Origin: an uncultured Lachnospiraceae bacterium
GTDB taxonomy: Bacteria > Bacillota > Clostridia > Lachnospirales > Lachnospiraceae
NCBI GenBank assembly: GCA_902775895.1
Contig: CACYNO010000002.1
Location: forward strand, 170,915 to 234,914
DNA length: 64,000 nt
Direction: 5' to 3'
Both the position numbers and the translations under genes were made by a program. Under the pieces are notes generated by a model, which worked only from the letters and a program-made list of their open reading frames with translations, had not been told where the DNA came from and did no database searches. Below, piece by piece: positions 1-64,000 of this stretch. How positions within the stretch are numbered: position 1 is the first letter of the stretch; each line of letters starts with the position of its first letter.

Positions 1-1
1 C

Positions 2-3000
2 AAGACGGTCCAGCAGACTATCAAGTGGGGAGACCTGACGACCGATCAGCAGGCCGACGAAGCATACCAGAATCTCGAATGGATAAGAAGTGGAGAGATT
101 TGCGCTTATCCGGAAATTCCGGTTGACGCTGAAGCCACCATCGGTACCGGCGGACCTGCAGTGATTGACTGGACTGTGGACGAGGCAGTGGTACCGGCTA
201 ATTATGAGAAAGATACCGTAACCTATGTTGACATTACCGGCATCAAGGTTGGTATAATCACCAACCGCCTGAAAGTCATCGACTTCACAGGAACCAAGGT
301 ATGGCTCGACGGTGATAAGGAGCACAATAATCCTGAAGAGCTGAACAGCAAGCTCACACTCCATCGCGACTGGATCGCGCAGCAGACGTTTACGCTTGGA
401 GAAGGCGACGACGCCAAGACCTATCTCCGGTTCAAGGCCAATGAAGAAAGCGTAACTCCGAATGTTGTGTATCAGCTCAATGGAAATACTACCAAGTGGT
501 ACACCATTGAGAATGAAACTGCAACAGAAGTAACAATTACCGATGTAAGTAAGTATGCAGCCGACACCGAGAAGAGGACAGAGTCGGTAGACACACTTGA
601 TAAGTTCCACGTTGATTGGACAGGTGATACATTTAATATTATCGGCTTACCGGGAGACACTAACGATGGTGAAGAATACACCTATTGGGTAAGTGAAGAT
701 CAGATTACCAACTATGATCTGCCTGTTTACGGTGACGGCAGCAAACAGCATAAGACTACCGATACTGCAACTCAGACTGAGACAGTTGACGGTATCTTAA
801 GCGGCGGAACCATAACAAATGTTATGCCGTTAGATATCACCGTTTCTAAGAAGTGGGTTGACGGTAACAACAATCTCAGCACCAGAGGTGAAGAAGGTGA
901 TGTGACCGTTACCCTGTGGAAGAAGGAATGGGATGCGACGGATAATAAGTATCCCGATGACTGGACCAAGGTAGAGACCAAGAATGTACCTATTAGTGAT
1001 AATGAGGCGGATGTTAATCTTTGGTCAAACCAGCCTTCCTACAAGAACGGCAAGGAGATCCTCTACAAACTGACTGAGGAGAATGCTGCAGGAAAGACCG
1101 TGCTGTCAAGCTACACCACGACTTACCAGCAGAACGCAGCAACTGCCACAGAAAGCGGAAGTGAGATTGAGTTTAACGTAAGCAACGGTCAGTCCGCTGC
1201 AAATGGTCTGGCGTATACGTTGAAATTTATCAACACTTACAATGTGACCGATTCCATCAAGGTAACCAAGACCTGGGATGATGCACACAACGCTGAGGGG
1301 CTGAGACCTGAAAGCGTGATCGTACATCTGTACAAGGTAGTTGATGTTGCAGAACTTACAGATGATGAAATAACAGCTGCTACACAAGGCATTAACCAGG
1401 ATCAGTTCACCGAACAGCAGGCCTACGAGGCTGCAATCGCCAAGGCTAAGCAGGATGCTTTAGCTAAGAAGACTGCCGACACCACACCGGTTCAGATCGA
1501 GGTGGTAAGGAAAGAGATCAAGCCTGCAGAAGGCGAGACCGACACATGGACAACAGGAATCACCTGGGATAGCCTGCCTGTATTTGATGAAGACGGCAGC
1601 AGGATCAGGTATGTTGTTATCGAGGAAAGCGTAAGCGGTTATGAGACCGAGTACAAATTAGGTAACGGCGACTACGGCGACGATGTAGAGATACGGCTTG
1701 ACGGCGAGAGCGGAGCACAGACTGTTGACGTTAAGAACAGCCTGACGCCTGCTACAGATGAAGTGGAAGTCACCAAGGTTTGGGAAGATGACAATAATGC
1801 CTACGGCATGCGTCCTAACAGCGTCGAAATCGAGCTTTGGAAGTATGTCTGGGACAAGGATGCCAAGGCATATAAGACCACAGCTGAAAAGGTTACCACA
1901 CGTCCTGCAACACAGGATGACGTGGATGATGACACTACAGGTAACACCAAGCCTGGTGATGACATTACAGTTACAAACTTAACACTTAACGAGGACAATG
2001 CCTGGGCCGGCGAGTGGACCAGACTGCCGCTTACAGAAAACGGCGAGACGATCCTCTACATCGTTAAGGAAGTAACCACAGGTGCAGTATATGCTGTTCC
2101 GGGCACGGCGAACAAATACAGCGACGATCCGATAATCACCGGAGACCAGGTGAACGGCTACATGATCACAAATATCTTCACACCTGCGACCACAAGTGCC
2201 GAGATCACCAAGAAGTGGGTCGACAACAATAACGCTCTTAACGTACGTCCGGATACCCTGACGATGGAACTCTGGCGTACATGGACAGGCGTGGATGCCA
2301 GCGGCAACGACGAGCAGAAGTATGAGAGAGCAAAGGATATCAACGAAAACGATATCAAGAACCTCATCTCTGCAGACGACCAGACTGCTGACAACACCTG
2401 GAACTACAAGGTAGAGAATCTACCGACGCATACCTTTGTTGAAAAGGCAAACGGCGTTAAGTATGTAGAAGTTGATCCTATGTTCTTCGAGGAAGGCGAC
2501 AATCCACAAGAAAAGGGTTGGTACGTCAAGAATGGCGATACCTACGAGCCGTCTACCGATGAGTGGAGACAGGACGGAACAACCTATTACGATCAGGTTC
2601 CTGTAACAGTAAAAGAAGCGCGTGAATACACCTACTACTGGAAGGAGACAATCCCCACGGGTTACACGGCTACGGTGACGGGAACAGATCCGACAGAAGG
2701 TAAGACACCTGCTGAGGAGGCTGCGGCACTTGTAGGCATACAGAAGGCCGCCAGCGGCAAAGAAATCACTAATACTTACATCACCGGAAAACTGATTCTC
2801 ACCAAGATATGGGAAGACGGGGACAATGTGGATAACATTCGTCGTAATACCGATGATTTTGCCGACGACCTTGTACTTTATGCAAACAAGATCAAGATTG
2901 ACGGAGATGACTTTGGTGATGATGCGCCTAAGGTTAAACGTACGGTTACCCAAGGAACGGGCACTGACAGTAATAAGTACACCGTAACCTATGAGAACCT

Positions 3001-6000
3001 GCCTGTTTATGACAAGAACGGTCAGAAGATTACCTATACTATAGAAGAAAAGACGATCGGAGGTTACACAGTAGCCACAGATTCGGCAGCAGATCTTTCC
3101 GATACTCTTGACGAGACCGGACAAAACACCGGTGTTTACGAAGGAACCATGTCTCTCACCAATGAGCACACACCTGGAACAACCAGCCTGACTGTAACAA
3201 AGGTATGGTCCGATGAGAGCAATAAGGACGGCAAGCGTCCGACGGTTGCACAGCTGAAGGAAGTAATGAAGCTATACGCCGACGGCACGGACAATGTAAC
3301 AGCTACATATGCTAACAAGCTGACAGTTTATGATAACGGTGATAACACATTTACCGTTATATGGAATGACCTGCCGAAGTACAAGACAGGTAAGACTGGT
3401 CAGGAGATCGTATACTCTGCTATGGAAGAGATTCCGCAGGGCAATACCTATTTTGATTACTACAGCGGTCCTACATACAGCGACAACAAGGATGTAGCAA
3501 GCACGACAGAAAACGAATCCGAAGACAAAACCCGGGCTTATGATGGCGGTAAGATCACCAATAAGCAGGTACTGCAGGATATCACTGTACGTAAGGTGTG
3601 GAATGATAAGATCTTTGATCTGACAAGCGGAAACAACGTAGTAAATCCGGGACGTCCTGCAACCATCAGCCTGACCCTTACGGGAGATGATACTACTGTA
3701 GAGGGACATACCAAGACCGAGAGCAGTGTATCGTCCACCAATGAGGACAACTTTGATCACACCTTCGTTAAGATGCCGATATACAAGGCAGACGGCACTA
3801 AGATGACCTATACCCTAACTGAAGCGGATATTCCGGGATATGATACCAAGGTTATTGAAATTCCGGGAACTAATATCCAGGCAGTAGTGAATACCTGTCA
3901 GGTAACCAAGCTTACGGGTACGAAGGTATGGAAGGATGGCAACGAGACGCATAACAATGCTTCCGATGTCAAACTGACAGTACACTGGCAGAGAGGAAAC
4001 GGTGCAGATATCTATGTACCGACCAAAGATACTACGGTACAAACAGGCAAGACTTACTATACCGATAACACCGGGGCAACAGAAGCAACACCGGCAGATA
4101 GTGAGAATCCTTCCACTGAGAAATGGTATGAGAAGCTGTCCGGTAAGGGAACTGTCAGCAATCCGACCGTTACCTGGGGAACAACCGACGATACTAAGAA
4201 TACCTTTACCGTCGGCGGCTTGCCTGTGGGCGACGGCTATGGCAACACCTACACCTATTGGGTAAGTGAGGCTCAGGTCAGCGGATACAAGGCGCCTGTA
4301 TATAGTGTAGCTACACACAAAGAAGGCACAACAGATGTCGGTATCACAGACGGAGGTACGATAACCAACAAGATCACCGGTATAACAAGTATCACAGGAG
4401 AAAAAGTCTGGGTTGGCGGGGAGAATAGTGAGCATGTAAATGCAAATATTACGCTGAATCTTAACCGTCAGAGTGCAAAGAGTGGTTCTTCTGTAGAGAC
4501 GTCCGGAATCAAACAGGCAGACGGAACAACACCTGCCACGGCAACCTGGGACGGTAACAAGTATACTTTTGCAAATCTTGATAGATTTGACAGCGATGGT
4601 TATGAGTACACCTATTGGGTAACTGAGGGAGCAGTAACGGACTACACTACTACTTATACCAATACGGACACTCAGCCTAACGCTACTGACAAAGCATATG
4701 ATGGTGCAACGATCACCAATATATGCAACAGAAAGGACAGCTTAAAGGTAACCAAGGAATGGGCTGATGCTTCCGGCAACACCTATAACGCCGAGGGTAT
4801 CCGTCCTGACAAAGTGACCATGCACCTTTACAAAGTGGTGACAACCGGAGAAGGTCAGGCAGCCGTAACAAGTCTGGTTCAGGTTGAAGCACAGGAGAAG
4901 GAACTTGCATGGAACAAACAGGATATTGCAAGCGATGAAGGCGGCGAGGCAACCTGGGAGAATCTGCCTGTATACGATGAGACTACAGGTGAGAAGATCA
5001 AATATGTGGTACTTGAGGAGACCGTTGAGGGTTACACTACCACGTACAAGACTCCGGCAGGCAGCGAATATGTACCGGAAGGAACGAATCCTGCAAAAAA
5101 TACCGGTCTTCAGGTACAACTTGACGGTACACAAGGAGCCCAGGAGGTTAAGGTTAAGAATGCTCTTACACCTGCAACCTCTGAGGTACCTGTTACCAAG
5201 GTTTGGGATGACAACAGCAATGTTGACAACAAGCGTAGCGCTGTGACATTCAGATTGACAGCTAAAGTTTGGGATCCTTCCCAGAACAACGGAGCAGGAG
5301 GTTATATAGTTGAAGATCCTGCAAAACAGGCAGATGGGACAACACCGATAGCGGACATTACCCTGGATGGCAAAGCGAACGATCCTGCAGGAGACGACGA
5401 GACTACGCCGGCAACATCAAAGGATGAGTGGACAGGTAAGTTCACGAACCTTCCCGAGACCAGAAACAGTAAGACGGTTGTATACAATGTAAAAGAGGTA
5501 ACTGATCTTACGGATGCCGGATATAAGGCGCCGGTAGTTACCGGAAACATGATCGACGGTTACACGGTAACCAACACCAAAGACCGTGAGACGGTTGTGG
5601 TAAACGTTGAGAAGGAATGGGCAAAAGACCTTGAGGCATTCAGACCTGATCATGTGACCGTAAGCCTGAAGGCAGACGGAGCGGCAGCTAAGTATGCTGA
5701 CGGCGTGGACGTTACCGATGTTGTGATTACAAAGGATGCAGCTTGGAAGGGCGGATTTATAAATCTTCCGAAGAACAAAGACGGCAAGGTTGGAGAAGCT
5801 ATTGTCTACACTGTAGAAGAGGCGGCCGTTAACGGATATGTCACCACCTACAGTGGTACCGGAACAGACGGTAAGGCGGTTACCATAACCGACAATGTCG
5901 GAACCATGAAAGTAACCAACACCGCACAGACCGGTAAGATCACCCTGACAAAGACATGGGATGATGAGGACAATGCGGATAATATCCGTCCCGAAAGTGC

Positions 6001-9000
6001 AGATGATTTTGCAAACCTGCTTACGCTTTATGCAAATGATACCAAGGTCACCGAATTTGGCGTTGCACCAAACGTTAAACGTACGGCAACGGTAACTGCC
6101 GACAAACCGGACGAAATGACGGTAACTTACGAGAACCTTCCGATCTATGACGGAACGGGCAAGAAGGTTAACTATCGTGTTGAAGAGAATGTACCGACCG
6201 GGTATGTGATCACGGACAGCAGCCTGTCAACGCAGCTTAACGAGACTACGGCAGGTGCCGGATACACCGGAACCATGTCCCTGACGGATAAACATGTGCA
6301 TGACACCACCACATTTACCGTGACTAAGGTTTGGGATGATAATGACAATGCTTACGGCAACAGACCTACGGTTAAACAGCTGAAAGACGTTATCAAACTT
6401 TATCAGGATGGTACAGACGTGACCGCTGCAAATGCAAATAATCTTACCGTAAACATAAGTGATGACGGCAACAGCTATACATTAAGCTGGGCTAATCTTC
6501 CTAAGCAGGGTGTTTACACTGCTAAGGAGACCGGAACCTTCGATTACTACAGTGATCCGGAATACACCAATACGGAATCTGCAGAAACCGACAAGGCTTA
6601 CAACAATGGTACGATAACCAACAGGCAGTTGTACCGTGACCTTAAGGTTCGCAAGGTATGGAATGACAAGATCCTTGATCTGAATACAGGCAAGAATATT
6701 GTTCCTGAAAACAGACCGGATCAGATCAGCCTGACTCTTACGGGAGATGGAGCTGTAAAGACCGGAGAAACAGAACCGTATACGGTAACCAAGACCGTGG
6801 ATGTGCCAAAGGCAACGGCCACTGCAAATGCCGATACCTTTGAATACACCTTCGAGAAGCTGCCGCTTTACAAAGCAGACGGCAAAATTATGAAGTACAC
6901 CCTGTCTGAGGATGAGATTCCGGGATACAGAACAGAGTATGACCAGAATAACCTCATAGTTATCAATACATACGAAGTGACTAAGATCTCCGGAACCAAG
7001 GTTTGGACAGACGGTGATTCCAAGCATAACAATCCTACGGATGTGAAGCTTGAACTCAACTACAGGAAGTCCGACGGAAAGACGGGTAAGGCTGACATCC
7101 CGGCAACCGTATGGGGCACGAACGAAGCTGATAAGAACAAGTTTACAATAACCGGTCTTCCTGTAGCCGACAAAGACGGCAACACATATGAGTACTGGGT
7201 AAGCGAAAAGCAGATCAGCGATTACAATGCTCCGGATTACGGAGACGGTGATACGACCCACAAGACCGACGGTACGCCGGACGGTATCACCAACGGCGGT
7301 ACCATTACCAACAGCCTGGCTGATAAGAGGATCAGCATAACAGGTAACAAGGTATGGAGCGGCGGTCAGGATAGCGAGCATGACAATACGAAACTCGGAC
7401 TTGTTCTTCACAGAGTAAGCTCCAAGGACGGCTCGACCGAAGAGACCGTAATCGTTGATCCTTCCTGGAAGAGTAAGACGGGCAATTCGTCTTATACATA
7501 TTCCGGTCTTCCTAAGTACGACAAAGACGGTTATGAATACACCTACTGGGTAACTGAAGGAAAAGTGGATGACTACAAGACATCTTACACAAATGATGAG
7601 AACAAGCCTGCGGCTACTGATAAGGTTTATGATGAAGGTACCATCAACAATACCTCTACCATGAACGCAAGCGTGAAGCTCATTAAGAGATGGGTAGACG
7701 AGAACGACAAAGACAAGAAACGTCCGAATGTTGATACATTTAAATCGGGTCTTAAGCTTATGGCTGACGGCACTGACGTGACGGCTGCAAATGTAAGCAA
7801 GCTTACCGTAACCGACAGCGGAGATAATACATACCTTATCGAATGGAAAGAACTTCAGTCCGTAAACGGCGACAAGGCTGTTAACTACACGGTAACTGAG
7901 AATGTTCCTGATGGATATGAGGTAACTTACTACGATGCCGACGGTAAAGCCCAGGCAGCAGCCACAACGGGCGGAAGCATTGTAAATACACACAAGGTTA
8001 AGATAACCGTAACCTATGATCCGGATAACGGTGAGAAAGAAACCGTTACAGAGATCAATAAGGGTGACAAAGAGCCTGCACAGCCTGAAAAAGATCCTGC
8101 AAAGGATGGCTACAAGTTCGTAGGCTGGAAGAGAATGGTTGATGATGACGGTAACGTAACTTACACCGCACAGTGGGAGAAGATCGATAAGATCACCATA
8201 ACCTATGACCCGGATAATGATAAGGATAAGCCTACCTCTACCGAGATTGAGAGAGGCGCTGATGAGCCTGCACAACCTGAAAAAGATCCGACTAAAGATG
8301 GTTACAGATTTACCGGCTGGCAGAGAGAAGTTGATCCGGATACGGGAGATGTCACCTACAAGGCAAGATGGGAGAAGATCCCCGATACCGAAAAGATCGA
8401 TGTAGCCTTTGACTTTGATAACGGCAAAGATCCTGAGATCACCACCATCGCAAGAGGTGAAAATGAGCCTGCACAGCCGCAGAATCCTACTAAAGATGGA
8501 TTTACATTCGGTGGATGGCTGAGAACCGTGGATGACAAAGGAAATGTTACCTATAAGGCTAACTGGATACCGAACAGCGAAGATCCGGGCAAGATCAAGA
8601 TCACTTACAAGTTCGGCAACGGCGCTTCCGACAGAGTAAGCGAGATCACAAGAGGCGAGGACGAGCCTGATCAGCCGGCTAATCCGGAAAGAAGCGGATA
8701 TGTATTCGGTGGATGGCTCAGAGGCAAGGATAAGGACGGCAACGTAACTTATACGGCTAACTGGGTTGAGATACCGAAGCAGAAGAACACCGTGACCTAC
8801 ATCGATCCTATCGCTGATGAGATCGTGGTCAAGTCTCTTGATGTGGATGATCCGAAAGCAAATACAGATCCTGCGGATCCGGATCACACCGACAACGGAC
8901 TGATATTCACCAAGTGGAAAGAGGTTAAGATCAACGGCAACGTTATAAAGGTTGCAAGCTACCTTACTGAATGCTCTAACCCTGAAGAAAAGATAACTGT

Positions 9001-10177
9001 TACATACAGGGATCTGGACGGCGCAGAAGAGAACGTTTACCAGAGGACGGAGATCAAGAAGGGCGGTAAAGAACCTAAAGCTCCTGCAGATCCTACGAAA
9101 GAAGGCAAGACCTTTGACGGATGGGAAAGAACGGTAGATGAGAAGGGTAACATCACCTATACCGCTAAATGGATATCCGACACCTATACCGTGACATTTA
9201 AGGACGGTAATACAGGTGAGACTATCACGGTAGTTAAGAACATCAAGGAACACGGCAGAGCCGATGTGCCTAAAGATGAGGAGATCCCCGAGCACGAAGG
9301 TTATGAGTTCAAGGGTTGGAGAACACCTGACGGAACCATAGTAACGGATCTTAAGGTTGAAGACGTTACTGAAGACCTGATCTACACAGCCGTTTACGAG
9401 CCGATAGAAAAACCTGATACCCACACCGTGACCTACAGAAATAAGGTTACCGGCGAGGATATCAAGATTGATACCGGTATAGAAGACGGCGGAAGCTCTA
9501 AAGTACCTGAGCCGCCTGCACAGGAAGGCTACGAGTTCCACGGCTGGCTCCTTGAAGACGGAACGGTTGTTAAAGACCTTAAAGAGGTTAAGGACATAAC
9601 CAAGGATATGCTTCTGATAGCACTCTATGATGAGGTTACGGAAGAGTCCAAGACCATAACAAGGACCATCCATTACAGGTACTACACCAAAGATGGCGAA
9701 GAGGTAAGGAAAGACGTTGTACAGAGCGTAACCTTTACCCGCACCAAGACCGTAGACGCGGAGACAGGCAAAGTTACCTATTCTGACTGGACTCCGGCAA
9801 GCAATAAGTTTGACGAAGTACAGTCCGGCGAAGTGAAAGGCTTTACGCCTGACAGGGATAAGGTAGATGCCTTAGATGTGGATCCGAACATGGAGGATGT
9901 GGAGGAATTCGTAATCTACAATAAGAACGAAGAGCCTACCACGGAGACCACTACGGAAGAAACAACAACCACAACTACAACTGCACCACCTGCCACTACT
10001 ACTACAGGCAAGCCGGCTGAGACCCAGCCGCCTGCATCCGGTAATAGGGCAAGGAGTCCGGAAACGGGAGATCATAATGATACTCTCAAGTGGGCGATGA
10101 TCGCAGTAGCAGCTGCGGCAGTGGGACTGACAACTGCAGTCACTACAAGACCGAAAAGAAAAGGGAAGAGGAGATAA
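2..10177 (+). CDS. Giant Cna-B / InlB-repeat cell-wall-anchored adhesin (5' end outside window)
   Basis: The frame is open from the left edge (an in-frame GTG at 161 is not a convincing start), so at least 3,391 residues are visible and the signal peptide is missing. From the left I count about 19 Cna-B-type domains (each opening with a K-x-W-x-D/G core such as GTKVWLDGD or VTKVWEDDNN and closing with a TITN/VxNT strand), then about eight InlB/Listeria-Bacteroides-type repeats (GYxFxGW...GNVTYTAxW, nt ~8000-9650), one MucBP/Mub-B2-like domain (QSVTFTRTKTVD...YSDWTPAS, ~9650-9920), a Thr-rich stalk, and a sorting signal SPETGD followed by a hydrophobic stretch and the basic tail RPKRKGKRR. Known Cna-B domains act as rigid stalks, often with isopeptide bonds. 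Role inferred: long surface adhesin attached by a sortase encoded elsewhere. Codon use resembles its neighbours. A strong hairpin terminator follows. Confidence 0.9.
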   Translation, partial: KTVQQTIKWGDLTTDQQADEAYQNLEWIRSGEICAYPEIPVDAEATIGTGGPAVIDWTVDEAVVPANYEKDTVTYVDITGIKVGIITNRLKVIDFTGTKVWLDGDKEHNNPEELNSKLTLHRDWIAQQTFTLGEGDDAKTYLRFKANEESVTPNVVYQLNGNTTKWYTIENETATEVTITDVSKYAADTEKRTESVDTLDKFHVDWTGDTFNIIGLPGDTNDGEEYTYWVSEDQITNYDLPVYGDGSKQHKTTDTATQTETVDGILSGGTITNVMPLDITVSKKWVDGNNNLSTRGEEGDVTVTLWKKEWDATDNKYPDDWTKVETKNVPISDNEADVNLWSNQPSYKNGKEILYKLTEENAAGKTVLSSYTTTYQQNAATATESGSEIEFNVSNGQSAANGLAYTLKFINTYNVTDSIKVTKTWDDAHNAEGLRPESVIVHLYKVVDVAELTDDEITAATQGINQDQFTEQQAYEAAIAKAKQDALAKKTADTTPVQIEVVRKEIKPAEGETDTWTTGITWDSLPVFDEDGSRIRYVVIEESVSGYETEYKLGNGDYGDDVEIRLDGESGAQTVDVKNSLTPATDEVEVTKVWEDDNNAYGMRPNSVEIELWKYVWDKDAKAYKTTAEKVTTRPATQDDVDDDTTGNTKPGDDITVTNLTLNEDNAWAGEWTRLPLTENGETILYIVKEVTTGAVYAVPGTANKYSDDPIITGDQVNGYMITNIFTPATTSAEITKKWVDNNNALNVRPDTLTMELWRTWTGVDASGNDEQKYERAKDINENDIKNLISADDQTADNTWNYKVENLPTHTFVEKANGVKYVEVDPMFFEEGDNPQEKGWYVKNGDTYEPSTDEWRQDGTTYYDQVPVTVKEAREYTYYWKETIPTGYTATVTGTDPTEGKTPAEEAAALVGIQKAASGKEITNTYITGKLILTKIWEDGDNVDNIRRNTDDFADDLVLYANKIKIDGDDFGDDAPKVKRTVTQGTGTDSNKYTVTYENLPVYDKNGQKITYTIEEKTIGGYTVATDSAADLSDTLDETGQNTGVYEGTMSLTNEHTPGTTSLTVTKVWSDESNKDGKRPTVAQLKEVMKLYADGTDNVTATYANKLTVYDNGDNTFTVIWNDLPKYKTGKTGQEIVYSAMEEIPQGNTYFDYYSGPTYSDNKDVASTTENESEDKTRAYDGGKITNKQVLQDITVRKVWNDKIFDLTSGNNVVNPGRPATISLTLTGDDTTVEGHTKTESSVSSTNEDNFDHTFVKMPIYKADGTKMTYTLTEADIPGYDTKVIEIPGTNIQAVVNTCQVTKLTGTKVWKDGNETHNNASDVKLTVHWQRGNGADIYVPTKDTTVQTGKTYYTDNTGATEATPADSENPSTEKWYEKLSGKGTVSNPTVTWGTTDDTKNTFTVGGLPVGDGYGNTYTYWVSEAQVSGYKAPVYSVATHKEGTTDVGITDGGTITNKITGITSITGEKVWVGGENSEHVNANITLNLNRQSAKSGSSVETSGIKQADGTTPATATWDGNKYTFANLDRFDSDGYEYTYWVTEGAVTDYTTTYTNTDTQPNATDKAYDGATITNICNRKDSLKVTKEWADASGNTYNAEGIRPDKVTMHLYKVVTTGEGQAAVTSLVQVEAQEKELAWNKQDIASDEGGEATWENLPVYDETTGEKIKYVVLEETVEGYTTTYKTPAGSEYVPEGTNPAKNTGLQVQLDGTQGAQEVKVKNALTPATSEVPVTKVWDDNSNVDNKRSAVTFRLTAKVWDPSQNNGAGGYIVEDPAKQADGTTPIADITLDGKANDPAGDDETTPATSKDEWTGKFTNLPETRNSKTVVYNVKEVTDLTDAGYKAPVVTGNMIDGYTVTNTKDRETVVVNVEKEWAKDLEAFRPDHVTVSLKADGAAAKYADGVDVTDVVITKDAAWKGGFINLPKNKDGKVGEAIVYTVEEAAVNGYVTTYSGTGTDGKAVTITDNVGTMKVTNTAQTGKITLTKTWDDEDNADNIRPESADDFANLLTLYANDTKVTEFGVAPNVKRTATVTADKPDEMTVTYENLPIYDGTGKKVNYRVEENVPTGYVITDSSLSTQLNETTAGAGYTGTMSLTDKHVHDTTTFTVTKVWDDNDNAYGNRPTVKQLKDVIKLYQDGTDVTAANANNLTVNISDDGNSYTLSWANLPKQGVYTAKETGTFDYYSDPEYTNTESAETDKAYNNGTITNRQLYRDLKVRKVWNDKILDLNTGKNIVPENRPDQISLTLTGDGAVKTGETEPYTVTKTVDVPKATATANADTFEYTFEKLPLYKADGKIMKYTLSEDEIPGYRTEYDQNNLIVINTYEVTKISGTKVWTDGDSKHNNPTDVKLELNYRKSDGKTGKADIPATVWGTNEADKNKFTITGLPVADKDGNTYEYWVSEKQISDYNAPDYGDGDTTHKTDGTPDGITNGGTITNSLADKRISITGNKVWSGGQDSEHDNTKLGLVLHRVSSKDGSTEETVIVDPSWKSKTGNSSYTYSGLPKYDKDGYEYTYWVTEGKVDDYKTSYTNDENKPAATDKVYDEGTINNTSTMNASVKLIKRWVDENDKDKKRPNVDTFKSGLKLMADGTDVTAANVSKLTVTDSGDNTYLIEWKELQSVNGDKAVNYTVTENVPDGYEVTYYDADGKAQAAATTGGSIVNTHKVKITVTYDPDNGEKETVTEINKGDKEPAQPEKDPAKDGYKFVGWKRMVDDDGNVTYTAQWEKIDKITITYDPDNDKDKPTSTEIERGADEPAQPEKDPTKDGYRFTGWQREVDPDTGDVTYKARWEKIPDTEKIDVAFDFDNGKDPEITTIARGENEPAQPQNPTKDGFTFGGWLRTVDDKGNVTYKANWIPNSEDPGKIKITYKFGNGASDRVSEITRGEDEPDQPANPERSGYVFGGWLRGKDKDGNVTYTANWVEIPKQKNTVTYIDPIADEIVVKSLDVDDPKANTDPADPDHTDNGLIFTKWKEVKINGNVIKVASYLTECSNPEEKITVTYRDLDGAEENVYQRTEIKKGGKEPKAPADPTKEGKTFDGWERTVDEKGNITYTAKWISDTYTVTFKDGNTGETITVVKNIKEHGRADVPKDEEIPEHEGYEFKGWRTPDGTIVTDLKVEDVTEDLIYTAVYEPIEKPDTHTVTYRNKVTGEDIKIDTGIEDGGSSKVPEPPAQEGYEFHGWLLEDGTVVKDLKEVKDITKDMLLIALYDEVTEESKTITRTIHYRYYTKDGEEVRKDVVQSVTFTRTKTVDAETGKVTYSDWTPASNKFDEVQSGEVKGFTPDRDKVDALDVDPNMEDVEEFVIYNKNEEPTTETTTEETTTTTTTAPPATTTTGKPAETQPPASGNRARSPETGDHNDTLKWAMIAVAAAAVGLTTAVTTRPKRKGKRR
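1256..4741 (+). repeat. Cna-B higher-order repeat, block 1 (eight domains)
   Basis: Eight consecutive Cna-B domains with distinctive openings, in order: IKVTKTWDD, VEVTKVWEDD, AEITKKWVDN, KLILTKIWEDG, LTVTKVWSDE, ITVRKVWNDK, GTKVWKDGN, GEKVWVGGE. The same order of domain subtypes recurs in block 2, so the repeat unit is the set of eight rather than the single domain. Two domains carry extra loops (about 2461-2620 and 4012-4130) with a GWYVK/KWYE-type motif. Confidence 0.75.
4742..7671 (+). repeat. Cna-B higher-order repeat, block 2 (eight domains)
   Basis: Domains open LKVTKEWAD, VPVTKVWDD, VNVEKEWAK, KITLTKTWDD, FTVTKVWDD, LKVRKVWND, GTKVWTDGD, GNKVWSGGQ, pairing one-to-one with block 1. 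Subtype-specific landmarks match, for example DDFADDLVLYAN with DDFANLLTLYAN, RPTVAQLKEVMKLYADGT with RPTVKQLKDVIKLYQDGT, and RKVWNDKIFDL with RKVWNDKILDL. Block 2 is about 550 nt shorter because several loops are missing. Confidence 0.75.
8000..9650 (+). repeat. InlB/Listeria-Bacteroides-type repeat array in the adhesin
   Basis: About eight units of 60-75 residues with the pattern ITVTY-DxDNG...EPAQP...DGYxFxGWxR...GNVTYTAxWE. The first four and the sixth are close relatives; the fifth lacks the GW core and the last two are the divergent TVTFKDGNTGE / TVTYRNKVTGE subtype. Confidence 0.8.
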
Positions 10178-10194
10178 TCCTTCCTGAATAAAAG

Positions 10195-10229
10195 GATGGC
10201 AGAAGTGAAAGCTTCTGCCATCTTTTTTT
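10195..10229 (+). terminator. Intrinsic terminator after the giant adhesin
   Basis: Perfect 11-bp stem (GATGGCAGAAG at 10195-10205 with CTTCTGCCATC at 10212-10222), 6-nt loop, then seven T. Confidence 0.93.
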
Positions 10230-10293
10230 CTGCGCTGATCGCCGTTTACATCCGGGAGATAAACGCTGTCCTTGTAAAATGGCAAAAACCCCG

Positions 10294-10322
10294 TTTAAAA
10301 TCACAGTTATTTCTGGTATAAT
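10294..10322 (+). promoter_or_regulatory. Promoter of the adhesin-2 leader
   Basis: TTTAAA at 10294-10299, 17-bp spacer, TATAAT at 10317-10322 preceded by TGG (extended -10). Transcription would start near 10329, well upstream of the MBG protein gene. Confidence 0.65.
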
Positions 10323-10371
10323 ATTATGCAAAAGAGTTTTCACTTCGGTTTTTAAAAAGGGGTTTAAAGAT

Positions 10372-10434
10372 ATGACGGAATATATCGCATCGTGTTTACG
10401 GTCTATGGTCGTGAGCCGGTGCTTTTTTGTTTAA
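10372..10434 (+). CDS. Possible 20-residue leader peptide
   Basis: An ATG at 10372 lies 9 nt after AAGGGG and opens a 20-codon frame (MTEYIASCLRSM...) ending TAA at 10434. It lies wholly inside the leader between the promoter at 10294-10322 and the MBG surface protein and runs straight through a terminator-like hairpin. It is not rich in one amino acid, so classical amino-acid attenuation is not suggested. I do not recognise the peptide. It could equally be a chance frame in a small RNA. Confidence 0.35.
   Translation: MTEYIASCLRSMVVSRCFFV
10387..10428 (+). terminator. Terminator-like hairpin inside the leader (attenuator or small-RNA end)
   Basis: GCATCG at 10387-10392 pairs with CGGTGC at 10417-10422, and a second inner stem (TTTACG with CGTGAG, partly G-U) continues it; six T follow. 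With the promoter at 10294 it would give a transcript of about 100 nt. A weak second promoter (TTGTTT at 10427, 16 bp, TATACC) could serve the next gene independently. Confidence 0.5.
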
Positions 10435-10473
10435 AAGACCCCGCTATTTATACCAAAGGAAAGGAGAAAGCAA

Positions 10474-13074
10474 ATGAAGAAAGGATTTAAGATATTTGCC
10501 ATACTGACGGCACTGGCTATGATGATAAGCCTGATCCCGGCCAGCAGTTTCGCAAATGATGATGTTATGAAGTTCTCGGTGACCGTCATTAAAGGTAAAG
10601 CCGATAAGGATAATGCAGAGGTCGGGGAAGAGGTAAAGATTACTGCAAGTACCCCGGATCCCGGAAAGTTCTTTAGATGCTGGGAGAGCAATGCTGATAT
10701 TGCATTTTATATGCCAACATATCCTGAAACCGGCTTCGCAATGATCAAAAGCAATGTGACGGTCACGGCGACCTACGGGGATGTGCTGATCGGAGACATC
10801 GCTGATCAGGAGTACACCGGTGAGACATTAACGCCGGAGGTTAGTGTGGCGCTTAATGGCGTGGAAAAGGATTTGTTTGAGGGAACAGACTATGATGTAA
10901 GCTTCAAGAATAACGTGAACGCCGGCACCGCCACTGCAACCGTGACACTTAAAGGTGATTGGGTGGGAAGTGGCAGCAAAGATTTCAAGATCACTCCCGC
11001 CGATATCTCAGATGCGCAGATCACGGTTGAAGATCAGGTGTATGACGGTTCGGAGCTTGAGCCGGTGCCAACGGTGACCTGGCACGGAAATGTTGTAAGT
11101 GATGGTGACTACAAAGTTGAGTACAAAAACAATGTGGATGTGGGCACGGCAACTGTTACCGTCACAGGTAAGCAAAACTTTAAGGATACAACCGGTAAAA
11201 GCGAAACCTTTAATATCACTAAACGCCCGATCACATTTACCGGTGTTTCGGAGACAAAGGAGTACACAGGATCTGAGATAGAGATAACCGTCCTTGAGAT
11301 AGTCGGTCTGGCAATAGACCATACCCACAACGTATTATTTTCCGCAACGGGGATCAATGCGGGGAAATACGAAGGTATGATCACGCCTGTAAAGGACGTG
11401 GTAATAAGGAGCGGCGGCACGGATGTAACAAAGAACTATGATGTGGCTGTGGAAAACGGTGCACTTACCATAGACCCAACCGATGAACCTTTCGAGATCA
11501 GCTTAGAGGGTTCAGAGTACACCTACGACGGTACCGGAAAAGCCATAACCAACAGCCCGGCGAGTACGGCAAAGACAGGTACGACAAGTTTTGCATATTC
11601 ATTCGAAAAAGACGGGGAATATGTCGATGATCTCTCAAGCCTTACCAAGACCGAGGTGGGAACTTACACAGTCTATGTGATGGCGACTAATCCCAATTAC
11701 AGCAAGGATGCCACAACCACCGCGACCCTGACGATAAACAAACGCCCGGTTAATTTTACAGGCAAGTCAGAGACTAAAGAATACACAGGCTCAGAGATAG
11801 AGATATCCACAGTAGAAGAGGAAGGCCTTGCAAAAGACCACACGCATAATGTGACATTTTCCGCAAAGGGTACCGATACCGGAGAGTACGAGGGTACCAT
11901 AACACAGGTGAAGGATGTGGTAATAAAGAGCGGAGAGGCTGATGTGACGGCAAATTATGATATCACGGTAACGAATGGTACATTGACTATCCAACAGGAT
12001 CCGGAGAAGAAGTTAGAAGTATCCCTGAAAGGCGGGACATTTGTCTACGACGGAAGGACGCATTCACTACCCGACGGAGCCACCACCAATGCATCCACCG
12101 GGGAAACAAAGATAGAGTACAGTAAGGACGGAGAGGCATGGACTGACGACTTTACAAGTCTGACCGCCACAAACGTAGCTGACAGCTGCACGGTAAAGGT
12201 GCGCGCCACAAACCCCAACTATGCAAACACAGCCGAAGGCAGTGCAAACCTTACTATAGAAGCTGCCAAGGCGACCATTACAGTAGCAGATGCAAAAAAG
12301 GTTAAGGGAGAGGCGGATCCTGTTTTCACCGGAACAGTGGAGGGCCTTGTGGCCGAAGGGGATCTGGGTGCTATCACATACAGACGAACTAACACAGGTG
12401 AGTTACCGGGGACTTATAAGAGCGTGATCACGGCAGATCATACCGCCAACGGAAACTACCATGTGACGGTAAATGACGGCAGCTTTACAATTGAGCCCGC
12501 AAAAGCAGCTGTATATGGGGTAGTCTCCGGAGAAGGAAGTTCTTGGACAGAAGATGCAAGCGGTACATTAACATTTGTTTTCAAACGAAGTGAAAATGAT
12601 GAAGACACGTATGACCGTTTTATCGGAGCCAGATATGATGGTAAACCCCTGACAAAGGAGGATAATAAAGGAATACCAAACTGGACAGCACATAAGGGAA
12701 GCCTGATCATCGACCTGCAGCCCACATTTTTGGAGACTCTTGAAGCGGGCAGGCACACCCTGACCGCAATGTTTGATGACGGCAGTGCGACGGCGGAATT
12801 TTTCATCAGGGAGAAAGAAAGGCCAACAGAAGAGCCGACGGAGGAACCAACAGAAGAACCGACAGAAACCCCGACGGAAGCTCCGACAGAGAAGCCGTCT
12901 GATGATAATAAAAAGCCGGAGCCTGAAAAAGAAGAACAGAAACCTGCTGCTCCTAAGAAGTCGGCTGAGACGGGAGATACAGGAAACGCATGGATCTGGT
13001 GGATAATGATCCCGGCAGCAGCTACAGGGATCATAGCTACGGTGATATTTACTAAAAAGAAAGCCGGGAAATGA
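10474..13074 (+). CDS. MBG-repeat cell-wall-anchored surface protein
   Basis: The 866-residue protein has a Sec signal peptide (MKKGFKIFAILTALAMMISL, cleavage probably after SSFA), several MBG-type/Ig-like repeats opening YTGxxLTPEV, YDGSELEPVP and SETKEYTGSEIEI, a PTEEPTE-type stalk (~775-800), and the sorting signal SAETGD, then the hydrophobic WIWWIMIPAAATGIIATVIF and KKKAGK. Two ~165-residue units are near-duplicates (KRPITFTGVSETKEYTGSEIE and KRPVNFTGKSETKEYTGSEIE). A near-C-terminal ~90-residue domain (GVVSGEGSSWTEDASGTLTF) resembles modules found in other Clostridia surface proteins, but I cannot name it. Start ATG 10474 follows AAAGGAGAAAG. Inferred role: adhesin or surface-layer component sharing a sortase with the preceding giant protein. 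Confidence 0.85.
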   Translation: MKKGFKIFAILTALAMMISLIPASSFANDDVMKFSVTVIKGKADKDNAEVGEEVKITASTPDPGKFFRCWESNADIAFYMPTYPETGFAMIKSNVTVTATYGDVLIGDIADQEYTGETLTPEVSVALNGVEKDLFEGTDYDVSFKNNVNAGTATATVTLKGDWVGSGSKDFKITPADISDAQITVEDQVYDGSELEPVPTVTWHGNVVSDGDYKVEYKNNVDVGTATVTVTGKQNFKDTTGKSETFNITKRPITFTGVSETKEYTGSEIEITVLEIVGLAIDHTHNVLFSATGINAGKYEGMITPVKDVVIRSGGTDVTKNYDVAVENGALTIDPTDEPFEISLEGSEYTYDGTGKAITNSPASTAKTGTTSFAYSFEKDGEYVDDLSSLTKTEVGTYTVYVMATNPNYSKDATTTATLTINKRPVNFTGKSETKEYTGSEIEISTVEEEGLAKDHTHNVTFSAKGTDTGEYEGTITQVKDVVIKSGEADVTANYDITVTNGTLTIQQDPEKKLEVSLKGGTFVYDGRTHSLPDGATTNASTGETKIEYSKDGEAWTDDFTSLTATNVADSCTVKVRATNPNYANTAEGSANLTIEAAKATITVADAKKVKGEADPVFTGTVEGLVAEGDLGAITYRRTNTGELPGTYKSVITADHTANGNYHVTVNDGSFTIEPAKAAVYGVVSGEGSSWTEDASGTLTFVFKRSENDEDTYDRFIGARYDGKPLTKEDNKGIPNWTAHKGSLIIDLQPTFLETLEAGRHTLTAMFDDGSATAEFFIREKERPTEEPTEEPTEEPTETPTEAPTEKPSDDNKKPEPEKEEQKPAAPKKSAETGDTGNAWIWWIMIPAAATGIIATVIFTKKKAGK

Positions 13075-13087
13075 TTGACCAAGATCA

Positions 13088-13140
13088 AACCGGCAATTAG
13101 CGCCGGTTACGGGAGATAAAAAATACTTCCCACTTTTTTT
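13088..13140 (+). terminator. Probable terminator after the MBG protein
   Basis: A 7-bp stem (AACCGGC with GCCGGTT) is followed by a weaker GGGAG/CTTCCC hairpin and eight T. The T tract belongs to the weaker second hairpin, so efficiency is uncertain. Confidence 0.5.
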
Positions 13141-13155
13141 TGCATGAGTTATAAT
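13128..13155 (+). promoter_or_regulatory. Promoter of guaA
   Basis: TTCCCA at 13128-13133, 16-bp spacer, TATAAT at 13150-13155. It overlaps the T tract of the preceding terminator. Only ~30 nt of leader remain, leaving no room for a purine riboswitch. Confidence 0.5.
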
Positions 13156-13189
13156 GTAAAGTCAGAAAAAGGGCAGATTGGAGATCATC

Positions 13190-14173
13190 ATGGAAGAAAA
13201 TAAAAGACCGAAAGACATGAAAAGAATAGATAACCCTGAGCTTGCGGAAAGCTTCATTGCAGAGCAGGTGAAAAAAGTAAAAGCGCAGGTGGGAGATAAA
13301 AAGGTGCTTCTTGCACTGTCGGGAGGCGTGGACTCATCGGTGGTGGCGGCATTACTTATCAAAGCCATCGGGAAAAACCTCGTGTGTGTCCATGTAAACC
13401 ATGGACTTCTGCGAAAGGGCGAGCCTGAGCAGGTAGTTAAGGTTTTCAGGGATGAAATGGACGCAAACCTTATCTATGTTGATGCTTCCGAGAGATTTTT
13501 AAGCAAGCTGGAAGGAGTGGAAGATCCCGAGCAGAAGAGAAAGATCATCGGTGCCGAGTTTATTGAGGTTTTTGCGGAGGAAGCCGCAAAGCAGGAGGGG
13601 ATAGAGTTCCTCGCCCAGGGAACCATTTACCCGGATATCCTGGAGAGCGACGGCGTAAAGGCCCATCACAATGTGGGCGGACTTCCAAAAGACCTGCAAT
13701 TTGAGCTGGTAGAGCCGGTAAGGCTTTTATATAAGGATGAGGTTCGTATGGTGGGAAAGACCCTGGGTCTTCCCGACAGCATGGTCTACCGTCAGCCCTT
13801 CCCGGGTCCGGGTCTCGGCGTAAGATGTCTGGGTGCCATAACCCGCGACAGACTGGAAGCAGTCCGTGAATCCGATGCTATCCTCAGGGAGGAATTTGCA
13901 AAAGCCGGACTTGAGGGCAAGGTTTGGCAGTACTTTACGGCAGTACCTGATTTCAGATCCGTGGGGGTATCAGCTGACGGGAAACGCAGCTTTGCATATC
14001 CCGTGATAATACGTGCGGTAAATACCGTGGATGCCATGAGTGCCACCATAGAAGAAATACCTTATGATCTGCTGGGCAGGATAGTGGAGCGCATCACCAG
14101 TGAAGTGGAAGGTGTGAACAGGGTACTTTATGACCTGACACCGAAACCCGTGGGGACGATAGAGTGGGAATAA
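13190..14173 (+). CDS. guaA: GMP synthase, ATP-pyrophosphatase subunit only
   Basis: The 327-residue protein corresponds to the ATP-PPase and dimerisation domains of GMP synthase, which converts XMP to GMP with ATP and ammonia. The PP-loop LSGGVDSSV lies near residue 40; [22 protein letters not shown], the [10 protein letters not shown] signature and the C-terminal [13 protein letters not shown] are all present. Standard bacterial GuaA is ~510 residues with an N-terminal class I glutamine amidotransferase; none is encoded here or next to it, as in archaeal two-subunit GMP synthases. ATG 13190 is chosen over an in-frame TTG at 13178 because GGAG at 13180-13183 fits the ATG. A bidirectional terminator follows. 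Confidence 0.93.
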
Positions 14174-14203
14174 TAAACAGACCGGTATTATAAGTGCATA
14201 AAA

Positions 14204-14249
14204 ATACCCCGGTGTCTGACTTAAAGTGTCAGTAACCGGGGTGTTTATT
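14204..14249. terminator. Bidirectional terminator between guaA and rubrerythrin
   Basis: ACCCCGGT at 14206-14213 pairs with ACCGGGGT at 14235-14242, extended by an inner CTGAC/GTCAG stem; T-rich on both outgoing strands. It separates two convergent genes. Confidence 0.85.
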
Positions 14250-14257
14250 TATTAAAA

Positions 14258-14797
14258 TTAGAAGTATCTGTCAAGTAATCCTTTGAAGGCTTTGCCGTGG
14301 CGGGCTTCGTCTCTTGCCATCTCATGAACGGTGTCATGGATAGCATCAAGACCCTGCTCCTTAGCCATCTTTGCAAGCTCAGTCTTTCCTGCGGTAGCGC
14401 CGTTCTCAGCTGCTACTCTCATCTCAAGGTTCTTCTTTGTTGAGTCTGTAAGAACCTCGCCGAGAAGCTCTGCAAACTTAGCAGCATGCTCAGCCTCTTC
14501 AAAAGCAGCTCTTCTCCAGTATTCGCCGATCTCGGGATATCCCTCCCTGTATGCAACACGGCTCATTGCAAGGTACATACCAACCTCTGAGCACTCACCG
14601 TTGAAGTTCTCGCGAAGACCTTCGATGATCTTGGGATCAACGTCCTTAGCGATACCTACAACATGCTCTGCAGCCCATGCCATATCCCCGTCATCCTGCT
14701 TCTTAAACTTGGATGCAGGTGCCTGACAGACAGGACACTTTTCAGGTGGCTGGTCACCTTCGTGTACATAACCGCATACTTCACATATCCATTTCAT
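14258..14797 (-). CDS. rbr: Rubrerythrin / NADH peroxidase-type
   Basis: The 179-residue protein has an N-terminal short rubredoxin-like Fe(SCys)4 domain (CEVCGYVH...CPVCQAP, residues ~4-30) and a ferritin-like di-iron domain with an [10 protein letters not shown] motif (~93-102) and DEARHGKAF (~164-172). Rubrerythrins reduce hydrogen peroxide in anaerobes using NAD(P)H through rubredoxin-type donors; cytoplasmic. ATG 14797 is preferred to an ATG 18 nt upstream because AAAGGAGAT fits only the downstream one. The promoter carries a PerR/Fur-type palindrome, and a PerR-like gene lies immediately upstream, so peroxide-inducible control is inferred. Confidence 0.92.
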
Positions 14798-14826
14798 ATC
14801 AATATCTCCTTTCAAAAATAAAAATA

Positions 14827-14856
14827 AGAGTGTCTACGTTCCTATTGTAGCACTCT
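14827..14856 (-). terminator. perR: perR terminator overlapping the rubrerythrin promoter
   Basis: Read on the minus strand, AGAGTGCTAC pairs with GTAG-ACACTCT and is followed by a T-rich run (TATTTTTATTTTT). The rubrerythrin -10 box TACAAT lies inside this hairpin, so only read-through RNA from perR, not the rubrerythrin transcript itself, can form it. Confidence 0.5.
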
Positions 14857-14871
14857 TTTTTAAAAAGTCAA
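14844..14871 (-). promoter_or_regulatory. rbr: Rubrerythrin promoter
   Basis: On the minus strand TTGACT (14871-14866), 16-bp spacer, TACAAT (14849-14844). Confidence 0.75.
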
Positions 14872-14872
14872 T

Positions 14873-14891
14873 AATAATAATCGTTATTATT
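14873..14891. promoter_or_regulatory. PerR/Fur-type operator
   Basis: A 19-bp palindrome: AATAATAA, TCG centre, TTATTATT. It abuts the -35 box of the rubrerythrin promoter. Composition and architecture resemble PerR boxes (TTATAAT-N-ATTATAA), and a PerR-like gene is adjacent; binding is inferred. Confidence 0.6.
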
Positions 14892-14909
14892 TTATTTAAT
14901 TTCCCACTG

Positions 14910-15311
14910 TCACTTTTTTTTCTTACATTCATCACATATCCCGTAGAAAAATGTAACGTGACCCGTGATCTCTCCGCAGTCAGTATGCTTTCTGGCACCG
15001 TCAAGGATTTTTTTTTCGTAGTCGGCATCGTCCATCTCGATGTCTGCGATCTTACCGCACTCATTACATTGGAAATGGTAATGGGGCTTTAAGTTGCAGT
15101 CGAAGTGGACCGAGCCGTCACTGCAGGGGACGGTGATGGCCTCCCCTTTGTCCACCAGAAAGGAAAGATTCCTGTAGACCGTGCCCAGGCTGATCTTCGG
15201 ATACTCTTTTACCACATTGTTGTAAACCACTTCGGCAGTAGGGTGATCCTTTCTTGAATATAAAAATTCTTTGATGGCTTCCCGCTGCCTGGAAAATTTT
15301 ACCGCAGCCAT
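14910..15311 (-). CDS. perR: Fur-family peroxide regulator PerR
   Basis: The 133-residue protein has an N-terminal winged helix (KFSRQREAIKEFLYS...HPTAEVVYNNV...KISLGTVYRNLSFLVDKG) and a C-terminal dimerisation domain with the structural zinc pairs CNECGK and CDECKKK plus HFDCNLKPHYHFQC metal ligands. PerR senses peroxide by metal-catalysed histidine oxidation and represses peroxide-defence genes. ATG 15311 is chosen because GGAGG precedes it; an open extension to 15353 has no ribosome binding site. The next gene downstream on the same strand is rubrerythrin, the classical PerR target. A Fur or Zur assignment is possible, but the context favours PerR. Confidence 0.85.
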   Translation of the reverse strand: MAAVKFSRQREAIKEFLYSRKDHPTAEVVYNNVVKEYPKISLGTVYRNLSFLVDKGEAITVPCSDGSVHFDCNLKPHYHFQCNECGKIADIEMDDADYEKKILDGARKHTDCGEITGHVTFFYGICDECKKKK

Positions 15312-15389
15312 AACTTCCTCCGTTCCCAAAACAAAAACAATATTCATTATCAATATCTCTTATGATAATAAACCTTTTTCGGAAAAAAA

Positions 15390-16466
15390 TCAAACGGCGT
15401 CGATAATATCCACTATCTTTTGTATGGCGTTGTTCATTTCGCTTTTTTCCATCTTTTCTATATAAGACTCTTTGTTCAGATACAGATTGTTGATGGCGGA
15501 TAGAAATGTCTCGGGAGTAAGGTCTTCCTCCTCCAGGACATCCGAATAACCGCTGTTCTTAAAGGAAGCGGCGTTTAAGATCTGGTCTCCCCGGCTTGCG
15601 CTTGCGGGAAGGGGTATCAGGAGATTTGGCTTGTGAAGGGTAAGAAGCTCAAATATGGTGTTGGATCCGGCTCTTGAGATGACCAGGTCCGCCATTGCAA
15701 AAAGATCCTTCATCTCTTCATCGGCGTATTCAATCTGTACATATCCGCGTATATCATTATAACGTTCGTCGCCCTTTCCCTTACCGCAAAGGTGTACTAC
15801 GTTAAAAGTCTTTAAAAGCTCGGGAAGGATGCTCCAGAGAGCTTCGTTTAAGTTCTTTGCTCCGGTGCTGCCTCCCGTGACCAGGATCACGGGCTTGTTA
15901 TCCCCGGTAAGTCCCGTAAATCTGTGTCCGATGATACTGCTTCCTGCGATAAGCTCACTTCTTACGGGAGTTCCCGTAAGTACGGCTTTTTCCTCAGGCA
16001 CATACTTTATGGTCTCGGGGAAGGTGCAGCAGATGACCGATGCGTGGCGCATGGCTATCTTATTAGCAAGTCCCGGTGTTATGTCTGATTCGTGTATGAT
16101 CACGGGGATACCTAAATGTCCCGCAGCCACAACCACGGGGACGGATACAAAGCCGCCTTTGGAAAATACCACGTCGGGCTTAAGCTGGCGCAGTATTTTT
16201 TTTGCTTCATTGTATCCTTTGATAACACGAAAAGGATCGGTGATATTCTTTGCGCTCATGTAGCGCCTGAATTTCCCCGATGATATCTCGTAGTATCTTA
16301 TACGTTGTTTTCTGATAAGTTCTTTTTCTATTCCGTCCTTTGAGCCTATGTAGGCTATAAGGTATTCTTCAAGTCTAAGCTCGGGCAGCAGTGCGATATT
16401 TGGCATAACATGCCCTGCGGTGCCGCCACCCGTCATTACAAGACGGCGTTTTCTCTGAATGCTCAT
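15390..16466 (-). CDS. murG: Undecaprenyl-PP-MurNAc-pentapeptide GlcNAc transferase
   Basis: The 358-residue GT28 enzyme transfers GlcNAc from UDP-GlcNAc to lipid I, giving lipid II on the cytoplasmic face of the membrane. Visible motifs: GGGTAGH (residues 13-19), FSKGGFVSVPVVVAA, HESDITPGLANK, GGSTGAKNLN and the UDP-binding SRAGSNTIFELL...LIPLP. ATG 16466 follows GGAGGATTTTTT; the frame extends 75 nt upstream without a ribosome binding site. It is divergent from mtnN and separated by 102 bp. Not in a dcw cluster here. Confidence 0.94.
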   Translation of the reverse strand: MSIQRKRRLVMTGGGTAGHVMPNIALLPELRLEEYLIAYIGSKDGIEKELIRKQRIRYYEISSGKFRRYMSAKNITDPFRVIKGYNEAKKILRQLKPDVVFSKGGFVSVPVVVAAGHLGIPVIIHESDITPGLANKIAMRHASVICCTFPETIKYVPEEKAVLTGTPVRSELIAGSSIIGHRFTGLTGDNKPVILVTGGSTGAKNLNEALWSILPELLKTFNVVHLCGKGKGDERYNDIRGYVQIEYADEEMKDLFAMADLVISRAGSNTIFELLTLHKPNLLIPLPASASRGDQILNAASFKNSGYSDVLEEEDLTPETFLSAINNLYLNKESYIEKMEKSEMNNAIQKIVDIIDAV

Positions 16467-16506
16467 AAAAAATCCTCCGATTAAAACGATTTTAGCATGG
16501 TAAGAA

Positions 16507-16535
16507 TTGAAATAAAAGCATGGCTTTGATAAAAT
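16507..16535 (+). promoter_or_regulatory. Promoter of the mtnN-pgi-murI operon
   Basis: TTGAAA at 16507-16512, 17-bp spacer, TAAAAT at 16530-16535; ribosome binding site GGAGAAAAGGAT follows before ATG 16569. Confidence 0.65.
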
Positions 16536-16568
16536 TGACAAAATAATTAAATTTTCGGAGAAAAGGAT

Positions 16569-17270
16569 ATGACAGGAATTATCGGAGCAATGCAGGAAGA
16601 GGTTCAGGAGCTTGTGGAAGCCATGGAGGTGGAGAGGACCGAGACCAAAGCCGGCATGGAGTTTTTTTGCGGAACTCTTGAGGGTTGTGAGGCAGTGGTG
16701 GTGCGCTGCGGCATAGGCAAGGTAAACGCCGCCGTATGTACACAGATCCTTATTGATGATTTTGATGTTGACAGGATAATAAACACGGGGATAGCAGGAT
16801 CCCTTGATGCTTCAATAGACATAGCAGACGTGGTGGTGTCGGAAGATCTGGTGCATCACGACATGGATGCCACGGGATTCGGTTATCCCAAGGGTCAGAT
16901 CCCGAGAATGGATACTCTTTCATTTAAAGCAGAAGAAGAGATGATAGCGGATGCCCTGAGAGCCTGTGAGACGGCAGTTCCCCATATAGGTATACACAAG
17001 GGGAGGATAGTAAGCGGAGACCAGTTCGTATCGGATCCGGTAAAAAAGAAAGATATCATTGATAATTTCCAAGGGAAATGTACCGAGATGGAGGGCGCGG
17101 CCATTGCCCAGGCATCATATCTGAACGGTATTCCTTTCGTAGTCATAAGGACCATATCCGATAAGGCGGATGACAGCGCATCCATGGATTATCCGGAATT
17201 TGAAAAGATAGCCATAGCCAATTCGGTAAAGATAATAAGGGAATTTTGCAGGATTACAGCAGGCAGATGA
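16569..17270 (+). CDS. mtnN: 5'-methylthioadenosine/S-adenosylhomocysteine nucleosidase
   Basis: The 233-residue protein cleaves the glycosidic bond of MTA, SAH and 5'-deoxyadenosine, recycling SAM by-products. MTGIIGAMQEEV with the catalytic Glu near residue 12, the substrate motif MEGAAIAQ and the catalytic Asp in RTISDKADDS are all present at family-typical spacing and length (~230). First gene of a tightly spaced plus-strand run. Confidence 0.94.
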   Translation: MTGIIGAMQEEVQELVEAMEVERTETKAGMEFFCGTLEGCEAVVVRCGIGKVNAAVCTQILIDDFDVDRIINTGIAGSLDASIDIADVVVSEDLVHHDMDATGFGYPKGQIPRMDTLSFKAEEEMIADALRACETAVPHIGIHKGRIVSGDQFVSDPVKKKDIIDNFQGKCTEMEGAAIAQASYLNGIPFVVIRTISDKADDSASMDYPEFEKIAIANSVKIIREFCRITAGR

Positions 17271-17290
17271 TTGTTTTTTGAGAGGTGGAA

Positions 17291-18571
17291 ATGTCTGAGA
17301 TAAAGATCGATTTTTCAAACGCAGGAATTAGCGAAGAGGAATTATGTGCCTTTAAGCAAAAGGCGCTTGATGCGGCAAAGACCCTGACTGAAGGAACGGG
17401 TGCGGGAAATGACTATCTTGGCTGGGTGGATCTTCCCGTGGATTATGACAGGCAGGAGCTTGAAAAGGTGAAAAAGGCCGCCGAAAAGATCAGAAGCGAA
17501 TCGGAGGTTCTTGTAGTCATCGGTATCGGGGGTTCATATCTTGGGGCTAAAGCTGCAGTGGACTTCCTTACAAGAGGATCGAAGAAATCAGGACCGCAGG
17601 TGCTGTTTGCGGGAAATTCCTTCAGTACCGACAGCATTGCGGATATTATAGAGGCCATAGGAGACAGGGATTTCAGCATAAATGTCATCTCCAAATCGGG
17701 AACAACCCTTGAGTCTGCCATTGCCTTCAGGATCTTCAGGGAGCTTCTTGAAAAAAAATACGGTCCCGGGGAAGCGGTAAAAAGGATATATGCCACCACA
17801 GACAGGAACAAAGGCGTTCTGAAGGGCATGTCTGACAAGTTCGGCTATGAGACATTTACGGTACCGGAGGATATAGGCGGAAGATTTTCCGTACTCTCAT
17901 CTGTGGGGCTTCTTCCTCTGGCGGCTGCAGGAGCGGACGTGGAAGAGATACTTGCGGGGGCTGCATACATGAGAAACAGATGTCTTACCGAGGACTTCGA
18001 TACCAACCTGGCACTTCGCTACGCCGCCTTCAGACAGCTTATGCTGGAGAGGGGAAAAGAGATAGAAGTCTTTTGTATATTCAATCCTTCCATCGGGTCA
18101 TTTTCCGGATGGTGGAGACAGCTTTTCGGAGAGTCTGAGGGCAAGGACGGAAAGGGACTTTTCCCCGCATGTGTAACCTATTCCACGGACTTACATTCCA
18201 TAGGTCAGTATATACAGGACGGTAAAAGGATAGTATTTGAGACCATGCTTTATACCGAGAATTCCAATAACAGCCTGGTGATAAAGGAAGAGGAAAACGA
18301 TGATGACAGGCTGAATTATCTGGCGGGTAAGACTCTTTCCTATGTGAACAGATGCGCCGCAAAGGGCACGGGACAGGCTCATCTCCACGGTGGTACGCCT
18401 AATATCATGATAAGTTACGGTAAGAAAAATGAGGATTGTCTGGGAAGGCTTTTTTACTTCTTTGAATTTGCCTGCGGAGTCAGCGGATATATGCTGGGAG
18501 TCAATCCCTTTGACCAGCCGGGAGTGGAGCACTACAAGAAAAATATGTTTGAACTGCTGGAGAGACCATGA
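17291..18571 (+). CDS. pgi: Glucose-6-phosphate isomerase
   Basis: The 426-residue protein interconverts glucose-6-phosphate and fructose-6-phosphate. Phosphosugar-binding GIGGSYLGAKAAV (~77-89) and ISKSGTTLESA (~138), FSGWWRQLFGESEGKDGKG, and the C-terminal NPFDQPGVEHYKKN are characteristic. Length matches the short Gram-positive type (~430-450). ATG 17291 is chosen over GTG 17285 because the AGAGG sequence spaces correctly. It lies 20 nt after mtnN and overlaps murI by 4 nt (ATGA). Confidence 0.95.
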   Translation: MSEIKIDFSNAGISEEELCAFKQKALDAAKTLTEGTGAGNDYLGWVDLPVDYDRQELEKVKKAAEKIRSESEVLVVIGIGGSYLGAKAAVDFLTRGSKKSGPQVLFAGNSFSTDSIADIIEAIGDRDFSINVISKSGTTLESAIAFRIFRELLEKKYGPGEAVKRIYATTDRNKGVLKGMSDKFGYETFTVPEDIGGRFSVLSSVGLLPLAAAGADVEEILAGAAYMRNRCLTEDFDTNLALRYAAFRQLMLERGKEIEVFCIFNPSIGSFSGWWRQLFGESEGKDGKGLFPACVTYSTDLHSIGQYIQDGKRIVFETMLYTENSNNSLVIKEEENDDDRLNYLAGKTLSYVNRCAAKGTGQAHLHGGTPNIMISYGKKNEDCLGRLFYFFEFACGVSGYMLGVNPFDQPGVEHYKKNMFELLERP

Positions 18572-19359
18572 GAGTAGGAGTATTCGATTCGGGGCTGGGA
18601 GGGCTCACGGTACTGAACAAAGCCTTGGACATCCTGCCCGATGAACATTTTTTATATTTTGCTGATGTGGACCATGTTCCTTACGGAGAAAAGACGAGAG
18701 AGCAGATAGTGGAATTCGTGGACGGTGCGGTTGACTACATGGTAAATGAAGGCTGCAAAGCCATAGTCATCGCCTGCAATACCGCCACCAGTGCAGGTGT
18801 TGATTTCCTCAGGGAAAAATATGACTTTCTCCCCATCATAGGCATAGAGCCTGCAGTAAAGCCGGCGGTACTTCATTTCTCCGGTGGCAAGAGAGTCCTC
18901 GTGGTGGCTACGCCCATTACCGTCAAAGGTGAGAAGTTAAAGAGACTGATAGAGACTTATGATAAGGACCACATAGTGGACACCGTGGCGCTTTCCGAGC
19001 TGGTAAACTATGCTGAGAAAGGTATCTTTGACACGGATATTATCGTGCCCTATCTTCACGATGCGCTTAAAAATTTTAATCCGGATGACTACGGCGTGCT
19101 GGTCCTGGGCTGTACCCACTTTAATTTCTTTAAAGACAGCTTTAAGATCGTAATGCCCGGAGTACAGATCATAGACGGAAGCACGGGATCCGCGTCCTAC
19201 CTCAAGACCCGCATGGAAGAGGAAGGTCTTCTTGCCACAAAAGAAGACCGGACGGAAGAAGAAAAGGTGATCTATGTTGAGTCGGGAAGGCCTGTCACGG
19301 ACAAGGCGGAACTTGAAAAAATAGACAGGCTTTGCAAAAGATGGCGGGAGCTGAACTGA
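18568..19359 (+). CDS. murI: Glutamate racemase
   Basis: The 263-residue cofactor-independent racemase makes D-glutamate for peptidoglycan. FDSGLGGLTVL (residues 6-16), the first catalytic Cys in IACNTATSAG (~70), the second in LGCTHFNFF (~180), and DGSTGSASYLK are all visible. Start overlaps the pgi stop, implying translational coupling. Confidence 0.95.
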   Translation: MRVGVFDSGLGGLTVLNKALDILPDEHFLYFADVDHVPYGEKTREQIVEFVDGAVDYMVNEGCKAIVIACNTATSAGVDFLREKYDFLPIIGIEPAVKPAVLHFSGGKRVLVVATPITVKGEKLKRLIETYDKDHIVDTVALSELVNYAEKGIFDTDIIVPYLHDALKNFNPDDYGVLVLGCTHFNFFKDSFKIVMPGVQIIDGSTGSASYLKTRMEEEGLLATKEDRTEEEKVIYVESGRPVTDKAELEKIDRLCKRWRELN

Positions 19360-19360
19360 T

Positions 19361-20497
19361 ATGATCCACAGATTTCCGAAATACTATAAAGACTTTACCT
19401 GCATTGCAGATAAGTGCCGGGATAACTGCTGCCGGGGGAAATGGGATATAGAGATAGATGAGGACACTCTGGACCTTTACGAGGCTGCGCCGGATGATAT
19501 AAGGGAAAAACTGCTTGCTGCCGTGAAAGTAAAGGATGAGGTTCCTGTTTTTAAGACCTGCAAAGGAGGGTGCGTGTGGCTTGATAAAGATGGTCTTTGC
19601 GGGTTGTATGCTTCTTACGGTGAAAAATACCAGTCGGAGATATGCAGACAGTTTCCAAGGTTTTCCGAGTATTTCGGTGGTGTAAAGGAAAGCGGTCTGG
19701 GACTGGCCTGTGAGGAGGCTTCAAGGATTCTTTTTACCTGTGATGACGACGCCCTGCTTGCAGAGGAAGAGACGGAAGGGGAAGAGTACAGGAGTGCTGA
19801 CTTTGATGAAAGTCTTGCCCGGATAATATTCAGGATGCGGGATATACTGGTAAACATTACCCTTATACCAGACACCAATAACGAAGGACTTGTAAAGACC
19901 TTATACGGGATATGCGAAAAGTTCCAGGATATGGTTGACGATTTTTCCGATGGAGAAGATGGGGATAAGATATTGTCATCTCTTAAAGACTTCGAAGAAG
20001 AGTACTCGTGGGAGAAGATAAACGAAACAATGATAAGCCCGGAATACGCCTTAGAGAGGGCAGACGCCGTATTTATTTCATTTTCGGAGCTGCCTGATAT
20101 CAGACGGGGCTTTGATGAGGTCCTGGAGAGCATAGGAAAAAGGCTTGAGGATGAGAGCCTCCGGAGCAATGCCGGAAAGATCATGGAGGAGTTTGATCTG
20201 TATATCTATAAGAACGGACGCTACGATGACTATAAGAGGTTTATTCGGTATATCCTGTTCAGGTATTTTGCAAAGGCTGTTTATGACAGGGATGTGCTCC
20301 TTAAAGGGAAAATGCTTGCTTCATTTTTTACTTTCCTAAAGCTCTACGATATCACCCGCTGGCTGAACAATAAAAAAAGCTTTAAGCTAAAGGACAGGAT
20401 ATCCACGGCAAAGATATTTTCCGGTGAGGTGGAGTATTCCGAAGACAATATGCAGCAGCTTTTTGAGGACTTTTTATTTGACAGTGATTGTTTTTAA
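19361..20497 (+). CDS. FliB-like (flagellin lysine-N-methylase family) cysteine-cluster protein
   Basis: The 378-residue protein opens with MIHRFPKYYKDFTCIADKC..NCCRGKWDIEID, then TCKGGCVWLDKDGLCGLY, SEICRQFPRF and GLACEEASR: the cysteine-rich pattern of the FliB/YkgJ-like family, in which the enterobacterial member methylates lysines of flagellin. The C-terminal half is helical and poorly conserved. There is no flagellin or motility gene in the window; it sits in a housekeeping operon, two bases after murI. The family name is firm, but the substrate is unknown and need not be flagellin. Confidence 0.7.
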   Translation: MIHRFPKYYKDFTCIADKCRDNCCRGKWDIEIDEDTLDLYEAAPDDIREKLLAAVKVKDEVPVFKTCKGGCVWLDKDGLCGLYASYGEKYQSEICRQFPRFSEYFGGVKESGLGLACEEASRILFTCDDDALLAEEETEGEEYRSADFDESLARIIFRMRDILVNITLIPDTNNEGLVKTLYGICEKFQDMVDDFSDGEDGDKILSSLKDFEEEYSWEKINETMISPEYALERADAVFISFSELPDIRRGFDEVLESIGKRLEDESLRSNAGKIMEEFDLYIYKNGRYDDYKRFIRYILFRYFAKAVYDRDVLLKGKMLASFFTFLKLYDITRWLNNKKSFKLKDRISTAKIFSGEVEYSEDNMQQLFEDFLFDSDCF

Positions 20498-20512
20498 TAA
20501 AAGGAGAAAGAA

Positions 20513-21076
20513 ATGGAATTTTTAGAAGAGATCAGACTTCAGACACGCAAAGCAGTTGAAGAACTTATAGAGGTTTCAGGAATAGGGGAAGAAGATATCC
20601 TCGTTGTGGGCTGCTCTTCAAGCGAGATCTGCGGTGAAAAGATAGGCACCGTATCAAACGCTGATGTGGGAGAGGCGGTCTTTGAAGAGATAAAAAGGGC
20701 AGCAGACAGCAAAGGGATATTTATAGCAGCCCAGTGCTGTGAGCACTTAAACAGGGCTTTGATAGTGGAAGAGGAATGCGGTGTGGCTTACTGTCTTGAG
20801 AGAGTAAATGCCGTTCCTGCATTAAAGGCAGGGGGATCCTTTGCTACGGCGGCTTACAAGGGGATGGAAGAGCCCTGGACGGTGGAGAGCCTGGAGCAGT
20901 GTGCTGCGGCAGGGATGGATATAGGGGATACCCTTATCGGCATGCATTTAAAAAACGTGGCCGTTCCGGTTCGTTTGTCTGTCTCAAATATAGGAAAGGC
21001 ACATCTTACATGTGCAAGGACAAGGGCAAAATACATAGGCGGAGAAAGAGCCGGATACGACAAGGACCTGGGATAA
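20513..21076 (+). CDS. ywlG: UPF0340 / DUF436 protein (YwlG family)
   Basis: The 187-residue protein matches the YwlG family (VVGCSSSEICGEKIG, AAQCCEHLNRALIVE, LERVNAVPALKAGGS, DIGDTLIGMHLKNVAVPVR). The function is unknown; in Bacillus it neighbours sua5, a LMW phosphatase and rpiB, homologues of which lie 7 kb downstream here. Start ATG 20513 follows AAAAGGAGAAAGAA. Its stop overlaps the next gene's start by one base. Confidence 0.85.
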   Translation: MEFLEEIRLQTRKAVEELIEVSGIGEEDILVVGCSSSEICGEKIGTVSNADVGEAVFEEIKRAADSKGIFIAAQCCEHLNRALIVEEECGVAYCLERVNAVPALKAGGSFATAAYKGMEEPWTVESLEQCAAAGMDIGDTLIGMHLKNVAVPVRLSVSNIGKAHLTCARTRAKYIGGERAGYDKDLG

Positions 21077-21861
21077 TGATAAGTTCGACGGATAATGCAA
21101 AGATAAAAGACATCATTAAGTTAAAGACCAAAAAACGCTTCAGGGATGAAGCGGGACTTTTTATATCCGAAGGGGAGACCTCTGTGATGGAGATCCCTGT
21201 GGAGCTTATAGATGAGATTTTTGTGAGTGAGGATTATAAGGGAAGCCTTCCTGATATCACAGGAGAGCCTGTGCAGGTCAGTTCAAAGGTGTTTGAGAAA
21301 ATATCAGATACGGTTACGCCCCAGGGGATACTTGCCACAGTGAAAAAAAAGGAGACAGGTACGGAGGAAATACTTACCGCCGAAAATAACCGGCCGGTGC
21401 TTTTTCTTGAACGGTTGCAGGATCCGGGAAATCTGGGAACCATAGTCAGGATGGCGGAGGCCGCAGGAGTAGCCGGTATCATAATGAGTGCCGATACCGC
21501 AGACATTTACAATCCCAAGACTGTACGTGCCACCATGGGGTCTCTTTACCGTGTGCCTTTTTCATATTGCGGGGATTTTATTGAAGAGCTGGAGAAGGCA
21601 AAGAAGGCAGGCATAAAGGTATATGCGACCACGCCTTCAGATGCGAAAGATCTTTACGAATGTGATTACACGAAAAAAAGTGCTTTCATTATAGGGAATG
21701 AGAGCGCCGGGGTGTCGGATAAGGCGGCGGAGATTGCTGATGAGAGGGTGAAGATACCTATGGAGGGGAAGGTGGAGTCGCTGAATGCGGCAGTGGCGGC
21801 GGCGCTGATCTCCTTCGAAGTGCGGCGGCAGAGGACGGTGTCGGGGGGTTTAATTAATTAA
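21076..21861 (+). CDS. SpoU/TrmH-family RNA 2'-O-methyltransferase
   Basis: The 261-residue SPOUT methyltransferase has an N-terminal L30e-like substrate-binding domain (~1-95) and a knotted catalytic domain with motif 1 LERLQDPGNLGTIVRMAEAAG (Arg and Asn used in catalysis), motif 2 IIGNESAGV and motif 3 IPMEGKVESLNAAVAAAL. It probably methylates ribose in 23S rRNA, using SAM; the exact target cannot be read. ATG 21076 overlaps the previous stop (TAATG); an open extension upstream in this frame is a shadow of ywlG. The last gene of the mtnN operon; a long palindrome begins 28 nt after its stop. Confidence 0.88.
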   Translation: MISSTDNAKIKDIIKLKTKKRFRDEAGLFISEGETSVMEIPVELIDEIFVSEDYKGSLPDITGEPVQVSSKVFEKISDTVTPQGILATVKKKETGTEEILTAENNRPVLFLERLQDPGNLGTIVRMAEAAGVAGIIMSADTADIYNPKTVRATMGSLYRVPFSYCGDFIEELEKAKKAGIKVYATTPSDAKDLYECDYTKKSAFIIGNESAGVSDKAAEIADERVKIPMEGKVESLNAAVAAALISFEVRRQRTVSGGLIN

Positions 21862-21888
21862 GGCTCCGTTAATCTGTCATTTCAAACC

Positions 21889-22154
21889 GGGGTGGCTTAT
21901 TTTGAAGATCATCGACCGTGATTTGCCTTTCCAAACTGTAGAATCCGGTCCTAAATAATTTAAAGAGCGACGAAATCGTTTAAACACAAAGATCAAGCAT
22001 AATGCTGCATAAAGACTTTAATTAAAGAAAGTTATGTAGCAGCTATGCTTGACCTTTGTAAACGATTTTACCGCTCTTAATTATTTGGACCGCCTTCTAA
22101 TGTTCGGAAAAGCAAACAGGTCGCTGATTTTCTTCTTCAAAACAAGCCACCCCC
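21889..22154. repeat. Palindromic intergenic repeat family I, copy A
   Basis: Core left end CTTTCCAAACTGTAGAA (21928-21943) and right end TTCTAATGTTCGGAAAAG (22095-22112) are imperfect inverted repeats; the arms between them pair for most of their length (CGGTCC...GAGCG with CGCTC...GGACCG; ATCGTTTA with TAAACGAT; AAGCATA with TATGCTT), closing on an inner GCTGCATAA hairpin. Pairing extends outward to GGGGTGGCTT / AAGCCACCCC. Lies in the 3' region of the trmH-like gene. Confidence 0.85.
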
Positions 22155-22368
22155 GTTCTCGCACCGACAACAGGTCGCTGAATATACCAATCCCTCCCCG
22201 ACATCGTCTTCTGCCTTGATATATATATTTTGGTTCCGAGCGCTTCGCTTTTCAAGCGAAGCTGAATATATATATGAGCTTATTGAGAAAATGCCGTGGG
22301 CATTGGGGTTATGATAAAAACCCGACATCAAACTCCGCAGTATTGCTTTTTGCGACATTGGATGATAA
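22155..22368. other. Non-coding spacer between repeat copies A and B
   Basis: No convincing gene. It contains a hairpin at about 22219-22274 (GCTTCGCTT-TTC-AAGCGAAGC flanked by AT-alternating arms) and a short direct repeat of ACAGGTCGCTGA (one copy at the edge of element A). Function unknown; it may be decayed repeat-element DNA. Confidence 0.4.
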
Positions 22369-22620
22369 GGGACGGTTTTATGTCTTTGTTTGACGATAAA
22401 CAGCTCCAGTGTCTGTCTTTCCGAACATTAGAAACCGATCCGAAAAATTAAGTCAGGCAGTATCGTTATACTAAGGGCAAGCATAGTTGCGAAGCAACAT
22501 TTATGCTTGTCCTTAGTGTTTATAACGATACGCCTGACTGTAAATTTTTCAGGGTCGGGTTCTACAGTTTGGAAAGGCAGATCACGGGAGATGTATCACA
22601 ACAAAGACATAAACCGTCCT
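22369..22620. repeat. Palindromic intergenic repeat family I, copy B (inverted relative to A)
   Basis: Core runs from CTTTCCGAACATTAGAA (22418-22434) to TTCTACAGTTTGGAAAGG (~22560-22578). Arm blocks differ from copy A yet pair with each other (CCGATCC with GGGTCGG; GTCAGGC with GCCTGAC; GGCAAGCATA with TATGCTTGTC). Outer arms GGGACGGTTTTATGTCTTTG and CAAAGACATAAACCGTCC also pair. It lies downstream of mecA. Confidence 0.85.
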
Positions 22621-22670
22621 TTTTGGTTCCAGAAGCAGAAGACAATGGTTGCAAAATACAAGGTCGGTTT

Positions 22671-23621
22671 TTAAATCTTCCCCAACAACGCCTCCACGGC
22701 ATTTTTCTCAATGAGCGGGGTCTCGTGTTCGAGGAGTGAGAAAAGCGAAGCCTCGGGCGTCTCCCTTCCTCCGAAGAAATTCATAACGGAAGCCGTATTC
22801 CTTCGGAATTCCTCCACCGGCATATCCCCGGAAGAAAGAACAAGCAGATAAGTCTTATCATCTGTCTTAAAAAGATAACTCTCCCCCGTAAATCCATTCG
22901 GATTAGAGATACCCACGGCGTGCTCCACATCATCCAGACTCTTAAACTCAGCCATGACGCATATGCGCCTGTGGCTTTTTTTCTTTTCGGAAGATGTGGG
23001 GGCATCCTTCATGGCATTGATCTGTTCAATGTATCCTTCAAGGCGCTCCGTCATCTCTTTTTCTTTTGCCTCATCAGCCATGGATTTGGTGACCTCGGAC
23101 TCTTTTATATCCGCACCGGGAGGAGAGAAGAAGGAAGTAATAAGGCTCTCCAGACCGCTCTCCGATAAGGCGTGAATAAGGGAATCAAGGAAATCTTCGT
23201 TAAGATATTTTTTCAGGTGCTCTATTATGTTTCCGTTTTCCGCAGCGGATATAAGGTCTGATATGACACTTGCCTGAAGTTCATCGATAGGAAGCAGAAC
23301 AGGAGTGGCGGTCACGCCGTCCGGTTCGGGAGAGTCGGCCTTTACCTGTTTGTTTTCCTTATTCTCCGGTCTTTCAGGGACATCTTCTCCCAGGGATATT
23401 ATGAGAGTGAGTAAATCGTAGGTGGGGACGGCCTCCAGGATAAAAGGAAGACTTGAAGGAGAGCCGAAAACTGCAACCGTATGCTCTAAGATCTCATCAT
23501 ACAATTCACCTACCAGTTCAGGATCATCGAGAAAGTTTGTGGGATCTATCCCTCTTTCCCTCAATTCCCCGGCGGTAACCGTGCATTTTATAAGTCCGGA
23601 TGGAAGCCTGTTGTAATCCAT
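22671..23621 (-). CDS. mecA: MecA-family adaptor protein
   Basis: The 316-residue protein has the two conserved ends of ClpC adaptor MecA: an N-terminal substrate-recognition domain (MDYNRLPSGLIKCTVTAGEL.ERGID, with EILEHTVAVFG) and a C-terminal ClpC-binding-like domain (VMAEFKSLDDVEHAVGI...SYLFKTDDKTYLLVLSSG, ~225-300). A long acidic, variable linker (~85-215) separates them, as in Lachnospiraceae members; Bacillus MecA is ~218 residues. Known role: delivering substrates to ClpCP. Start ATG 23621 follows AAAGGGGA; an upstream open extension lacks a ribosome binding site. Its own promoter lies at 23652-23680. The substrates here are unknown. Confidence 0.8.
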   Translation of the reverse strand: MDYNRLPSGLIKCTVTAGELRERGIDPTNFLDDPELVGELYDEILEHTVAVFGSPSSLPFILEAVPTYDLLTLIISLGEDVPERPENKENKQVKADSPEPDGVTATPVLLPIDELQASVISDLISAAENGNIIEHLKKYLNEDFLDSLIHALSESGLESLITSFFSPPGADIKESEVTKSMADEAKEKEMTERLEGYIEQINAMKDAPTSSEKKKSHRRICVMAEFKSLDDVEHAVGISNPNGFTGESYLFKTDDKTYLLVLSSGDMPVEEFRRNTASVMNFFGGRETPEASLFSLLEHETPLIEKNAVEALLGKI

Positions 23622-23651
23622 AAAAAAATCCCCTTTACAAAAAGTAAATAC

Positions 23652-23680
23652 AGTATATTGCAGAACGAAGATAAAGACAA
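23652..23680 (-). promoter_or_regulatory. mecA: Promoter of mecA
   Basis: On the minus strand TTGTCT (23680-23675), 17-bp spacer, TATACT (23657-23652). It lies just downstream of the terminator that ends the small RNA candidate. Confidence 0.7.
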
Positions 23681-23681
23681 G

Positions 23682-23900
23682 AAAAAACGGACAGGCATAA
23701 AACCTGTCCGTAAACAGCACTGAAGGGAAATAAAATGCCGTTTTGTGATAATCTTTGTCCGTCTCAGGTTTGCGATGGAAGGTATTAAAAAATAATGGAA
23801 TACTTTATATGGTAAAAAAAGAAAGGAAGTTATTGTGAAAGTAAACGTGTAGAGAGAAAAATATAATATCATCGTCCCCCTTCGTATACCCGAAACGAAC
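23682..23900 (-). ncRNA. Candidate ~220-nt small RNA upstream of mecA
   Basis: A complete transcription unit without an obvious gene: promoter at 23907-23935, predicted start near 23900, and a 9-bp terminator stem (ACGGACAGG with CCTGTCCGT, 23687-23711) followed by six T on the minus strand. Inside, a GGGGGACG-ATG could start translation (MILYFSLYTFTF...), but that frame reads through the terminator and into mecA, so a protein is unlikely. I do not recognise a known RNA family. An attenuated mecA leader is the alternative, but mecA has a separate promoter after the terminator. Confidence 0.45.
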
Positions 23901-23906
23901 ACGGAT

Positions 23907-23935
23907 AATATACTATACGAATAAAAAAACTGCAA
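23907..23935 (-). promoter_or_regulatory. Promoter of the small RNA candidate
   Basis: On the minus strand TTGCAG (23935-23930), 17-bp spacer, TATATT (23912-23907). Divergent from, and 9 bp away from, the LTA-synthase promoter. Confidence 0.65.
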
Positions 23936-23944
23936 TAGGTTTTA

Positions 23945-23973
23945 TTGAAATTTTTATTAAAATAATGTAAAAT
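23945..23973 (+). promoter_or_regulatory. Promoter of the LTA-synthase-like gene
   Basis: TTGAAA at 23945-23950, 17-bp spacer, TAAAAT at 23968-23973. Confidence 0.65.
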
Positions 23974-24017
23974 CCTAACCTAATGAATAATTTCATCTTA
24001 TTTTTACAGAGGGAATA

Positions 24018-26015
24018 ATGGCGATAAAAGAAAAGAAAGAAAAAAAAGAGAAGAAATGGCATAACATAGGCGGTGACAACCCGTCGCTGGGTATAAAGAT
24101 ACTGTCATATCTTGTCGTAATGGCTTCGTTTTGGTCCCTGGACTGGTGGCTTAGGGCACGGACATTATCGATAGGAAGGTATGATTTTTGGTCGTGGCCA
24201 CCCCACTTGTTTACGATTTTTTATGGGGTCCTTATTTCTCTTGTCATTTTCGCTATACCGAACAAAAGAGTAAAGGATCTTACTTACAGCATCGTTTTTT
24301 ATGCTTTAGTCGCTCTTGCCGTTTTTCAATACGGCAGCAACCTGATAGTCGGAAAGTTCATGACTTTGGGAGAATTCGGAGTTGTGGGTGAGGGTACCCA
24401 TTATTTCGGTTTTGCAATGCAAAGTCTCGGTATTATGACTTTTGTCTGGGCAGGTATTTTTTATACCATCGGACATTTGATAAAAAGATATTTCCTGCCC
24501 AATACGGTTGCAAAACCGGAGATGAAAAAGAAAGCCATAATACTTCGTTGCATTATAGCTGCATGTTGTATCATTTTTATAATCTTTATTCCGAGGTTGT
24601 ATGATGACTCGAATAAGGGGACGTGGCTGGCTTTCGACAGTCCCGCTTATGAGTATGAAACTTTTTCCAATCCGGGCTTTGATATGCAGCTATGCGGATT
24701 TTACGGTTATATTTCCAGGGATATTCAAACAACGGTCAGATCTAAGTTCAAAACCATTTCTGAAGAGGAGCTGAAAAAAGTTGATGACTTTTTTGCAAAA
24801 AAAAGTGAGCATAAAGATAATTCCATGACGGGAATATACAAAGGAAAAAATGTTATAGCCATTATGATGGAAAGTATGGATGACTGGCTTATTACGCCGG
24901 AGGATACTCCTAATCTGTACGATATAAAATCAAAAAGTATAGACTTTACAAACTTCTATACGCCGACATACGCAAACGGTTGGACATTTAATACGGAATT
25001 TGCTTTTAATTCATCCACGTATCCGAAAGCAAACGGCAATGCAGCATATGCACTGGTGAGAAATGATTTTTCAAAAAGTATTGCTTCTGTTATGAAAAGT
25101 TCAGGATACACTACCAACTCATTTCATGAAGGGGAGGCAACCTTTTATAACAGAGGTCAGATACATGAGGCTCTGGGATATGAAAAATATCATGCATTTA
25201 CGGAATATTTTGAAGATGATGCCATGGACGACATCATCGACTATAAAATGGTGAACGGAGAAAAAAAGGAACTCATAAAATATGATGACACTTACGTCAC
25301 ACAGAAAGATGAGTTGTTCTATGACCTGATAGGAAGAGGAGAGAATGTACAGTCAGACGGGAAACCGTTTTACTCTTTTATTATAACCTACAGTCCTCAT
25401 CTGGCCTATGACGGCAACGGATATGAGACGGAGCTTGCGCTTGCAAAGTATACACAATATGATCCGGGCAGCGAGTTTGATGTGGCAAGGGCAAAGGCAA
25501 GACTGACAGATGATATGGCAGGAGAACTGCTCTCCAGACTGAAAGAGGAGGGATTGCTGGAAGATACGGTGATACTCTTTTTTGCCGATCATTATACATA
25601 CGGGATAAAAGATGAAGAAAAATTGCACAGTCTTTCTGATACAGAGGACAATACCATATTGGAAAGAACCCCCGCATTTATATATTGTGCGGCAAATGAG
25701 TCTCATGTGGAAGTCGACAAGGTATCCCAGACTGTAGATCTGGAACCGACACTCCTGAACTTGTTAGGAATAGAAGTTCCAAATGATATAATGGGGCGCG
25801 ACATCTTTGATGATGATTATCAGGGGTACGTCACCTTTGCTGACGGAAGATGGATAACTAATAAAGGCGAAACATATACCGGTGAAGATAAGGGTGTTGA
25901 AAATGTCAGCAAGGAAGAAATACAACGAATGGATGAATTCCTGCAGGAGTATTATGAGGTAAAGGACATCATTCTTGACGGTAATTATTATGCATTGAAA
26001 AGGAAAGCCTCTTAG
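24018..26015 (+). CDS. LTA-synthase-like membrane sulfatase-family protein
   Basis: The 665-residue protein has a basic cytoplasmic N-terminus (KEKKEKKEKKW), about five transmembrane helices (to ~residue 200) and an extracellular alkaline-phosphatase-fold domain. Motifs: NVIAIMMESMDD (metal-binding Glu), ANGWTFNTEF with the probable nucleophile Thr, NSFHEG, and FFADHYTYG (metal Asp/His). LtaS enzymes polymerise glycerol phosphate from phosphatidylglycerol. Inferred role: teichoic- or lipoteichoic-type polymer synthesis or phosphoglycerol transfer; the substrate cannot be told. The gene is visibly more A+T-rich than its neighbours. Start ATG follows GAGGGAATA. The GH18 gene follows after 14 nt. 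Confidence 0.82.
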   Translation: MAIKEKKEKKEKKWHNIGGDNPSLGIKILSYLVVMASFWSLDWWLRARTLSIGRYDFWSWPPHLFTIFYGVLISLVIFAIPNKRVKDLTYSIVFYALVALAVFQYGSNLIVGKFMTLGEFGVVGEGTHYFGFAMQSLGIMTFVWAGIFYTIGHLIKRYFLPNTVAKPEMKKKAIILRCIIAACCIIFIIFIPRLYDDSNKGTWLAFDSPAYEYETFSNPGFDMQLCGFYGYISRDIQTTVRSKFKTISEEELKKVDDFFAKKSEHKDNSMTGIYKGKNVIAIMMESMDDWLITPEDTPNLYDIKSKSIDFTNFYTPTYANGWTFNTEFAFNSSTYPKANGNAAYALVRNDFSKSIASVMKSSGYTTNSFHEGEATFYNRGQIHEALGYEKYHAFTEYFEDDAMDDIIDYKMVNGEKKELIKYDDTYVTQKDELFYDLIGRGENVQSDGKPFYSFIITYSPHLAYDGNGYETELALAKYTQYDPGSEFDVARAKARLTDDMAGELLSRLKEEGLLEDTVILFFADHYTYGIKDEEKLHSLSDTEDNTILERTPAFIYCAANESHVEVDKVSQTVDLEPTLLNLLGIEVPNDIMGRDIFDDDYQGYVTFADGRWITNKGETYTGEDKGVENVSKEEIQRMDEFLQEYYEVKDIILDGNYYALKRKAS

Positions 26016-26029
26016 GGGGAGACAAAAGT

Positions 26030-27745
26030 ATGAGCGAATACAGGTATAAAAGAAAAAAGGGAAAAGGAAAAGTAATCGGAATTATACTGGGTATTGCGGC
26101 GGCAGCCGCAGCCGCAGGCGGTTTTTTTGCTTACAGATATCTTATAGAGAGCAAGGAAAGGCTTGCGCCCGTTGATTATTACAAGGTGGCTGAGCTGGGA
26201 ACATCCGACGGTCTGATAGTCTTTAACGGAGAAGTAAAGGAAGAGAGAGCCTATATGTTCAACGGCGTCGGGTACCTTCCCCTGGATTTTGTTGACCGGG
26301 ATCTGAATGACAGATTTTACTTTGATAAAGAGACCGACGGGATTCTGTACACTAACGGAGAAGGTACTTTTTCTCTTAAAGCCGGTGCTACGGAATATAC
26401 GGATGAAAAAGGAGGGACCGTTAAAGTTGACAGGGCGCCTCTTATAAAGGACGATGATAAATATTATCTTGATGTGGATTTTCTGGAAAAGTTTACTCCC
26501 ATGATATCGTCGGTACAGAATGACCCTGCAAGGGTGGTGATATCTTACGGTTCTAACGGATGGGAAGGTGCACAGGTTAAAGAGGATGCACCGGTCAGAT
26601 ACTATGCCGGTATAAAGAGTAATATCATCACCGACGTCAAAGCCGGAGACAGCGTAAGAGTCGAGGGAACCGAAGGTGACTGGACCAAGGTTTACACGGA
26701 AGACGGATTTACCGGATATATGAAGACCGGCAAGCTCTCCGGAACCTCTCATGTCCAAAAGGATCCCGAGGATATCGACACATATAAGCACTACAAAGTG
26801 GATACCCCTGTGGTAATATCCTGGTTTGCGGTCACCAATGTGGTTGCAAATAAGAATGCCGCGGAGCAGACAAAGGACATAAAGGGTCTTGATGTTATAG
26901 CTCCCACCTGGTATTCCTTTGCTGACAACAAAGGGACCATAAATGACTTTTCGGAAGCAGGGCTGGTGGAAGAGTTTCACAATAAGGGACTGAAAGTATG
27001 GCCCGTGGTAAATGATTTTACAAACGATGTAAATATAAAAGAACTCCTTTCATCAAAGACTTTGCGTGCACGGATGATAGAGAGACTGATGGCTGATGCA
27101 AGCTTTTTAAAATATGACGGGATAAACGTGGACTTCGAGACCATAACAAATGATTCGTCAAAGGACTTCCTGCAGTTTGTAAGAGAGCTTTCAGTAGAGT
27201 GTCACAAGAACAATCTCGTGCTTTCCATAGACGACTATCCTCCTAAAGGATACAACTCCTACTACGACATGGAGGAACAGGGACAATACGCGGATTATGT
27301 GGTCCTTATGAATTATGACGAGCATTATGCGGGTTCAGAAGAGCCGGGAAGTATATCGTCTATTAATTACGTTAAAGAAAACATAGACAGCGCCCTTGAG
27401 CATGTTCCCCCGGAGAAGCTGATAAATGCTCTTCCTTTCTACACACGCGTATGGGGAGTGGACGGAAACGGTAAGATAGTATCTAATGCGTCTGTAGGGA
27501 TAAAAGAGACGGAGGATATAATTGCCGCAAACAAAGCAAAGACCGAGTGGAGCGATATGTACGGTCAGACAGTAGCTACATATGAAAAGGACGGAGCAAA
27601 ATACAGCATTTGGGTGGAGGACGCTAAATCCCTTAAACTCAAGCTGGATGCCACCAAGGAAAAGAATCTTGCGGGAGTAGCTTTCTGGCGTCTGGGTTAT
27701 GATACCCCGGATATATGGAACGTGATAACGGAATATAAAAAATGA
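26030..27745 (+). CDS. Membrane-anchored GH18 family protein with SH3b domain
   Basis: The 571-residue protein has a basic N-terminus and one signal-anchor helix (IGIILGIAAAAAAAGGFFAY). Residues ~50-190 look like a copper-amine-oxidase-N/stalk-type domain, ~190-245 like a bacterial SH3 domain (VKAGDSVRVEGTEGDWTKVYTEDGFTGYM), and ~260-570 like a GH18 TIM barrel with the catalytic DGINVDFE. Relatives include spore-germination and cell-wall glycosylases. It probably cleaves a GlcNAc-containing cell-wall polymer outside the membrane. Probably cotranscribed with the LTA-synthase-like gene; a hairpin terminator follows its stop. Confidence 0.85.
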   Translation: MSEYRYKRKKGKGKVIGIILGIAAAAAAAGGFFAYRYLIESKERLAPVDYYKVAELGTSDGLIVFNGEVKEERAYMFNGVGYLPLDFVDRDLNDRFYFDKETDGILYTNGEGTFSLKAGATEYTDEKGGTVKVDRAPLIKDDDKYYLDVDFLEKFTPMISSVQNDPARVVISYGSNGWEGAQVKEDAPVRYYAGIKSNIITDVKAGDSVRVEGTEGDWTKVYTEDGFTGYMKTGKLSGTSHVQKDPEDIDTYKHYKVDTPVVISWFAVTNVVANKNAAEQTKDIKGLDVIAPTWYSFADNKGTINDFSEAGLVEEFHNKGLKVWPVVNDFTNDVNIKELLSSKTLRARMIERLMADASFLKYDGINVDFETITNDSSKDFLQFVRELSVECHKNNLVLSIDDYPPKGYNSYYDMEEQGQYADYVVLMNYDEHYAGSEEPGSISSINYVKENIDSALEHVPPEKLINALPFYTRVWGVDGNGKIVSNASVGIKETEDIIAANKAKTEWSDMYGQTVATYEKDGAKYSIWVEDAKSLKLKLDATKEKNLAGVAFWRLGYDTPDIWNVITEYKK

Positions 27746-27752
27746 TCTTAAA

Positions 27753-27776
27753 GCAGGCTTTATGCCTGCGCTTTTT
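27753..27776 (+). terminator. Terminator after the GH18 gene
   Basis: GCAGGC at 27753-27758 pairs with GCCTGC at 27764-27769, then GCTTTTT. Confidence 0.75.
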
Positions 27777-27800
27777 AAATAAATGGATATCAGGTGTTCT

Positions 27801-28457
27801 ATGGATACGGTTTTTAAGTCTGTCACAAAAGACGATATAGAAAATGAGGGAATAATAAAAGAAGCAGCGGGCATCATAAAAAGAGGCGGAGTTCTTATAT
27901 TTCCTACGGAGACAGTCTACGGCGTGGGTGCGGATGCTTTTAACGAAAAAGCGTGCAGGAGGATATATGAGATAAAAAACCGTCCGGCGCACAAACCTCT
28001 TATAGTGCTGATCTCAGATATTAAAGATGTTGACAGGGTGGCGTCGGATGTGCCGGACGAAGCCCGGAATCTTATGGAAAAATACTGGCCCGGACCTCTG
28101 AGCATAATACTGAAAAAAAACGAAGATCTGCCGGATGTGGTCACTGCGGGGACGGATACGGTGGCGGTGCGGCTTACGTCAAATGAAGTCTTAAGGAAGA
28201 TAATATCCGAAGCGGAATGCCCCATAGTCGCCCCCAGTGCAAATATATCCGGCAAGCCTTTTAACGTCAGGGCAAAGGATACGGTGCAGGACTTTGAAGG
28301 TTTGGTGGATATGATAGTTGAAGATGACGGGTCAGTCAGCGGGGTTGAATCCACTATTGTATATATGTGTGGAGGACATCATAAGTTGATACGCGAAGGC
28401 GCAATACCGGCTACGTGTTTGTCTTTTCGAACATTAGAAGGCGGTCCAAAGAATTAA
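27801..28457 (+). CDS. L-threonylcarbamoyladenylate synthase (YrdC/Sua5 type)
   Basis: The 218-residue protein makes threonylcarbamoyl-AMP for the t6A37 modification of tRNAs. The YrdC core is intact: GGVLIFPTETVYGVGADA, KNRPAHKPLIV, YWPGPLSIILKK, TVAVRLTSNEV, CPIVAPSANISGKP, and SGVESTIVYM...LIREGAIP. The C-terminal Sua5 domain is absent. The final dozen residues (LSFRTLEGGPKN) are read from repeat copy C, which also supplies the stop. Start chosen at ATG 27801 because CAGGTG precedes it; an ATG at 27783 has no ribosome binding site. Confidence 0.9.
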   Translation: MDTVFKSVTKDDIENEGIIKEAAGIIKRGGVLIFPTETVYGVGADAFNEKACRRIYEIKNRPAHKPLIVLISDIKDVDRVASDVPDEARNLMEKYWPGPLSIILKKNEDLPDVVTAGTDTVAVRLTSNEVLRKIISEAECPIVAPSANISGKPFNVRAKDTVQDFEGLVDMIVEDDGSVSGVESTIVYMCGGHHKLIREGAIPATCLSFRTLEGGPKN

Positions 28458-28612
28458 GAACGGCCAAATCGTTTACGAACAAAAAGCATGGCTGCTTAAT
28501 GAGTGAGCATAAACAAAAGCTTATAAGCAGCATTCATGCTTTTTGTTCGTGTTCAAACGATTTTGTCGTTCTGTAAATTCTTTAGGGCCGCATTCTACAG
28601 TTTGAAAAGGCG
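28421..28612. repeat. Palindromic intergenic repeat family I, copy C
   Basis: Runs from CTTTTCGAACATTAGAA to TTCTACAGTTTGAAAAGG, in the same orientation as copy B. Arm blocks pair (GCGGTCC with GGGCCGC; AAATCGTTTA.GAACAAAAAGCATG with CATGCTTTTTGTTC..AAACGATTT) around an inner hairpin with AGCTTATAAGC-type symmetry. It overlaps the last 12 codons of the Sua5-type gene. Weak pairing may extend outward on both sides, but the left side is coding, so the boundary is uncertain. Confidence 0.82.
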
Positions 28613-28664
28613 AATCACGTAGGAGGTATAAGCCGTTTTCGCTAAAAACCTTATGATCCGATGG

Positions 28665-28693
28665 TTGCTTAATGTAGCATGGCATAATATAAT
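28665..28693 (+). promoter_or_regulatory. Promoter with start site at the ATG (leaderless candidate)
   Basis: TTGCTT at 28665-28670, 17-bp spacer, TATAAT at 28688-28693. The next ATG is at 28700, the expected +1 position, and no Shine-Dalgarno sequence lies between. Confidence 0.6.
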
Positions 28694-28699
28694 GACCCC

Positions 28700-29197
28700 A
28701 TGAATAAATTTAAGAGAATAATATTCGTAAGTAACGAAGACAGAACAAGGGGTCCCATGGCCGCAACTATAATGAACAACCTCTTAAAAGACAAGGACGA
28801 GTCCTTTATCATAGAGTCAAGGGGCATGATCGTGCTCTTTCCCGAACCTTACAGCCCAAAGGCTGCGGAGGCTGCAAAGCTCAGGGATATGAACCTTCCC
28901 AGCAGATTTTCAAGGCAGCTGACGGAGAAGGATTTCGGTGTGGACACTCTTGTCCTTACCATGGAGGCTGCGCAAAAGGATAAGATATACCTCAAATATC
29001 CGGAGGCAAGAAATGTTTTTACACTGTGTGAGTTTGCGGGAGAGGCGGATATGGAGCTTCCTAATCCTTACGGAGGAAATGAAGAGGATTACAGGGAGAG
29101 CTTTGACATATTGTATGGTATAGTCTTCAAGGCGACGGATGCCCTTTTGGGGTATAAAGATACTATAAGAGAAAAAAACAATACCGGGGGAAACTGA
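28700..29197 (+). CDS. LMW protein phosphatase homologue with lost catalytic residues
   Basis: The 165-residue protein has the fold signature of low-molecular-weight tyrosine/arginine phosphatases (YwlE type). The P-loop, normally FVCTGNTCRSPMA, reads FVSNEDRTRGPMA: the nucleophilic Cys is Ser and the Ser after Arg is Gly. The general-acid loop, normally DPFGG or DPYGG, reads NPYGG, so Asp is Asn. Both catalytic residues are therefore gone, and phosphatase activity is unlikely. Position between sua5 and rpiB matches Bacillus ywlC-ywlE-ywlF, supporting descent from YwlE. Possible role: phospho-protein binding or regulation. It appears to start at the first base of its transcript and its stop overlaps rpiB by one base. 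Confidence 0.85.
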   Translation: MNKFKRIIFVSNEDRTRGPMAATIMNNLLKDKDESFIIESRGMIVLFPEPYSPKAAEAAKLRDMNLPSRFSRQLTEKDFGVDTLVLTMEAAQKDKIYLKYPEARNVFTLCEFAGEADMELPNPYGGNEEDYRESFDILYGIVFKATDALLGYKDTIREKNNTGGN

Positions 29198-29637
29198 TGA
29201 TAGGAATAGCAAGCGATCACGGCGGATTTGCATTAAAGGAAGAATTAAAAAAACACCTGGAAGAAAAAGGATATGAACTAAAGGATTACGGATGCTTTTC
29301 CGAAGAGTCCTGTGATTATCCGGATTTTGCACATAAGGTGACGGATGCAGTACTTTCCGGGGAGTGCGGGAAAGGCATTCTTTTGTGCGGTACGGGTATA
29401 GGTATGAGCATGACGGCAAATAAAGTAAAGGGTATAAGAGCCGCACTTTGCGGGGACTGTTTCAGTGCAGAAGCTACAAGGGAGCATAATGACTCCAACG
29501 TTCTCTGCATAGGTGCCAGAGTTACGGGACCTGAGCTTGCTTTTAAGATAGCGGAGATTTTTCTGTCTACGGAATTTTCCGGGGATGAAAGGCATATAAG
29601 ACGTATCGGTAAGATCGGGGAAGAGTACAAGGGATGA
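29197..29637 (+). CDS. rpiB: Ribose-5-phosphate isomerase B
   Basis: The 146-residue protein interconverts ribose-5-phosphate and ribulose-5-phosphate. IGIASDHGGFALKEEL, YPDFAHKV and GILLCGTGIGMSMTANK with the catalytic Cys, then TREHNDSNVLCIGARV, are all at the usual positions. An allose-6-phosphate isomerase is the other family option, but no sugar operon is nearby. Translation is coupled to the genes on both sides (1-nt and 4-nt overlaps). Confidence 0.93.
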   Translation: MIGIASDHGGFALKEELKKHLEEKGYELKDYGCFSEESCDYPDFAHKVTDAVLSGECGKGILLCGTGIGMSMTANKVKGIRAALCGDCFSAEATREHNDSNVLCIGARVTGPELAFKIAEIFLSTEFSGDERHIRRIGKIGEEYKG

Positions 29638-30119
29638 GTGATAAAAGAAAAGACTATATCTCCTGGGACGAATATTTCATGGGGGTGGCGAAGCTTGCAG
29701 CCTTCAGGTCAAAGGATCCAAACACCCAGGTGGGGGCCTGCATAGTCAGTGAGGACAACAAGATACTTTCCATGGGCTACAACGGACTTCCCATCGGATG
29801 CTCCGATGACGAATTCCCCTGGTCCAGAGAAGGAGATCCTCTTGAGAACAAGTATCTGTATACAGCCCACAGCGAGCTGAACGCCATACTGAATTACAGA
29901 GGCGGGAGTCTTGAGGGTGCTAAGATGTACGTTACACTTTTTCCCTGTAATGAGTGTGCAAAGGCCATTATCCAGTCCGGGATAAAGACAGTGGTTTTTG
30001 AGTGCGATAAATATGCAGACACACCTGCAGTCATTGCGTCAAAGAGGATGTTTGACGCCGCGTCGGTAAGATATTATGAATATAATTCATCCGGAAGGCG
30101 CATTGATATTCAATTATAG
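29634..30119 (+). CDS. comEB: Deoxycytidylate deaminase / ComEB family
   Basis: The 161-residue zinc-dependent deaminase converts dCMP to dUMP for thymidylate synthesis. Zinc ligands and the catalytic Glu are in HSELNAI (~78-84) and PCNECAK (~107-113). ISWDEYFMGVAKLAAFRSKDPNTQVGACIV is the family N-terminus. Its start overlaps the rpiB stop (ATGA). Confidence 0.92.
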   Translation: MSDKRKDYISWDEYFMGVAKLAAFRSKDPNTQVGACIVSEDNKILSMGYNGLPIGCSDDEFPWSREGDPLENKYLYTAHSELNAILNYRGGSLEGAKMYVTLFPCNECAKAIIQSGIKTVVFECDKYADTPAVIASKRMFDAASVRYYEYNSSGRRIDIQL

Positions 30120-30135
30120 ATAGGAACATTTGAAA

Positions 30136-30573
30136 ATGAATTTTATCAAAGCAATAAGGGACAGACTGGCACAGGTAGACGAAGTAGTCCCCATACTTGT
30201 TTTTTTTGAACTTTTATATCTGGGGATAGGAGAACTGATCATTTGGGCCTTCCTGCCGGTAAACAAGCCTTCTGTGGCACTGGGCTTTGCCATAGGAGTG
30301 GGCTTTGCCATAATGAGTTCCATCCAGAATGCCTGGGTTTTATCAAGGGCACTCGGTAAAGCAAAAAGCAGGAAATCATCTTCGATAACCATGGTAATAT
30401 GGCTTATTGTCCGTATAGCGTGCATAGGAGGAATAGTGGTGCTGGCGGTGATCACAGACTTCTGCAGTCCCATCGCCATACTTATAGGAGTATTGTCCAT
30501 TCAGATTGGTGTGTATTTTGAACCTTGGGCAAGAAAGAGAAGACAGAAAAAAGAAAACAGAGAAGATAAATGA
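30136..30573 (+). CDS. AtpI-like four-helix membrane protein
   Basis: The 145-residue protein has about four hydrophobic helices (VPILVFFELLYLGIGELIIWAF, ALGFAIGVGFAIMSSI, ITMVIWLIVRIACIGGIVVLAVI, IAILIGVLSIQIGVYF) and a basic tail (RKRRQKKENREDK). Size and topology resemble ATP synthase protein I family members, but no atp genes follow. ATG 30136 is used; AGGA lies ~10 nt upstream. It overlaps the next gene by 4 nt. Confidence 0.55.
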   Translation: MNFIKAIRDRLAQVDEVVPILVFFELLYLGIGELIIWAFLPVNKPSVALGFAIGVGFAIMSSIQNAWVLSRALGKAKSRKSSSITMVIWLIVRIACIGGIVVLAVITDFCSPIAILIGVLSIQIGVYFEPWARKRRQKKENREDK

Positions 30574-32645
30574 GCAGAGGATACAAGAAAACCTACAGGA
30601 AAATGAAAAGGGTGTATAAGAATGTAGAGCTGGAAAGACGGCCCTTTCCCAAGCCTCTTCTTATCCTCATTATCTGTGCGGCAGCTTTTGTTGCCGCTTT
30701 TTTCGCTGTGCGGGCTCTTATTTCCCATTATGAAAGTACAAAGGTAACGCCCATGGTGCAGGAGACGGCAAGCCTTACTGCGGGGAAGACCAATCCCAGG
30801 ATCTGTATGCTGACACCGGAGGGAAGACGCTTTAATCTCATGACGGGAAATAAGGCGGAGGATTTTTCTAAAGACGAAAGAGGAAGCAGCCTGGTTCCCC
30901 TCTCGGAAGACAGGAAACAGAGAGTATTCATCGGTGCTTCGACCGAAGATATTAGTTCCCTTTCTTATCAGGTGAGGAATTCCGCAAATGGTGATCTGGT
31001 TGAGGAAACGACTCTTGAGGATATTAAAGCTGCTGAAGGCGGTGTGGAAGCCCTTATAGAGTTCAAAGACCTGATGAATGAAAAAAGGGAGTACAACCTC
31101 CAGCTCCGTCTGGAGATGAATGACGGTTCCGTGAGTCTTTACAATACCGCCATTGAGCTGATGGGTGATGTATGGGCTGAGGAAAAACTGGCCTATGTGG
31201 AGAAGTTGTCGGGATGGCTTTATGATCCGTCAAAGGGCGATGAGGTTTATGATGCGTTCTTACCATTATCTGATTCTGACGGCACTAATTTTGCGAAAGC
31301 AGGAATCAACAGCCTGACTTCCCTTCTTATGTGGGAGGGACTGGGAGCAAAGCCTGCTGAAACGCCTGTCCCCACCATAGTAAAAGTCGATGAGGAGTCC
31401 ACGAAGATAACTCAGAGTTATCCCATTGAGCTGTCTTCATCCGAAAATGAAAGGATTGTGGTAAATGAAGCATTTTCCGTGAAGATGACAAACTCGGGAG
31501 AAGTGATTCTGGAAAATTATGACAGGGACGCCTATGAGACTCTTTTGAACCCCTCCGTAAGAGAGGGAGCCCTTGATCTGGGATTTCAGGCCGGTGAAGA
31601 TATCAGTGCCCTTTCAAGTGAGGACGGTGGATATACGGCATTTATAAACGGAGGCAGTCTCTGGACGATAAAAGCCGGACATGATACGCAGAAAAGTAAG
31701 TTTACAAAGGTCTTTTCCCTGAGTTCCGAAAACGGAGCTGTCTTTGATTCATCGGGAGAGATAAAGGTAAACGATGAAGGTGATATAACAGGTATAAATC
31801 CCGAATACGGTATAAACATCCTGTCATTAGATAATGAAGGCAACATAAAGTTTACGGTTTACGGTACATATCCCGGAGGTTTCAGAAGCGGTGAGACGGG
31901 CATCAGTGTGTATTCATACAATGCAGGTGAAAACGGACTTACGGAACTGTTATTCATACCCGAGACGGGAGAGTTTGAGGACTTAAAGAAGGTGTCGGAT
32001 GAAAGCTATCTGAACGATAAGGGAGAGTTCTTTATCGTAAGAGAGGGGAAACTTTTGCAAATGGCAGAAGACGGAACCGTTGCCCGGGAGATCACTGATA
32101 CGAAAGGGGATGCGGTGTATTCCGTTTCGGAAAGCGGTGGATCTTACGCGGCTGAGCAAAAGGATAATATAGTTATCTATAATTGCGACAGTGATTCCTT
32201 AAAAGAGATATCCCATGCTGAAGGGGAGCGGCTGTTCCTTGCAGGATACACAGGTGAGGATCTGGTTTACGGTTTTGGAAATACGGAAAATGAATCTCCC
32301 GAGGGTAAGATATTTATGAATGAGATCAGGGTGATCGACAGGGACGGTAATGAGAAAATATCTTATAAAAATGAGGGGGTTTATTATTCTGATGTAGCCG
32401 TATATGATAACGGTGTTAAGTATAAGGAGTTTTCCAAAGAAGCCGACGGAAGCTTTAAGGAGATAAAAGAGGGCAGGATCGTTGCTAAGGATGATGCCGG
32501 TGATAAAAAGGTTTCCCTTGTTTTTGATACGGAGACGGGGAGACGTAAGCAGTTGAAGATGGTGTTTGAGGGGCATGTCAATAGTGATGACGGAGAGCCG
32601 GTGGTTGTTGAGAGTTGCAGATATACTAAAGTGCAATATGACTAA
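30570..32645 (+). CDS. Large single-pass extracytoplasmic protein of unknown function
   Basis: The 691-residue protein has a very basic cytoplasmic start (SRGYKKTYRKMKRVYKNVELERR), one membrane helix (LLILIICAAAFVAAFFAVRALI) and ~630 extracellular residues rich in short beta-strand repeats (GDITGINPEYGINILSLDNEGNIKF; VRVIDRDGNEKISY-like), suggesting a propeller-like or all-beta fold. I do not recognise the family. Cotranscribed with the AtpI-like gene. The last eight or so codons (CRYTKVQYD) lie in the inverted-repeat arm of the 32630-32823 palindrome. Confidence 0.7.
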   Translation: MSRGYKKTYRKMKRVYKNVELERRPFPKPLLILIICAAAFVAAFFAVRALISHYESTKVTPMVQETASLTAGKTNPRICMLTPEGRRFNLMTGNKAEDFSKDERGSSLVPLSEDRKQRVFIGASTEDISSLSYQVRNSANGDLVEETTLEDIKAAEGGVEALIEFKDLMNEKREYNLQLRLEMNDGSVSLYNTAIELMGDVWAEEKLAYVEKLSGWLYDPSKGDEVYDAFLPLSDSDGTNFAKAGINSLTSLLMWEGLGAKPAETPVPTIVKVDEESTKITQSYPIELSSSENERIVVNEAFSVKMTNSGEVILENYDRDAYETLLNPSVREGALDLGFQAGEDISALSSEDGGYTAFINGGSLWTIKAGHDTQKSKFTKVFSLSSENGAVFDSSGEIKVNDEGDITGINPEYGINILSLDNEGNIKFTVYGTYPGGFRSGETGISVYSYNAGENGLTELLFIPETGEFEDLKKVSDESYLNDKGEFFIVREGKLLQMAEDGTVAREITDTKGDAVYSVSESGGSYAAEQKDNIVIYNCDSDSLKEISHAEGERLFLAGYTGEDLVYGFGNTENESPEGKIFMNEIRVIDRDGNEKISYKNEGVYYSDVAVYDNGVKYKEFSKEADGSFKEIKEGRIVAKDDAGDKKVSLVFDTETGRRKQLKMVFEGHVNSDDGEPVVVESCRYTKVQYD

Positions 32646-32823
32646 ACAACCATACATGGCGTTTGTCACAGTAAAAGCGAAAAGTACAAGTTTATGTGCG
32701 CTGTACCTCACGCATGTACGTTTAATTTTTTTAAAAGTACTTTGCGCTCGCTAAGGCGCACAAAACTTGTCTTTTCGCTGTTTGGCTGACGTACGCTATC
32801 TGAAAGTTTGTCCATATTGCACT
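32630..32823. repeat. Palindromic repeat family II (194 bp)
   Basis: Perfect 11-bp terminal inverted repeats AGTGCAATATG (32630-32640) and CATATTGCACT (32813-32823) enclose arms that pair strongly (GCGAAAAGTACAAGTTTATGTGCGC-like left arm against its right-hand partner GCGCACAAAACTTGTCTTTTCGC), with an inner GTAC-containing hairpin. CAGAT lies just outside both ends. Unrelated in sequence to family I. It overlaps the stop of the upstream gene and precedes uvrA. Confidence 0.8.
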
Positions 32824-32870
32824 CCATTAATCTGAAGTCGTAACAAGCAACGGCGTTTAGGAGTATATTT

Positions 32871-35705
32871 ATGAAGAAGGGGCAGTTTAGGAATTATATA
32901 AAGATACGGGGTGCGGCGGAGCATAACCTGAAAAACATAGATGTGGATATACCCAGGGATGCGCTGGTGGTGCTTACGGGGATATCCGGGTCAGGGAAGA
33001 GTTCACTGGCATTCGATACAATTTACGCTGAGGGACAGAGAAGATACATGGAGTCCCTTTCTTCTTATGCAAGACAATTCCTGGGGCAGATGGAAAAGCC
33101 CAAGGTGGAGTCCATAGAGGGACTGTCTCCTGCTATATCCATAGACCAGAAATCCACCAACAGAAACCCCCGCTCCACTGTCGGAACCGTGACGGAAATA
33201 TATGATTATTTCAGGCTGCTTTATGCAAGAGTGGGGACGCCCCATTGTCCCAAGTGCGGCAAGAAAGTGGAAAAGCAGACCGTGGACCAGATGGTGGATG
33301 AACTTATGAACCTTCCCGAAAAGACCAAACTTCAGATCCTTGCCCCTGTTGTGCGGGGACGAAAAGGTGAGCATGAAAAGGTTTTTGAAAGTGCAAGGAA
33401 GTCGGGCTATGCCAGAGTGCTGGTGGACGGTAATGTGTATGAACTCACGGAAGACATTAAGCTCGAGAAAAATAAAAAGCATGATATATCCGTGGTTGTG
33501 GATCGTATAGTTATCAAGGACGGTATACAAAAAAGGCTTACGGATTCGGCTGAGACTGCACTTAAGCTTGGCGAAGGGCTTATGGATGCGGAGATACCCG
33601 GCGGGGAGACCTATAAGTTTTCCCAGAGTTTTGCCTGCCCCGACTGCGGTATAAGCATAGATGAGATAGAACCCAGGAGCTTTTCCTTCAATAATCCCTT
33701 TGGTGCGTGTCCCGACTGTTTCGGACTGGGATTTAAGATGGAGTTTGACCCGGAGCTTATGATACCGGATCAGAGCCTGAGTATAAACGAAGGCGCCATC
33801 ATGGCCCCGGGCTGGGCATCTGCGGTGGATGATAAGAGTTTTTCGGGATCTCTCCTGAAGGCTATGGCAGAGGAGTACGGTTTTTCCCTTGATACCCCCT
33901 TTGGTAAATATCCCAAAAAGGTTAAGGATCTGATAATACACGGAACCGGCGGCAAGGCGGTAAAGGTGCATTACCGTGGCCAGCGGGGCGTGGGAGTGTA
34001 TGATATCTCCTTTGAGGGTCTTGTAAAAAATATGGAGCAGAGATACCGGGAGACCGGGTCTGATATCATGAAGCAGCAGTACGAGGCCTTTATGCGTATC
34101 ACCCCCTGTGTTGCCTGCGGCGGAAGGCGCTTGAAGGAGTCTTCCCTGGCGGTGACCGTTGCGGATAAAAATATCTATGAGATGACGGTGATGTCTATTG
34201 ATAAGCTGGCAGGATTTCTGGAGGGTGTTTCGTTTAGCAAGCGCCAGCTTGATATTGGCGGGGAGATTCTGAAGGAGATAAAGGCGAGGCTTGAGTTCCT
34301 TCTTGACGTGGGACTTGATTATCTGTCTCTTTCAAGGGCAACGGGAACCCTGTCCGGAGGGGAGGCACAGCGGATACGCCTTGCCACCCAGATAGGCTCG
34401 GGGCTTGTGGGAGTGGCGTATATCCTTGACGAGCCAAGTATAGGGTTGCACCAGAGGGATAACGACAAGCTTATAGCTACCCTGACCAGACTGAGAGACT
34501 TAGGGAACACGGTTATAGTGGTAGAGCACGACGAGGACACCATGCGGGCTGCCGACTGGATAGTGGATATCGGTCCCGGTGCCGGTGAGCACGGCGGCGA
34601 GGTTGTGGCGGTTGGGACTGCCGAGGACATTTGTAAAAAGAAAAAGTCTGTTACAGGGGCTTATCTCAGCGGCAGGGAAAAGATACCGGTGCCGGCTTCA
34701 AGGAGAAAGGCAACGGAGTTTATCACCATTAAGGGAGCTAAGGAAAACAATCTAAAGAATATCGATGTGGATATCCCAATCGGTGTATTTACCTGTGTTA
34801 CCGGGGTTTCCGGATCGGGGAAGAGTTCTCTTATAAATGAGATACTTTATAAAAGGCTGGCTAAAGAGCTGAACCGTGCCGTGACGGTGCCGGGAAAGCA
34901 CGATAAGATAGCGGGGCTTGGGAATCTGGATAAAGTTATAGACATTGACCAGGCACCTATAGGCAGAACCCCAAGATCAAACCCGGCTACATATACGGGA
35001 GTGTTTGATATCATAAGAGACCTTTTTGCAGCCACTACGGATGCCAAGGAGCGGGGATACAAGAAGGGGAGATTCAGCTTTAACGTAAAGGGCGGCCGGT
35101 GCGAGGCATGCTCCGGAGACGGTATCATCAAGATAGAGATGCATTTTCTTCCTGACGTGTACGTGCCCTGCGAAGTCTGCGGCGGCAAGAGGTATAACCG
35201 TGAGACCCTTGAGGTGCGCTACAAGGGAAAGACCATTTACGATGTGCTGAACATGACCGTGGATGAGGCAGTGGAATTTTTTGAAAATGTGCCGACTCTG
35301 CGAAGAAAAATAGAGACCATCCAGGAAGTGGGGCTTGGATATATCCGCCTGGGTCAGCCCTCCACGGAGCTTTCCGGTGGTGAGGCGCAGCGTATGAAGC
35401 TGGCGACGGAGCTTTCCAAAAAGAGTACGGGACGCACTGTCTACATACTCGATGAGCCCACCACGGGACTGCATTTTGCGGATGTGCATAAGCTGACGGA
35501 TATACTTCAGAGACTCATAGAAGGGGGTAATACCGTTATCGTTATCGAGCATAACCTGGATGTGATAAAGACTGCGGACTATATCATCGATATGGGTCCG
35601 GAAGGGGGAGATGGCGGCGGTACGGTTATCGCCACGGGTACTCCGGAAGAGGTGGCGAAGGTTAAGAAATCGTATACGGGGCAGTATCTGAAGAAGTATG
35701 TTTGA
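32871..35705 (+). CDS. uvrA: Excinuclease ABC subunit A
   Basis: The 944-residue DNA-damage sensor of nucleotide excision repair has two ABC ATPase halves: Walker [10 protein letters not shown] (~37) and GVSGSGKSS (~645), signature [12 protein letters not shown] and [12 protein letters not shown], Walker [11 protein letters not shown] and [10 protein letters not shown], and zinc motifs including [16 protein letters not shown], and [17 protein letters not shown]. Length is typical. ATG follows TAGGAG. No LexA-like box was recognised; uvrB is not adjacent. The promoter of the first antitoxin RNA overlaps its stop codon. Confidence 0.97.
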
Positions 35706-35729
35706 CTTATGAATGATAAGTGATATAAT
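35702..35729 (+). promoter_or_regulatory. Promoter of antitoxin RNA 1
   Basis: TTGACT at 35702-35707 (overlapping the uvrA stop), 16-bp spacer, TATAAT at 35724-35729. Same boxes and spacer as the antitoxin RNA 2 promoter. Confidence 0.85.
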
Positions 35730-35734
35730 CAGAA

Positions 35735-35815
35735 AAGGAGCGGTACTAAGTTGCGCCGCCCTTGTTGATGTTAAACCGTCCGAAGACCGTTCAAATCTTA
35801 AAGGACGGTTTTTTA
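35735..35815 (+). ncRNA. Type I antitoxin RNA 1 (antisense)
   Basis: Predicted ~80-nt RNA from the strong promoter at 35702-35729 to a terminator (AAACCGTCC at 35773-35781 with GGACGGTTT at 35803-35811, then T). It is antisense to the 3' end and 3' untranslated region of the toxin 1 mRNA, overlapping the toxin stop codon. It is closely similar in sequence to antitoxin RNA 2 on the other strand (GAGCGGTACT-AGTT, CCCTTGTTGAT, TTCAAATCTT blocks in the same order). Confidence 0.75.
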
Positions 35816-35893
35816 ATCTCTACTTACAGTGTAGAGGAGTGCCATAACAGCGACAATTAATTGGTATAGGCCAATCAGATCATCAAAGTCCAT
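35813..35893 (-). CDS. Small hydrophobic type I toxin-like peptide 1
   Basis: A 26-residue peptide with an excellent ribosome binding site (AAGGAGG). It starts MDFDDLIGLYQLIVAV, continues through a single hydrophobic segment with an ALLY motif, and ends in a short polar tail (VSRD). Size, single helix and antisense partner match holin-like / TxpA-type toxins that insert into the membrane. Promoter TTTACA-17-TATATT lies at 35975-35947. In its leader CCCCCTTG can pair with the ribosome binding site CAAGGAGG, hiding it. Confidence 0.7.
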   Translation of the reverse strand: MDFDDLIGLYQLIVAVMALLYTVSRD

Positions 35894-35901
35894 GGCACGC
35901 A

Positions 35902-35924
35902 CCTCCTTGTTATGATCAAGGGGG
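35902..35924 (-). promoter_or_regulatory. Shine-Dalgarno-sequestering hairpin in toxin 1 mRNA
   Basis: On the minus strand CCCCCTTG (35924-35917) and CAAGGAGG (35909-35902) can form seven of eight pairs around a 7-nt loop, masking the toxin's ribosome binding site. Confidence 0.55.
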
Positions 35925-35946
35925 CGGCAACCGTTCCCGCCGGAAT

Positions 35947-35975
35947 AATATATCATGCAAACGTATGTTTGTAAA
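35947..35975 (-). promoter_or_regulatory. Promoter of toxin 1
   Basis: On the minus strand TTTACA (35975-35970), 17-bp spacer, TATATT (35952-35947). Confidence 0.65.
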
Positions 35976-35982
35976 TATGGAT

Positions 35983-36014
35983 TTTAAAACCCGCCAGTAT
36001 AGTTCAGGCGGGTT
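35983..36014. terminator. Hairpin upstream of toxin 2
   Basis: AAAACCCGCC and GGCGGGTTTT form a 10-bp stem. It could be a bidirectional terminator separating the two modules, or a structured leader of toxin 2 mRNA, whose promoter I could not place with confidence. Confidence 0.6.
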
Positions 36015-36048
36015 TTATTTACTTGAATAAAACAAAAGGGTGAAGCCA

Positions 36049-36144
36049 ATGACGATAGAAACATGGATTGCCTTGTGCGAACTTGCTATATCGTTTGCGG
36101 CACTCCTTTACGAGATATTAAAGGATAAAAATAACCGCCTTTAA
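36049..36144 (+). CDS. Small hydrophobic type I toxin-like peptide 2
   Basis: A 31-residue peptide starting MTIETWIALCELAISFAALL with a basic/polar tail (KDKNNRL). It resembles the putative holin-like toxin family in length and N-terminal pattern and shares the ALLY motif with peptide 1. Ribosome binding site AGGGTGA lies 6 nt upstream. Its mRNA probably ends at the hairpin 36182-36213, fully overlapped by antitoxin RNA 2. Confidence 0.7.
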   Translation: MTIETWIALCELAISFAALLYEILKDKNNRL

Positions 36145-36212
36145 AGATTTGAAACGTCTTTAAGGCGGTTTAGAATCAACAAGGGCGCTAACTAAGTACC
36201 GCTCTTTTTGTG
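36130..36212 (-). ncRNA. Type I antitoxin RNA 2 (antisense)
   Basis: Predicted ~83-nt RNA from the promoter TTGACT-16-TATAAT (36245-36218) to a terminator in which AACCGCC and GGCGGTT pair (36133-36170), followed by ATTTTTAT on the minus strand. It is antisense to the last codons and the 3' region of toxin 2 and is homologous to antitoxin RNA 1 in mirror orientation. Confidence 0.75.
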
Positions 36213-36217
36213 CTTTA

Positions 36218-36245
36218 ATTATAGCATTTTAATTTTATAAGTCAA
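36218..36245 (-). promoter_or_regulatory. Promoter of antitoxin RNA 2
   Basis: On the minus strand TTGACT (36245-36240), 16-bp spacer, TATAAT (36223-36218). Confidence 0.85.
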
Positions 36246-36306
36246 CGGTGACACTTTATGCTATTATAATCGGAGTAGAAAAAAATGCTTCGGAAGGGAG
36301 GAGACC

Positions 36307-38091
36307 ATGAAGATAGCAGCGGTTACGCCGAAGATACATTTGGGAGATTGTGAGTACAATGCCGGCAGGATAGCAGAGTATGCTGAAAAAGCGGCAGCAG
36401 AGGGCTGCAGGCTGGTGGTGTTTCCGGAGCTTGTGCTTACGGGCAGCACCTGCGGTGATATTCCGGGAAATGCCGACTTTGAAAAAGCCGCGGCGACGGC
36501 TTTGGAGAAGATACGGGAAGAGACGGCGGAGTTAAAGAACCTGGCCATAGTTTTTGGTGCACCGTTTTATCGGGAAAGGACAGGTGCTGAGGACAAAGCC
36601 CAAAAGGAAGATGCGGGTGCAGTCGCTAAGGGCGACGTTCCGCGCAAAGGAAAAAGCTACAGGAGCGGCATAGTTCTCATAAAAAATGGTGACCTGCGAT
36701 ATGTAAACGAAGGTGACCTCGTAGAGATCGACGGAAAAAAGATGTATTTCATCACGGGTCCGGCTAATCTGAAAAATAAAGCGGAACTCATAGAGGTTGA
36801 CGGCATATCGGACCCTGCCGGCGTGGAAGACAAAAAAGCAGATATCATCCTGTGGATGTGCAATCTTGAGCACCATGCAGGAAGCCTGTGTGAATACTTT
36901 CAAAAATTAAAAGATTTATCAAAAGAGACCTCTGCAGATGTGATATGCGTCTCCTCAGGAGAAGGTGAGTCCACGGATGAGTGCGTCTACAGCGGCCTTA
37001 AAGCCTGTGTCTGCGGGGATGAGATCATGGATCACTCTGAAAAGACAGGCATGTGCGTATTTGATACGGAAGACAGGGAGCAGGTGCATTTTCCTTCATA
37101 TAAGGAAGGAAACGATGGATTCCTTCCCGAAGATGAGGATGCCCGGGAGCATTTCTGCCTGGACATTCTGAGTATTCAGGCGAAGGCCCTGGCGGGGCGC
37201 CTGGATTTTCTGAATATGAAGAAGTGCATAATAGGTCTCTCCGGCGGTCTTGATTCCACCCTTGCCCTGGTGGCGGCGGTAAATGCCTTTGACAGGCCGG
37301 GGATTGACCGGAAGGGGATCATCTGTGTAACAATGCCCGGCTTCGGGACGGGAAGTGTCACTAAAAACAACGCCCGCCGTCTTGCGGAAGCCTTTGGCGT
37401 TACCCTGCGGGAGATCGATATAAAAGAGCAGACGGCACTGCATCTGAGAAGTATCGGCCAGCCCGAAAATGACGGGGCATTTGTAAGTGACGTTACCTTT
37501 GAAAATGCCCAGGCAAGAGTGCGCACCATGATACTTATGAATATAGCAAATATGGAAAACTCCATTGTTATAGGGACAGGTGACATGTCGGAGCTTGCCT
37601 TGGGCTGGTGCACATACAACGGAGATCATATGTCTATGTATTCCGTAAATTCGGGAGTGCCTAAGACTGCAATAGCGCCGGTTCTCAGGACATACGCAAA
37701 AAAAATAGCACAGCCCGGGGAGAGGGGACTTTTAAGCGAAATCTTTGAAAGCATTATCGGAACTCCCGTAAGTCCGGAGCTCCTGCCCACGGATGAAAAG
37801 GGCGAGGTGGTTCAAAAGACAGAGGACAGTCTGGGACCGTATGATCTGCACGACTATTTCCTGTATATGTTTCTGAAAGAGGATCATACGACGGAAGAAA
37901 TATACGAAAGATGTGCGGAAAAGTTCAAAGGTATCTACGATAAGGATCTTATCTTAAAAACCCTGAATACATTTAAAAAGAGATTCTTCACCCAGCAGTT
38001 TAAACGCTCGTGCCTGCCGGTGGGGACAAAAGTTCTGGAACACAGCTTATCACCCAGAAGCGGATTTTTGATGGCGAGTGATATGTGGTGA
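36307..38091 (+). CDS. nadE: NAD+ synthetase with a degenerate glutaminase domain
   Basis: The 594-residue protein converts deamido-NAD to NAD+. The C-terminal synthetase domain (~290-594) is intact: GLSGGLDSTLALV P-loop, QARVRTMILMNIAN, GTGDMSELALGWCTYNGDHMSMY. The N-terminal nitrilase domain is eroded: the Glu (FPELVLTGSTCGD) remains, but the Lys motif (usually PKTFLPNY) aligns with NEGDLVE, and the Cys motif (usually EICEDVW) aligns with ELIEVDG. The downstream landmark GEGESTDECVYSG keeps the alignment in register. The protein is ~45 residues shorter than usual. It probably uses free ammonia. ATG follows GGAGGAGACC. Confidence 0.9.
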   Translation: MKIAAVTPKIHLGDCEYNAGRIAEYAEKAAAEGCRLVVFPELVLTGSTCGDIPGNADFEKAAATALEKIREETAELKNLAIVFGAPFYRERTGAEDKAQKEDAGAVAKGDVPRKGKSYRSGIVLIKNGDLRYVNEGDLVEIDGKKMYFITGPANLKNKAELIEVDGISDPAGVEDKKADIILWMCNLEHHAGSLCEYFQKLKDLSKETSADVICVSSGEGESTDECVYSGLKACVCGDEIMDHSEKTGMCVFDTEDREQVHFPSYKEGNDGFLPEDEDAREHFCLDILSIQAKALAGRLDFLNMKKCIIGLSGGLDSTLALVAAVNAFDRPGIDRKGIICVTMPGFGTGSVTKNNARRLAEAFGVTLREIDIKEQTALHLRSIGQPENDGAFVSDVTFENAQARVRTMILMNIANMENSIVIGTGDMSELALGWCTYNGDHMSMYSVNSGVPKTAIAPVLRTYAKKIAQPGERGLLSEIFESIIGTPVSPELLPTDEKGEVVQKTEDSLGPYDLHDYFLYMFLKEDHTTEEIYERCAEKFKGIYDKDLILKTLNTFKKRFFTQQFKRSCLPVGTKVLEHSLSPRSGFLMASDMW

Positions 38092-38135
38092 CAGGAGGAT
38101 GGATCTTTTTGTTATCAAAAAAACATGGAGAAAAA

Positions 38136-40769
38136 ATGAGAAGTTTGTCTGAAAAAAGAAGAAGGTCGATAACTGGAAATATATTTAATTTTATCCTGCC
38201 GGCAATCATTGTTTTTATCATCATTTTTTTTGTATTTTTTCTTTTGAGAATCGCACCTTTCGGGGGAAATACCCTTGCTATCGAAGATTCATTTATTCAG
38301 TATCTGGATTTTTTTGGTTTTTATAAAGATTTCCTTAATGGTGATAACAGCATCATATACAGTTTTTCAAATTACCTCGGAGGCAGTACCATCGGAGTTT
38401 TTGCGTATTATCTTGCTTCTCCGGTAAATTTTCTTATTGCTTTTTTTGATAAAGATAATATGGTTATCTTCTATCATTTGGCGTTGGCAGTAAAACTCAG
38501 CTTATGTGCAGGTACTTTTTCAGTTTTTCTTAAAGGAAGATTTCAGGGCAGGATCGGTCTTTTAATGTCATGTTTGTTGTCGGTATCTTATGCGCTGATG
38601 AATTATGATCTTGTTCAGTCGAGAAATATAATGTGGCTGGACGGAGTTTTTATGCTGCCGCTTATCATGCTGGGAATGTACAAGATCATCAACGGAAAAT
38701 CCATAGTTTGGTTTAGTGTTCCCCTGGCACTTTCAATGATCTTTAACTGGTATACCGGTGGCATAAATATTATTTTCAGCATGATCTGGTTTGTTTTTGA
38801 GTTGATCATTTGCAGAAAAAAAGAAGAGAATTGGCCTAAATATACATTTCTGAACATAATTAAATATATATACTCACTTATCGCCGGAGTTTTAATAAGT
38901 TTGTTGCTCATGCTCCCGGTGATCTATGATCTCAGACAGGGGAGAGGATCTGAATTTGATTGGAAAAATCTATCGCCGCTTTTTAACGGGAATCCTTTAT
39001 CTTTGATAACACGGTATTCCATTGGCGCGGAGAGTGAATTTTCAGCCTTTTCCATATACTGCGGAGCTTTTATCCTGATCTGCCTGATACTGTTTTTTAC
39101 AACACGTGTTACCAAAACAAGAAATAAGATAATCGGTGCAGTTATGCTTTTTTCGGTTGTTATAATGCTTTACTGGCAGCCGTTCTTCTTTTTGTTTTCT
39201 CTTTTAAAGAGAGTTGGCAGTTATTATTCAAGATATTCATATATAGCCGTCTTTATTTTGGTATTCATAGCAGCCTTTTACCTGGCAGATTCGATCACGA
39301 AAAAAAAGGGTGCTGTCAACGGGCGAAGTTATAAACTGTATTGGATAGTATTTGTATCCTTTTGCGCATCTTTTCTCATCCTGTCTTTTATAGGACCGGA
39401 CCGGAAAAACGAGTATGCTGTCATAACAGTGTTATTATTTGCGGTAACAGCAGTATTGTTGTTTCTGGTTACAAGATACAAACACAGGGAAAGGCTGAAA
39501 AAAACAGCACAGGTTCTGCTCGTTTGCACCGTGCTGTTTGACATGACATTAAACAGTTATATCCTGTATAAGTCCGACATGTGGCAGGCGGCTGACTACA
39601 TAAGATCATACGATTCTCATGTGGTTAAACAATTGGCTGAAATAGAAAAAGACGGGGGAAGCCTTAGCGGCTACAGGATAAATCGCACATCGGTTAGAAA
39701 CAGTCAGCGTCTTCGTAAGGAGACTGACCTGATAGAGGGAAAGTTTTATCAGGCGAACTATGACGAGGCTTTTATGTTCAATTATCATGGGATTTCAGGT
39801 TACACATCCTGTCCGGATAATGATCAGTTAGGTTTTATTTCAGCATTGGGATACAGTATATCAAGCAACTGTATTACGGTGATAAATGATACTTTGTTAC
39901 CTGCAGATTCTCTTTTGGGGGCAAGGTATATTTCAACATTTTATCCTCTGGGTGGATCAAAGGAGATTGCACATGATGATGACACCGGTTTTTTATACAA
40001 AAACGAATATGCATTTCCTTTGGCATTCAAAGTTAAAGATCATGAAATAATAAAAACGGAACAACCGGATAGTTCCGGGGCATTTGAGTATCAAAGCTTT
40101 ATATTGGGATCACTGACCGGAGTGGATGAAGGACTTTATGATGAGGTTTCCTTTACGGAAGAAAAAGAAAAAGAATCCGTCAGTTATGAACTGGATAACG
40201 TTGATAAGGATGATATAATTTACGGATATATTCCGCAGGGTGATAATAAAAGCGGTTCCGTTATGATAGGACATGATTACAGTATCAGATATTTTTGGTG
40301 GTTATCTCCGAAAATTTTCAGAGTCATACCGGAAATAAATGCTGCCGGAAATGCGGTCGTAAAAGCGGATGCAGCAGATACTGCCACATTGGGAAAAGCC
40401 GCATTTGTAAAGCTGCGAAAAGAGGTTCTCAGGGAAATGTCTGACTCTGCCAATAAAGAAAAGGCCGATAATATCGAAATGGAATCATCATCTTTTTCAT
40501 GCAATGCAGATGCCGGTGACAATGAATATCTGTTTTTATCCGTACCATATTCAAAAGGGATGAATGTGAGTGTAAACGGTAAAACAGTAAAGCCTGAACT
40601 TGTCGGAGGATGTCTGATGATCGTTCCATTAGAGAACGGTCATAACGATATCAGCGTAAGATATGTTCTTCCTTATCAGAAAGAGGGCATAATATGCGCA
40701 GTTGCGGGAGGGGCAATGATATTTGTTTACCTGTTGTGCAAATATAAAATAAAAAAAAGAAATAATTGA
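38136..40769 (+). CDS. YfhO-family polytopic membrane protein (GT-C-like)
   Basis: The 877-residue protein has a basic start, about a dozen or more transmembrane helices over the first ~530 residues, and a C-terminal extracellular beta-rich domain ending in a last helix (AVAGGAMIFVYLLCKYKIKKRNN). N-terminal GGNTLAIEDSFIQYLDFFGFYKD and LSYALMNYDLVQSRNIMWLDGV.MLPLI fit the YfhO family, whose members glycosylate lipoteichoic acid in Bacillus and Listeria. The gene is A+T-rich like the LTA-synthase-like gene. Start ATG 38136 is used (GGAG 6 nt upstream); an upstream GTG overlapping nadE is possible. A strong bidirectional terminator follows. Confidence 0.82.
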   Translation: MRSLSEKRRRSITGNIFNFILPAIIVFIIIFFVFFLLRIAPFGGNTLAIEDSFIQYLDFFGFYKDFLNGDNSIIYSFSNYLGGSTIGVFAYYLASPVNFLIAFFDKDNMVIFYHLALAVKLSLCAGTFSVFLKGRFQGRIGLLMSCLLSVSYALMNYDLVQSRNIMWLDGVFMLPLIMLGMYKIINGKSIVWFSVPLALSMIFNWYTGGINIIFSMIWFVFELIICRKKEENWPKYTFLNIIKYIYSLIAGVLISLLLMLPVIYDLRQGRGSEFDWKNLSPLFNGNPLSLITRYSIGAESEFSAFSIYCGAFILICLILFFTTRVTKTRNKIIGAVMLFSVVIMLYWQPFFFLFSLLKRVGSYYSRYSYIAVFILVFIAAFYLADSITKKKGAVNGRSYKLYWIVFVSFCASFLILSFIGPDRKNEYAVITVLLFAVTAVLLFLVTRYKHRERLKKTAQVLLVCTVLFDMTLNSYILYKSDMWQAADYIRSYDSHVVKQLAEIEKDGGSLSGYRINRTSVRNSQRLRKETDLIEGKFYQANYDEAFMFNYHGISGYTSCPDNDQLGFISALGYSISSNCITVINDTLLPADSLLGARYISTFYPLGGSKEIAHDDDTGFLYKNEYAFPLAFKVKDHEIIKTEQPDSSGAFEYQSFILGSLTGVDEGLYDEVSFTEEKEKESVSYELDNVDKDDIIYGYIPQGDNKSGSVMIGHDYSIRYFWWLSPKIFRVIPEINAAGNAVVKADAADTATLGKAAFVKLRKEVLREMSDSANKEKADNIEMESSSFSCNADAGDNEYLFLSVPYSKGMNVSVNGKTVKPELVGGCLMIVPLENGHNDISVRYVLPYQKEGIICAVAGGAMIFVYLLCKYKIKKRNN

Positions 40770-40783
40770 AAGAAATTCGAACA

Positions 40784-40820
40784 GAGGGACGGTTTTTTGC
40801 TGACAAAAAAACCGTCCCTC
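40784..40820. terminator. Bidirectional terminator between yfhO-like and SDR genes
   Basis: GAGGGACGGTTTTTT and AAAAAAACCGTCCCTC form a near-perfect stem with a ~6-nt loop; T/A tracts lie inside the stem so it works in both directions. Confidence 0.9.
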
Positions 40821-40827
40821 CGTTATC

Positions 40828-41478
40828 CTACCAGATGAAATTCGACTTCAACGCCTCTCCGTTATCCACAAGAAGCGCTTCTCCCGTCATAGATCTGTTC
40901 ACACATGCGAGAAAATAAACCCAGTCGGCTATTTCCTCCGGATACGCCCATTTATGCAAAAGCGCCTCTTCAAGAACCGCCTCGTAAAGTTCTTTACTGT
41001 CAAGTATGTGCTTATTCATGGAGGTGATTACTCCGCCGGGGCAGAGGGCATTGGCACATGCACCGTATTTTGCAAGACGCAGTGCGATATTTTTTGTATA
41101 GGCGATAAGCCCGCCTTTTGAAGCCGCATAGTGAGGAAATTCCGAACCGGTAATTCCCGATGCGGAGGCGATATTTACCACGGATCTTATCCTGCCCTGA
41201 AACGCAAAATGCTCCGTAAGAGCTATTACACCGTTAAGATTAACATTAATATCATCAACCGTCTGTGATTGTATGCCGGCACTGTTAACAAGGATCTCCA
41301 CGGCGGAAACCTCCGGATAATCCTCATTCCTGATATCATGGACCACATGAGTATATACAGGATGACTTATAACACTTTCTTTTATGTCCATACCCGTCAC
41401 TTCGTGACCTTCTTTTAAAAATTTCTCACATACGGCTTGTCCTATACCTCCGGCAGAGCCGGTAACAAGTATCTTCAT
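40828..41478 (-). CDS. Short-chain dehydrogenase/reductase
   Basis: The 216-residue classical SDR has TGSAGGIG (residues ~6-13), NSAG (~65; NNAG variant), catalytic Ser in NIASASG and YAASK (Tyr/Lys), then PGGV. It is short for the family (~250), lacking part of the substrate-binding region. Substrate unknown. It overlaps the stop of the queuosine-precursor transporter by 4 nt, so the two are translated together under the preQ1 riboswitch. No other queuosine-synthesis gene is adjacent. Confidence 0.85.
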   Translation of the reverse strand: MKILVTGSAGGIGQAVCEKFLKEGHEVTGMDIKESVISHPVYTHVVHDIRNEDYPEVSAVEILVNSAGIQSQTVDDINVNLNGVIALTEHFAFQGRIRSVVNIASASGITGSEFPHYAASKGGLIAYTKNIALRLAKYGACANALCPGGVITSMNKHILDSKELYEAVLEEALLHKWAYPEEIADWVYFLACVNRSMTGEALLVDNGEALKSNFIW

Positions 41479-42236
41479 TTCTTTCCTCCTGCTTCTTTTA
41501 AATAGATCATATATTTTTCGCCTACATTATTATCTTCCCAGTTTTTAGCCACTCTGTATCCGATGGGGGAAAATACGATCTCACACAGCAGTTCTGCTAC
41601 CGCTCCCGTAAGTGCACACATCAGGCACTGGGTGGTGGTCCAGCCGAAGAATATTCTTGATACCATGAATGCAAATATAAGATTATCGGCAAACTGTCCC
41701 ACAAAGGTCGATACATACGAGCGGAGGACAAATTTTCCGAAGCCTCCTTTTGCATTGTCTCCCGAAGCCCGGCCTATGAGCCAGTTCAGTTCGTTATTGA
41801 TAACGGATGAGGCTATGAATGCAACGGAAGAACCCAGAAGTACATACCAGGTGCCCCGGAAGGTATGGTCCAGGGCATAATTAATGACAGTCGATGACGT
41901 GCCCGACTCATCAAAAGATTCTCCCCATTCTCCCGGTATAAAACTTGCCGCCAGGAACATGACCGCCATAAAAAGATTTACTATTAGTGCAATGAATGAC
42001 AGCAGGATGGCTGCTCTCGGTCCGAAATGTTTCGTTACCATATCCATTACAAGAAAAGCAAGCCATGAAAAAATTATCCCGCAATCCAGGGCGAGCCAGT
42101 CCACGGGAAGGGCAATACTCTTATTTGCCAACAGGTTCATGGCAACTACTGATAACACAAAAAAAACGGTGACGATGCCGGGAATACTTCTCCACAGAAG
42201 CACGGCCTCTTTGAAAATGTTAGTACGGTTATTCAT
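41475..42236 (-). CDS. yhhQ: VUT/YhhQ-family queuosine precursor transporter
   Basis: The 253-residue membrane protein has about six helices (IVTVFFVLSVVAMNLLAN, CGIIFSWLAFLVMDMVTKHFG, AILLSFIALIVNLFMAVMFLAASF, and others) and the family landmarks AFIASSVINNELNW and FVLRSYVSTFVGQFADNLIF. YhhQ proteins import preQ0/preQ1 or queuine. The leader carries a preQ1-I riboswitch-like pseudoknot, which supports this substrate independently. tgt, the tRNA-guanine transglycosylase, is 3 kb away on the other strand. Confidence 0.9.
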   Translation of the reverse strand: MNNRTNIFKEAVLLWRSIPGIVTVFFVLSVVAMNLLANKSIALPVDWLALDCGIIFSWLAFLVMDMVTKHFGPRAAILLSFIALIVNLFMAVMFLAASFIPGEWGESFDESGTSSTVINYALDHTFRGTWYVLLGSSVAFIASSVINNELNWLIGRASGDNAKGGFGKFVLRSYVSTFVGQFADNLIFAFMVSRIFFGWTTTQCLMCALTGAVAELLCEIVFSPIGYRVAKNWEDNNVGEKYMIYLKEAGGKK

Positions 42237-42246
42237 TTTTATACAT

Positions 42247-42295
42247 CCTTGTTTTGTTTTGAATTAGAAGATGGTTGAGCAAGGAAACACCTTCT
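42247..42295 (-). promoter_or_regulatory. preQ1-I riboswitch (translational type)
   Basis: On the minus strand an 8-bp P1 stem (AGAAGGTG, 42295-42288, with CATCTTCT, 42273-42266) encloses a loop containing CCTTG and ending CAAC; an A-rich tail ending ACAAAACAAGG follows. CCTTG in the loop can pair with CAAGG in the tail, an H-type pseudoknot, and CAAGG is also the ribosome binding site of the transporter. The tail closely resembles the Thermoanaerobacter preQ1-I riboswitch. Ligand binding should hide the ribosome binding site. Confidence 0.8.
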
Positions 42296-42313
42296 GAATG
42301 ATAATGTCACACG

Positions 42314-42342
42314 ATTATACACTATATGCCGGAAGCATGCAA
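42314..42342 (-). promoter_or_regulatory. Promoter of the preQ1 riboswitch operon
   Basis: On the minus strand TTGCAT (42342-42337), 17-bp spacer, TATAAT (42319-42314); start predicted near 42307, just before the aptamer. Confidence 0.8.
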
Positions 42343-42445
42343 AGTTTATACTTTTTTTCTTATTTATCCCGTACTGCTTAATAAATGCCTGCTACTTTTG
42401 TGATATAGTAACATGTAATATTTAATGTATTAATTTGGTGGGATA

Positions 42446-44206
42446 ATGGGTAGAGTTATAGGAATTGATTTGGGGACTACCAACAGCTGTGTGGCGGTTC
42501 TTGAGGGCGATTCGGCCACGGTTATTACTAATCGAGAAGGATACAGGACAACCCCTTCGGTTGTTTCATTTCATAAAGACGGAAAGATAGAGACGGGAGC
42601 TGCCGCCAAGAGGCAGGGAGCATTGAATCCCGACAGGACAAGCTTTTCCATCAAGAGAAAGATGGGAAGCGATTACCGGATGAAGGTGGGCGGCAGGAGC
42701 TACTCACCTCAGGAGATATCGGCGTTTATCTTAAGAAAGTTAAAAAAAGATGCCGAGGAGTTTACGGGTGAGAGTATTACCGATGCCGTGATCACGGTGC
42801 CGGCTTATTTTAGCGATGCCCAGAGGCAGGCCACAAAGGATGCGGGGCGTATCGCAGGGTTGAATGTTCTCCGTATCATAAACGAGCCTACGGCGGCGGC
42901 CCTTGCATACGGGCTTGATAATGCCGATCCCCAGAAGATACTTGTTTATGATCTGGGGGGCGGTACCTTTGATGTCTCTCTTATCGAGATAGGAGAGGGC
43001 GTTATCGAAGTGCTTGCCACCTCCGGGGATAACTATCTCGGGGGAGACGATTTTGACGAAAGAGTTGCTGAGTTTATAGCAGACAACATAAAGAAGCAGC
43101 ACGGAATCAATCTTAAAAAAGATGTGGTAGCCATGCATCGTATAAAGGAAGAGGCTGAGCGTGTAAAAAAAGAACTCTCCAGTGCCATGTCTGCAAATGT
43201 AAACCTTCCCTTTATTGCAAAGACAAAGGAAGGCCCGGTCTCATTTGAGATGGAGTTTACAAGAAATGAGTTTGACAGGCTGACTAAAGACCTGGTGGAC
43301 CGTACCATCGTCCCGGTGGAGAACGCCTTAAATGATGCCGGTGTAAAAAAAGAGGAGATTTCAAAGGTGATCCTGGTGGGAGGCTCCACAAGGATCCCGG
43401 CGGTACAGGATAAGATCAGATCTATCATGGGCAAAGAACCCTCAAGAAGCTTAAACCCCGACGAGTGCGTGGCACTGGGAGCGGCCATTCAGGGCGGTAA
43501 GCTGGGAGGAATGTTGTATCCCGGTTCACCTGCGGACCAGATAGTGCTTATGGATGTTACGCCCCTTTCTCTTTCCATCGAGACGGTGGGTGGTATATCA
43601 AGTGTCCTTATCGAGAGGAACACAACTATCCCCACCAGGCAATCCAAGATATTCACTACGGCCATGAACTTCCAGCCGGCGGTGGATGTAAGGGTGTTCC
43701 AGGGTGAGAGGAGATTTACAAAGGACAACAAGCTTCTGGGCAACTTCAGGCTTTCCGGTATAAAGAGAGCACCTGCCGGGGTGCCCCAGATAGAGGTTAC
43801 TTTTGACATAGACGTAAACGGAATAGTGAACGTTTCCGCTAAGGACCTGGGAACGGGAAACGAGCAGTCCATAACCATCACTTCATCCTCCAATCTTTCC
43901 GAGGAAGAGATCCAAAAGGCCATCTGGAAAGCAAGAGCCTTTGAAAACGAAGACGGAGAGAAGTTCAGCCTCACCGATGAGAAACGTAAAGCGGAAGGTC
44001 TGGTAAAAAGGGCGGAAGCGCTTCTTATAGAGCATAAGGACGATTGGGACAAATCAAAGAAAAAAGAGATCAAAGACGAGATCAGTCGTTTGAAAAGGAC
44101 ACTCTTTAAGCATAAGCTTTTCAAGAATAATGAAGAGGCTGCCAGCAACGTAAGGAACTCCCAGCAGGGATTGAAAGCTCTTCTTGAAAGCCATAAAAAA
44201 GAGTGA
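42446..44206 (+). CDS. dnaK: DnaK-type Hsp70 chaperone, short solitary form
   Basis: The 586-residue Hsp70 has the three actin-fold signatures ([42 protein letters not shown]), an intact substrate-binding beta-domain ([11 protein letters not shown]...RNTTIPT) and a truncated, highly charged lid without the usual G-rich end ending in EEVD-like residues. Normal DnaK is ~610-640 residues. No hrcA, grpE or dnaJ flank it and no CIRCE element (TTAGCACTC-N9-GAGTGCTAA) is visible upstream, so it is probably a second paralogue or is displaced from its operon. ATG follows GGTGGGATA. Confidence 0.93.
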
Positions 44207-44226
44207 TAGTATAATAAAAGTTACTT

Positions 44227-44259
44227 TAAAGCGGAGCAAAAAGTGCACCGCTTTTTTTA
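44227..44259 (+). terminator. Hairpin between dnaK and aroC
   Basis: AAAGCGG pairs with CCGCTTT and seven T follow. A TATAAT at about 44209-44214 precedes it and aroC starts only 28 nt after it, so it may act as an aroC attenuator as well as the dnaK terminator. Confidence 0.7.
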
Positions 44260-44287
44260 AAAAAATTTTCAGTTCAGGAGTGAGTCT

Positions 44288-45403
44288 ATGGCAGGATCCG
44301 TTTACGGCAGGCATTTTGTTATATCCACATGGGGTGAGTCCCACGGCGACACTGTAGGTGTGGTGGTGGACGGTGTTCCGGCGGGGCTTTCATTATGCGA
44401 AGAAGACATTCAAATTCAGCTGGATAAAAGAAAACCCGGGCAGTCCGAGTTTACCACCGCAAGAAATGAAGCAGACAGAGTGCGCATCATGTCCGGGGTT
44501 TTTGAAGGAGTGACCACAGGAACTCCCATTGCCATGATGGTGGAAAACGGGGATCATCATTCTGCTGATTACAGTAACATCAAAGACATATACAGACCGG
44601 GTCACGCGGACTTCACCTTTGATAAGAAGTTCGGCATAAGGGACTACCGGGGCGGCGGCAGGTCATCGGGGCGTGAGACTCTGGGGCGTGTGGCTGCCGG
44701 TGCCATAGCATTAAAGATATTAGGTGAGCTTGGGATAAGCGTTGAGGCTTACGCCTGTGCCATCGGATGCATAGAAGTCTCAAAAGAAAACTTCGACATA
44801 AAAGAAAAATACAATAACCCTTTATGTATGCCGGATAAAGAAGCGGCCGGGAAGGCACAGGAGTATGTAAAGGGGCTGATGGAAAAAGGGGATTCGGCCG
44901 GTGGCATTATCGAATGTGTCATAAAGGGGCTTAAATCCGGTGTGGGAGAGCCTGTTTTTGACAAGCTTGATGCCTGTCTTGCAAAGGCAGTTTTTTCCAT
45001 AGGTGCCGTAAAGGGTTTTGAGATAGGGGCAGGCTTTAAAGCGGCGTCCATGAGCGGGTCAGAGAATAATGACGGGTTTACAGCCGAAAATGGTGAGATC
45101 AGAAAGACAACCAACAATTCAGGTGGAGTTCTTGGAGGGATGTCAGATGGCAGTGATATCGTATTTAGGGCAGCGGTAAAGCCCACGCCTTCTATTTCCT
45201 GCACGCAAAAAACCGTGACCAAAGGCGGGGAAGAGACGGATATCAATATCAGGGGGCGTCATGATCCGCTTATCGTGCCGAGGGCGGTGGTTGTGGTGGA
45301 GTCCATGGCGGCGGTTACGCTGGTGGATCTTCTTTTTGAAGATATGAAGTCGACAATGGATCATGTTAGGGAATTATATGTACGAGATAATAAGCAGAGA
45401 TAA
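44288..45403 (+). CDS. aroC: Chorismate synthase
   Basis: The 371-residue FMN-dependent enzyme makes chorismate from EPSP, the last common step of aromatic synthesis. GRHFVISTWGESHGDTVGVVVDG, RPGHADFTFDKKFGIRDYRGGGRSSGRETLGRVAAGA, and the C-terminal GRHDPLIVPRAVVVVESMAAV are diagnostic. ATG follows CAGGAGTGAGTCT. Its 3' end overlaps tgt by 26 nt, so the two are coupled. Confidence 0.96.
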   Translation: MAGSVYGRHFVISTWGESHGDTVGVVVDGVPAGLSLCEEDIQIQLDKRKPGQSEFTTARNEADRVRIMSGVFEGVTTGTPIAMMVENGDHHSADYSNIKDIYRPGHADFTFDKKFGIRDYRGGGRSSGRETLGRVAAGAIALKILGELGISVEAYACAIGCIEVSKENFDIKEKYNNPLCMPDKEAAGKAQEYVKGLMEKGDSAGGIIECVIKGLKSGVGEPVFDKLDACLAKAVFSIGAVKGFEIGAGFKAASMSGSENNDGFTAENGEIRKTTNNSGGVLGGMSDGSDIVFRAAVKPTPSISCTQKTVTKGGEETDINIRGRHDPLIVPRAVVVVESMAAVTLVDLLFEDMKSTMDHVRELYVRDNKQR

Positions 45404-46517
45404 AAACGCAAAACACGCCAGATTCACCACGGTTCACGGGACCGTGGAGACTCCCGTTTTCATGAATGTGGCAACTGCAGGTGCTATTAAAGGTGCAGTT
45501 GCGAGCAGCGACCTTGAGGATATAGATACGCAGATCGCACTGTGCAATACATATCACCTTCACGTAAGACCGGGAAACAGACTGATAAAAGAACTCGGCG
45601 GGATCAGACGGTTTATGGACTGGGAAAAACCGGTACTCACCGATTCAGGCGGTTTTCAGGTATTTTCCCTTTCCGGGCTTCGCAAGATAAAAGAAGAGGG
45701 TGTTACCTTTAACTCCCATATCGACGGAAAGAAGATATTCATGGGGCCCGAAGAGAGTATGCAGATACAGTCGGATCTGGGTTCTACCATAGCCATGGCA
45801 TTTGATGAGTGCCCCCCTGCAAAGGCTGAGAAAAAATATATCAGGGATTCCGTTGACAGGACCTCGCGTTGGCTAAGGAGAAGTCACGATGAGATAAAGA
45901 GGCTGAACGCCCTTGAGGATACCATCAACAGATCCCAGCTTCTTTTCGGGATAAACCAGGGTGGAGTTTACCCCGACATCCGTATTGAGCATGCCAAGGA
46001 GATCACGGACATGGATCTTGACGGTTATGCCATAGGGGGTCTTGCAGTAGGCGAGACACATAAAGAGATGTACGAGATCCTGGATGTGACTGTTCCGCAT
46101 CTTCCCAAAGACAAGCCCACCTATCTTATGGGAGTGGGAACTCCGGTGAATATCCTTGAGGCAGTGGAGAGAGGCGTGGATTTTTTTGACTGCGTGTACC
46201 CCTCAAGAAACGGCCGCCACGGGCATGTATACACAAAGTACGGGAAGCTGAACATGCATAACGCCTGTTTTGAAAGGGATGATAACCCGATCGAAGAAGG
46301 ATGCGGATGTCCTGCCTGCAGACGCTATTCCAGAGCTTATATCAGGCATCTTATCAAGGCAAAAGAGATGCTGGGAATGCGACTTTGCGTACTGCATAAT
46401 CTTTATTTTTATAATCATCTTATGGAAGACATCAGGGATGCAATAGAGGAAGGCAGGTTTGCCGAGTTCAAAAAAGAGATGATAAGTAATTTTGAGGCGG
46501 ATGATCCATCCTGTTAA
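45378..46517 (+). CDS. tgt: tRNA-guanine transglycosylase
   Basis: The 379-residue enzyme exchanges guanine-34 for preQ1 in tRNAs with GUN anticodons. VFMNVATAGAIKG, DSGGFQVFSL with the catalytic-pocket Asp, GGLAVGE, FDCVYPSRNGRHG with the nucleophile Asp, and zinc ligands CGCPACRRYSRAYIRHL...H are present. ATG 45378 is chosen because AGGG sits 7 nt upstream; an ATG at 45363 lies further inside aroC. It completes the pathway served by the preQ1-controlled transporter 3 kb upstream. Confidence 0.96.
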   Translation: MYEIISRDKNAKHARFTTVHGTVETPVFMNVATAGAIKGAVASSDLEDIDTQIALCNTYHLHVRPGNRLIKELGGIRRFMDWEKPVLTDSGGFQVFSLSGLRKIKEEGVTFNSHIDGKKIFMGPEESMQIQSDLGSTIAMAFDECPPAKAEKKYIRDSVDRTSRWLRRSHDEIKRLNALEDTINRSQLLFGINQGGVYPDIRIEHAKEITDMDLDGYAIGGLAVGETHKEMYEILDVTVPHLPKDKPTYLMGVGTPVNILEAVERGVDFFDCVYPSRNGRHGHVYTKYGKLNMHNACFERDDNPIEEGCGCPACRRYSRAYIRHLIKAKEMLGMRLCVLHNLYFYNHLMEDIRDAIEEGRFAEFKKEMISNFEADDPSC

Positions 46518-46523
46518 AGGCTA

Positions 46524-46552
46524 TAGACATATCGGTTCATATCATTTATAAT
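46524..46552 (+). promoter_or_regulatory. yajC: Promoter of yajC
   Basis: TAGACA at 46524-46529, 17-bp spacer, TATAAT at 46547-46552. Confidence 0.7.
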
Positions 46553-46594
46553 CAACTAATTAGCGGATAAATATTAGCCAAAAGGAGTACAGGC

Positions 46595-47023
46595 ATGAAT
46601 AATTCAATAGTGATGATCATCATTGTTGCGGCCATGGTGGGTGTTTTGTTCCTTACCGGTATCAGACCGCAGCAAAAGAAAAATAAAGAGCGTATGGCTA
46701 TGTTCAATGACATGAAGCCGGGAGATTTTGTACTTACCAACAGCGGTTTTTACGGCGAACTGGTGGATGTTCAGGAAGAGACTGTTATCGTGGAATTCGG
46801 TAACAACAAGAACTGTCGTATAGCCATGAAGAGAGACTGCATCGAGCAGGTTGAAAAGGCTTCTTCCTTCTCCACTTCCATAGACATGGCGGACAAGGCT
46901 GCCGAGAATACGGAAGAGAAGAAAAAGGAAAGAGAAAAAGAAGAAAAGAAAGCAGCAAAAGAAGAAGAACGTAAGAAGAAAGAAGAAGAGAAAAAGGCTG
47001 CAAAGGAAGAAAAAAAGGCATAA
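46595..47023 (+). CDS. yajC: Preprotein translocase subunit YajC
   Basis: The 142-residue protein has one N-terminal membrane helix (MIIIVAAMVGVLFLTGI), the family motif RPQQKKNKERMAMFNDMKPGDFVLTNSGFYGELVDVQEETVIVEF, and an unusually long ~55-residue tail made almost only of Lys and Glu (KKKEREKEEKKAAKEEERKK), a probable single alpha-helix. It assists SecDF-YajC in protein export; secDF are not here. The Firmicutes gene often follows tgt, as it does here. Confidence 0.92.
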   Translation: MNNSIVMIIIVAAMVGVLFLTGIRPQQKKNKERMAMFNDMKPGDFVLTNSGFYGELVDVQEETVIVEFGNNKNCRIAMKRDCIEQVEKASSFSTSIDMADKAAENTEEKKKEREKEEKKAAKEEERKKKEEEKKAAKEEKKA

Positions 47024-47046
47024 AAATTATTTGCCGGAAAACAAAA

Positions 47047-47108
47047 GCGGACATTCGGATACCGGATTTTGCAAAAGCAAGATACAGGTTCGGATGTCCG
47101 CCTTTTTT
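47047..47108 (+). terminator. Terminator after yajC
   Basis: GCGGACAT at 47047-47054 pairs with ATGTCCGC at 47094-47101 around a long loop that can fold further; six T follow. Confidence 0.8.
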
Positions 47109-47109
47109 C

Positions 47110-47138
47110 TTGAAAAGAGTGCATATATAAGTTATGAT
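47110..47138 (+). promoter_or_regulatory. Promoter of the leuB-ilvD-ilvB-serC-serA operon
   Basis: TTGAAA at 47110-47115, 17-bp spacer, TATGAT at 47133-47138. Only ~25 nt lie between the predicted start and leuB, so there is no T-box or other leader. Confidence 0.7.
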
Positions 47139-47170
47139 AGTAGATAACTTTATTTTACGGAGAAACCTAT

Positions 47171-48262
47171 ATGAAAGCTAATATTACACTTATTCCCGGT
47201 GACGGGATAGGTCCGGAGATAGTATCTGAAGCGGTAAAAGTTCTTGAAGCCGTAGCTGAGAAATACGGACATGAATTCGAGTTTACAAAGATCCTTATGG
47301 GAGGCTGTTCCATTGACGAGTACGGTGAGCCCCTGACGGATGAAGCCCTTGATACGGCAAAAAATGCCGACGCGGTACTTTTAGGTGCAGTGGGCGGAGA
47401 CGTGGGTAATTCCAAATGGTACGATGTGGCACCGAACCTGCGTCCGGAAGCGGGCCTTCTTAAGATAAGGAAAGAGCTGGGGCTTTTTGCAAATGTGCGT
47501 CCGGCATATCTGTACAATGAGCTTGCAGGAGCCTGCCCCATTAAAGACGAGATCAGCAGTCAGGGCATTGACATGGTGATCATGCGTGAGCTTACGGGAG
47601 GTCTTTATTTCGGGGAGAGAAAGACGGAAGAAGTAAACGGGCTGCGTACCGCCACCGACACCCTTGTTTATAACGAGGATGAGATCAGACGCATTGCGGT
47701 TAAAGCTTTTGACATTGCAATGAAGAGAAGAAAGAAAGTCACAAGCGTGGACAAGGCAAATGTCCTTGATTCTTCAAGACTCTGGAGAGCCGTGGTAAAG
47801 GAAGTGGCTGGGGATTATCCGGAAGTAGAACTTGAGGATATGCTGGTGGATAATGCGGCTATGCAGCTGGTACGAAACCCTGCGCAGTTTGACGTGATAC
47901 TTACGGAGAACATGTTCGGAGATATTTTATCCGACGAAGCAAGTATGGTTACGGGTTCCATCGGGATGCTCTCAAGTGCTTCCTTAAGGAGTGATAAGTT
48001 CGGGCTTTACGAGCCCAGTCACGGTTCCGCGCCTGACATAGCAGGAAAGAATATCGCAAATCCTTTGGCCACCATTCTTTCAGCGGCACTGATGCTAAGA
48101 TATACATTTGACCTCGAGTCCGAAGCAAAGGCCATTGAAGATTCAGTGGAAAAAGCCTTAAAGGACGGCTACAGGACAGGTGACATATTTGAAGAAGGAG
48201 ACAAAAAAGTTTCTACATCTGAGATGGGCGATATGATCGTCGAAAATATAAAAAAGGGGTGA
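47171..48262 (+). CDS. leuB: 3-isopropylmalate dehydrogenase
   Basis: The 363-residue beta-decarboxylating dehydrogenase makes 2-ketoisocaproate in leucine synthesis. [45 protein letters not shown] (R-rich substrate loop), [24 protein letters not shown] and [14 protein letters not shown] are characteristic. The loop sequence favours isopropylmalate over isocitrate. No leuA/C/D in the window. First gene of a five-gene run. Confidence 0.94.
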
Positions 48263-48268
48263 AAGATC

Positions 48269-49981
48269 ATGAGTGAAAATAAATTTCCGGAAAAGAAGGG
48301 TTTAAGAAGTGATGGTATTACGGCAGGAGTAGAGCACGCTCCCCAGAGATCTCTGCTTAATGCGCTGGGACTTACGAAAGAGGAGATGTCAAGACCTATC
48401 ATCGGTGTGGTCAGCTCTTACAATGAAGTGGTCCCGGGGCACATGAATCTCGACAAGATCACGGAAGCAGTAAAGATGGGTATAGCTGAGGCAGGTGGTA
48501 CACCTCTTATGTTTCCGGCTATAGCCGTATGTGACGGTATTGCCATGGGGCATGTTGGTATGAAGTATTCTCTTGTTACCAGAGATCTTATTGCCGATTC
48601 TACGGAGGCCATGGCCATAGCTCATCAGTTTGACGGACTGGTGATGATCCCCAACTGTGATAAAAATGTTCCGGGACTTCTTATGGCAGCGGCCAGAGTG
48701 AACATTCCTACAGTATTCGTGAGCGGCGGTCCAATGCTTGCGGGACACGTGAAGAAAGAAAAAAGAAGTCTTTCATCCATGTTTGAAGCAGTGGGATCAC
48801 TTTCTGCCGGCACCATGACAGAAGATGATGTTCTGGAATTTGAAAACAATGCCTGCCCCACATGCGGTTCATGCTCAGGTATGTATACGGCCAATTCCAT
48901 GAACTGCCTGACTGAAGCACTTGGTATGGGACTTAAAGGAAACGGTACAATCCCTGCGGTTTATTCCGAAAGGATAAAGCTTGCAAAGCATGCGGGCATG
49001 GCGGTTATGAATCTTGTGGAGAAAAATATAAGACCGCGGGATATCATGACAGAGGATGCTATTATAAATGCCCTTACAGTGGACATGGCACTTGGATGTT
49101 CTACCAACAGCATGCTCCATATCCCTGCCATAGCCCATGAGGTGGGCTTTGATTTTGACATCAGATTTGCAAATGAGATAAGCGAAAAGACACCTAATCT
49201 TTGCCATCTTGCACCGGCCGGATACACATATATGGAAGATCTTCATGAGGCAGGCGGAGTACACGCCGTTATGAAGGAGCTTGCAGATCACGGTCTTATG
49301 CGTACGGGATGTATGACAGTTACCGGAAAGACCTTAAGGGAAAATATTCAGGGTTGCGATAACCTTAATGAAGAGGTTATAAGACCGTTTATGAATCCTT
49401 ATTCAAAGACGGGAGGTCTTGCGGTACTTACCGGAAATCTTGCACCGGACGGCTGCGTGGTTAAAAGGTCGGCAGTAGTCGAAGACATGATGGTGCACCA
49501 GGGGCGTGCAAAAGTATTTGACTGCGAAGAAGATGCTCTTGCAGCAATCCATGCAGGAAAGATAAGACCGGGCAATATTGTGGTCATACGATATGAGGGA
49601 CCAAAGGGAGGTCCGGGAATGAGAGAGATGCTTAAGCCTACCTCAGCTATAGCAGGTATGGGTCTGGGCTCCAGCGTGGCACTTATCACTGACGGAAGAT
49701 TTTCAGGAGCAAGCAGAGGTGCATCCATAGGACATGTATCCCCTGAGGCTGCTGTGGGAGGACCTATTGCTTTAGTGGAAGAAGACGATCTTATAAGGAT
49801 AGATATTCCTGATCATTCCATAGAGCTTCTTGTAAAAGATGAAGAACTTGAAGAAAGAAGAAAAGCTTGGAAGCCGAAAAAGTCCGACATTAATTCGGGC
49901 TACCTTGCACGATACGCATCAATGGTTACTTCGGGAAGCAAGGGTGCGATTCTTGAGATCCCGAAGTGTTGTGAAGAATAA
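48269..49981 (+). CDS. ilvD: Dihydroxy-acid dehydratase
   Basis: The 570-residue Fe-S enzyme dehydrates dihydroxyacids in isoleucine, valine and pantothenate synthesis. [27 protein letters not shown], the cluster motif [17 protein letters not shown], and [23 protein letters not shown] are intact. Six nt after leuB. Confidence 0.96.
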
Positions 49982-50000
49982 TAAAAAAGGAGGTACCGAT

Positions 50001-51686
50001 ATGAATATAAGCGGCGCGGAGATAATAGTAGAGTGTCTGAAAGAACAGGGCGTAGAAACCGTTTTCGGATATCCGGGAGGAACTGCTCTTAACGTATATG
50101 ACGCTCTTTATAAACATCAGGACGAGATAAATCATATACTTACTTCCCATGAGCAGGGAGCTGCTCACGCAGCGGACGGTTATGCAAGAGCTACGGGAAA
50201 GACCGGAGTCTGCTTTGCAACTTCAGGTCCGGGAGCAACCAACCTGGTGACAGGTATTGCCACGGCATACATGGATTCCATCCCCATGGTAGCCATTACC
50301 TGCAATGTAAACGTGTCCATGCTGGGAAAGGATACATTCCAGGAGATAGACATTGCCGGAGTGACCATGCCCATCACAAAGCACAACTTTATAGTAAAGG
50401 ATATAAAAGTGCTTGCGGACACGGTACGCAGAGCCTTTGAGATAGCCGCAAGCGGCCGTCCCGGTCCGGTACTTATTGATGTGGCTAAGGATGTGACGGC
50501 AGACACCCATTCCTATACATATAAAGAGCCTAAGGAGATACTTCCCGTTACGGATACCATCAGGGAGTCTGATATAGATAAGGTTGCCGAGCTTATTGAA
50601 AAGTCAAAGAAACCCTTCGTATTTGTGGGAGGCGGTATCATTTCATCAGGCGCTGAAGAAGAACTGGCTGAGTTTGTAAAGCTGGTAGATGCTCCCGTGT
50701 GCGACACCCTTATGGGGAAAGGAGCCTTTGATGAGACAAGCCCGTACTTCACCGGAATGGTAGGTATGCACGGTACAAAGACCACCAACTTCGGGATATC
50801 AAAATGTGACCTTCTTATGGTCATCGGAGCAAGGTTCTCAGACAGAGACACAGGGAACACAAGATCATTTGCAAAAGGTGCGAAGATCGTTCATATAGAT
50901 ATCGACCCTGCGGAGATTAATAAAAATATCAAGGCAAATGCAAGTATCATCGGTGATGCAAAAGAGATCCTGAAAAGATTAAATGAAAAAATTGAGCAGC
51001 AGACCCATAAAGAGTGGCTGGCTGAGATAAAAGATGCAAAGAAAAAATACGCCTTAAAAGTATCTGATAAAAAGCTGAACGGACCTCAGATCATTGAAAA
51101 ACTTTACGACCTCACAAAGGGTGACGCAGTGATCGTTACCGATGTAGGCCAGCATCAGATGTGGGCGGCACAGCATTATAAGTTCACCAAGCCAAGGACC
51201 CTTATCACGTCAGGTGGCCTGGGCACCATGGGATACGGTCTTGGTGCGGCAATAGGCGCAAAAGTCGGGGCTCCCGACAAGACCGTTGTAAATATTGCCG
51301 GAGACGGATGCTTCAGGATGAACTTAAACGAACTTGCAACTGCATCAAGGTACGGTATACCCGTTATAGAGATAGTGATAAACAACCACGTTTTAGGTAT
51401 GGTGCGCCAGTGGCAGACATTATTCTATGATAAGAGATATTCCCAGACCATACTCGACGACGGAGTGGATTTTGTTAAAGTATCCGAAGGCCTGGGGGCA
51501 AAAGCTTTTCGTGTAAAGACAATAGAAGAATTCGAAAAAGCTTTTGAAAATGCATTGAAACAAAAAGGACCATCTATGATAGAATGTCTCATAGATGAAG
51601 ATGATAAAGTATTCCCCATGGTGTCACCGGGTGGTAATATATCAGAAGCATTTGATGAAAGTGATCTAAAAAAGAAAAAATCTTAA
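50001..51686 (+). CDS. ilvB: Acetolactate synthase, large subunit
   Basis: The 561-residue ThDP enzyme condenses pyruvates (or pyruvate and 2-ketobutyrate). GYPGGTALNVYDAL, HEQGAAHAADGYARATGKTGVCFATSGPGATNLVTGIATAYMDSIP, and the ThDP motif GDGCFRMNLNELATASRYGIPVIEIVINN are visible. The start at ATG 50001 follows AAAGGAGGTACC; upstream open sequence is an ilvD shadow. No regulatory subunit ilvN/ilvH and no ilvC adjoin. Confidence 0.94.
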   Translation: MNISGAEIIVECLKEQGVETVFGYPGGTALNVYDALYKHQDEINHILTSHEQGAAHAADGYARATGKTGVCFATSGPGATNLVTGIATAYMDSIPMVAITCNVNVSMLGKDTFQEIDIAGVTMPITKHNFIVKDIKVLADTVRRAFEIAASGRPGPVLIDVAKDVTADTHSYTYKEPKEILPVTDTIRESDIDKVAELIEKSKKPFVFVGGGIISSGAEEELAEFVKLVDAPVCDTLMGKGAFDETSPYFTGMVGMHGTKTTNFGISKCDLLMVIGARFSDRDTGNTRSFAKGAKIVHIDIDPAEINKNIKANASIIGDAKEILKRLNEKIEQQTHKEWLAEIKDAKKKYALKVSDKKLNGPQIIEKLYDLTKGDAVIVTDVGQHQMWAAQHYKFTKPRTLITSGGLGTMGYGLGAAIGAKVGAPDKTVVNIAGDGCFRMNLNELATASRYGIPVIEIVINNHVLGMVRQWQTLFYDKRYSQTILDDGVDFVKVSEGLGAKAFRVKTIEEFEKAFENALKQKGPSMIECLIDEDDKVFPMVSPGGNISEAFDESDLKKKKS

Positions 51687-51712
51687 GGCATATATGAGTT
51701 TGGAGGTTAAAA

Positions 51713-52795
51713 ATGTCAAGAGTTTATAATTTCAGTGCCGGTCCGGCGGTATTACCGGAAGATGTGTTACGTGAAGCAGCAGAGGAAATGCTTGATTACA
51801 AGGGTACGGGCGAATCTGTTATGGAGATGAGCCACCGTTCAAAAGAGTTTGAAGGGATCATCCAGGAAGCAGAGAAAGATTTCAGAGATCTTCTTGGACT
51901 TCCCGATGATTTCAAGGTTCTTTTCCTTCAGGGTGGAGCTTCCCAGCAGTTTGCCATGATCCCCATGAACTTCATGAAGAACAAAAAGGCAGCTTACATC
52001 ATCACGGGACAGTGGGCAAAGAAGGCTTTTAAGGAAGCGCAGATCTTTGGTGATGCGGTAGCGGTTGCATCATCAGAGGACAAGACGTTTTCATATATCC
52101 CTGATTGCTCCGATCTTGATATACCTGAGGATGCAGATTATCTTTACATATGTGAGAACAACACCATCTACGGTACAAAGTTTAAGGAACTTCCTAACGC
52201 AAAGGGACATAAGCTCATATCTGACGTGTCATCATGTTTCCTTTCAGAGCCTATGGATGTAGATAAGTATGCAATGTTCTACGGCGGGGCACAGAAGAAC
52301 ATCGGACCTGCAGGTGTGGTTATCGCAGCGATAAAGGAAGATATGATCACCGAAGATACTCTTCCGGGAACACCCACCATGCTTAAGTACAAGACTCACG
52401 CCGATGCTGATTCTTTATACAACACACCGCCCTGCTACGGTATCTATATCTGCGGCAAAGTGTTCAAGTGGATAAAGAGTATGGGTGGACTTGCGGCTAT
52501 GAAAGAGCATAACGAGAAAAAGGCTGCAATTCTTTATGATTTCCTTGATGCAAGTTCTATGTTTAAGGGAACGGTTGAGAAGGAGTCCCGTTCGCTTATG
52601 AACGTGCCTTTTGTCACGGGAGACGACGAGCTTAACGCTAAGTTCATATCAGAGGCAAAAGCAGCAGGCTTTATCAATCTTAAAGGGCACCGTTCGGTAG
52701 GCGGTATGCGTGCTTCCATCTACAACGCAATGCCTATGGAGGGCGTGACCAAACTGGTTGAATTCATGGATAAGTTTGAAAAGGAGAATAAATAA
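51713..52795 (+). CDS. serC: Phosphoserine aminotransferase
   Basis: The 360-residue PLP enzyme converts 3-phosphohydroxypyruvate to phosphoserine. NFSAGPAVLPEDVL, MEMSHRSKEF, FLQGGASQQFAMIPMNF, SDVSSCFLSEP and FYGGAQKNIGPAGVV with the PLP-binding Lys are all present. It is placed between ilvB (26 nt) and serA (1-nt overlap). Confidence 0.96.
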   Translation: MSRVYNFSAGPAVLPEDVLREAAEEMLDYKGTGESVMEMSHRSKEFEGIIQEAEKDFRDLLGLPDDFKVLFLQGGASQQFAMIPMNFMKNKKAAYIITGQWAKKAFKEAQIFGDAVAVASSEDKTFSYIPDCSDLDIPEDADYLYICENNTIYGTKFKELPNAKGHKLISDVSSCFLSEPMDVDKYAMFYGGAQKNIGPAGVVIAAIKEDMITEDTLPGTPTMLKYKTHADADSLYNTPPCYGIYICGKVFKWIKSMGGLAAMKEHNEKKAAILYDFLDASSMFKGTVEKESRSLMNVPFVTGDDELNAKFISEAKAAGFINLKGHRSVGGMRASIYNAMPMEGVTKLVEFMDKFEKENK

Positions 52796-53958
52796 TGTTC
52801 AACATACATTGTCTTAATAATATTTCAGAAGAAGGACTTAAACTTCTTCCGGAAGGCTACAACAGAGAAGCATCTTACGAAGAGTCACATGCAGTGCTTG
52901 TAAGAAGTGCAAAGATGCATGAGATGGAACTGGGAGAAGAGCTCCACGCCATTGCAAGAGCAGGTGCCGGAGTAAACAACATCCCTCTTGATAAGTGTGC
53001 CGAGAAGGGTATCATCGTGTTCAACACACCGGGCGCAAATGCAAATGCAGTTAAGGAACAGGTGCTTGCAGCTATGCTTCTTGCATCACGTGATCTTATA
53101 GGCGGTGCAAAGTGGGTAGAGGAAAATGCATCTGACCCTGACATAGCAAAAACTGCTGAAAAAGCAAAGAAGGCTTTTGGCGGAAAAGAGCTTAAGGGCA
53201 AGAAGCTTGGCGTTATAGGCCTTGGTGCAATAGGACGCCTTGTGGCAAATGCCTGCGTTGAGCTTGGTATGGAAGTACTTGGATATGATCCTTACCTTTC
53301 AGTAAGTGCCGCCTGGAATATTTCAAGAAAAGTAAGACACATCAGTAACCTGGAGGATATCTACAAAGAGTGCGATTACATGACCATTCATGTTCCCGCT
53401 CTTGACTCCACAAAGGGTATGGTAGGAAAAGAAGCCTTTGCAATGATGAAGCCGGGAGCAGTGATCATCAACTGTGCCCGTGACGTGCTTGTTGACGAGG
53501 AAGAACTTCTTAAAGCAATAGAAGACGGTATCGTAAGCAAGTATGTTACAGACTTTGCAAACCCCACGGTAGCCGGCAAGGAGAATATCATAGTATTCCC
53601 GCACCTTGGAGCATCCACTCAGGAAGCAGAGGAAAACTGTGCGGTAATGGCAGTTGAAGAGGTTCGCGATTTCCTTGAGAACGGAAACATCAGAAACTCC
53701 GTGAACTATCCTGCATGTGACATGGGCGTATGCCAGGCGAAGGGAAGGATCGCTGTTTGTCACAAGAACGTTCCGAATACCATCAGCCACATCACGGCGG
53801 TTATGGGGGATGCGGGAGTGAATATCTGTGACATGACCAATAAGTCAAAGGATGATTACGCATATACCATGCTTGACCTGGAAGCGCCTTCAAGTGACGA
53901 GCTTGTGAAGAAGCTTGAGGCGGTTGAGGGAGTTATCAAGGTTAGGATCATAAAATAA
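52795..53958 (+). CDS. serA: 3-phosphoglycerate dehydrogenase
   Basis: The 387-residue NAD-dependent enzyme starts serine synthesis. Rossmann motif GVIGLGAIGRLVANA (~140-155), catalytic Arg in INCARDVLVDEEEL, His in FPHLGASTQEAEENCA, and a C-terminal ACT domain (~315-387: NVPNTISHITAVMGDAGVNICDMTNKS) for possible serine feedback. The usual catalytic Glu of the D-x-F-E-x-P region is not obvious (DFANPTVAGKEN), a feature I associate with this clostridial subtype. Last gene of the operon; repeat copy D follows directly. Confidence 0.93.
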   Translation: MFNIHCLNNISEEGLKLLPEGYNREASYEESHAVLVRSAKMHEMELGEELHAIARAGAGVNNIPLDKCAEKGIIVFNTPGANANAVKEQVLAAMLLASRDLIGGAKWVEENASDPDIAKTAEKAKKAFGGKELKGKKLGVIGLGAIGRLVANACVELGMEVLGYDPYLSVSAAWNISRKVRHISNLEDIYKECDYMTIHVPALDSTKGMVGKEAFAMMKPGAVIINCARDVLVDEEELLKAIEDGIVSKYVTDFANPTVAGKENIIVFPHLGASTQEAEENCAVMAVEEVRDFLENGNIRNSVNYPACDMGVCQAKGRIAVCHKNVPNTISHITAVMGDAGVNICDMTNKSKDDYAYTMLDLEAPSSDELVKKLEAVEGVIKVRIIK

Positions 53959-53960
53959 AT

Positions 53961-54219
53961 TGACAAGGGACGGAGTGGTGGTTGATTTTAAAGATCAGCT
54001 CCCGTGTTCTGCCTTTTCAAACTGTAGAATACAGCCCTAAAGAATTGTAAGACCGATGATTCGTTATAAACACGAGGGACATGCATAAATGCTGCTTTGC
54101 AGCTATGCCTGCCCCTCGTATAACGAATTGCATCGGTCTTAATTCTTTGGGCTGTCTTCTAATGTTCGGAAAGACAGACAGGGAGCTGATGCTTTTAATA
54201 TCAGCCATGCCCCTGTCAT
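53961..54219. repeat. Palindromic intergenic repeat family I, copy D
   Basis: Core from CTTTTCAAACTGTAGAA (54013-54029) to TTCTAATGTTCGGAAAGAC (~54157-54175), same orientation as copy A. Arm blocks pair (ACAGCCC with GGGCTGT; GACCGATG with CATCGGTC; TTCGTTATA with TATAACGAA), with an inner TGCTGCTTTGCAGCT hairpin. Outer arms GATCAGCTCCC and GGGAGCTGAT pair, extending toward GACAAGGG / CCCTGTC. Lies in the 3' region of the ser operon. Confidence 0.85.
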
Positions 54220-54255
54220 TTGTGTTGTCTAAATTAAAAACTTTGAATACGATCA

Positions 54256-54309
54256 GAAAAAATCCTGCATACATTGTGTAAAAAACAATGCTGCAGGATT
54301 ATTTTATTT
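54256..54309. terminator. Bidirectional terminator between serA and the GltB-like gene
   Basis: AATCCTGCA at 54261-54269 pairs with TGCAGGATT at 54292-54300, extended by ACATTG/CAATG; runs of T on the minus strand and ATTTTATTTA on the plus strand. Confidence 0.8.
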
Positions 54310-54316
54310 AAAGTAT

Positions 54317-55720
54317 TTATGAAGGACTTCCGGCATGCCGGATGCCGGTATATTCGGATATATCCCTGTCCGTGGTAATAAGATCGTCCGAGCTCAGTTC
54401 ATGTACTGAGGGCTTGCCTGTGATCCGCGCAAACATCTGCAGATCCGCTGTGGAAACCTTCAGGAAGTTTGCGGTTCGTGCCGCTGCCTTTTCAACGTCA
54501 AGGCGTTTCCTCAGTTCAGGGTCCTGGGTGGCGATCCCGACAGGGCAGCGGCCGCTGCCGCAGATGCGATACTGCTGGCACGCTGCAGCTATAAGGGCTG
54601 CGCTTGCGATGGCAACAGCGTCCGCTCCCATGGCAAGAGCCTTGGCAAAATCAGACGAAACCCTTAAGCCGCCGGTGATCACAAGTTCGGCATCACAGCC
54701 AACGCTGTCCAGATATTTTCTTGCGCGGGCAAGGGCGTAGATCGTGGGGACCGAAGTGGAGTCCCTTAGCATAAGGGGGCTTGAGCCCGTGGCGCCGCCT
54801 CTGCCGTCTATGGTGATAAAATCCGCGCCGGCATATACGCAATACTCCAGGTCGCGCTCTATATGACCGGCGGCGATCTTTATCCCGATAGGGCGGCCTT
54901 CCGATCTTTCTCTCAGCATATCAACCATGGACTTCAGGTCTTCCTTTGAGCCTATCTCCGGAAAACGTGAGGGGCTCTGCACATCTTCGCCCTGTTTCTT
55001 CCCTCTGAGTGCCGCTATCTCGGCAGTAACTTTTTCTCCCGGCAAATGACCGCCCATACCCGGCTTTGTGCCCTGGCCTATCTTTATCTCAATGGCATCC
55101 GCATTTTTCAGATTTTCATCGGTTACGCTGTACTTGTTAGGTACGTACTCAAAGATATATTTATAAGCCGCATCACGCTCCTCGGGCAGTATCCCGCCTT
55201 CGCCGCTGCACATGGCAGTCTTTGCAAGGGCGGATCCTTTGGCAAGGGCGGTCTTTATCTCTTTTGAAAGTGCCCCGAAGGACATATGGGAAATGTAAAC
55301 CGGACTATCCAGTTCCATGGGCTGCTTAGCGTGTTTTCCTATAACGGTCTTTGTGGAAACCTCAAAGTCATCATCCATGGGCGCAGGGTTTAACTGCGCA
55401 CCCAAAAACAGAATATCATCCCATCCGGGCATGGGCATGAGGGTTCCCATTGATGCGTCCGGAGATTTGCCGCTTACAGCCATTTCGTGGATCTCTTCCA
55501 TATATCTTATGTTTTTGTCACTGCGAATGGTGCTTTCATCATAAGAAAGTTCTCCCACCGAAATACTGTTGTTTCCGGCAGTTTCAGGTTCATCCTCAAG
55601 TTTTACAAACTTAGATACGGGCTGCTTACATACAGGGCACTCCGTTAACTCGGAAAAGCTTCTGCCCTCTTTTTCTTCATCAAATATATACCCGCATACG
55701 CTGCATTGATATCTCGCCAT
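54317..55720 (-). CDS. Rubredoxin-glutamate synthase (GltB FMN domain) fusion
   Basis: The 467-residue protein has an N-terminal rubredoxin-like iron site (CSVCGYIF...CPVCKQP, ~5-35) fused to the FMN-binding domain of the glutamate synthase large subunit: SPVYISHMSFGALSKEI, IKIGQGTKPGMGGHLPGEKV, FITIDGRGGATGSSPL, and the [3Fe-4S] ligands C-x5-C-x4-C in CQQYRICGSGRCPVGIATQDP. Both the N-terminal glutaminase domain and the C-terminal GXGXG domain of full GltB are missing. Glutamate formation from ammonia and 2-oxoglutarate, or an N-methylglutamate-synthase-like reaction, are possible. Start ATG 55720 follows GGAGGTGACGTA. It is divergent from the GltD-like/hydrogenase pair, its likely electron partners. 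Confidence 0.85.
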   Translation of the reverse strand: MARYQCSVCGYIFDEEKEGRSFSELTECPVCKQPVSKFVKLEDEPETAGNNSISVGELSYDESTIRSDKNIRYMEEIHEMAVSGKSPDASMGTLMPMPGWDDILFLGAQLNPAPMDDDFEVSTKTVIGKHAKQPMELDSPVYISHMSFGALSKEIKTALAKGSALAKTAMCSGEGGILPEERDAAYKYIFEYVPNKYSVTDENLKNADAIEIKIGQGTKPGMGGHLPGEKVTAEIAALRGKKQGEDVQSPSRFPEIGSKEDLKSMVDMLRERSEGRPIGIKIAAGHIERDLEYCVYAGADFITIDGRGGATGSSPLMLRDSTSVPTIYALARARKYLDSVGCDAELVITGGLRVSSDFAKALAMGADAVAIASAALIAAACQQYRICGSGRCPVGIATQDPELRKRLDVEKAAARTANFLKVSTADLQMFARITGKPSVHELSSDDLITTDRDISEYTGIRHAGSPS

Positions 55721-55761
55721 TACGTCACCTCCCTGTGCCTTCACATTGTGTCAACGAGAGA

Positions 55762-55790
55762 AGTGTAACACCCGGAAAATGTTATTTCAA
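55762..55790 (-). promoter_or_regulatory. Promoter of the GltB-like gene
   Basis: On the minus strand TTGAAA (55790-55785), 17-bp spacer, TACACT (55767-55762). Confidence 0.65.
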
Positions 55791-55883
55791 TAACACGTCA
55801 AAAAGAATTACTCTATGCTAACTGCATATGTGTATGATAGACTGAACGATAAGTATGTATGAAATGAAATCTCTTGTTGCAAA

Positions 55884-55903
55884 TTAACACGATTTATTGT
55901 TAA
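55884..55903. promoter_or_regulatory. Palindrome upstream of the hydrogenase operon
   Basis: TTAACA and TGTTAA, 8 bp apart, just before the ribosome binding site of the GltD-like gene. It could be an operator. The half-sites are in the reverse order of a Rex box (TTGTTAA...TTAACAA), so I do not assign it to Rex. Confidence 0.3.
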
Positions 55904-55921
55904 GAGGTAGACAGGAGAGAT

Positions 55922-57754
55922 ATGAGCAGATTAAGTATCACAACTAAAAATCAGGCGCAGACTACTGTCGAGACACTGTATAAGGATTTGGAGAGAAGGA
56001 TTGACGCAAGCCAGCCGGGACTTTGTCCGGTTGACCTGGCGGCATCCTTTGTTCATATGTGCCATACACAGTCTTGCGGTAAGTGTACGCCATGCAGGAT
56101 CGGACTCGGTCAGCTTGAGAATCTTATGAACAAGGTTCTTGACGGAGAAGCTGAGGAAGAGACTCTCGACGTGATCGAGAAGACGGCAGAGGGCATTTTT
56201 GCTTCTGCTGACTGTGCCATCGGTTCAGAGGCGGCACGTATGGTCCTTAAAGGGATCAAAGGGTTCAGGGATGAATATGAAAGTCATGTTAAGTACGGAA
56301 AATGCGGTGGTTCACACCATCAGGCAGTTCCGTGTATTTCTTTGTGCCCTGCACACGTGGATATCCCGGGTTACATTGCCCTTATCCATGACGGAAGATA
56401 TGAGGATGCAGTGAACCTTATCAGAAAAGATAATCCCTTCCCTGCAGCCTGCGGTATGATCTGTGAGCATCCGTGTGAAGCGGACTGCCGCCGCAACATG
56501 GTTGATGATCCTATCAACATCAGAGGTCTTAAGAGATATGCAGTAGAGCATGAAGACAACATCAAGACACCTGCAAAGGCAGAGCCTACAGGAAAGAAGG
56601 TAGCAGTTATCGGAGGAGGTCCGGGAGGACTTTCAGCAGCTTACTACCTTTCACTTATGGGTCACGATGTTACCGTTTACGAGCAGAGAAAGCAGCTGGG
56701 CGGTATGCTTCGTTACGGTATCCCAAGCTACAGACTTCCCAGAGAAGTTCTTGACCGTGAGATCGAGGGTCTGAAGCAGACAGGCTTTAAGACCATCACT
56801 GACACAAGCGTAGGTCACGATATCACACTTGAAGAGATCCGTAAGGCAAACGATGCGGTATTCGTATCTATCGGCGCACATACCGACAAGAAGATCGGTA
56901 TCGACGGAGAGGACGCTGAGGGCGTTACTTCAGCAGTTGATATGCTCCGTGCCATCGGTGACAACGAGATGCCTGATTACAACGGACTTGACGTTGTAGT
57001 TGTAGGTGGCGGAAATGTTGCAATGGACGTTGCACGTTCTGCAGTAAGACTCGGTGCAAAGAGCGTAAAGGTTATCTACAGAAGAAGAAAGCAGGACATG
57101 ACAGCCCTTGCAGAGGAGATCGAAGGCGCTATCGCAGATCATGTGGAGATAGTAGATCTTCATGCACCTGTCCGTGTTGAGAAGGGTTCAGACGGAAAGC
57201 TTAAGTCACTGGTTGCACAGCCACAGCTTATCGGTGCTATCGAAAACGGTCGTCCTACCGTTTCCGCAGCCGATACTCCTGAGGTTGAGTTTGCATGTGA
57301 CAAGCTTATCGTTGCCATCGGTCAGGGTATCGATTCAACCAAGCTTGAGCGTGAGGGTATCAAGGTTGAGAGAGGCCGCATCAGCGCTCTTGACACAAGC
57401 GACATTGAAGGTGCTGACGGCGTATTTGCCGGCGGTGACTGTGTTACCGGACCTGCTACGGTTATCAAGGCTATTGCAGGCGGTAAGGTTGCGGCAGCTA
57501 ATATTGATGAATACCTTGGTTTCAACCATGAGATCAAGTCAGATATCGAATTACCGAGAGTAAGATTTTCAGATCATGAGCCATGCGGACGCGTTAACAT
57601 GCGTGAGCTTCCTGCTGATGAGAGGATCAAGGATTTCTCACTTATGGAAGTCTGTATGTCAGACGAAGAGGCATGCCAGGAATCAGGCAGATGTCTTCAC
57701 TGTGATCACTTCGGTTATGCAGCATTCAGAGAAGGGAGGAGTGTAAAATGGTAA
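55922..57754 (+). CDS. NuoF-tail / GltD-type flavoprotein fusion, hydrogenase partner
   Basis: The 610-residue protein begins (~30-115) with the C-terminal [4Fe-4S] part of the NADH-dehydrogenase 51-kDa subunit (CHTQSCGKCTPCRIGLGQLENLM) but lacks its NADH/FMN domain. Residues ~125-560 are a GltD/NfnB-like unit: Fe-S ligands CISLCPAHVDIPGYI and CGMICEHPCEADCRR, FAD site GGGPGGLSAAYYLSLMGHDVTVYE, NAD(P) site VVGGGNVAMDVARSAVRLGAKSVKVIYRR, and GVFAGGDCVTGPATVIKAIAGGK. It probably passes electrons between NAD(P)H and the hydrogenase whose start overlaps its stop. The arrangement matches what has been called glutamate-synthase-linked (group A2) [FeFe]-hydrogenase. Ribosome binding site AGGAGAGAT. 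Confidence 0.85.
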   Translation: MSRLSITTKNQAQTTVETLYKDLERRIDASQPGLCPVDLAASFVHMCHTQSCGKCTPCRIGLGQLENLMNKVLDGEAEEETLDVIEKTAEGIFASADCAIGSEAARMVLKGIKGFRDEYESHVKYGKCGGSHHQAVPCISLCPAHVDIPGYIALIHDGRYEDAVNLIRKDNPFPAACGMICEHPCEADCRRNMVDDPINIRGLKRYAVEHEDNIKTPAKAEPTGKKVAVIGGGPGGLSAAYYLSLMGHDVTVYEQRKQLGGMLRYGIPSYRLPREVLDREIEGLKQTGFKTITDTSVGHDITLEEIRKANDAVFVSIGAHTDKKIGIDGEDAEGVTSAVDMLRAIGDNEMPDYNGLDVVVVGGGNVAMDVARSAVRLGAKSVKVIYRRRKQDMTALAEEIEGAIADHVEIVDLHAPVRVEKGSDGKLKSLVAQPQLIGAIENGRPTVSAADTPEVEFACDKLIVAIGQGIDSTKLEREGIKVERGRISALDTSDIEGADGVFAGGDCVTGPATVIKAIAGGKVAAANIDEYLGFNHEIKSDIELPRVRFSDHEPCGRVNMRELPADERIKDFSLMEVCMSDEEACQESGRCLHCDHFGYAAFREGRSVKW

Positions 57755-59484
57755 ACGTAACCATCGACGGAAAACAGATTCAGGTACCTGAGAATACCAC
57801 TATTTTACGCGCCGCCGCTATGGCCGGAGTAAAGATCCCCACACTTTGCTATTGGGAAGGGATCAATGAGATCGGCGCGTGCCGTGTATGTGTTGTAGAG
57901 GTGGAAGGATACGATAAGCTTTTTACCGCATGTAACAACACTGTAGATGAGGGTATGGTGATAAAGACCAACAGCCCTAAAGCAAGAAAAGCAAGAAGGA
58001 CAAACGTGGAGCTTATCCTTTCACAGCACAACTCCAACTGTGCAACATGTGTAAGAAGCGGAAACTGTAACCTTCAGACAATTTCAAACGACTTGAACAT
58101 CCAGGAGCTCTCTTATGACAAGGAAGTTCCCATGCCTAAGTTCAATAAGGATTTCCCTCTTATCAGGGATGATTCCAAGTGTATCAAATGTATGCGCTGC
58201 GTACAGGTATGTGACAACATCCAGAACTCACACGTATGGGATGTTATCAACACCGGTTCACGTACGACTGTAGGCGTTAATCCTAAGGCAAACTGCCTTG
58301 AGGAATCAGGATGTGCTCTCTGCGGTCAGTGTATCAAGCATTGTCCCGTAGGTGCACTCCGTGAGCGTGACGATACAGACAGACTTTTCGAGGCTATTGA
58401 AGATCCGGAAAAGATCGTGGTTATGCAGATAGCTCCTTCCATCAGAACCGCATGGGGTGAGCCTTTCGGACTTAAGCCGGAGTTTGCTACTGTAGAGAGA
58501 CTCTGCACGGCATTCAAGATGATGGGTATCGACTATGTATTTGATACCAACTTCACAGCTGACCTTACCATCATGGAAGAGGGAAGCGAGTTCGTTGATA
58601 AGCTTAAGAACGCTGACAAGCACAAGTTCCCCATGTTTACATCATGCTGTCCTGCATGGGTAAGACACGTAAAGGCACATTACCCTGACTTTACAAGCCA
58701 GCTCTCAACTGCTAAGTCACCTCAGGGAATGTTCGGTGCGGTGGCAAAGAGCTACTATGCAGATATCCTCGGTGTAGATCCCAAGAAGATCTTCTGCGTA
58801 TCCGTTATGCCTTGCCTTGCAAAGAAGCATGAATGCGATATTCCGAACTTAAACGATGCCTGCGGAGACCAGGATGTGGATCTTTCACTTACGAACCGTG
58901 AAGTTGACAGGATGATAGAGATCGCTCACATCATACCCGCAGCTATTGAAGAGACAGAGCTTGACAAGCCTCTCGGCATCGGTTCCGGTGCGGGTAACAT
59001 CTTCGGTGCTACCGGTGGTGTTATGGAGGCAGCTTTAAGAAGCGCATATTTCCTTGTAACAGGGGAGAACTGTGATCCCGATGCCTTCAAGGAGGTCAGA
59101 GGTCAGGGCGACTGGAGAGAGTATGAGTTCGAACTTGCAGGTACTACTCTTAAGATAGCCGTATGTCACACACTTGCAGCGACAGACAAGCTTCTTGATG
59201 CCCTCAGAAAAGGAGAGGTAGAGTATCACTTCGTAGAGGTTATGGCCTGTCCGGGAGGCTGTGTAAACGGCGGCGGACAGCCTATCGTAGACGGATTCAG
59301 TATGCAGGAAGAGCGTGCAGACTGGCTTTATACCCAGGATAAGAACATGCAGCTTCGTTTCTCACATGAGAATCCTTCTATTACAGCAATTTACAAAGAC
59401 TTCCTTAAAGAGCCTCTTTCAGAGAAGTCACATCACCTTCTTCATACAGACCATCACGGATGGAAGATGTTCGGGGAAGAGTAA
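57748..59484 (+). CDS. hydA: [FeFe]-hydrogenase, NuoG-like N-terminus
   Basis: The 578-residue enzyme has an N-terminal [2Fe-2S] domain (CYWEGINEIGACRVCVVEV...C, ~33-62), a His-Cys [4Fe-4S] motif (HNSNCATCVRSGNC), two ferredoxin-type clusters (CIKCMRCVQVC, CALCGQCIKHCP) and an H-cluster domain with L1 TSCCPAW, L2 MPCLAKKHE and L3 MACPGGCVNGGGQP. It makes or takes up hydrogen in the cytoplasm. It overlaps the GltD-like gene by 7 nt. No NuoE-like or full NuoF-like subunit is adjacent, so it is not a standard HydABC bifurcating complex. Confidence 0.95.
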   Translation: MVNVTIDGKQIQVPENTTILRAAAMAGVKIPTLCYWEGINEIGACRVCVVEVEGYDKLFTACNNTVDEGMVIKTNSPKARKARRTNVELILSQHNSNCATCVRSGNCNLQTISNDLNIQELSYDKEVPMPKFNKDFPLIRDDSKCIKCMRCVQVCDNIQNSHVWDVINTGSRTTVGVNPKANCLEESGCALCGQCIKHCPVGALRERDDTDRLFEAIEDPEKIVVMQIAPSIRTAWGEPFGLKPEFATVERLCTAFKMMGIDYVFDTNFTADLTIMEEGSEFVDKLKNADKHKFPMFTSCCPAWVRHVKAHYPDFTSQLSTAKSPQGMFGAVAKSYYADILGVDPKKIFCVSVMPCLAKKHECDIPNLNDACGDQDVDLSLTNREVDRMIEIAHIIPAAIEETELDKPLGIGSGAGNIFGATGGVMEAALRSAYFLVTGENCDPDAFKEVRGQGDWREYEFELAGTTLKIAVCHTLAATDKLLDALRKGEVEYHFVEVMACPGGCVNGGGQPIVDGFSMQEERADWLYTQDKNMQLRFSHENPSITAIYKDFLKEPLSEKSHHLLHTDHHGWKMFGEE

Positions 59485-59528
59485 GAAAAAAGATATTTAA
59501 AAAGTAATGTATAATTTCCGATAAACCG

Positions 59529-59558
59529 GGACACCTGTTTTTGCAGGTGTCCTTTTTT
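59529..59558 (+). terminator. Terminator after the hydrogenase
   Basis: GGACACCTG and CAGGTGTCC form a perfect 9-bp stem with a 6-nt loop, followed by six T. Confidence 0.93.
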
Positions 59559-59632
59559 GATAAGGCAATGAGCATATCATCACATCCCTTGTCGCCTGTG
59601 GTATTATATAAAAAAAAGCAGGAGGAGCATAT

Positions 59633-60880
59633 ATGGGACTAAATGATACCCCTGTATCAGAGCGTATACAGATAGGTTTTTTCGGCTGCACAAATGCAGG
59701 TAAATCATCACTTATAAATACCGTCACCGGACAGAATGTGTCAGTGGTATCTGATAAGAAAGGAACCACCACGGATCCGGTGCTTAAGACTATGGAACTG
59801 GGAGATCTGGGACCGGTGGCGGTCATTGATACCCCGGGACTTGATGATGATACGGATATAGGTGAACTCAGGGTAAAGAGAAGCAATGAGATTTTCGCAA
59901 GGACAGACATTGCGGTGATAGTTGTTGACGTGCAGGATACATCAGACAGAACAAAGGATTTTGTAAACGGTTTTATAAAAAGATGCGAGGATGCAGGCAA
60001 GCCTTTTGTGATCGCCGCAAATAAATCCGAAACGATGACAGATGAAGCAGGGGAAGTTTTCTCAAATGCCATCCCGGTCAGTGCATTTGAAAAAAAAGGT
60101 CTGAATGAACTTAAAGAGGCGATCATAACTGCAGGAAAAGATGTAAAAAAGAAAAAAGAAGAAAGGCTCATGGTCTCTGACATTATAAAGTCAGGAGACA
60201 CGGTAGTACTTGTTATCCCCATAGATGAGTCTGCCCCCAAAGGGCGTCTGATACTTCCCCAGCAGCAGGTGATCAGGGATGTACTGGAGGCTGGAGGAAA
60301 TGCCGTCTGCATTAAAGATACGGAGTTAAAAGAATTTTTTGATAAACGCAGGTCATGGTGTGATCCCGGTGTGGTGAATGTTACAAAACCTGCCCTGGTG
60401 GTGACCGACAGCCAGGTTTTCAGGGAAGTAAGCGAAATAGTGCCTGAGCATATACCCCTTACTTCATTTTCCATAATCATGGCGCGTTATAAAGGCACTC
60501 TGGCACCCCAGGTATCAGGTGCAAAGGTGATCGACACTCTTAAAGACGGAGACACCGTTCTTGTGGCGGAAGGGTGTACCCATCACAGGCACTGCGAAGA
60601 CATAGGGACGGTAAAACTGCCGCGCCTTTTAATGAAATATACGGGAAAGAATATCAATGTTGAGACATCTTCAGGTCACGGCTATCCGGATGATCTTTCA
60701 AAGTATAAGCTGATACTTCATTGCGGAGGATGTATGCTTAATGAAAAAGAGATGCAAAGCAGGATGGAGTACGCGGAAGAAAGAAATGTTCCCATAACCA
60801 ATTACGGAATAGCCATAGCTTACATGAACGGCATTTTAAAACGCTCCATTGCGCCTCTTCCGGAATTTGAAAGTGAATAG
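59633..60880 (+). CDS. hydF: [FeFe]-hydrogenase maturation GTPase HydF
   Basis: The 415-residue scaffold protein assembles and delivers the di-iron part of the H-cluster. GTPase motifs FFGCTNAGKSSLIN, TTTDP, DTPGLDD and NKSE fill the first ~170 residues; the C-terminal cluster ligands CTHHRHC and HCGGCM are present. HydE and HydG are not in the window. Ribosome binding site AGGAGGAGC precedes ATG 59633. Confidence 0.96.
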   Translation: MGLNDTPVSERIQIGFFGCTNAGKSSLINTVTGQNVSVVSDKKGTTTDPVLKTMELGDLGPVAVIDTPGLDDDTDIGELRVKRSNEIFARTDIAVIVVDVQDTSDRTKDFVNGFIKRCEDAGKPFVIAANKSETMTDEAGEVFSNAIPVSAFEKKGLNELKEAIITAGKDVKKKKEERLMVSDIIKSGDTVVLVIPIDESAPKGRLILPQQQVIRDVLEAGGNAVCIKDTELKEFFDKRRSWCDPGVVNVTKPALVVTDSQVFREVSEIVPEHIPLTSFSIIMARYKGTLAPQVSGAKVIDTLKDGDTVLVAEGCTHHRHCEDIGTVKLPRLLMKYTGKNINVETSSGHGYPDDLSKYKLILHCGGCMLNEKEMQSRMEYAEERNVPITNYGIAIAYMNGILKRSIAPLPEFESE

Positions 60881-60884
60881 AAAA

Positions 60885-60913
60885 TTGCAATATATGTGGT
60901 GCGGATTTATAAT
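60885..60913 (+). promoter_or_regulatory. Promoter of the lipoprotein gene
   Basis: TTGCAA at 60885-60890, 17-bp spacer, TATAAT at 60908-60913. Confidence 0.8.
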
Positions 60914-60948
60914 ATAAGGCAATGCAGATAAAAGGAGGAAACTTACTT

Positions 60949-61590
60949 ATGAAGAAATCGATCATTGCAATTTCAGGGATAGCAGCGCTTACCATAGCCC
61001 TTGTGGGATGCGGAGGCGGATCTAAAGATGAGACAACAGAGAGCACGACTGCTGAAACAACAACTGTTACAAAGGATAGTACAACAAGTACATCAGCAAC
61101 AACGGAAAGCAGCGAATCTACAACTACTGCAGAGAGTACCGAAAAAGCTGAAACAACGGAAGCAAAGACGGCACCTTCCGGTGAGGGGGGAGTGGAAAAG
61201 GCTACTGATGCAAGTGCATTCTATGATGTATACGTAAACAAATTAAAAGACGGATTTAGTGAATCAGGAACATCCCTGTACTACACGTCAGATGCAAGCA
61301 ATTATAAATACTCTGTAGCTGATAATATGACCGGCCATTCTGTGGAAGCGACGGTCGAGTCCGTGGCGGCAAGCCTGACAGACGGAGACTGTGGTAAGAC
61401 AGGGGAAATGCTTTATGCAACAGGCAAGAATGCTACAGGCAGTTTCTACACTGCGGTTTATTCCATGATAGGAGAGGGGGACAGCACATCCTGCTACGGC
61501 GTAGTGGAATATTTGTCGGATAAAGAGGCATCACCTGAGGATGTGGCAAAATTATTATCATCTGAGTATGTGACATTTGCAAAAAAATAA
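60949..61590 (+). CDS. Small secreted lipoprotein with Thr/Ser-rich linker
   Basis: The 213-residue protein has a type II signal peptide (MKKSIIAISGIAALTIALVGC; lipobox LVGC at ~18-21), a ~55-residue Thr/Ser/Glu-rich linker (TTESTTAETTTVTKDSTTST), and a ~130-residue folded domain (ASAFYDVYVNKLKDGFSESGTSLYYTSD...). I do not recognise the domain. Start ATG 60949 follows AAAAGGAGGAAAC; an earlier ATG at 60922 precedes this site. Monocistronic promoter. Confidence 0.8.
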   Translation: MKKSIIAISGIAALTIALVGCGGGSKDETTESTTAETTTVTKDSTTSTSATTESSESTTTAESTEKAETTEAKTAPSGEGGVEKATDASAFYDVYVNKLKDGFSESGTSLYYTSDASNYKYSVADNMTGHSVEATVESVAASLTDGDCGKTGEMLYATGKNATGSFYTAVYSMIGEGDSTSCYGVVEYLSDKEASPEDVAKLLSSEYVTFAKK

Positions 61591-61617
61591 TGATAGTTGG
61601 TAATTTTTTAAACTGAA

Positions 61618-62988
61618 ATGAATGACTTTATAAACGTTAAAAATTTTAAAAAGACATTTTTAATAATGTTTTTTTCCATGTTGGCGGTATTCATTGTTTG
61701 TTTGTGTTCATTTTTCCCGGGAGTGGGGATGAATGACGGATTAAATATTTTAAGATCCGAAACAGAATTGACAAGTCAATTTTCGGTATTTTATGTGTAT
61801 TTTATATTGTTTTTACATAACATATCCGATGCTTTAACGGGAGGCGATCAACTTACCATAGCATTGTATTCCGTTATACAACTAACCCTTACGGCATTTA
61901 TTTTAACGATCATTACAGTATGGACCTGTAAAAAAAATGTTCCCGTTTTTGTAAAATGGTGCACATATTGCTTTTATTTATTTCATCCGATCATTGCGAT
62001 ATACAGCATTGCAATGATAAGAGATACATTATTTGCATGTTCTATGGTTATGATCGTGATACTGACATATGACATTATAACCAGGAGCCGATCCGTAAAG
62101 AAAAAAAGTTTTTGGATTCTTTATGCTTTTTCCATTGCGGGAACTGCAGTTTTGCGAAGTAACGGTATTTTTATCATTGTACCGTTTTTAATAGTGCTTT
62201 TGATAGCTGTTAAGAAAACAAGGAAAAATACAGCAATAATTTTCGGGATAGTTATCGGAGTTACCGTAATTTCGTCATTTTTGAAATCAAACGAAAGAGG
62301 TGATATGTTCCAGGAGAAAGTGGGGATTCCGCTGCAGCAGATTGCCGCAGTGGTTAAAAATGACGGGGTTATATCCGATGATGATCGTGAGTTTATTAAT
62401 AAGATAATGCCTGAAGACAAGATCAAAGAAAAATATAATCCGAGAACTTCAGATCCTATTAAATGGAGCAATGATTTTAACCGGACTTATCTTGATGATC
62501 ATAAACGCCGGTTTGTCAAAACATGGTTTAATATTTTCAGGGATAACCCGGGGATATGTTTAAATGCATGGGTGCAGTGTACTTATTATTTTATGCTACC
62601 TGTTCAGGAAGGAACGGTGCAGACCTTTTTTACCATTGAAGATGTTGCAGATAATACATGGTTGGTCGATTTTCTGAAGGAAAGGGGTATACATGACAGA
62701 CCTCTGATAGGAGAAAAGATCAATAATGTTATAAGGAAGTATTATTATCTGTCGAAATATTTCTTGCGTGAAGGTGTACTTTTCTGGATGACAATAGCGT
62801 CCCTTATAGTGTACAGGGTAAGGTCAAAAAACAGAAAAGCAGTAATTATTTACCTGCCGTTTATTTTGCTGTGGCTGACCATGATACTATCTACGCCTAT
62901 CGCATTTTCAATGCGTTATGTTTTTGCATATGTGATAGCTCTTTTCCCTGTGACCTTAGGGTTGGCACTGATAAAAAATAAACATTAG
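61618..62988 (+). CDS. Polytopic membrane protein, DUF6020/GT-C-like
   Basis: The 456-residue protein has about ten hydrophobic helices, with a soluble loop of ~130 residues (~230-360) after the sixth or so. MNDGLNILRSE following the first helix and HPIIAIYSIAMIRDTLFA resemble GT-C-type polyprenyl-sugar glycosyltransferases and DUF6020 proteins; the Asp-containing first loop is where GT-C catalysis occurs. Inferred role: adding sugars to a cell-surface polymer. The gene is clearly more A+T-rich than its neighbours and has no evident Shine-Dalgarno sequence before ATG 61618, hinting at horizontal transfer. Confidence 0.6.
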   Translation: MNDFINVKNFKKTFLIMFFSMLAVFIVCLCSFFPGVGMNDGLNILRSETELTSQFSVFYVYFILFLHNISDALTGGDQLTIALYSVIQLTLTAFILTIITVWTCKKNVPVFVKWCTYCFYLFHPIIAIYSIAMIRDTLFACSMVMIVILTYDIITRSRSVKKKSFWILYAFSIAGTAVLRSNGIFIIVPFLIVLLIAVKKTRKNTAIIFGIVIGVTVISSFLKSNERGDMFQEKVGIPLQQIAAVVKNDGVISDDDREFINKIMPEDKIKEKYNPRTSDPIKWSNDFNRTYLDDHKRRFVKTWFNIFRDNPGICLNAWVQCTYYFMLPVQEGTVQTFFTIEDVADNTWLVDFLKERGIHDRPLIGEKINNVIRKYYYLSKYFLREGVLFWMTIASLIVYRVRSKNRKAVIIYLPFILLWLTMILSTPIAFSMRYVFAYVIALFPVTLGLALIKNKH

Positions 62989-63044
62989 TAGGTGTTTTGA
63001 TTTTTAATAATTAGTTTATTTGTGAATTTTTTTTGAAAAAAGCT

Positions 63045-63073
63045 TTGTATTTTTCATCGTTTAAGAGTATAAT
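63045..63073 (+). promoter_or_regulatory. Promoter of the acidic repeat protein
   Basis: TTGTAT at 63045-63050, 17-bp spacer, TATAAT at 63068-63073. Confidence 0.75.
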
Positions 63074-63118
63074 CAAGTCAAACCAAATTGATCCATTTAT
63101 AATTTTGGGGAATTGAGT

Positions 63119-64000
63119 ATGAAGACTATAGCAATATTTTCAATGATAGCTTCAGGCGCTACCACGGCATCGGTGGTGGTTACGGGAGTCGCTTCGGGGG
63201 ACGGCTTCAGGATTGCTGAAAAGTCATTTGTAAAGGAGATCATCGCAGAGACCAGGGTTCCTGAGGAACAGCTGCCGGATATACCGGAGATCAAGAATAA
63301 TTCTGCAGAGATCTTTATTGCAGGGGCTGAAGATGCGAGCGATTACGCAGAAATACCGACAGAGGATTTAGTTCCTGAAGTCGTGGAGGTGGCTGAAGCG
63401 ACAACAGATTCAGAAGAGACAGAGCCGACAGTTTATATGGCTCCTGCCTCTTCTTATGTTGCTTATGACCGGGAGCGTGCAACCACTTCGGATGAAAAGA
63501 AGGAAGAGGTGCATGTTGCTTATTACGAACCCACAGTGGATGATGATATTATAGATGCGGTGCTGGGTAATTATCAGGATGAAGAAGATGAAGATGGCGG
63601 ATATGTATATCCAATCGATGGCGATGATGATGAATCTGATGTAGGTGGTGCTTACGAGATCCCTGATGACGAGGATTCGGATGATGAGGATGATGATCCT
63701 GTCATAAAGGATCCTGAAAATAAGAAGGATCAGGAAGAAAAGCCTGTCGTGGAAGATCCTGAGGACAAGAAAGAGCAGGAAGAAAAGCCTGTCGCAGAAG
63801 ATCCTGAGGATAAGAAAGAGCAGGAAGAGAAGCCTGTCGCAGAAGATCCTGAGGACAAGAAAGAGCAGGAAGAAAAGCCTGTCGCAGAGGATCCTGAGGA
63901 TAAGAAAGAGCAGGAAGAAAAGCCTGTCGCAGAAGATCCTGAGGACAAGAAAGAGCAGGAAGAAAAGCCTGTCGCAGAAGATCCTGAGGACAAGAAAGAG
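63119..64000 (+). CDS. Acidic repeat-containing secreted protein (3' end outside window)
   Basis: Open frame from ATG 63119 to the right edge with no stop (294 codons visible). The N-terminus MKTIAIFSMIASGATTASVV looks like a secretion signal or anchor. Residues ~30-195 are strongly acidic (DDDESDV, DEDSDDEDDDP), followed by a 15-residue tandem repeat EDPEDKKEQEEKPVA. The acidic and Lys/Glu-Pro pattern is typical of extended surface stalks. I do not recognise a function. Ribosome binding site GGGG about 10 nt upstream. Confidence 0.75.
   Translation, partial: MKTIAIFSMIASGATTASVVVTGVASGDGFRIAEKSFVKEIIAETRVPEEQLPDIPEIKNNSAEIFIAGAEDASDYAEIPTEDLVPEVVEVAEATTDSEETEPTVYMAPASSYVAYDRERATTSDEKKEEVHVAYYEPTVDDDIIDAVLGNYQDEEDEDGGYVYPIDGDDDESDVGGAYEIPDDEDSDDEDDDPVIKDPENKKDQEEKPVVEDPEDKKEQEEKPVAEDPEDKKEQEEKPVAEDPEDKKEQEEKPVAEDPEDKKEQEEKPVAEDPEDKKEQEEKPVAEDPEDKKE
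63707..64000 (+). repeat. 45-bp in-frame tandem repeat, at least 6.5 copies
   Basis: Perfectly 45-nt-periodic units encoding EDPEDKKEQEEKPVA, continuing past the window edge. Units differ by a few synonymous changes (GAC/GAT, GAA/GAG); the first unit is the most divergent (KDPENKKDQEEKPVV). Likely length-variable by recombination or slippage. Confidence 0.9.

What the first reader, a model, noticed from the sequence alone, without database searches (positions are those of the whole stretch)
35702..36245. Mirror-image pair of type I toxin-antitoxin modules
Two tiny hydrophobic peptides (26 and 31 residues, both with an ALLY motif) are transcribed divergently from a common centre. Facing each, from outside, is a short RNA with an identical promoter architecture (TTGACT-16-TATAAT) that overlaps the toxin's 3' end and ends in a hairpin. 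The two antitoxin RNAs are related in sequence (shared GAGCGGTACT, CCCTTGTTGAT and TTCAAATCTT blocks), yet their terminator stems and the peptides have diverged, so cross-talk or insulation between twins can be studied. Layout resembles txpA/RatA and the clostridial convergent modules, but the inverted twin is unusual.
Basis: partly seen in the sequence, partly recalled or inferred. Interest (0 to 1): 0.75.

Follow-up and report, generated by a model that had tools for sequence, protein, structure and literature searches.

The report
SOS-driven type I toxin, mismatched twin
Two facing mini toxin genes with RNA antidotes sit in a bacterial genome, and the complete one carries a switch that suggests DNA damage turns it on, in the way known from the E. 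coli toxin TisB.

Summary
Two small hydrophobic ORFs (26 and 31 aa, both ALLY) face away from each other, each met by a convergent antisense gene with a TTGACT-16-TATAAT promoter; the antisense genes are paralogues. Everything is predicted from sequence; there are no RNA data.

The twins are unequal. The left toxin promoter holds CAAACATACGTTTG, the LexA box type found at lexA and recA of the same genome. Two more complete copies in this genome and two in a sister species carry such a box at the same place; 3 of the genome's 8 boxes lie at these toxins. The mRNA has a start-codon helix with compensatory changes and, in 9 of 10 copies, a leader-to-3' pairing. The right module lacks box, recognisable promoter and leader pairing. 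Its toxin ORF groups with another subfamily and its antitoxin with the left type: a mosaic, not a simple inverted copy. Five genomes of the genus each hold a toxin-less antitoxin with a promoter-like site.

LexA-type boxes also front Hol_Tox-like toxins in two other genera of the family. Best reading: a type I family with an SOS-controlled toxin, working like tisB/istR-1 in a TxpA/RatA-like layout. New variant of a known kind.

The parts
32871..35705 (+). uvrA, left neighbour; its stop codon overlaps the -35 of the left antitoxin promoter
   Evidence: ORF of 944 aa; the name UvrA is by recall; in G006 the same uvrA-nadE junction has no module
35702..35729 (+). left antitoxin promoter TTGACT-16-TATAAT
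   Evidence: promoter-like site at this place in 15 of 15 antitoxin copies compared
35736..35814 (+). left antitoxin RNA (predicted, about 79 nt), ending in hairpin 35773-35811 and a T run
   Evidence: R2 match over 35702-35814 with 115.8 bits (this copy is one of the model's training sequences)
35733..35764 (-). left toxin mRNA terminator (hairpin and T run), antisense to the 5' part of the antitoxin
   Evidence: read from the sequence; not listed by the terminator scan
35813..35893 (-). left toxin ORF, 26 aa, one hydrophobic segment
35840..35897 (-). start-codon helix: around the AUG (35897-35886) with codons 14-18 (35852-35840, ending in the MA codons)
   Evidence: two-sided changes in five pairs across 10 copies
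35902..35907 (-). Shine-Dalgarno AGGAGG of the left toxin
35916..35942 (-). toxin leader that pairs with the mRNA 3' end (about 35765-35738)
35947..35975 (-). left toxin promoter TTTACA-17-TATATT
35958..35971 (.). LexA-type box CAAACATACGTTTG in the toxin promoter
   Evidence: only exact CRAACRNRYGTTYG site in the window; same box type at lexA and recA
35985..36017 (.). hairpin upstream of the left toxin promoter, read as an insulating terminator; present at this place in the three copies of this genome (left, C4, C5), not in G006a or G006b
35998..36003 (+). weak candidate -10 (TATAGT) for the right toxin, in the hairpin loop, without a -35
   Evidence: sequence; not listed
36049..36144 (+). 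right toxin ORF, 31 aa
   Evidence: groups with the G002a toxin
36183..36209 (+). right toxin mRNA terminator (hairpin and T run)
   Evidence: read from the sequence and fold; not listed
36129..36211 (-). right antitoxin RNA (predicted, about 83 nt)
   Evidence: R2 match over 36129-36245 with 111.7 bits (also a training sequence)
36218..36245 (-). right antitoxin promoter TTGACT-16-TATAAT
36307..38091 (+). nadE, right neighbour
   Evidence: ORF of 594 aa; the name is by recall

Best explanation
The left half is a complete type I toxin-antitoxin module under SOS control. LexA bound at 35958-35971 keeps the toxin promoter off. A strong constitutive promoter makes an antisense RNA that pairs over about 80 nt with the toxin mRNA's 3' UTR, probably leading to RNase III cleavage. 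Leaked mRNA is also folded shut: the start codon pairs with the far end of the ORF, and the leader pairs with the 3' end, the same stretch the antitoxin targets. After DNA damage LexA is cleaved, mRNA outruns antitoxin, and a one-helix membrane peptide slows or stops the cell. The right half is a mosaic: a toxin ORF of another subfamily with an antitoxin gene of the left type, without LexA box, clear promoter or leader pairing. It is probably poorly expressed and may act mainly as an extra antitoxin, like the toxin-less antitoxins elsewhere in the genus. Shown by sequence: box, promoter-like sites, paralogy, RNA covariation, toxin loss at one locus; supported by short trees: the mosaic. Inferred: LexA binding, transcription, RNA-RNA action, cleavage, toxicity.
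For: LexA box: the genome has 8 CRAACNNNNGTTYG sites: 2 between lexA and a divergent gene, 1 before recA, 1 before a Y-family polymerase (name by recall), 3 in toxin promoters (left module, C4, C5), 1 inside an ORF. In G006 the strict box has 4 sites: both complete toxin copies, recA, and one upstream of what reads as the same polymerase gene; in G001 recA and lexA carry it. In other genera, G368 and G323 each have 2 sites of a LexA-TATAWT pattern, and all 4 front Hol_Tox-like peptides. RNA: start-codon helix with 93 of 110 cells paired, slid versions 28-53, five pairs with two-sided changes. Leader to 3' pairing of -26 to -36 kcal/mol in 9 of 10 copies; permuting 3' ends among those 9 reaches the own total in 10 of 20000 trials. 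Promoter-like sites at 15 of 15 antitoxins. Retained antitoxin: at the G000 C5 locus versus G006 identity is 93% up to the antitoxin end, then 264 nt with the toxin half stand against 51 nt. Mosaic right half: antitoxin tree 98/98, ORF tree 95/97.
Against: No transcripts, no binding data, no toxicity data. The box count in the genome equals that of the reversed control pattern (8 and 8), so the case rests on where the sites lie. The window peptides have no match in Pfam, NCBIfam, PHROGs or PADLOC better than E 0.07. Swapping right arms of the start-codon helix among copies reaches the observed pairing in 30 of 5000 trials, so much of that signal is shared ancestry. Among the four G002 copies alone, own leader pairing ranks second of 24 permutations; in C5 it beats shuffled leaders only at z -2.1. 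Trees rest on 118 and 103 columns, most forks are open and the bootstrap had not settled. The left ORF differs from its sister copies mostly by non-synonymous changes (21 bases in non-synonymous against 3 in synonymous codons versus C5). The upstream hairpin is missing in G006a and G006b. The closest relative G006 lacks the module at this place.
Confidence: 0.72

Rival explanations
1. Both halves are live, equal modules that arose by local inverted duplication and are insulated from each other; the right toxin has a promoter that I failed to recognise.
For: The antitoxin genes of the twins are close (77% identity over 111 columns; winL is the row nearest to winR by path). The right ORF is intact, with a Shine-Dalgarno-like sequence and part of the start helix (7 of 11 pairs). 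A longest crossed run of 13 nt and a gap of 55-62 kcal/mol to cognate pairing fit partial insulation.
Against: The right toxin ORF groups with G002a (95/97), not with the left ORF. Its leader pairing is no better than with shuffled leaders (z 0.3). No promoter is listed upstream of it.
Confidence: 0.2
2. The LexA-like box is a chance match and the left toxin is simply constitutive and held down by its antitoxin.
For: The motif is not more frequent genome-wide than its reversed control (8 and 8 sites). The four G002 toxin copies, with other promoters and no box seen, suggest that the family can live without it.
Against: Five of five complete left-type copies in two genomes carry it at the same place, with varying central bases, and Hol_Tox-like toxins in two other genera carry such boxes too.
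Confidence: 0.07
3. No toxin at all: the stretch is a pair of antisense RNAs and terminators between uvrA and nadE, and the small ORFs are incidental.
For: Toxin-less antitoxins with kept promoter-like sites exist, so the RNA may have a use of its own. The conserved GGCACTCCT stretch is partly explained by RNA pairing rather than peptide.
Against: A short hydrophobic ORF is kept in 10 copies, one of them with ATA in place of ATG. C5 and G006b encode the same peptide with 3 synonymous and no other changes. The same antitoxin model finds antitoxins opposite Hol_Tox peptides in other genera.
Confidence: 0.05

Closest known systems
tisB/istR-1 of E. coli (with dinQ/agrB and symE/symR)
   Same: Toxin promoter with LexA control, constitutive RNA antitoxin, inhibitory mRNA structure, a 29-aa inner-membrane peptide for TisB (passages seen in PMC8309996, PMC5848175, PMC6562991).
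   Different: Other phylum, other LexA box, antitoxin convergent and fully overlapping the mRNA 3' UTR (that istR-1 is divergent is recalled). No sequence relation was tested.
TxpA/RatA of B. subtilis and convergent type I modules of C. difficile (CD2517.1-RCd8 and others)
   Same: Toxin and antitoxin converge and share a long complementary stretch (C. difficile layout from passages in PMC6563280; TxpA/RatA layout recalled).
   Different: The passages seen give Sigma B, not LexA, as regulator in C. difficile. The window peptides match no Pfam or NCBIfam toxin family. Here two modules stand head to head as a mosaic pair.
Hol_Tox (PF16935) putative holin-like toxins
   Same: The antitoxin model R2 finds antitoxins opposite Hol_Tox peptides in G416, G283 and G368 (L134). 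LexA-fronted peptides L134 and L240 are above the Pfam cut-off, L170 and L239 below it.
   Different: The two window peptides and the two sister peptides tested (C5/G006b, G002b) have no match to PF16935; the other sister peptides were not scanned.
zorO-orzO and zorP-orzP of E. coli O157:H7
   Same: A duplicated type I locus (start of the abstract of PMC3919570).
   Different: Here two subfamilies joined head to head, with different toxin control; the zor layout itself was not compared.

Membership tests
Type I toxin-antitoxin system | Small hydrophobic peptide gene | tested here: met
   26 and 31 aa, best 17-residue hydropathy 2.06 and 1.89
Type I toxin-antitoxin system | Antisense RNA gene with its own promoter overlapping the toxin mRNA | tested here: met
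   By sequence only; promoter-like sites in 15 of 15 copies
Type I toxin-antitoxin system | Peptide is toxic and the RNA prevents it | not testable with these tools
   Needs expression experiments
TxpA/RatA family | Convergent 3' overlap | tested here: met
TxpA/RatA family | Peptide recognised by a curated type I toxin family | tested here: not met
   Window peptides: no Pfam family up to E 10; in NCBIfam one weak match of another kind for the left peptide, E 0.077. No direct comparison with TxpA was run
Hol_Tox (PF16935) | Score above the Pfam cut-off | tested here: not met
   Window peptides: no match; kinship is seen only through the antitoxin RNA model
SOS-controlled type I systems (tisB type) | LexA box overlapping the toxin promoter | tested here: met
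   Left half, C4, C5, G006a, G006b; right half: none seen
SOS-controlled type I systems (tisB type) | LexA binding and induction by DNA damage | not testable with these tools
   Needs binding assay and RNA measurement

The most novel reading that the evidence does not exclude
Hol_Tox-like type I toxins are regular members of the SOS regulon in several Lachnospiraceae genera, an independent counterpart of tisB/istR-1. In this species 3 of the 7 LexA boxes that the pattern finds outside ORFs drive one toxin family, and related antitoxins, including toxin-less ones and the right twin, form a shared network that sets the threshold for SOS-triggered growth arrest.
Probability: 0.45. Interest if true: 0.78.

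Novelty: new variant of a known kind. Interest (0 to 1): 0.6.

Why it matters
The passages I saw in four papers name SOS-controlled type I toxins only from E. coli (PMC5848175, PMC6562991, PMC6563280, PMC8309996), and the titles and abstract starts listed by my eight paper searches showed none for Gram-positive bacteria. If the prediction holds, DNA-damage-triggered membrane toxins arose or were recruited independently in a family of common anaerobes, which bears on survival under DNA-damaging drugs. The natural series in one genus (complete module, modules of another subfamily, mosaic, toxin-less antitoxin) also lets one test how such modules decay and whether lone antitoxins act on toxins elsewhere.

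Tried and rejected
Exact DNA patterns for the antitoxin found only the window's genome in 61 and 348 genomes and nothing in viral contigs; they were too strict, since models built from more copies found more. Plasmid blastn: 3 records, best E 2; phage blastn: 28 records, best listed E 0.04, all short. The best phage match was looked at and rejected as chance, by my reading part of a helicase gene. Leader pattern and ALLY-terminator pattern: 0 in viral contigs. The genome-contig scan gave 6 stretches: 3 are known copies (G006 two, G002 one); the other 3 are chance, lying in open frames of other genes or without a toxin-like ORF. Rfam, 30000-42000 only: 3 weak matches, none at its gathering score. 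Mobile-element origin: the 15-kb G002 contig with three copies shows ordinary chromosomal-looking genes by eye; no family search was run on them.

Local inverted duplication as the origin of the pair was considered and set aside for the toxin ORF because of the tree; for the antitoxin half it, or gene conversion, remains possible. A link through uvrA was considered: no exact box stands near uvrA in the window.

Survey of LexA box plus TATAWT (the printed list was cut). I fetched 143 stretches (30 loci, then) and scanned 145 sites: 109 have a longer ORF by the script's rule, 6 a small hydrophobic ORF, 30 neither, some because the stretch was short. Of the 6 I accept L170, L239 and L240 and reject L148, L202 and L254 by eye as badly placed or with poor start sites. 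The fourth accepted site, L134, came first through the antitoxin model and was scanned. The site in G014 (L211) was fetched but not scored by the script.

Antitoxin model R2 in the family: 13 hits at E 0.01 or better in 12 genomes other than G000. Looked at: 11, 2. Eight of 13 face a plausible small hydrophobic ORF by eye; L121, L126, L128, L130 and L131 do not.

Insulating hairpin: first read as part of every module, but it is absent in G006a and G006b, so this was narrowed to the three copies of this genome.

Full report
What is there. The stretch 35702-36245 lies between uvrA (32871-35705) and nadE (36307-38091) (gene names by recall). Two small ORFs point away from each other, and two antisense genes point inwards and end at the toxin 3' ends. 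The antisense genes are paralogues over their whole length: inverted repeats of 75-85% complementarity join 35702-35814 with 36129-36245, and the alignment runs on into the ALLY codons. The antitoxin RNAs fold better than 200 of 200 shuffles each. The left toxin mRNA folds far better than its shuffles (z -6.8), the right one less so (z -3.2, one of its shuffles as good).

The overlooked element. The left toxin promoter is TTTACA-17-TATATT. It holds CAAACATACGTTTG, the only exact match to CRAACRNRYGTTYG in 64 kb. In the same genome such boxes stand between lexA and a divergent gene (two), before recA, and directly before a Y-family polymerase gene. Eight CRAACNNNNGTTYG sites exist in 1,653,067 bases; besides the window's own, two others led to two further complete copies of the left module, C4 and C5, with box, leader, toxin and antitoxin. 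The last site is inside an ORF. The reversed control pattern also has 8 sites, so the number alone proves nothing; the places do.

The family. A covariance model from four copies, run on 61 genomes, gave 15 hits at E 2e-4 or better, all in 5 of 11 genomes of the genus; none of the 50 others has a hit at E 0.001 (best 0.005, stricter filters). G006 and G002 are uncultured Lachnospiraceae assemblies RUG10926 and RUG12934 by contig match (that RUG stands for rumen is recalled). G006 has two complete copies with box, CAAACATACGTTTG and CAAACATTAGTTTG, and recA with the same box type. G001 has the box at recA and lexA. G002 has four toxin-bearing copies without a box that I could see, and no strict box in its genome, which is 88% complete; its antitoxins form their own group, which I call the second subfamily. 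Five antitoxins stand without an intact toxin, one each in G006 (G006c), G001, G004, G000 (C9) and G002 (G002d); all five keep a promoter-like site, G006c with GTGACT instead of TTGACT and C9 with TTTAAT instead of TATAAT. One loss is seen directly: the G000 C5 locus and its G006 counterpart match at 93% through the antitoxin, then 264 nt stand against 51 nt. At uvrA-nadE, G006 has no module.

How the mRNA is kept silent. Around the start codon, UGCCAUGACGAU pairs with codons 14-18 of the same ORF. Across 10 copies 93 of 110 cells pair, with slid versions at 28-53. Five pairs show changes on both sides, in G002c, G002e and winL. Swapped arms reach the value in 30 of 5000 trials, so part of it is shared ancestry. 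In winR and G002a (7 of 11 pairs each) I read the helix as shifted by one base. The leader pairs with the mRNA 3' end in 9 of 10 copies at -26 to -36 kcal/mol; winR has -11.1, no better than shuffled leaders. For the 9, permuted 3' ends reach the own total in 10 of 20000 trials; among the four G002 copies alone the true pairing ranks second of 24. Leader shuffles kept base composition only. The start helix also explains in part why the ALLY region is so alike at the DNA level.

The twins are not equals. The antitoxin tree of 15 puts winR with the left type against G002 (98/98), while the toxin ORF tree of 10 pairs winR with G002a (95/97); most other forks are open and the bootstrap had not settled. 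The right toxin has no LexA box, no listed promoter and no leader pairing. The hairpin at 35985-36017 that separates the ORFs has counterparts directly upstream of the toxin promoters of C4 and C5, so I read it as the left module's insulator; G006a and G006b have none. Predicted antitoxin-mRNA energies: cognate -153.8 (left) and -143.9 (right), crossed -92.2 and -89.2; longest perfect crossed run 13 nt. Cross-talk is possible but should be weaker than cognate action. The C9 lone antitoxin reaches -102.1 with the left mRNA.

Beyond the genus. A second model from 15 antitoxins, run on 397 family genomes, gave 13 genomes including G000 at E 0.01 or better. Of 13 hits outside G000, 8 face a small hydrophobic ORF, three of which are Hol_Tox above cut-off (L122, L129, L134). 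A LexA box plus TATAWT pattern matched in 140 of 397 genomes. Of 145 sites scanned, 109 precede longer ORFs, among them YneA-like and Y-family polymerase genes by my reading. Four sites, two each in G368 and G323, drive Hol_Tox-like peptides. L134 and L240 are above the Hol_Tox cut-off; L170 and L239 are below it. The antitoxin model supports L134 (E 7.6e-8) and L239 (2.2e-4), supports L170 weakly (0.005, 0.064), and finds none for L240, whose downstream sequence looks rearranged. I did not check the LexA boxes of lexA or recA in those two genomes.

Known systems. Passages in PMC5848175, PMC6562991, PMC6563280 and PMC8309996 name SOS control of type I toxins for E. coli tisB, symE and dinQ; the C. 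difficile modules are described with Sigma B promoters. The C. difficile LexA paper PMC4234289 has no hit for toxin-antitoxin, holin or antisense in its main text. Eight paper searches showed, in the titles and abstract starts listed, no SOS-controlled type I system of a Gram-positive bacterium; the library holds open-licence papers only, so this is weak evidence of absence. Duplicated type I loci are known (zorO/zorP, abstract start of PMC3919570).

Verdict. A type I system by anatomy, with SOS control predicted for the left toxin; it works like tisB/istR-1 in a TxpA/RatA-like layout, but the window peptides pass no curated family cut-off. The right half looks like a mosaic whose toxin may be silent.

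Noticed in passing
L118 (G001:C8) around 549-562: A further LexA-type promoter (TTGACA-17-TATATT with CAAACGTATGTTTG in the spacer) in front of the small hydrophobic ORF MMSIDSFVSIAGLCLTCFSLGLALGLSKTKK; only weak antitoxin-model matches nearby (L212, E 0.26 and 0.56).
   Followed up: partly
L090 (G000:C2:94204-94293): Remnant of a toxin 3' end (LFYTISRD-like) without a recognisable antitoxin, on the same contig as the window.
   Followed up: no
L085 and L087 (G002c, G002e promoters): Inverted repeat GTTGCTA...TAGCAAC spans the toxin promoters of two second-subfamily copies; it may be an operator for another regulator.
   Followed up: no
L240 (G323:C22): Hol_Tox peptide behind a LexA-type box, but the usual antitoxin is not seen; the sequence downstream looks like a transposon end, by eye.
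   Followed up: no
L209 583-697 (G368:C6): Antitoxin-like RNA gene (E 4.4e-8) with no toxin-like ORF opposite, about 2.2 kb from a complete module: a toxin-less antitoxin in another genus.
   Followed up: partly
window 35983-36084 (-): Weak Rfam match to Bacillus sRNA ncr1175 (24.8 bits, gathering score 60), covering the separating hairpin; taken as chance.
   Followed up: no
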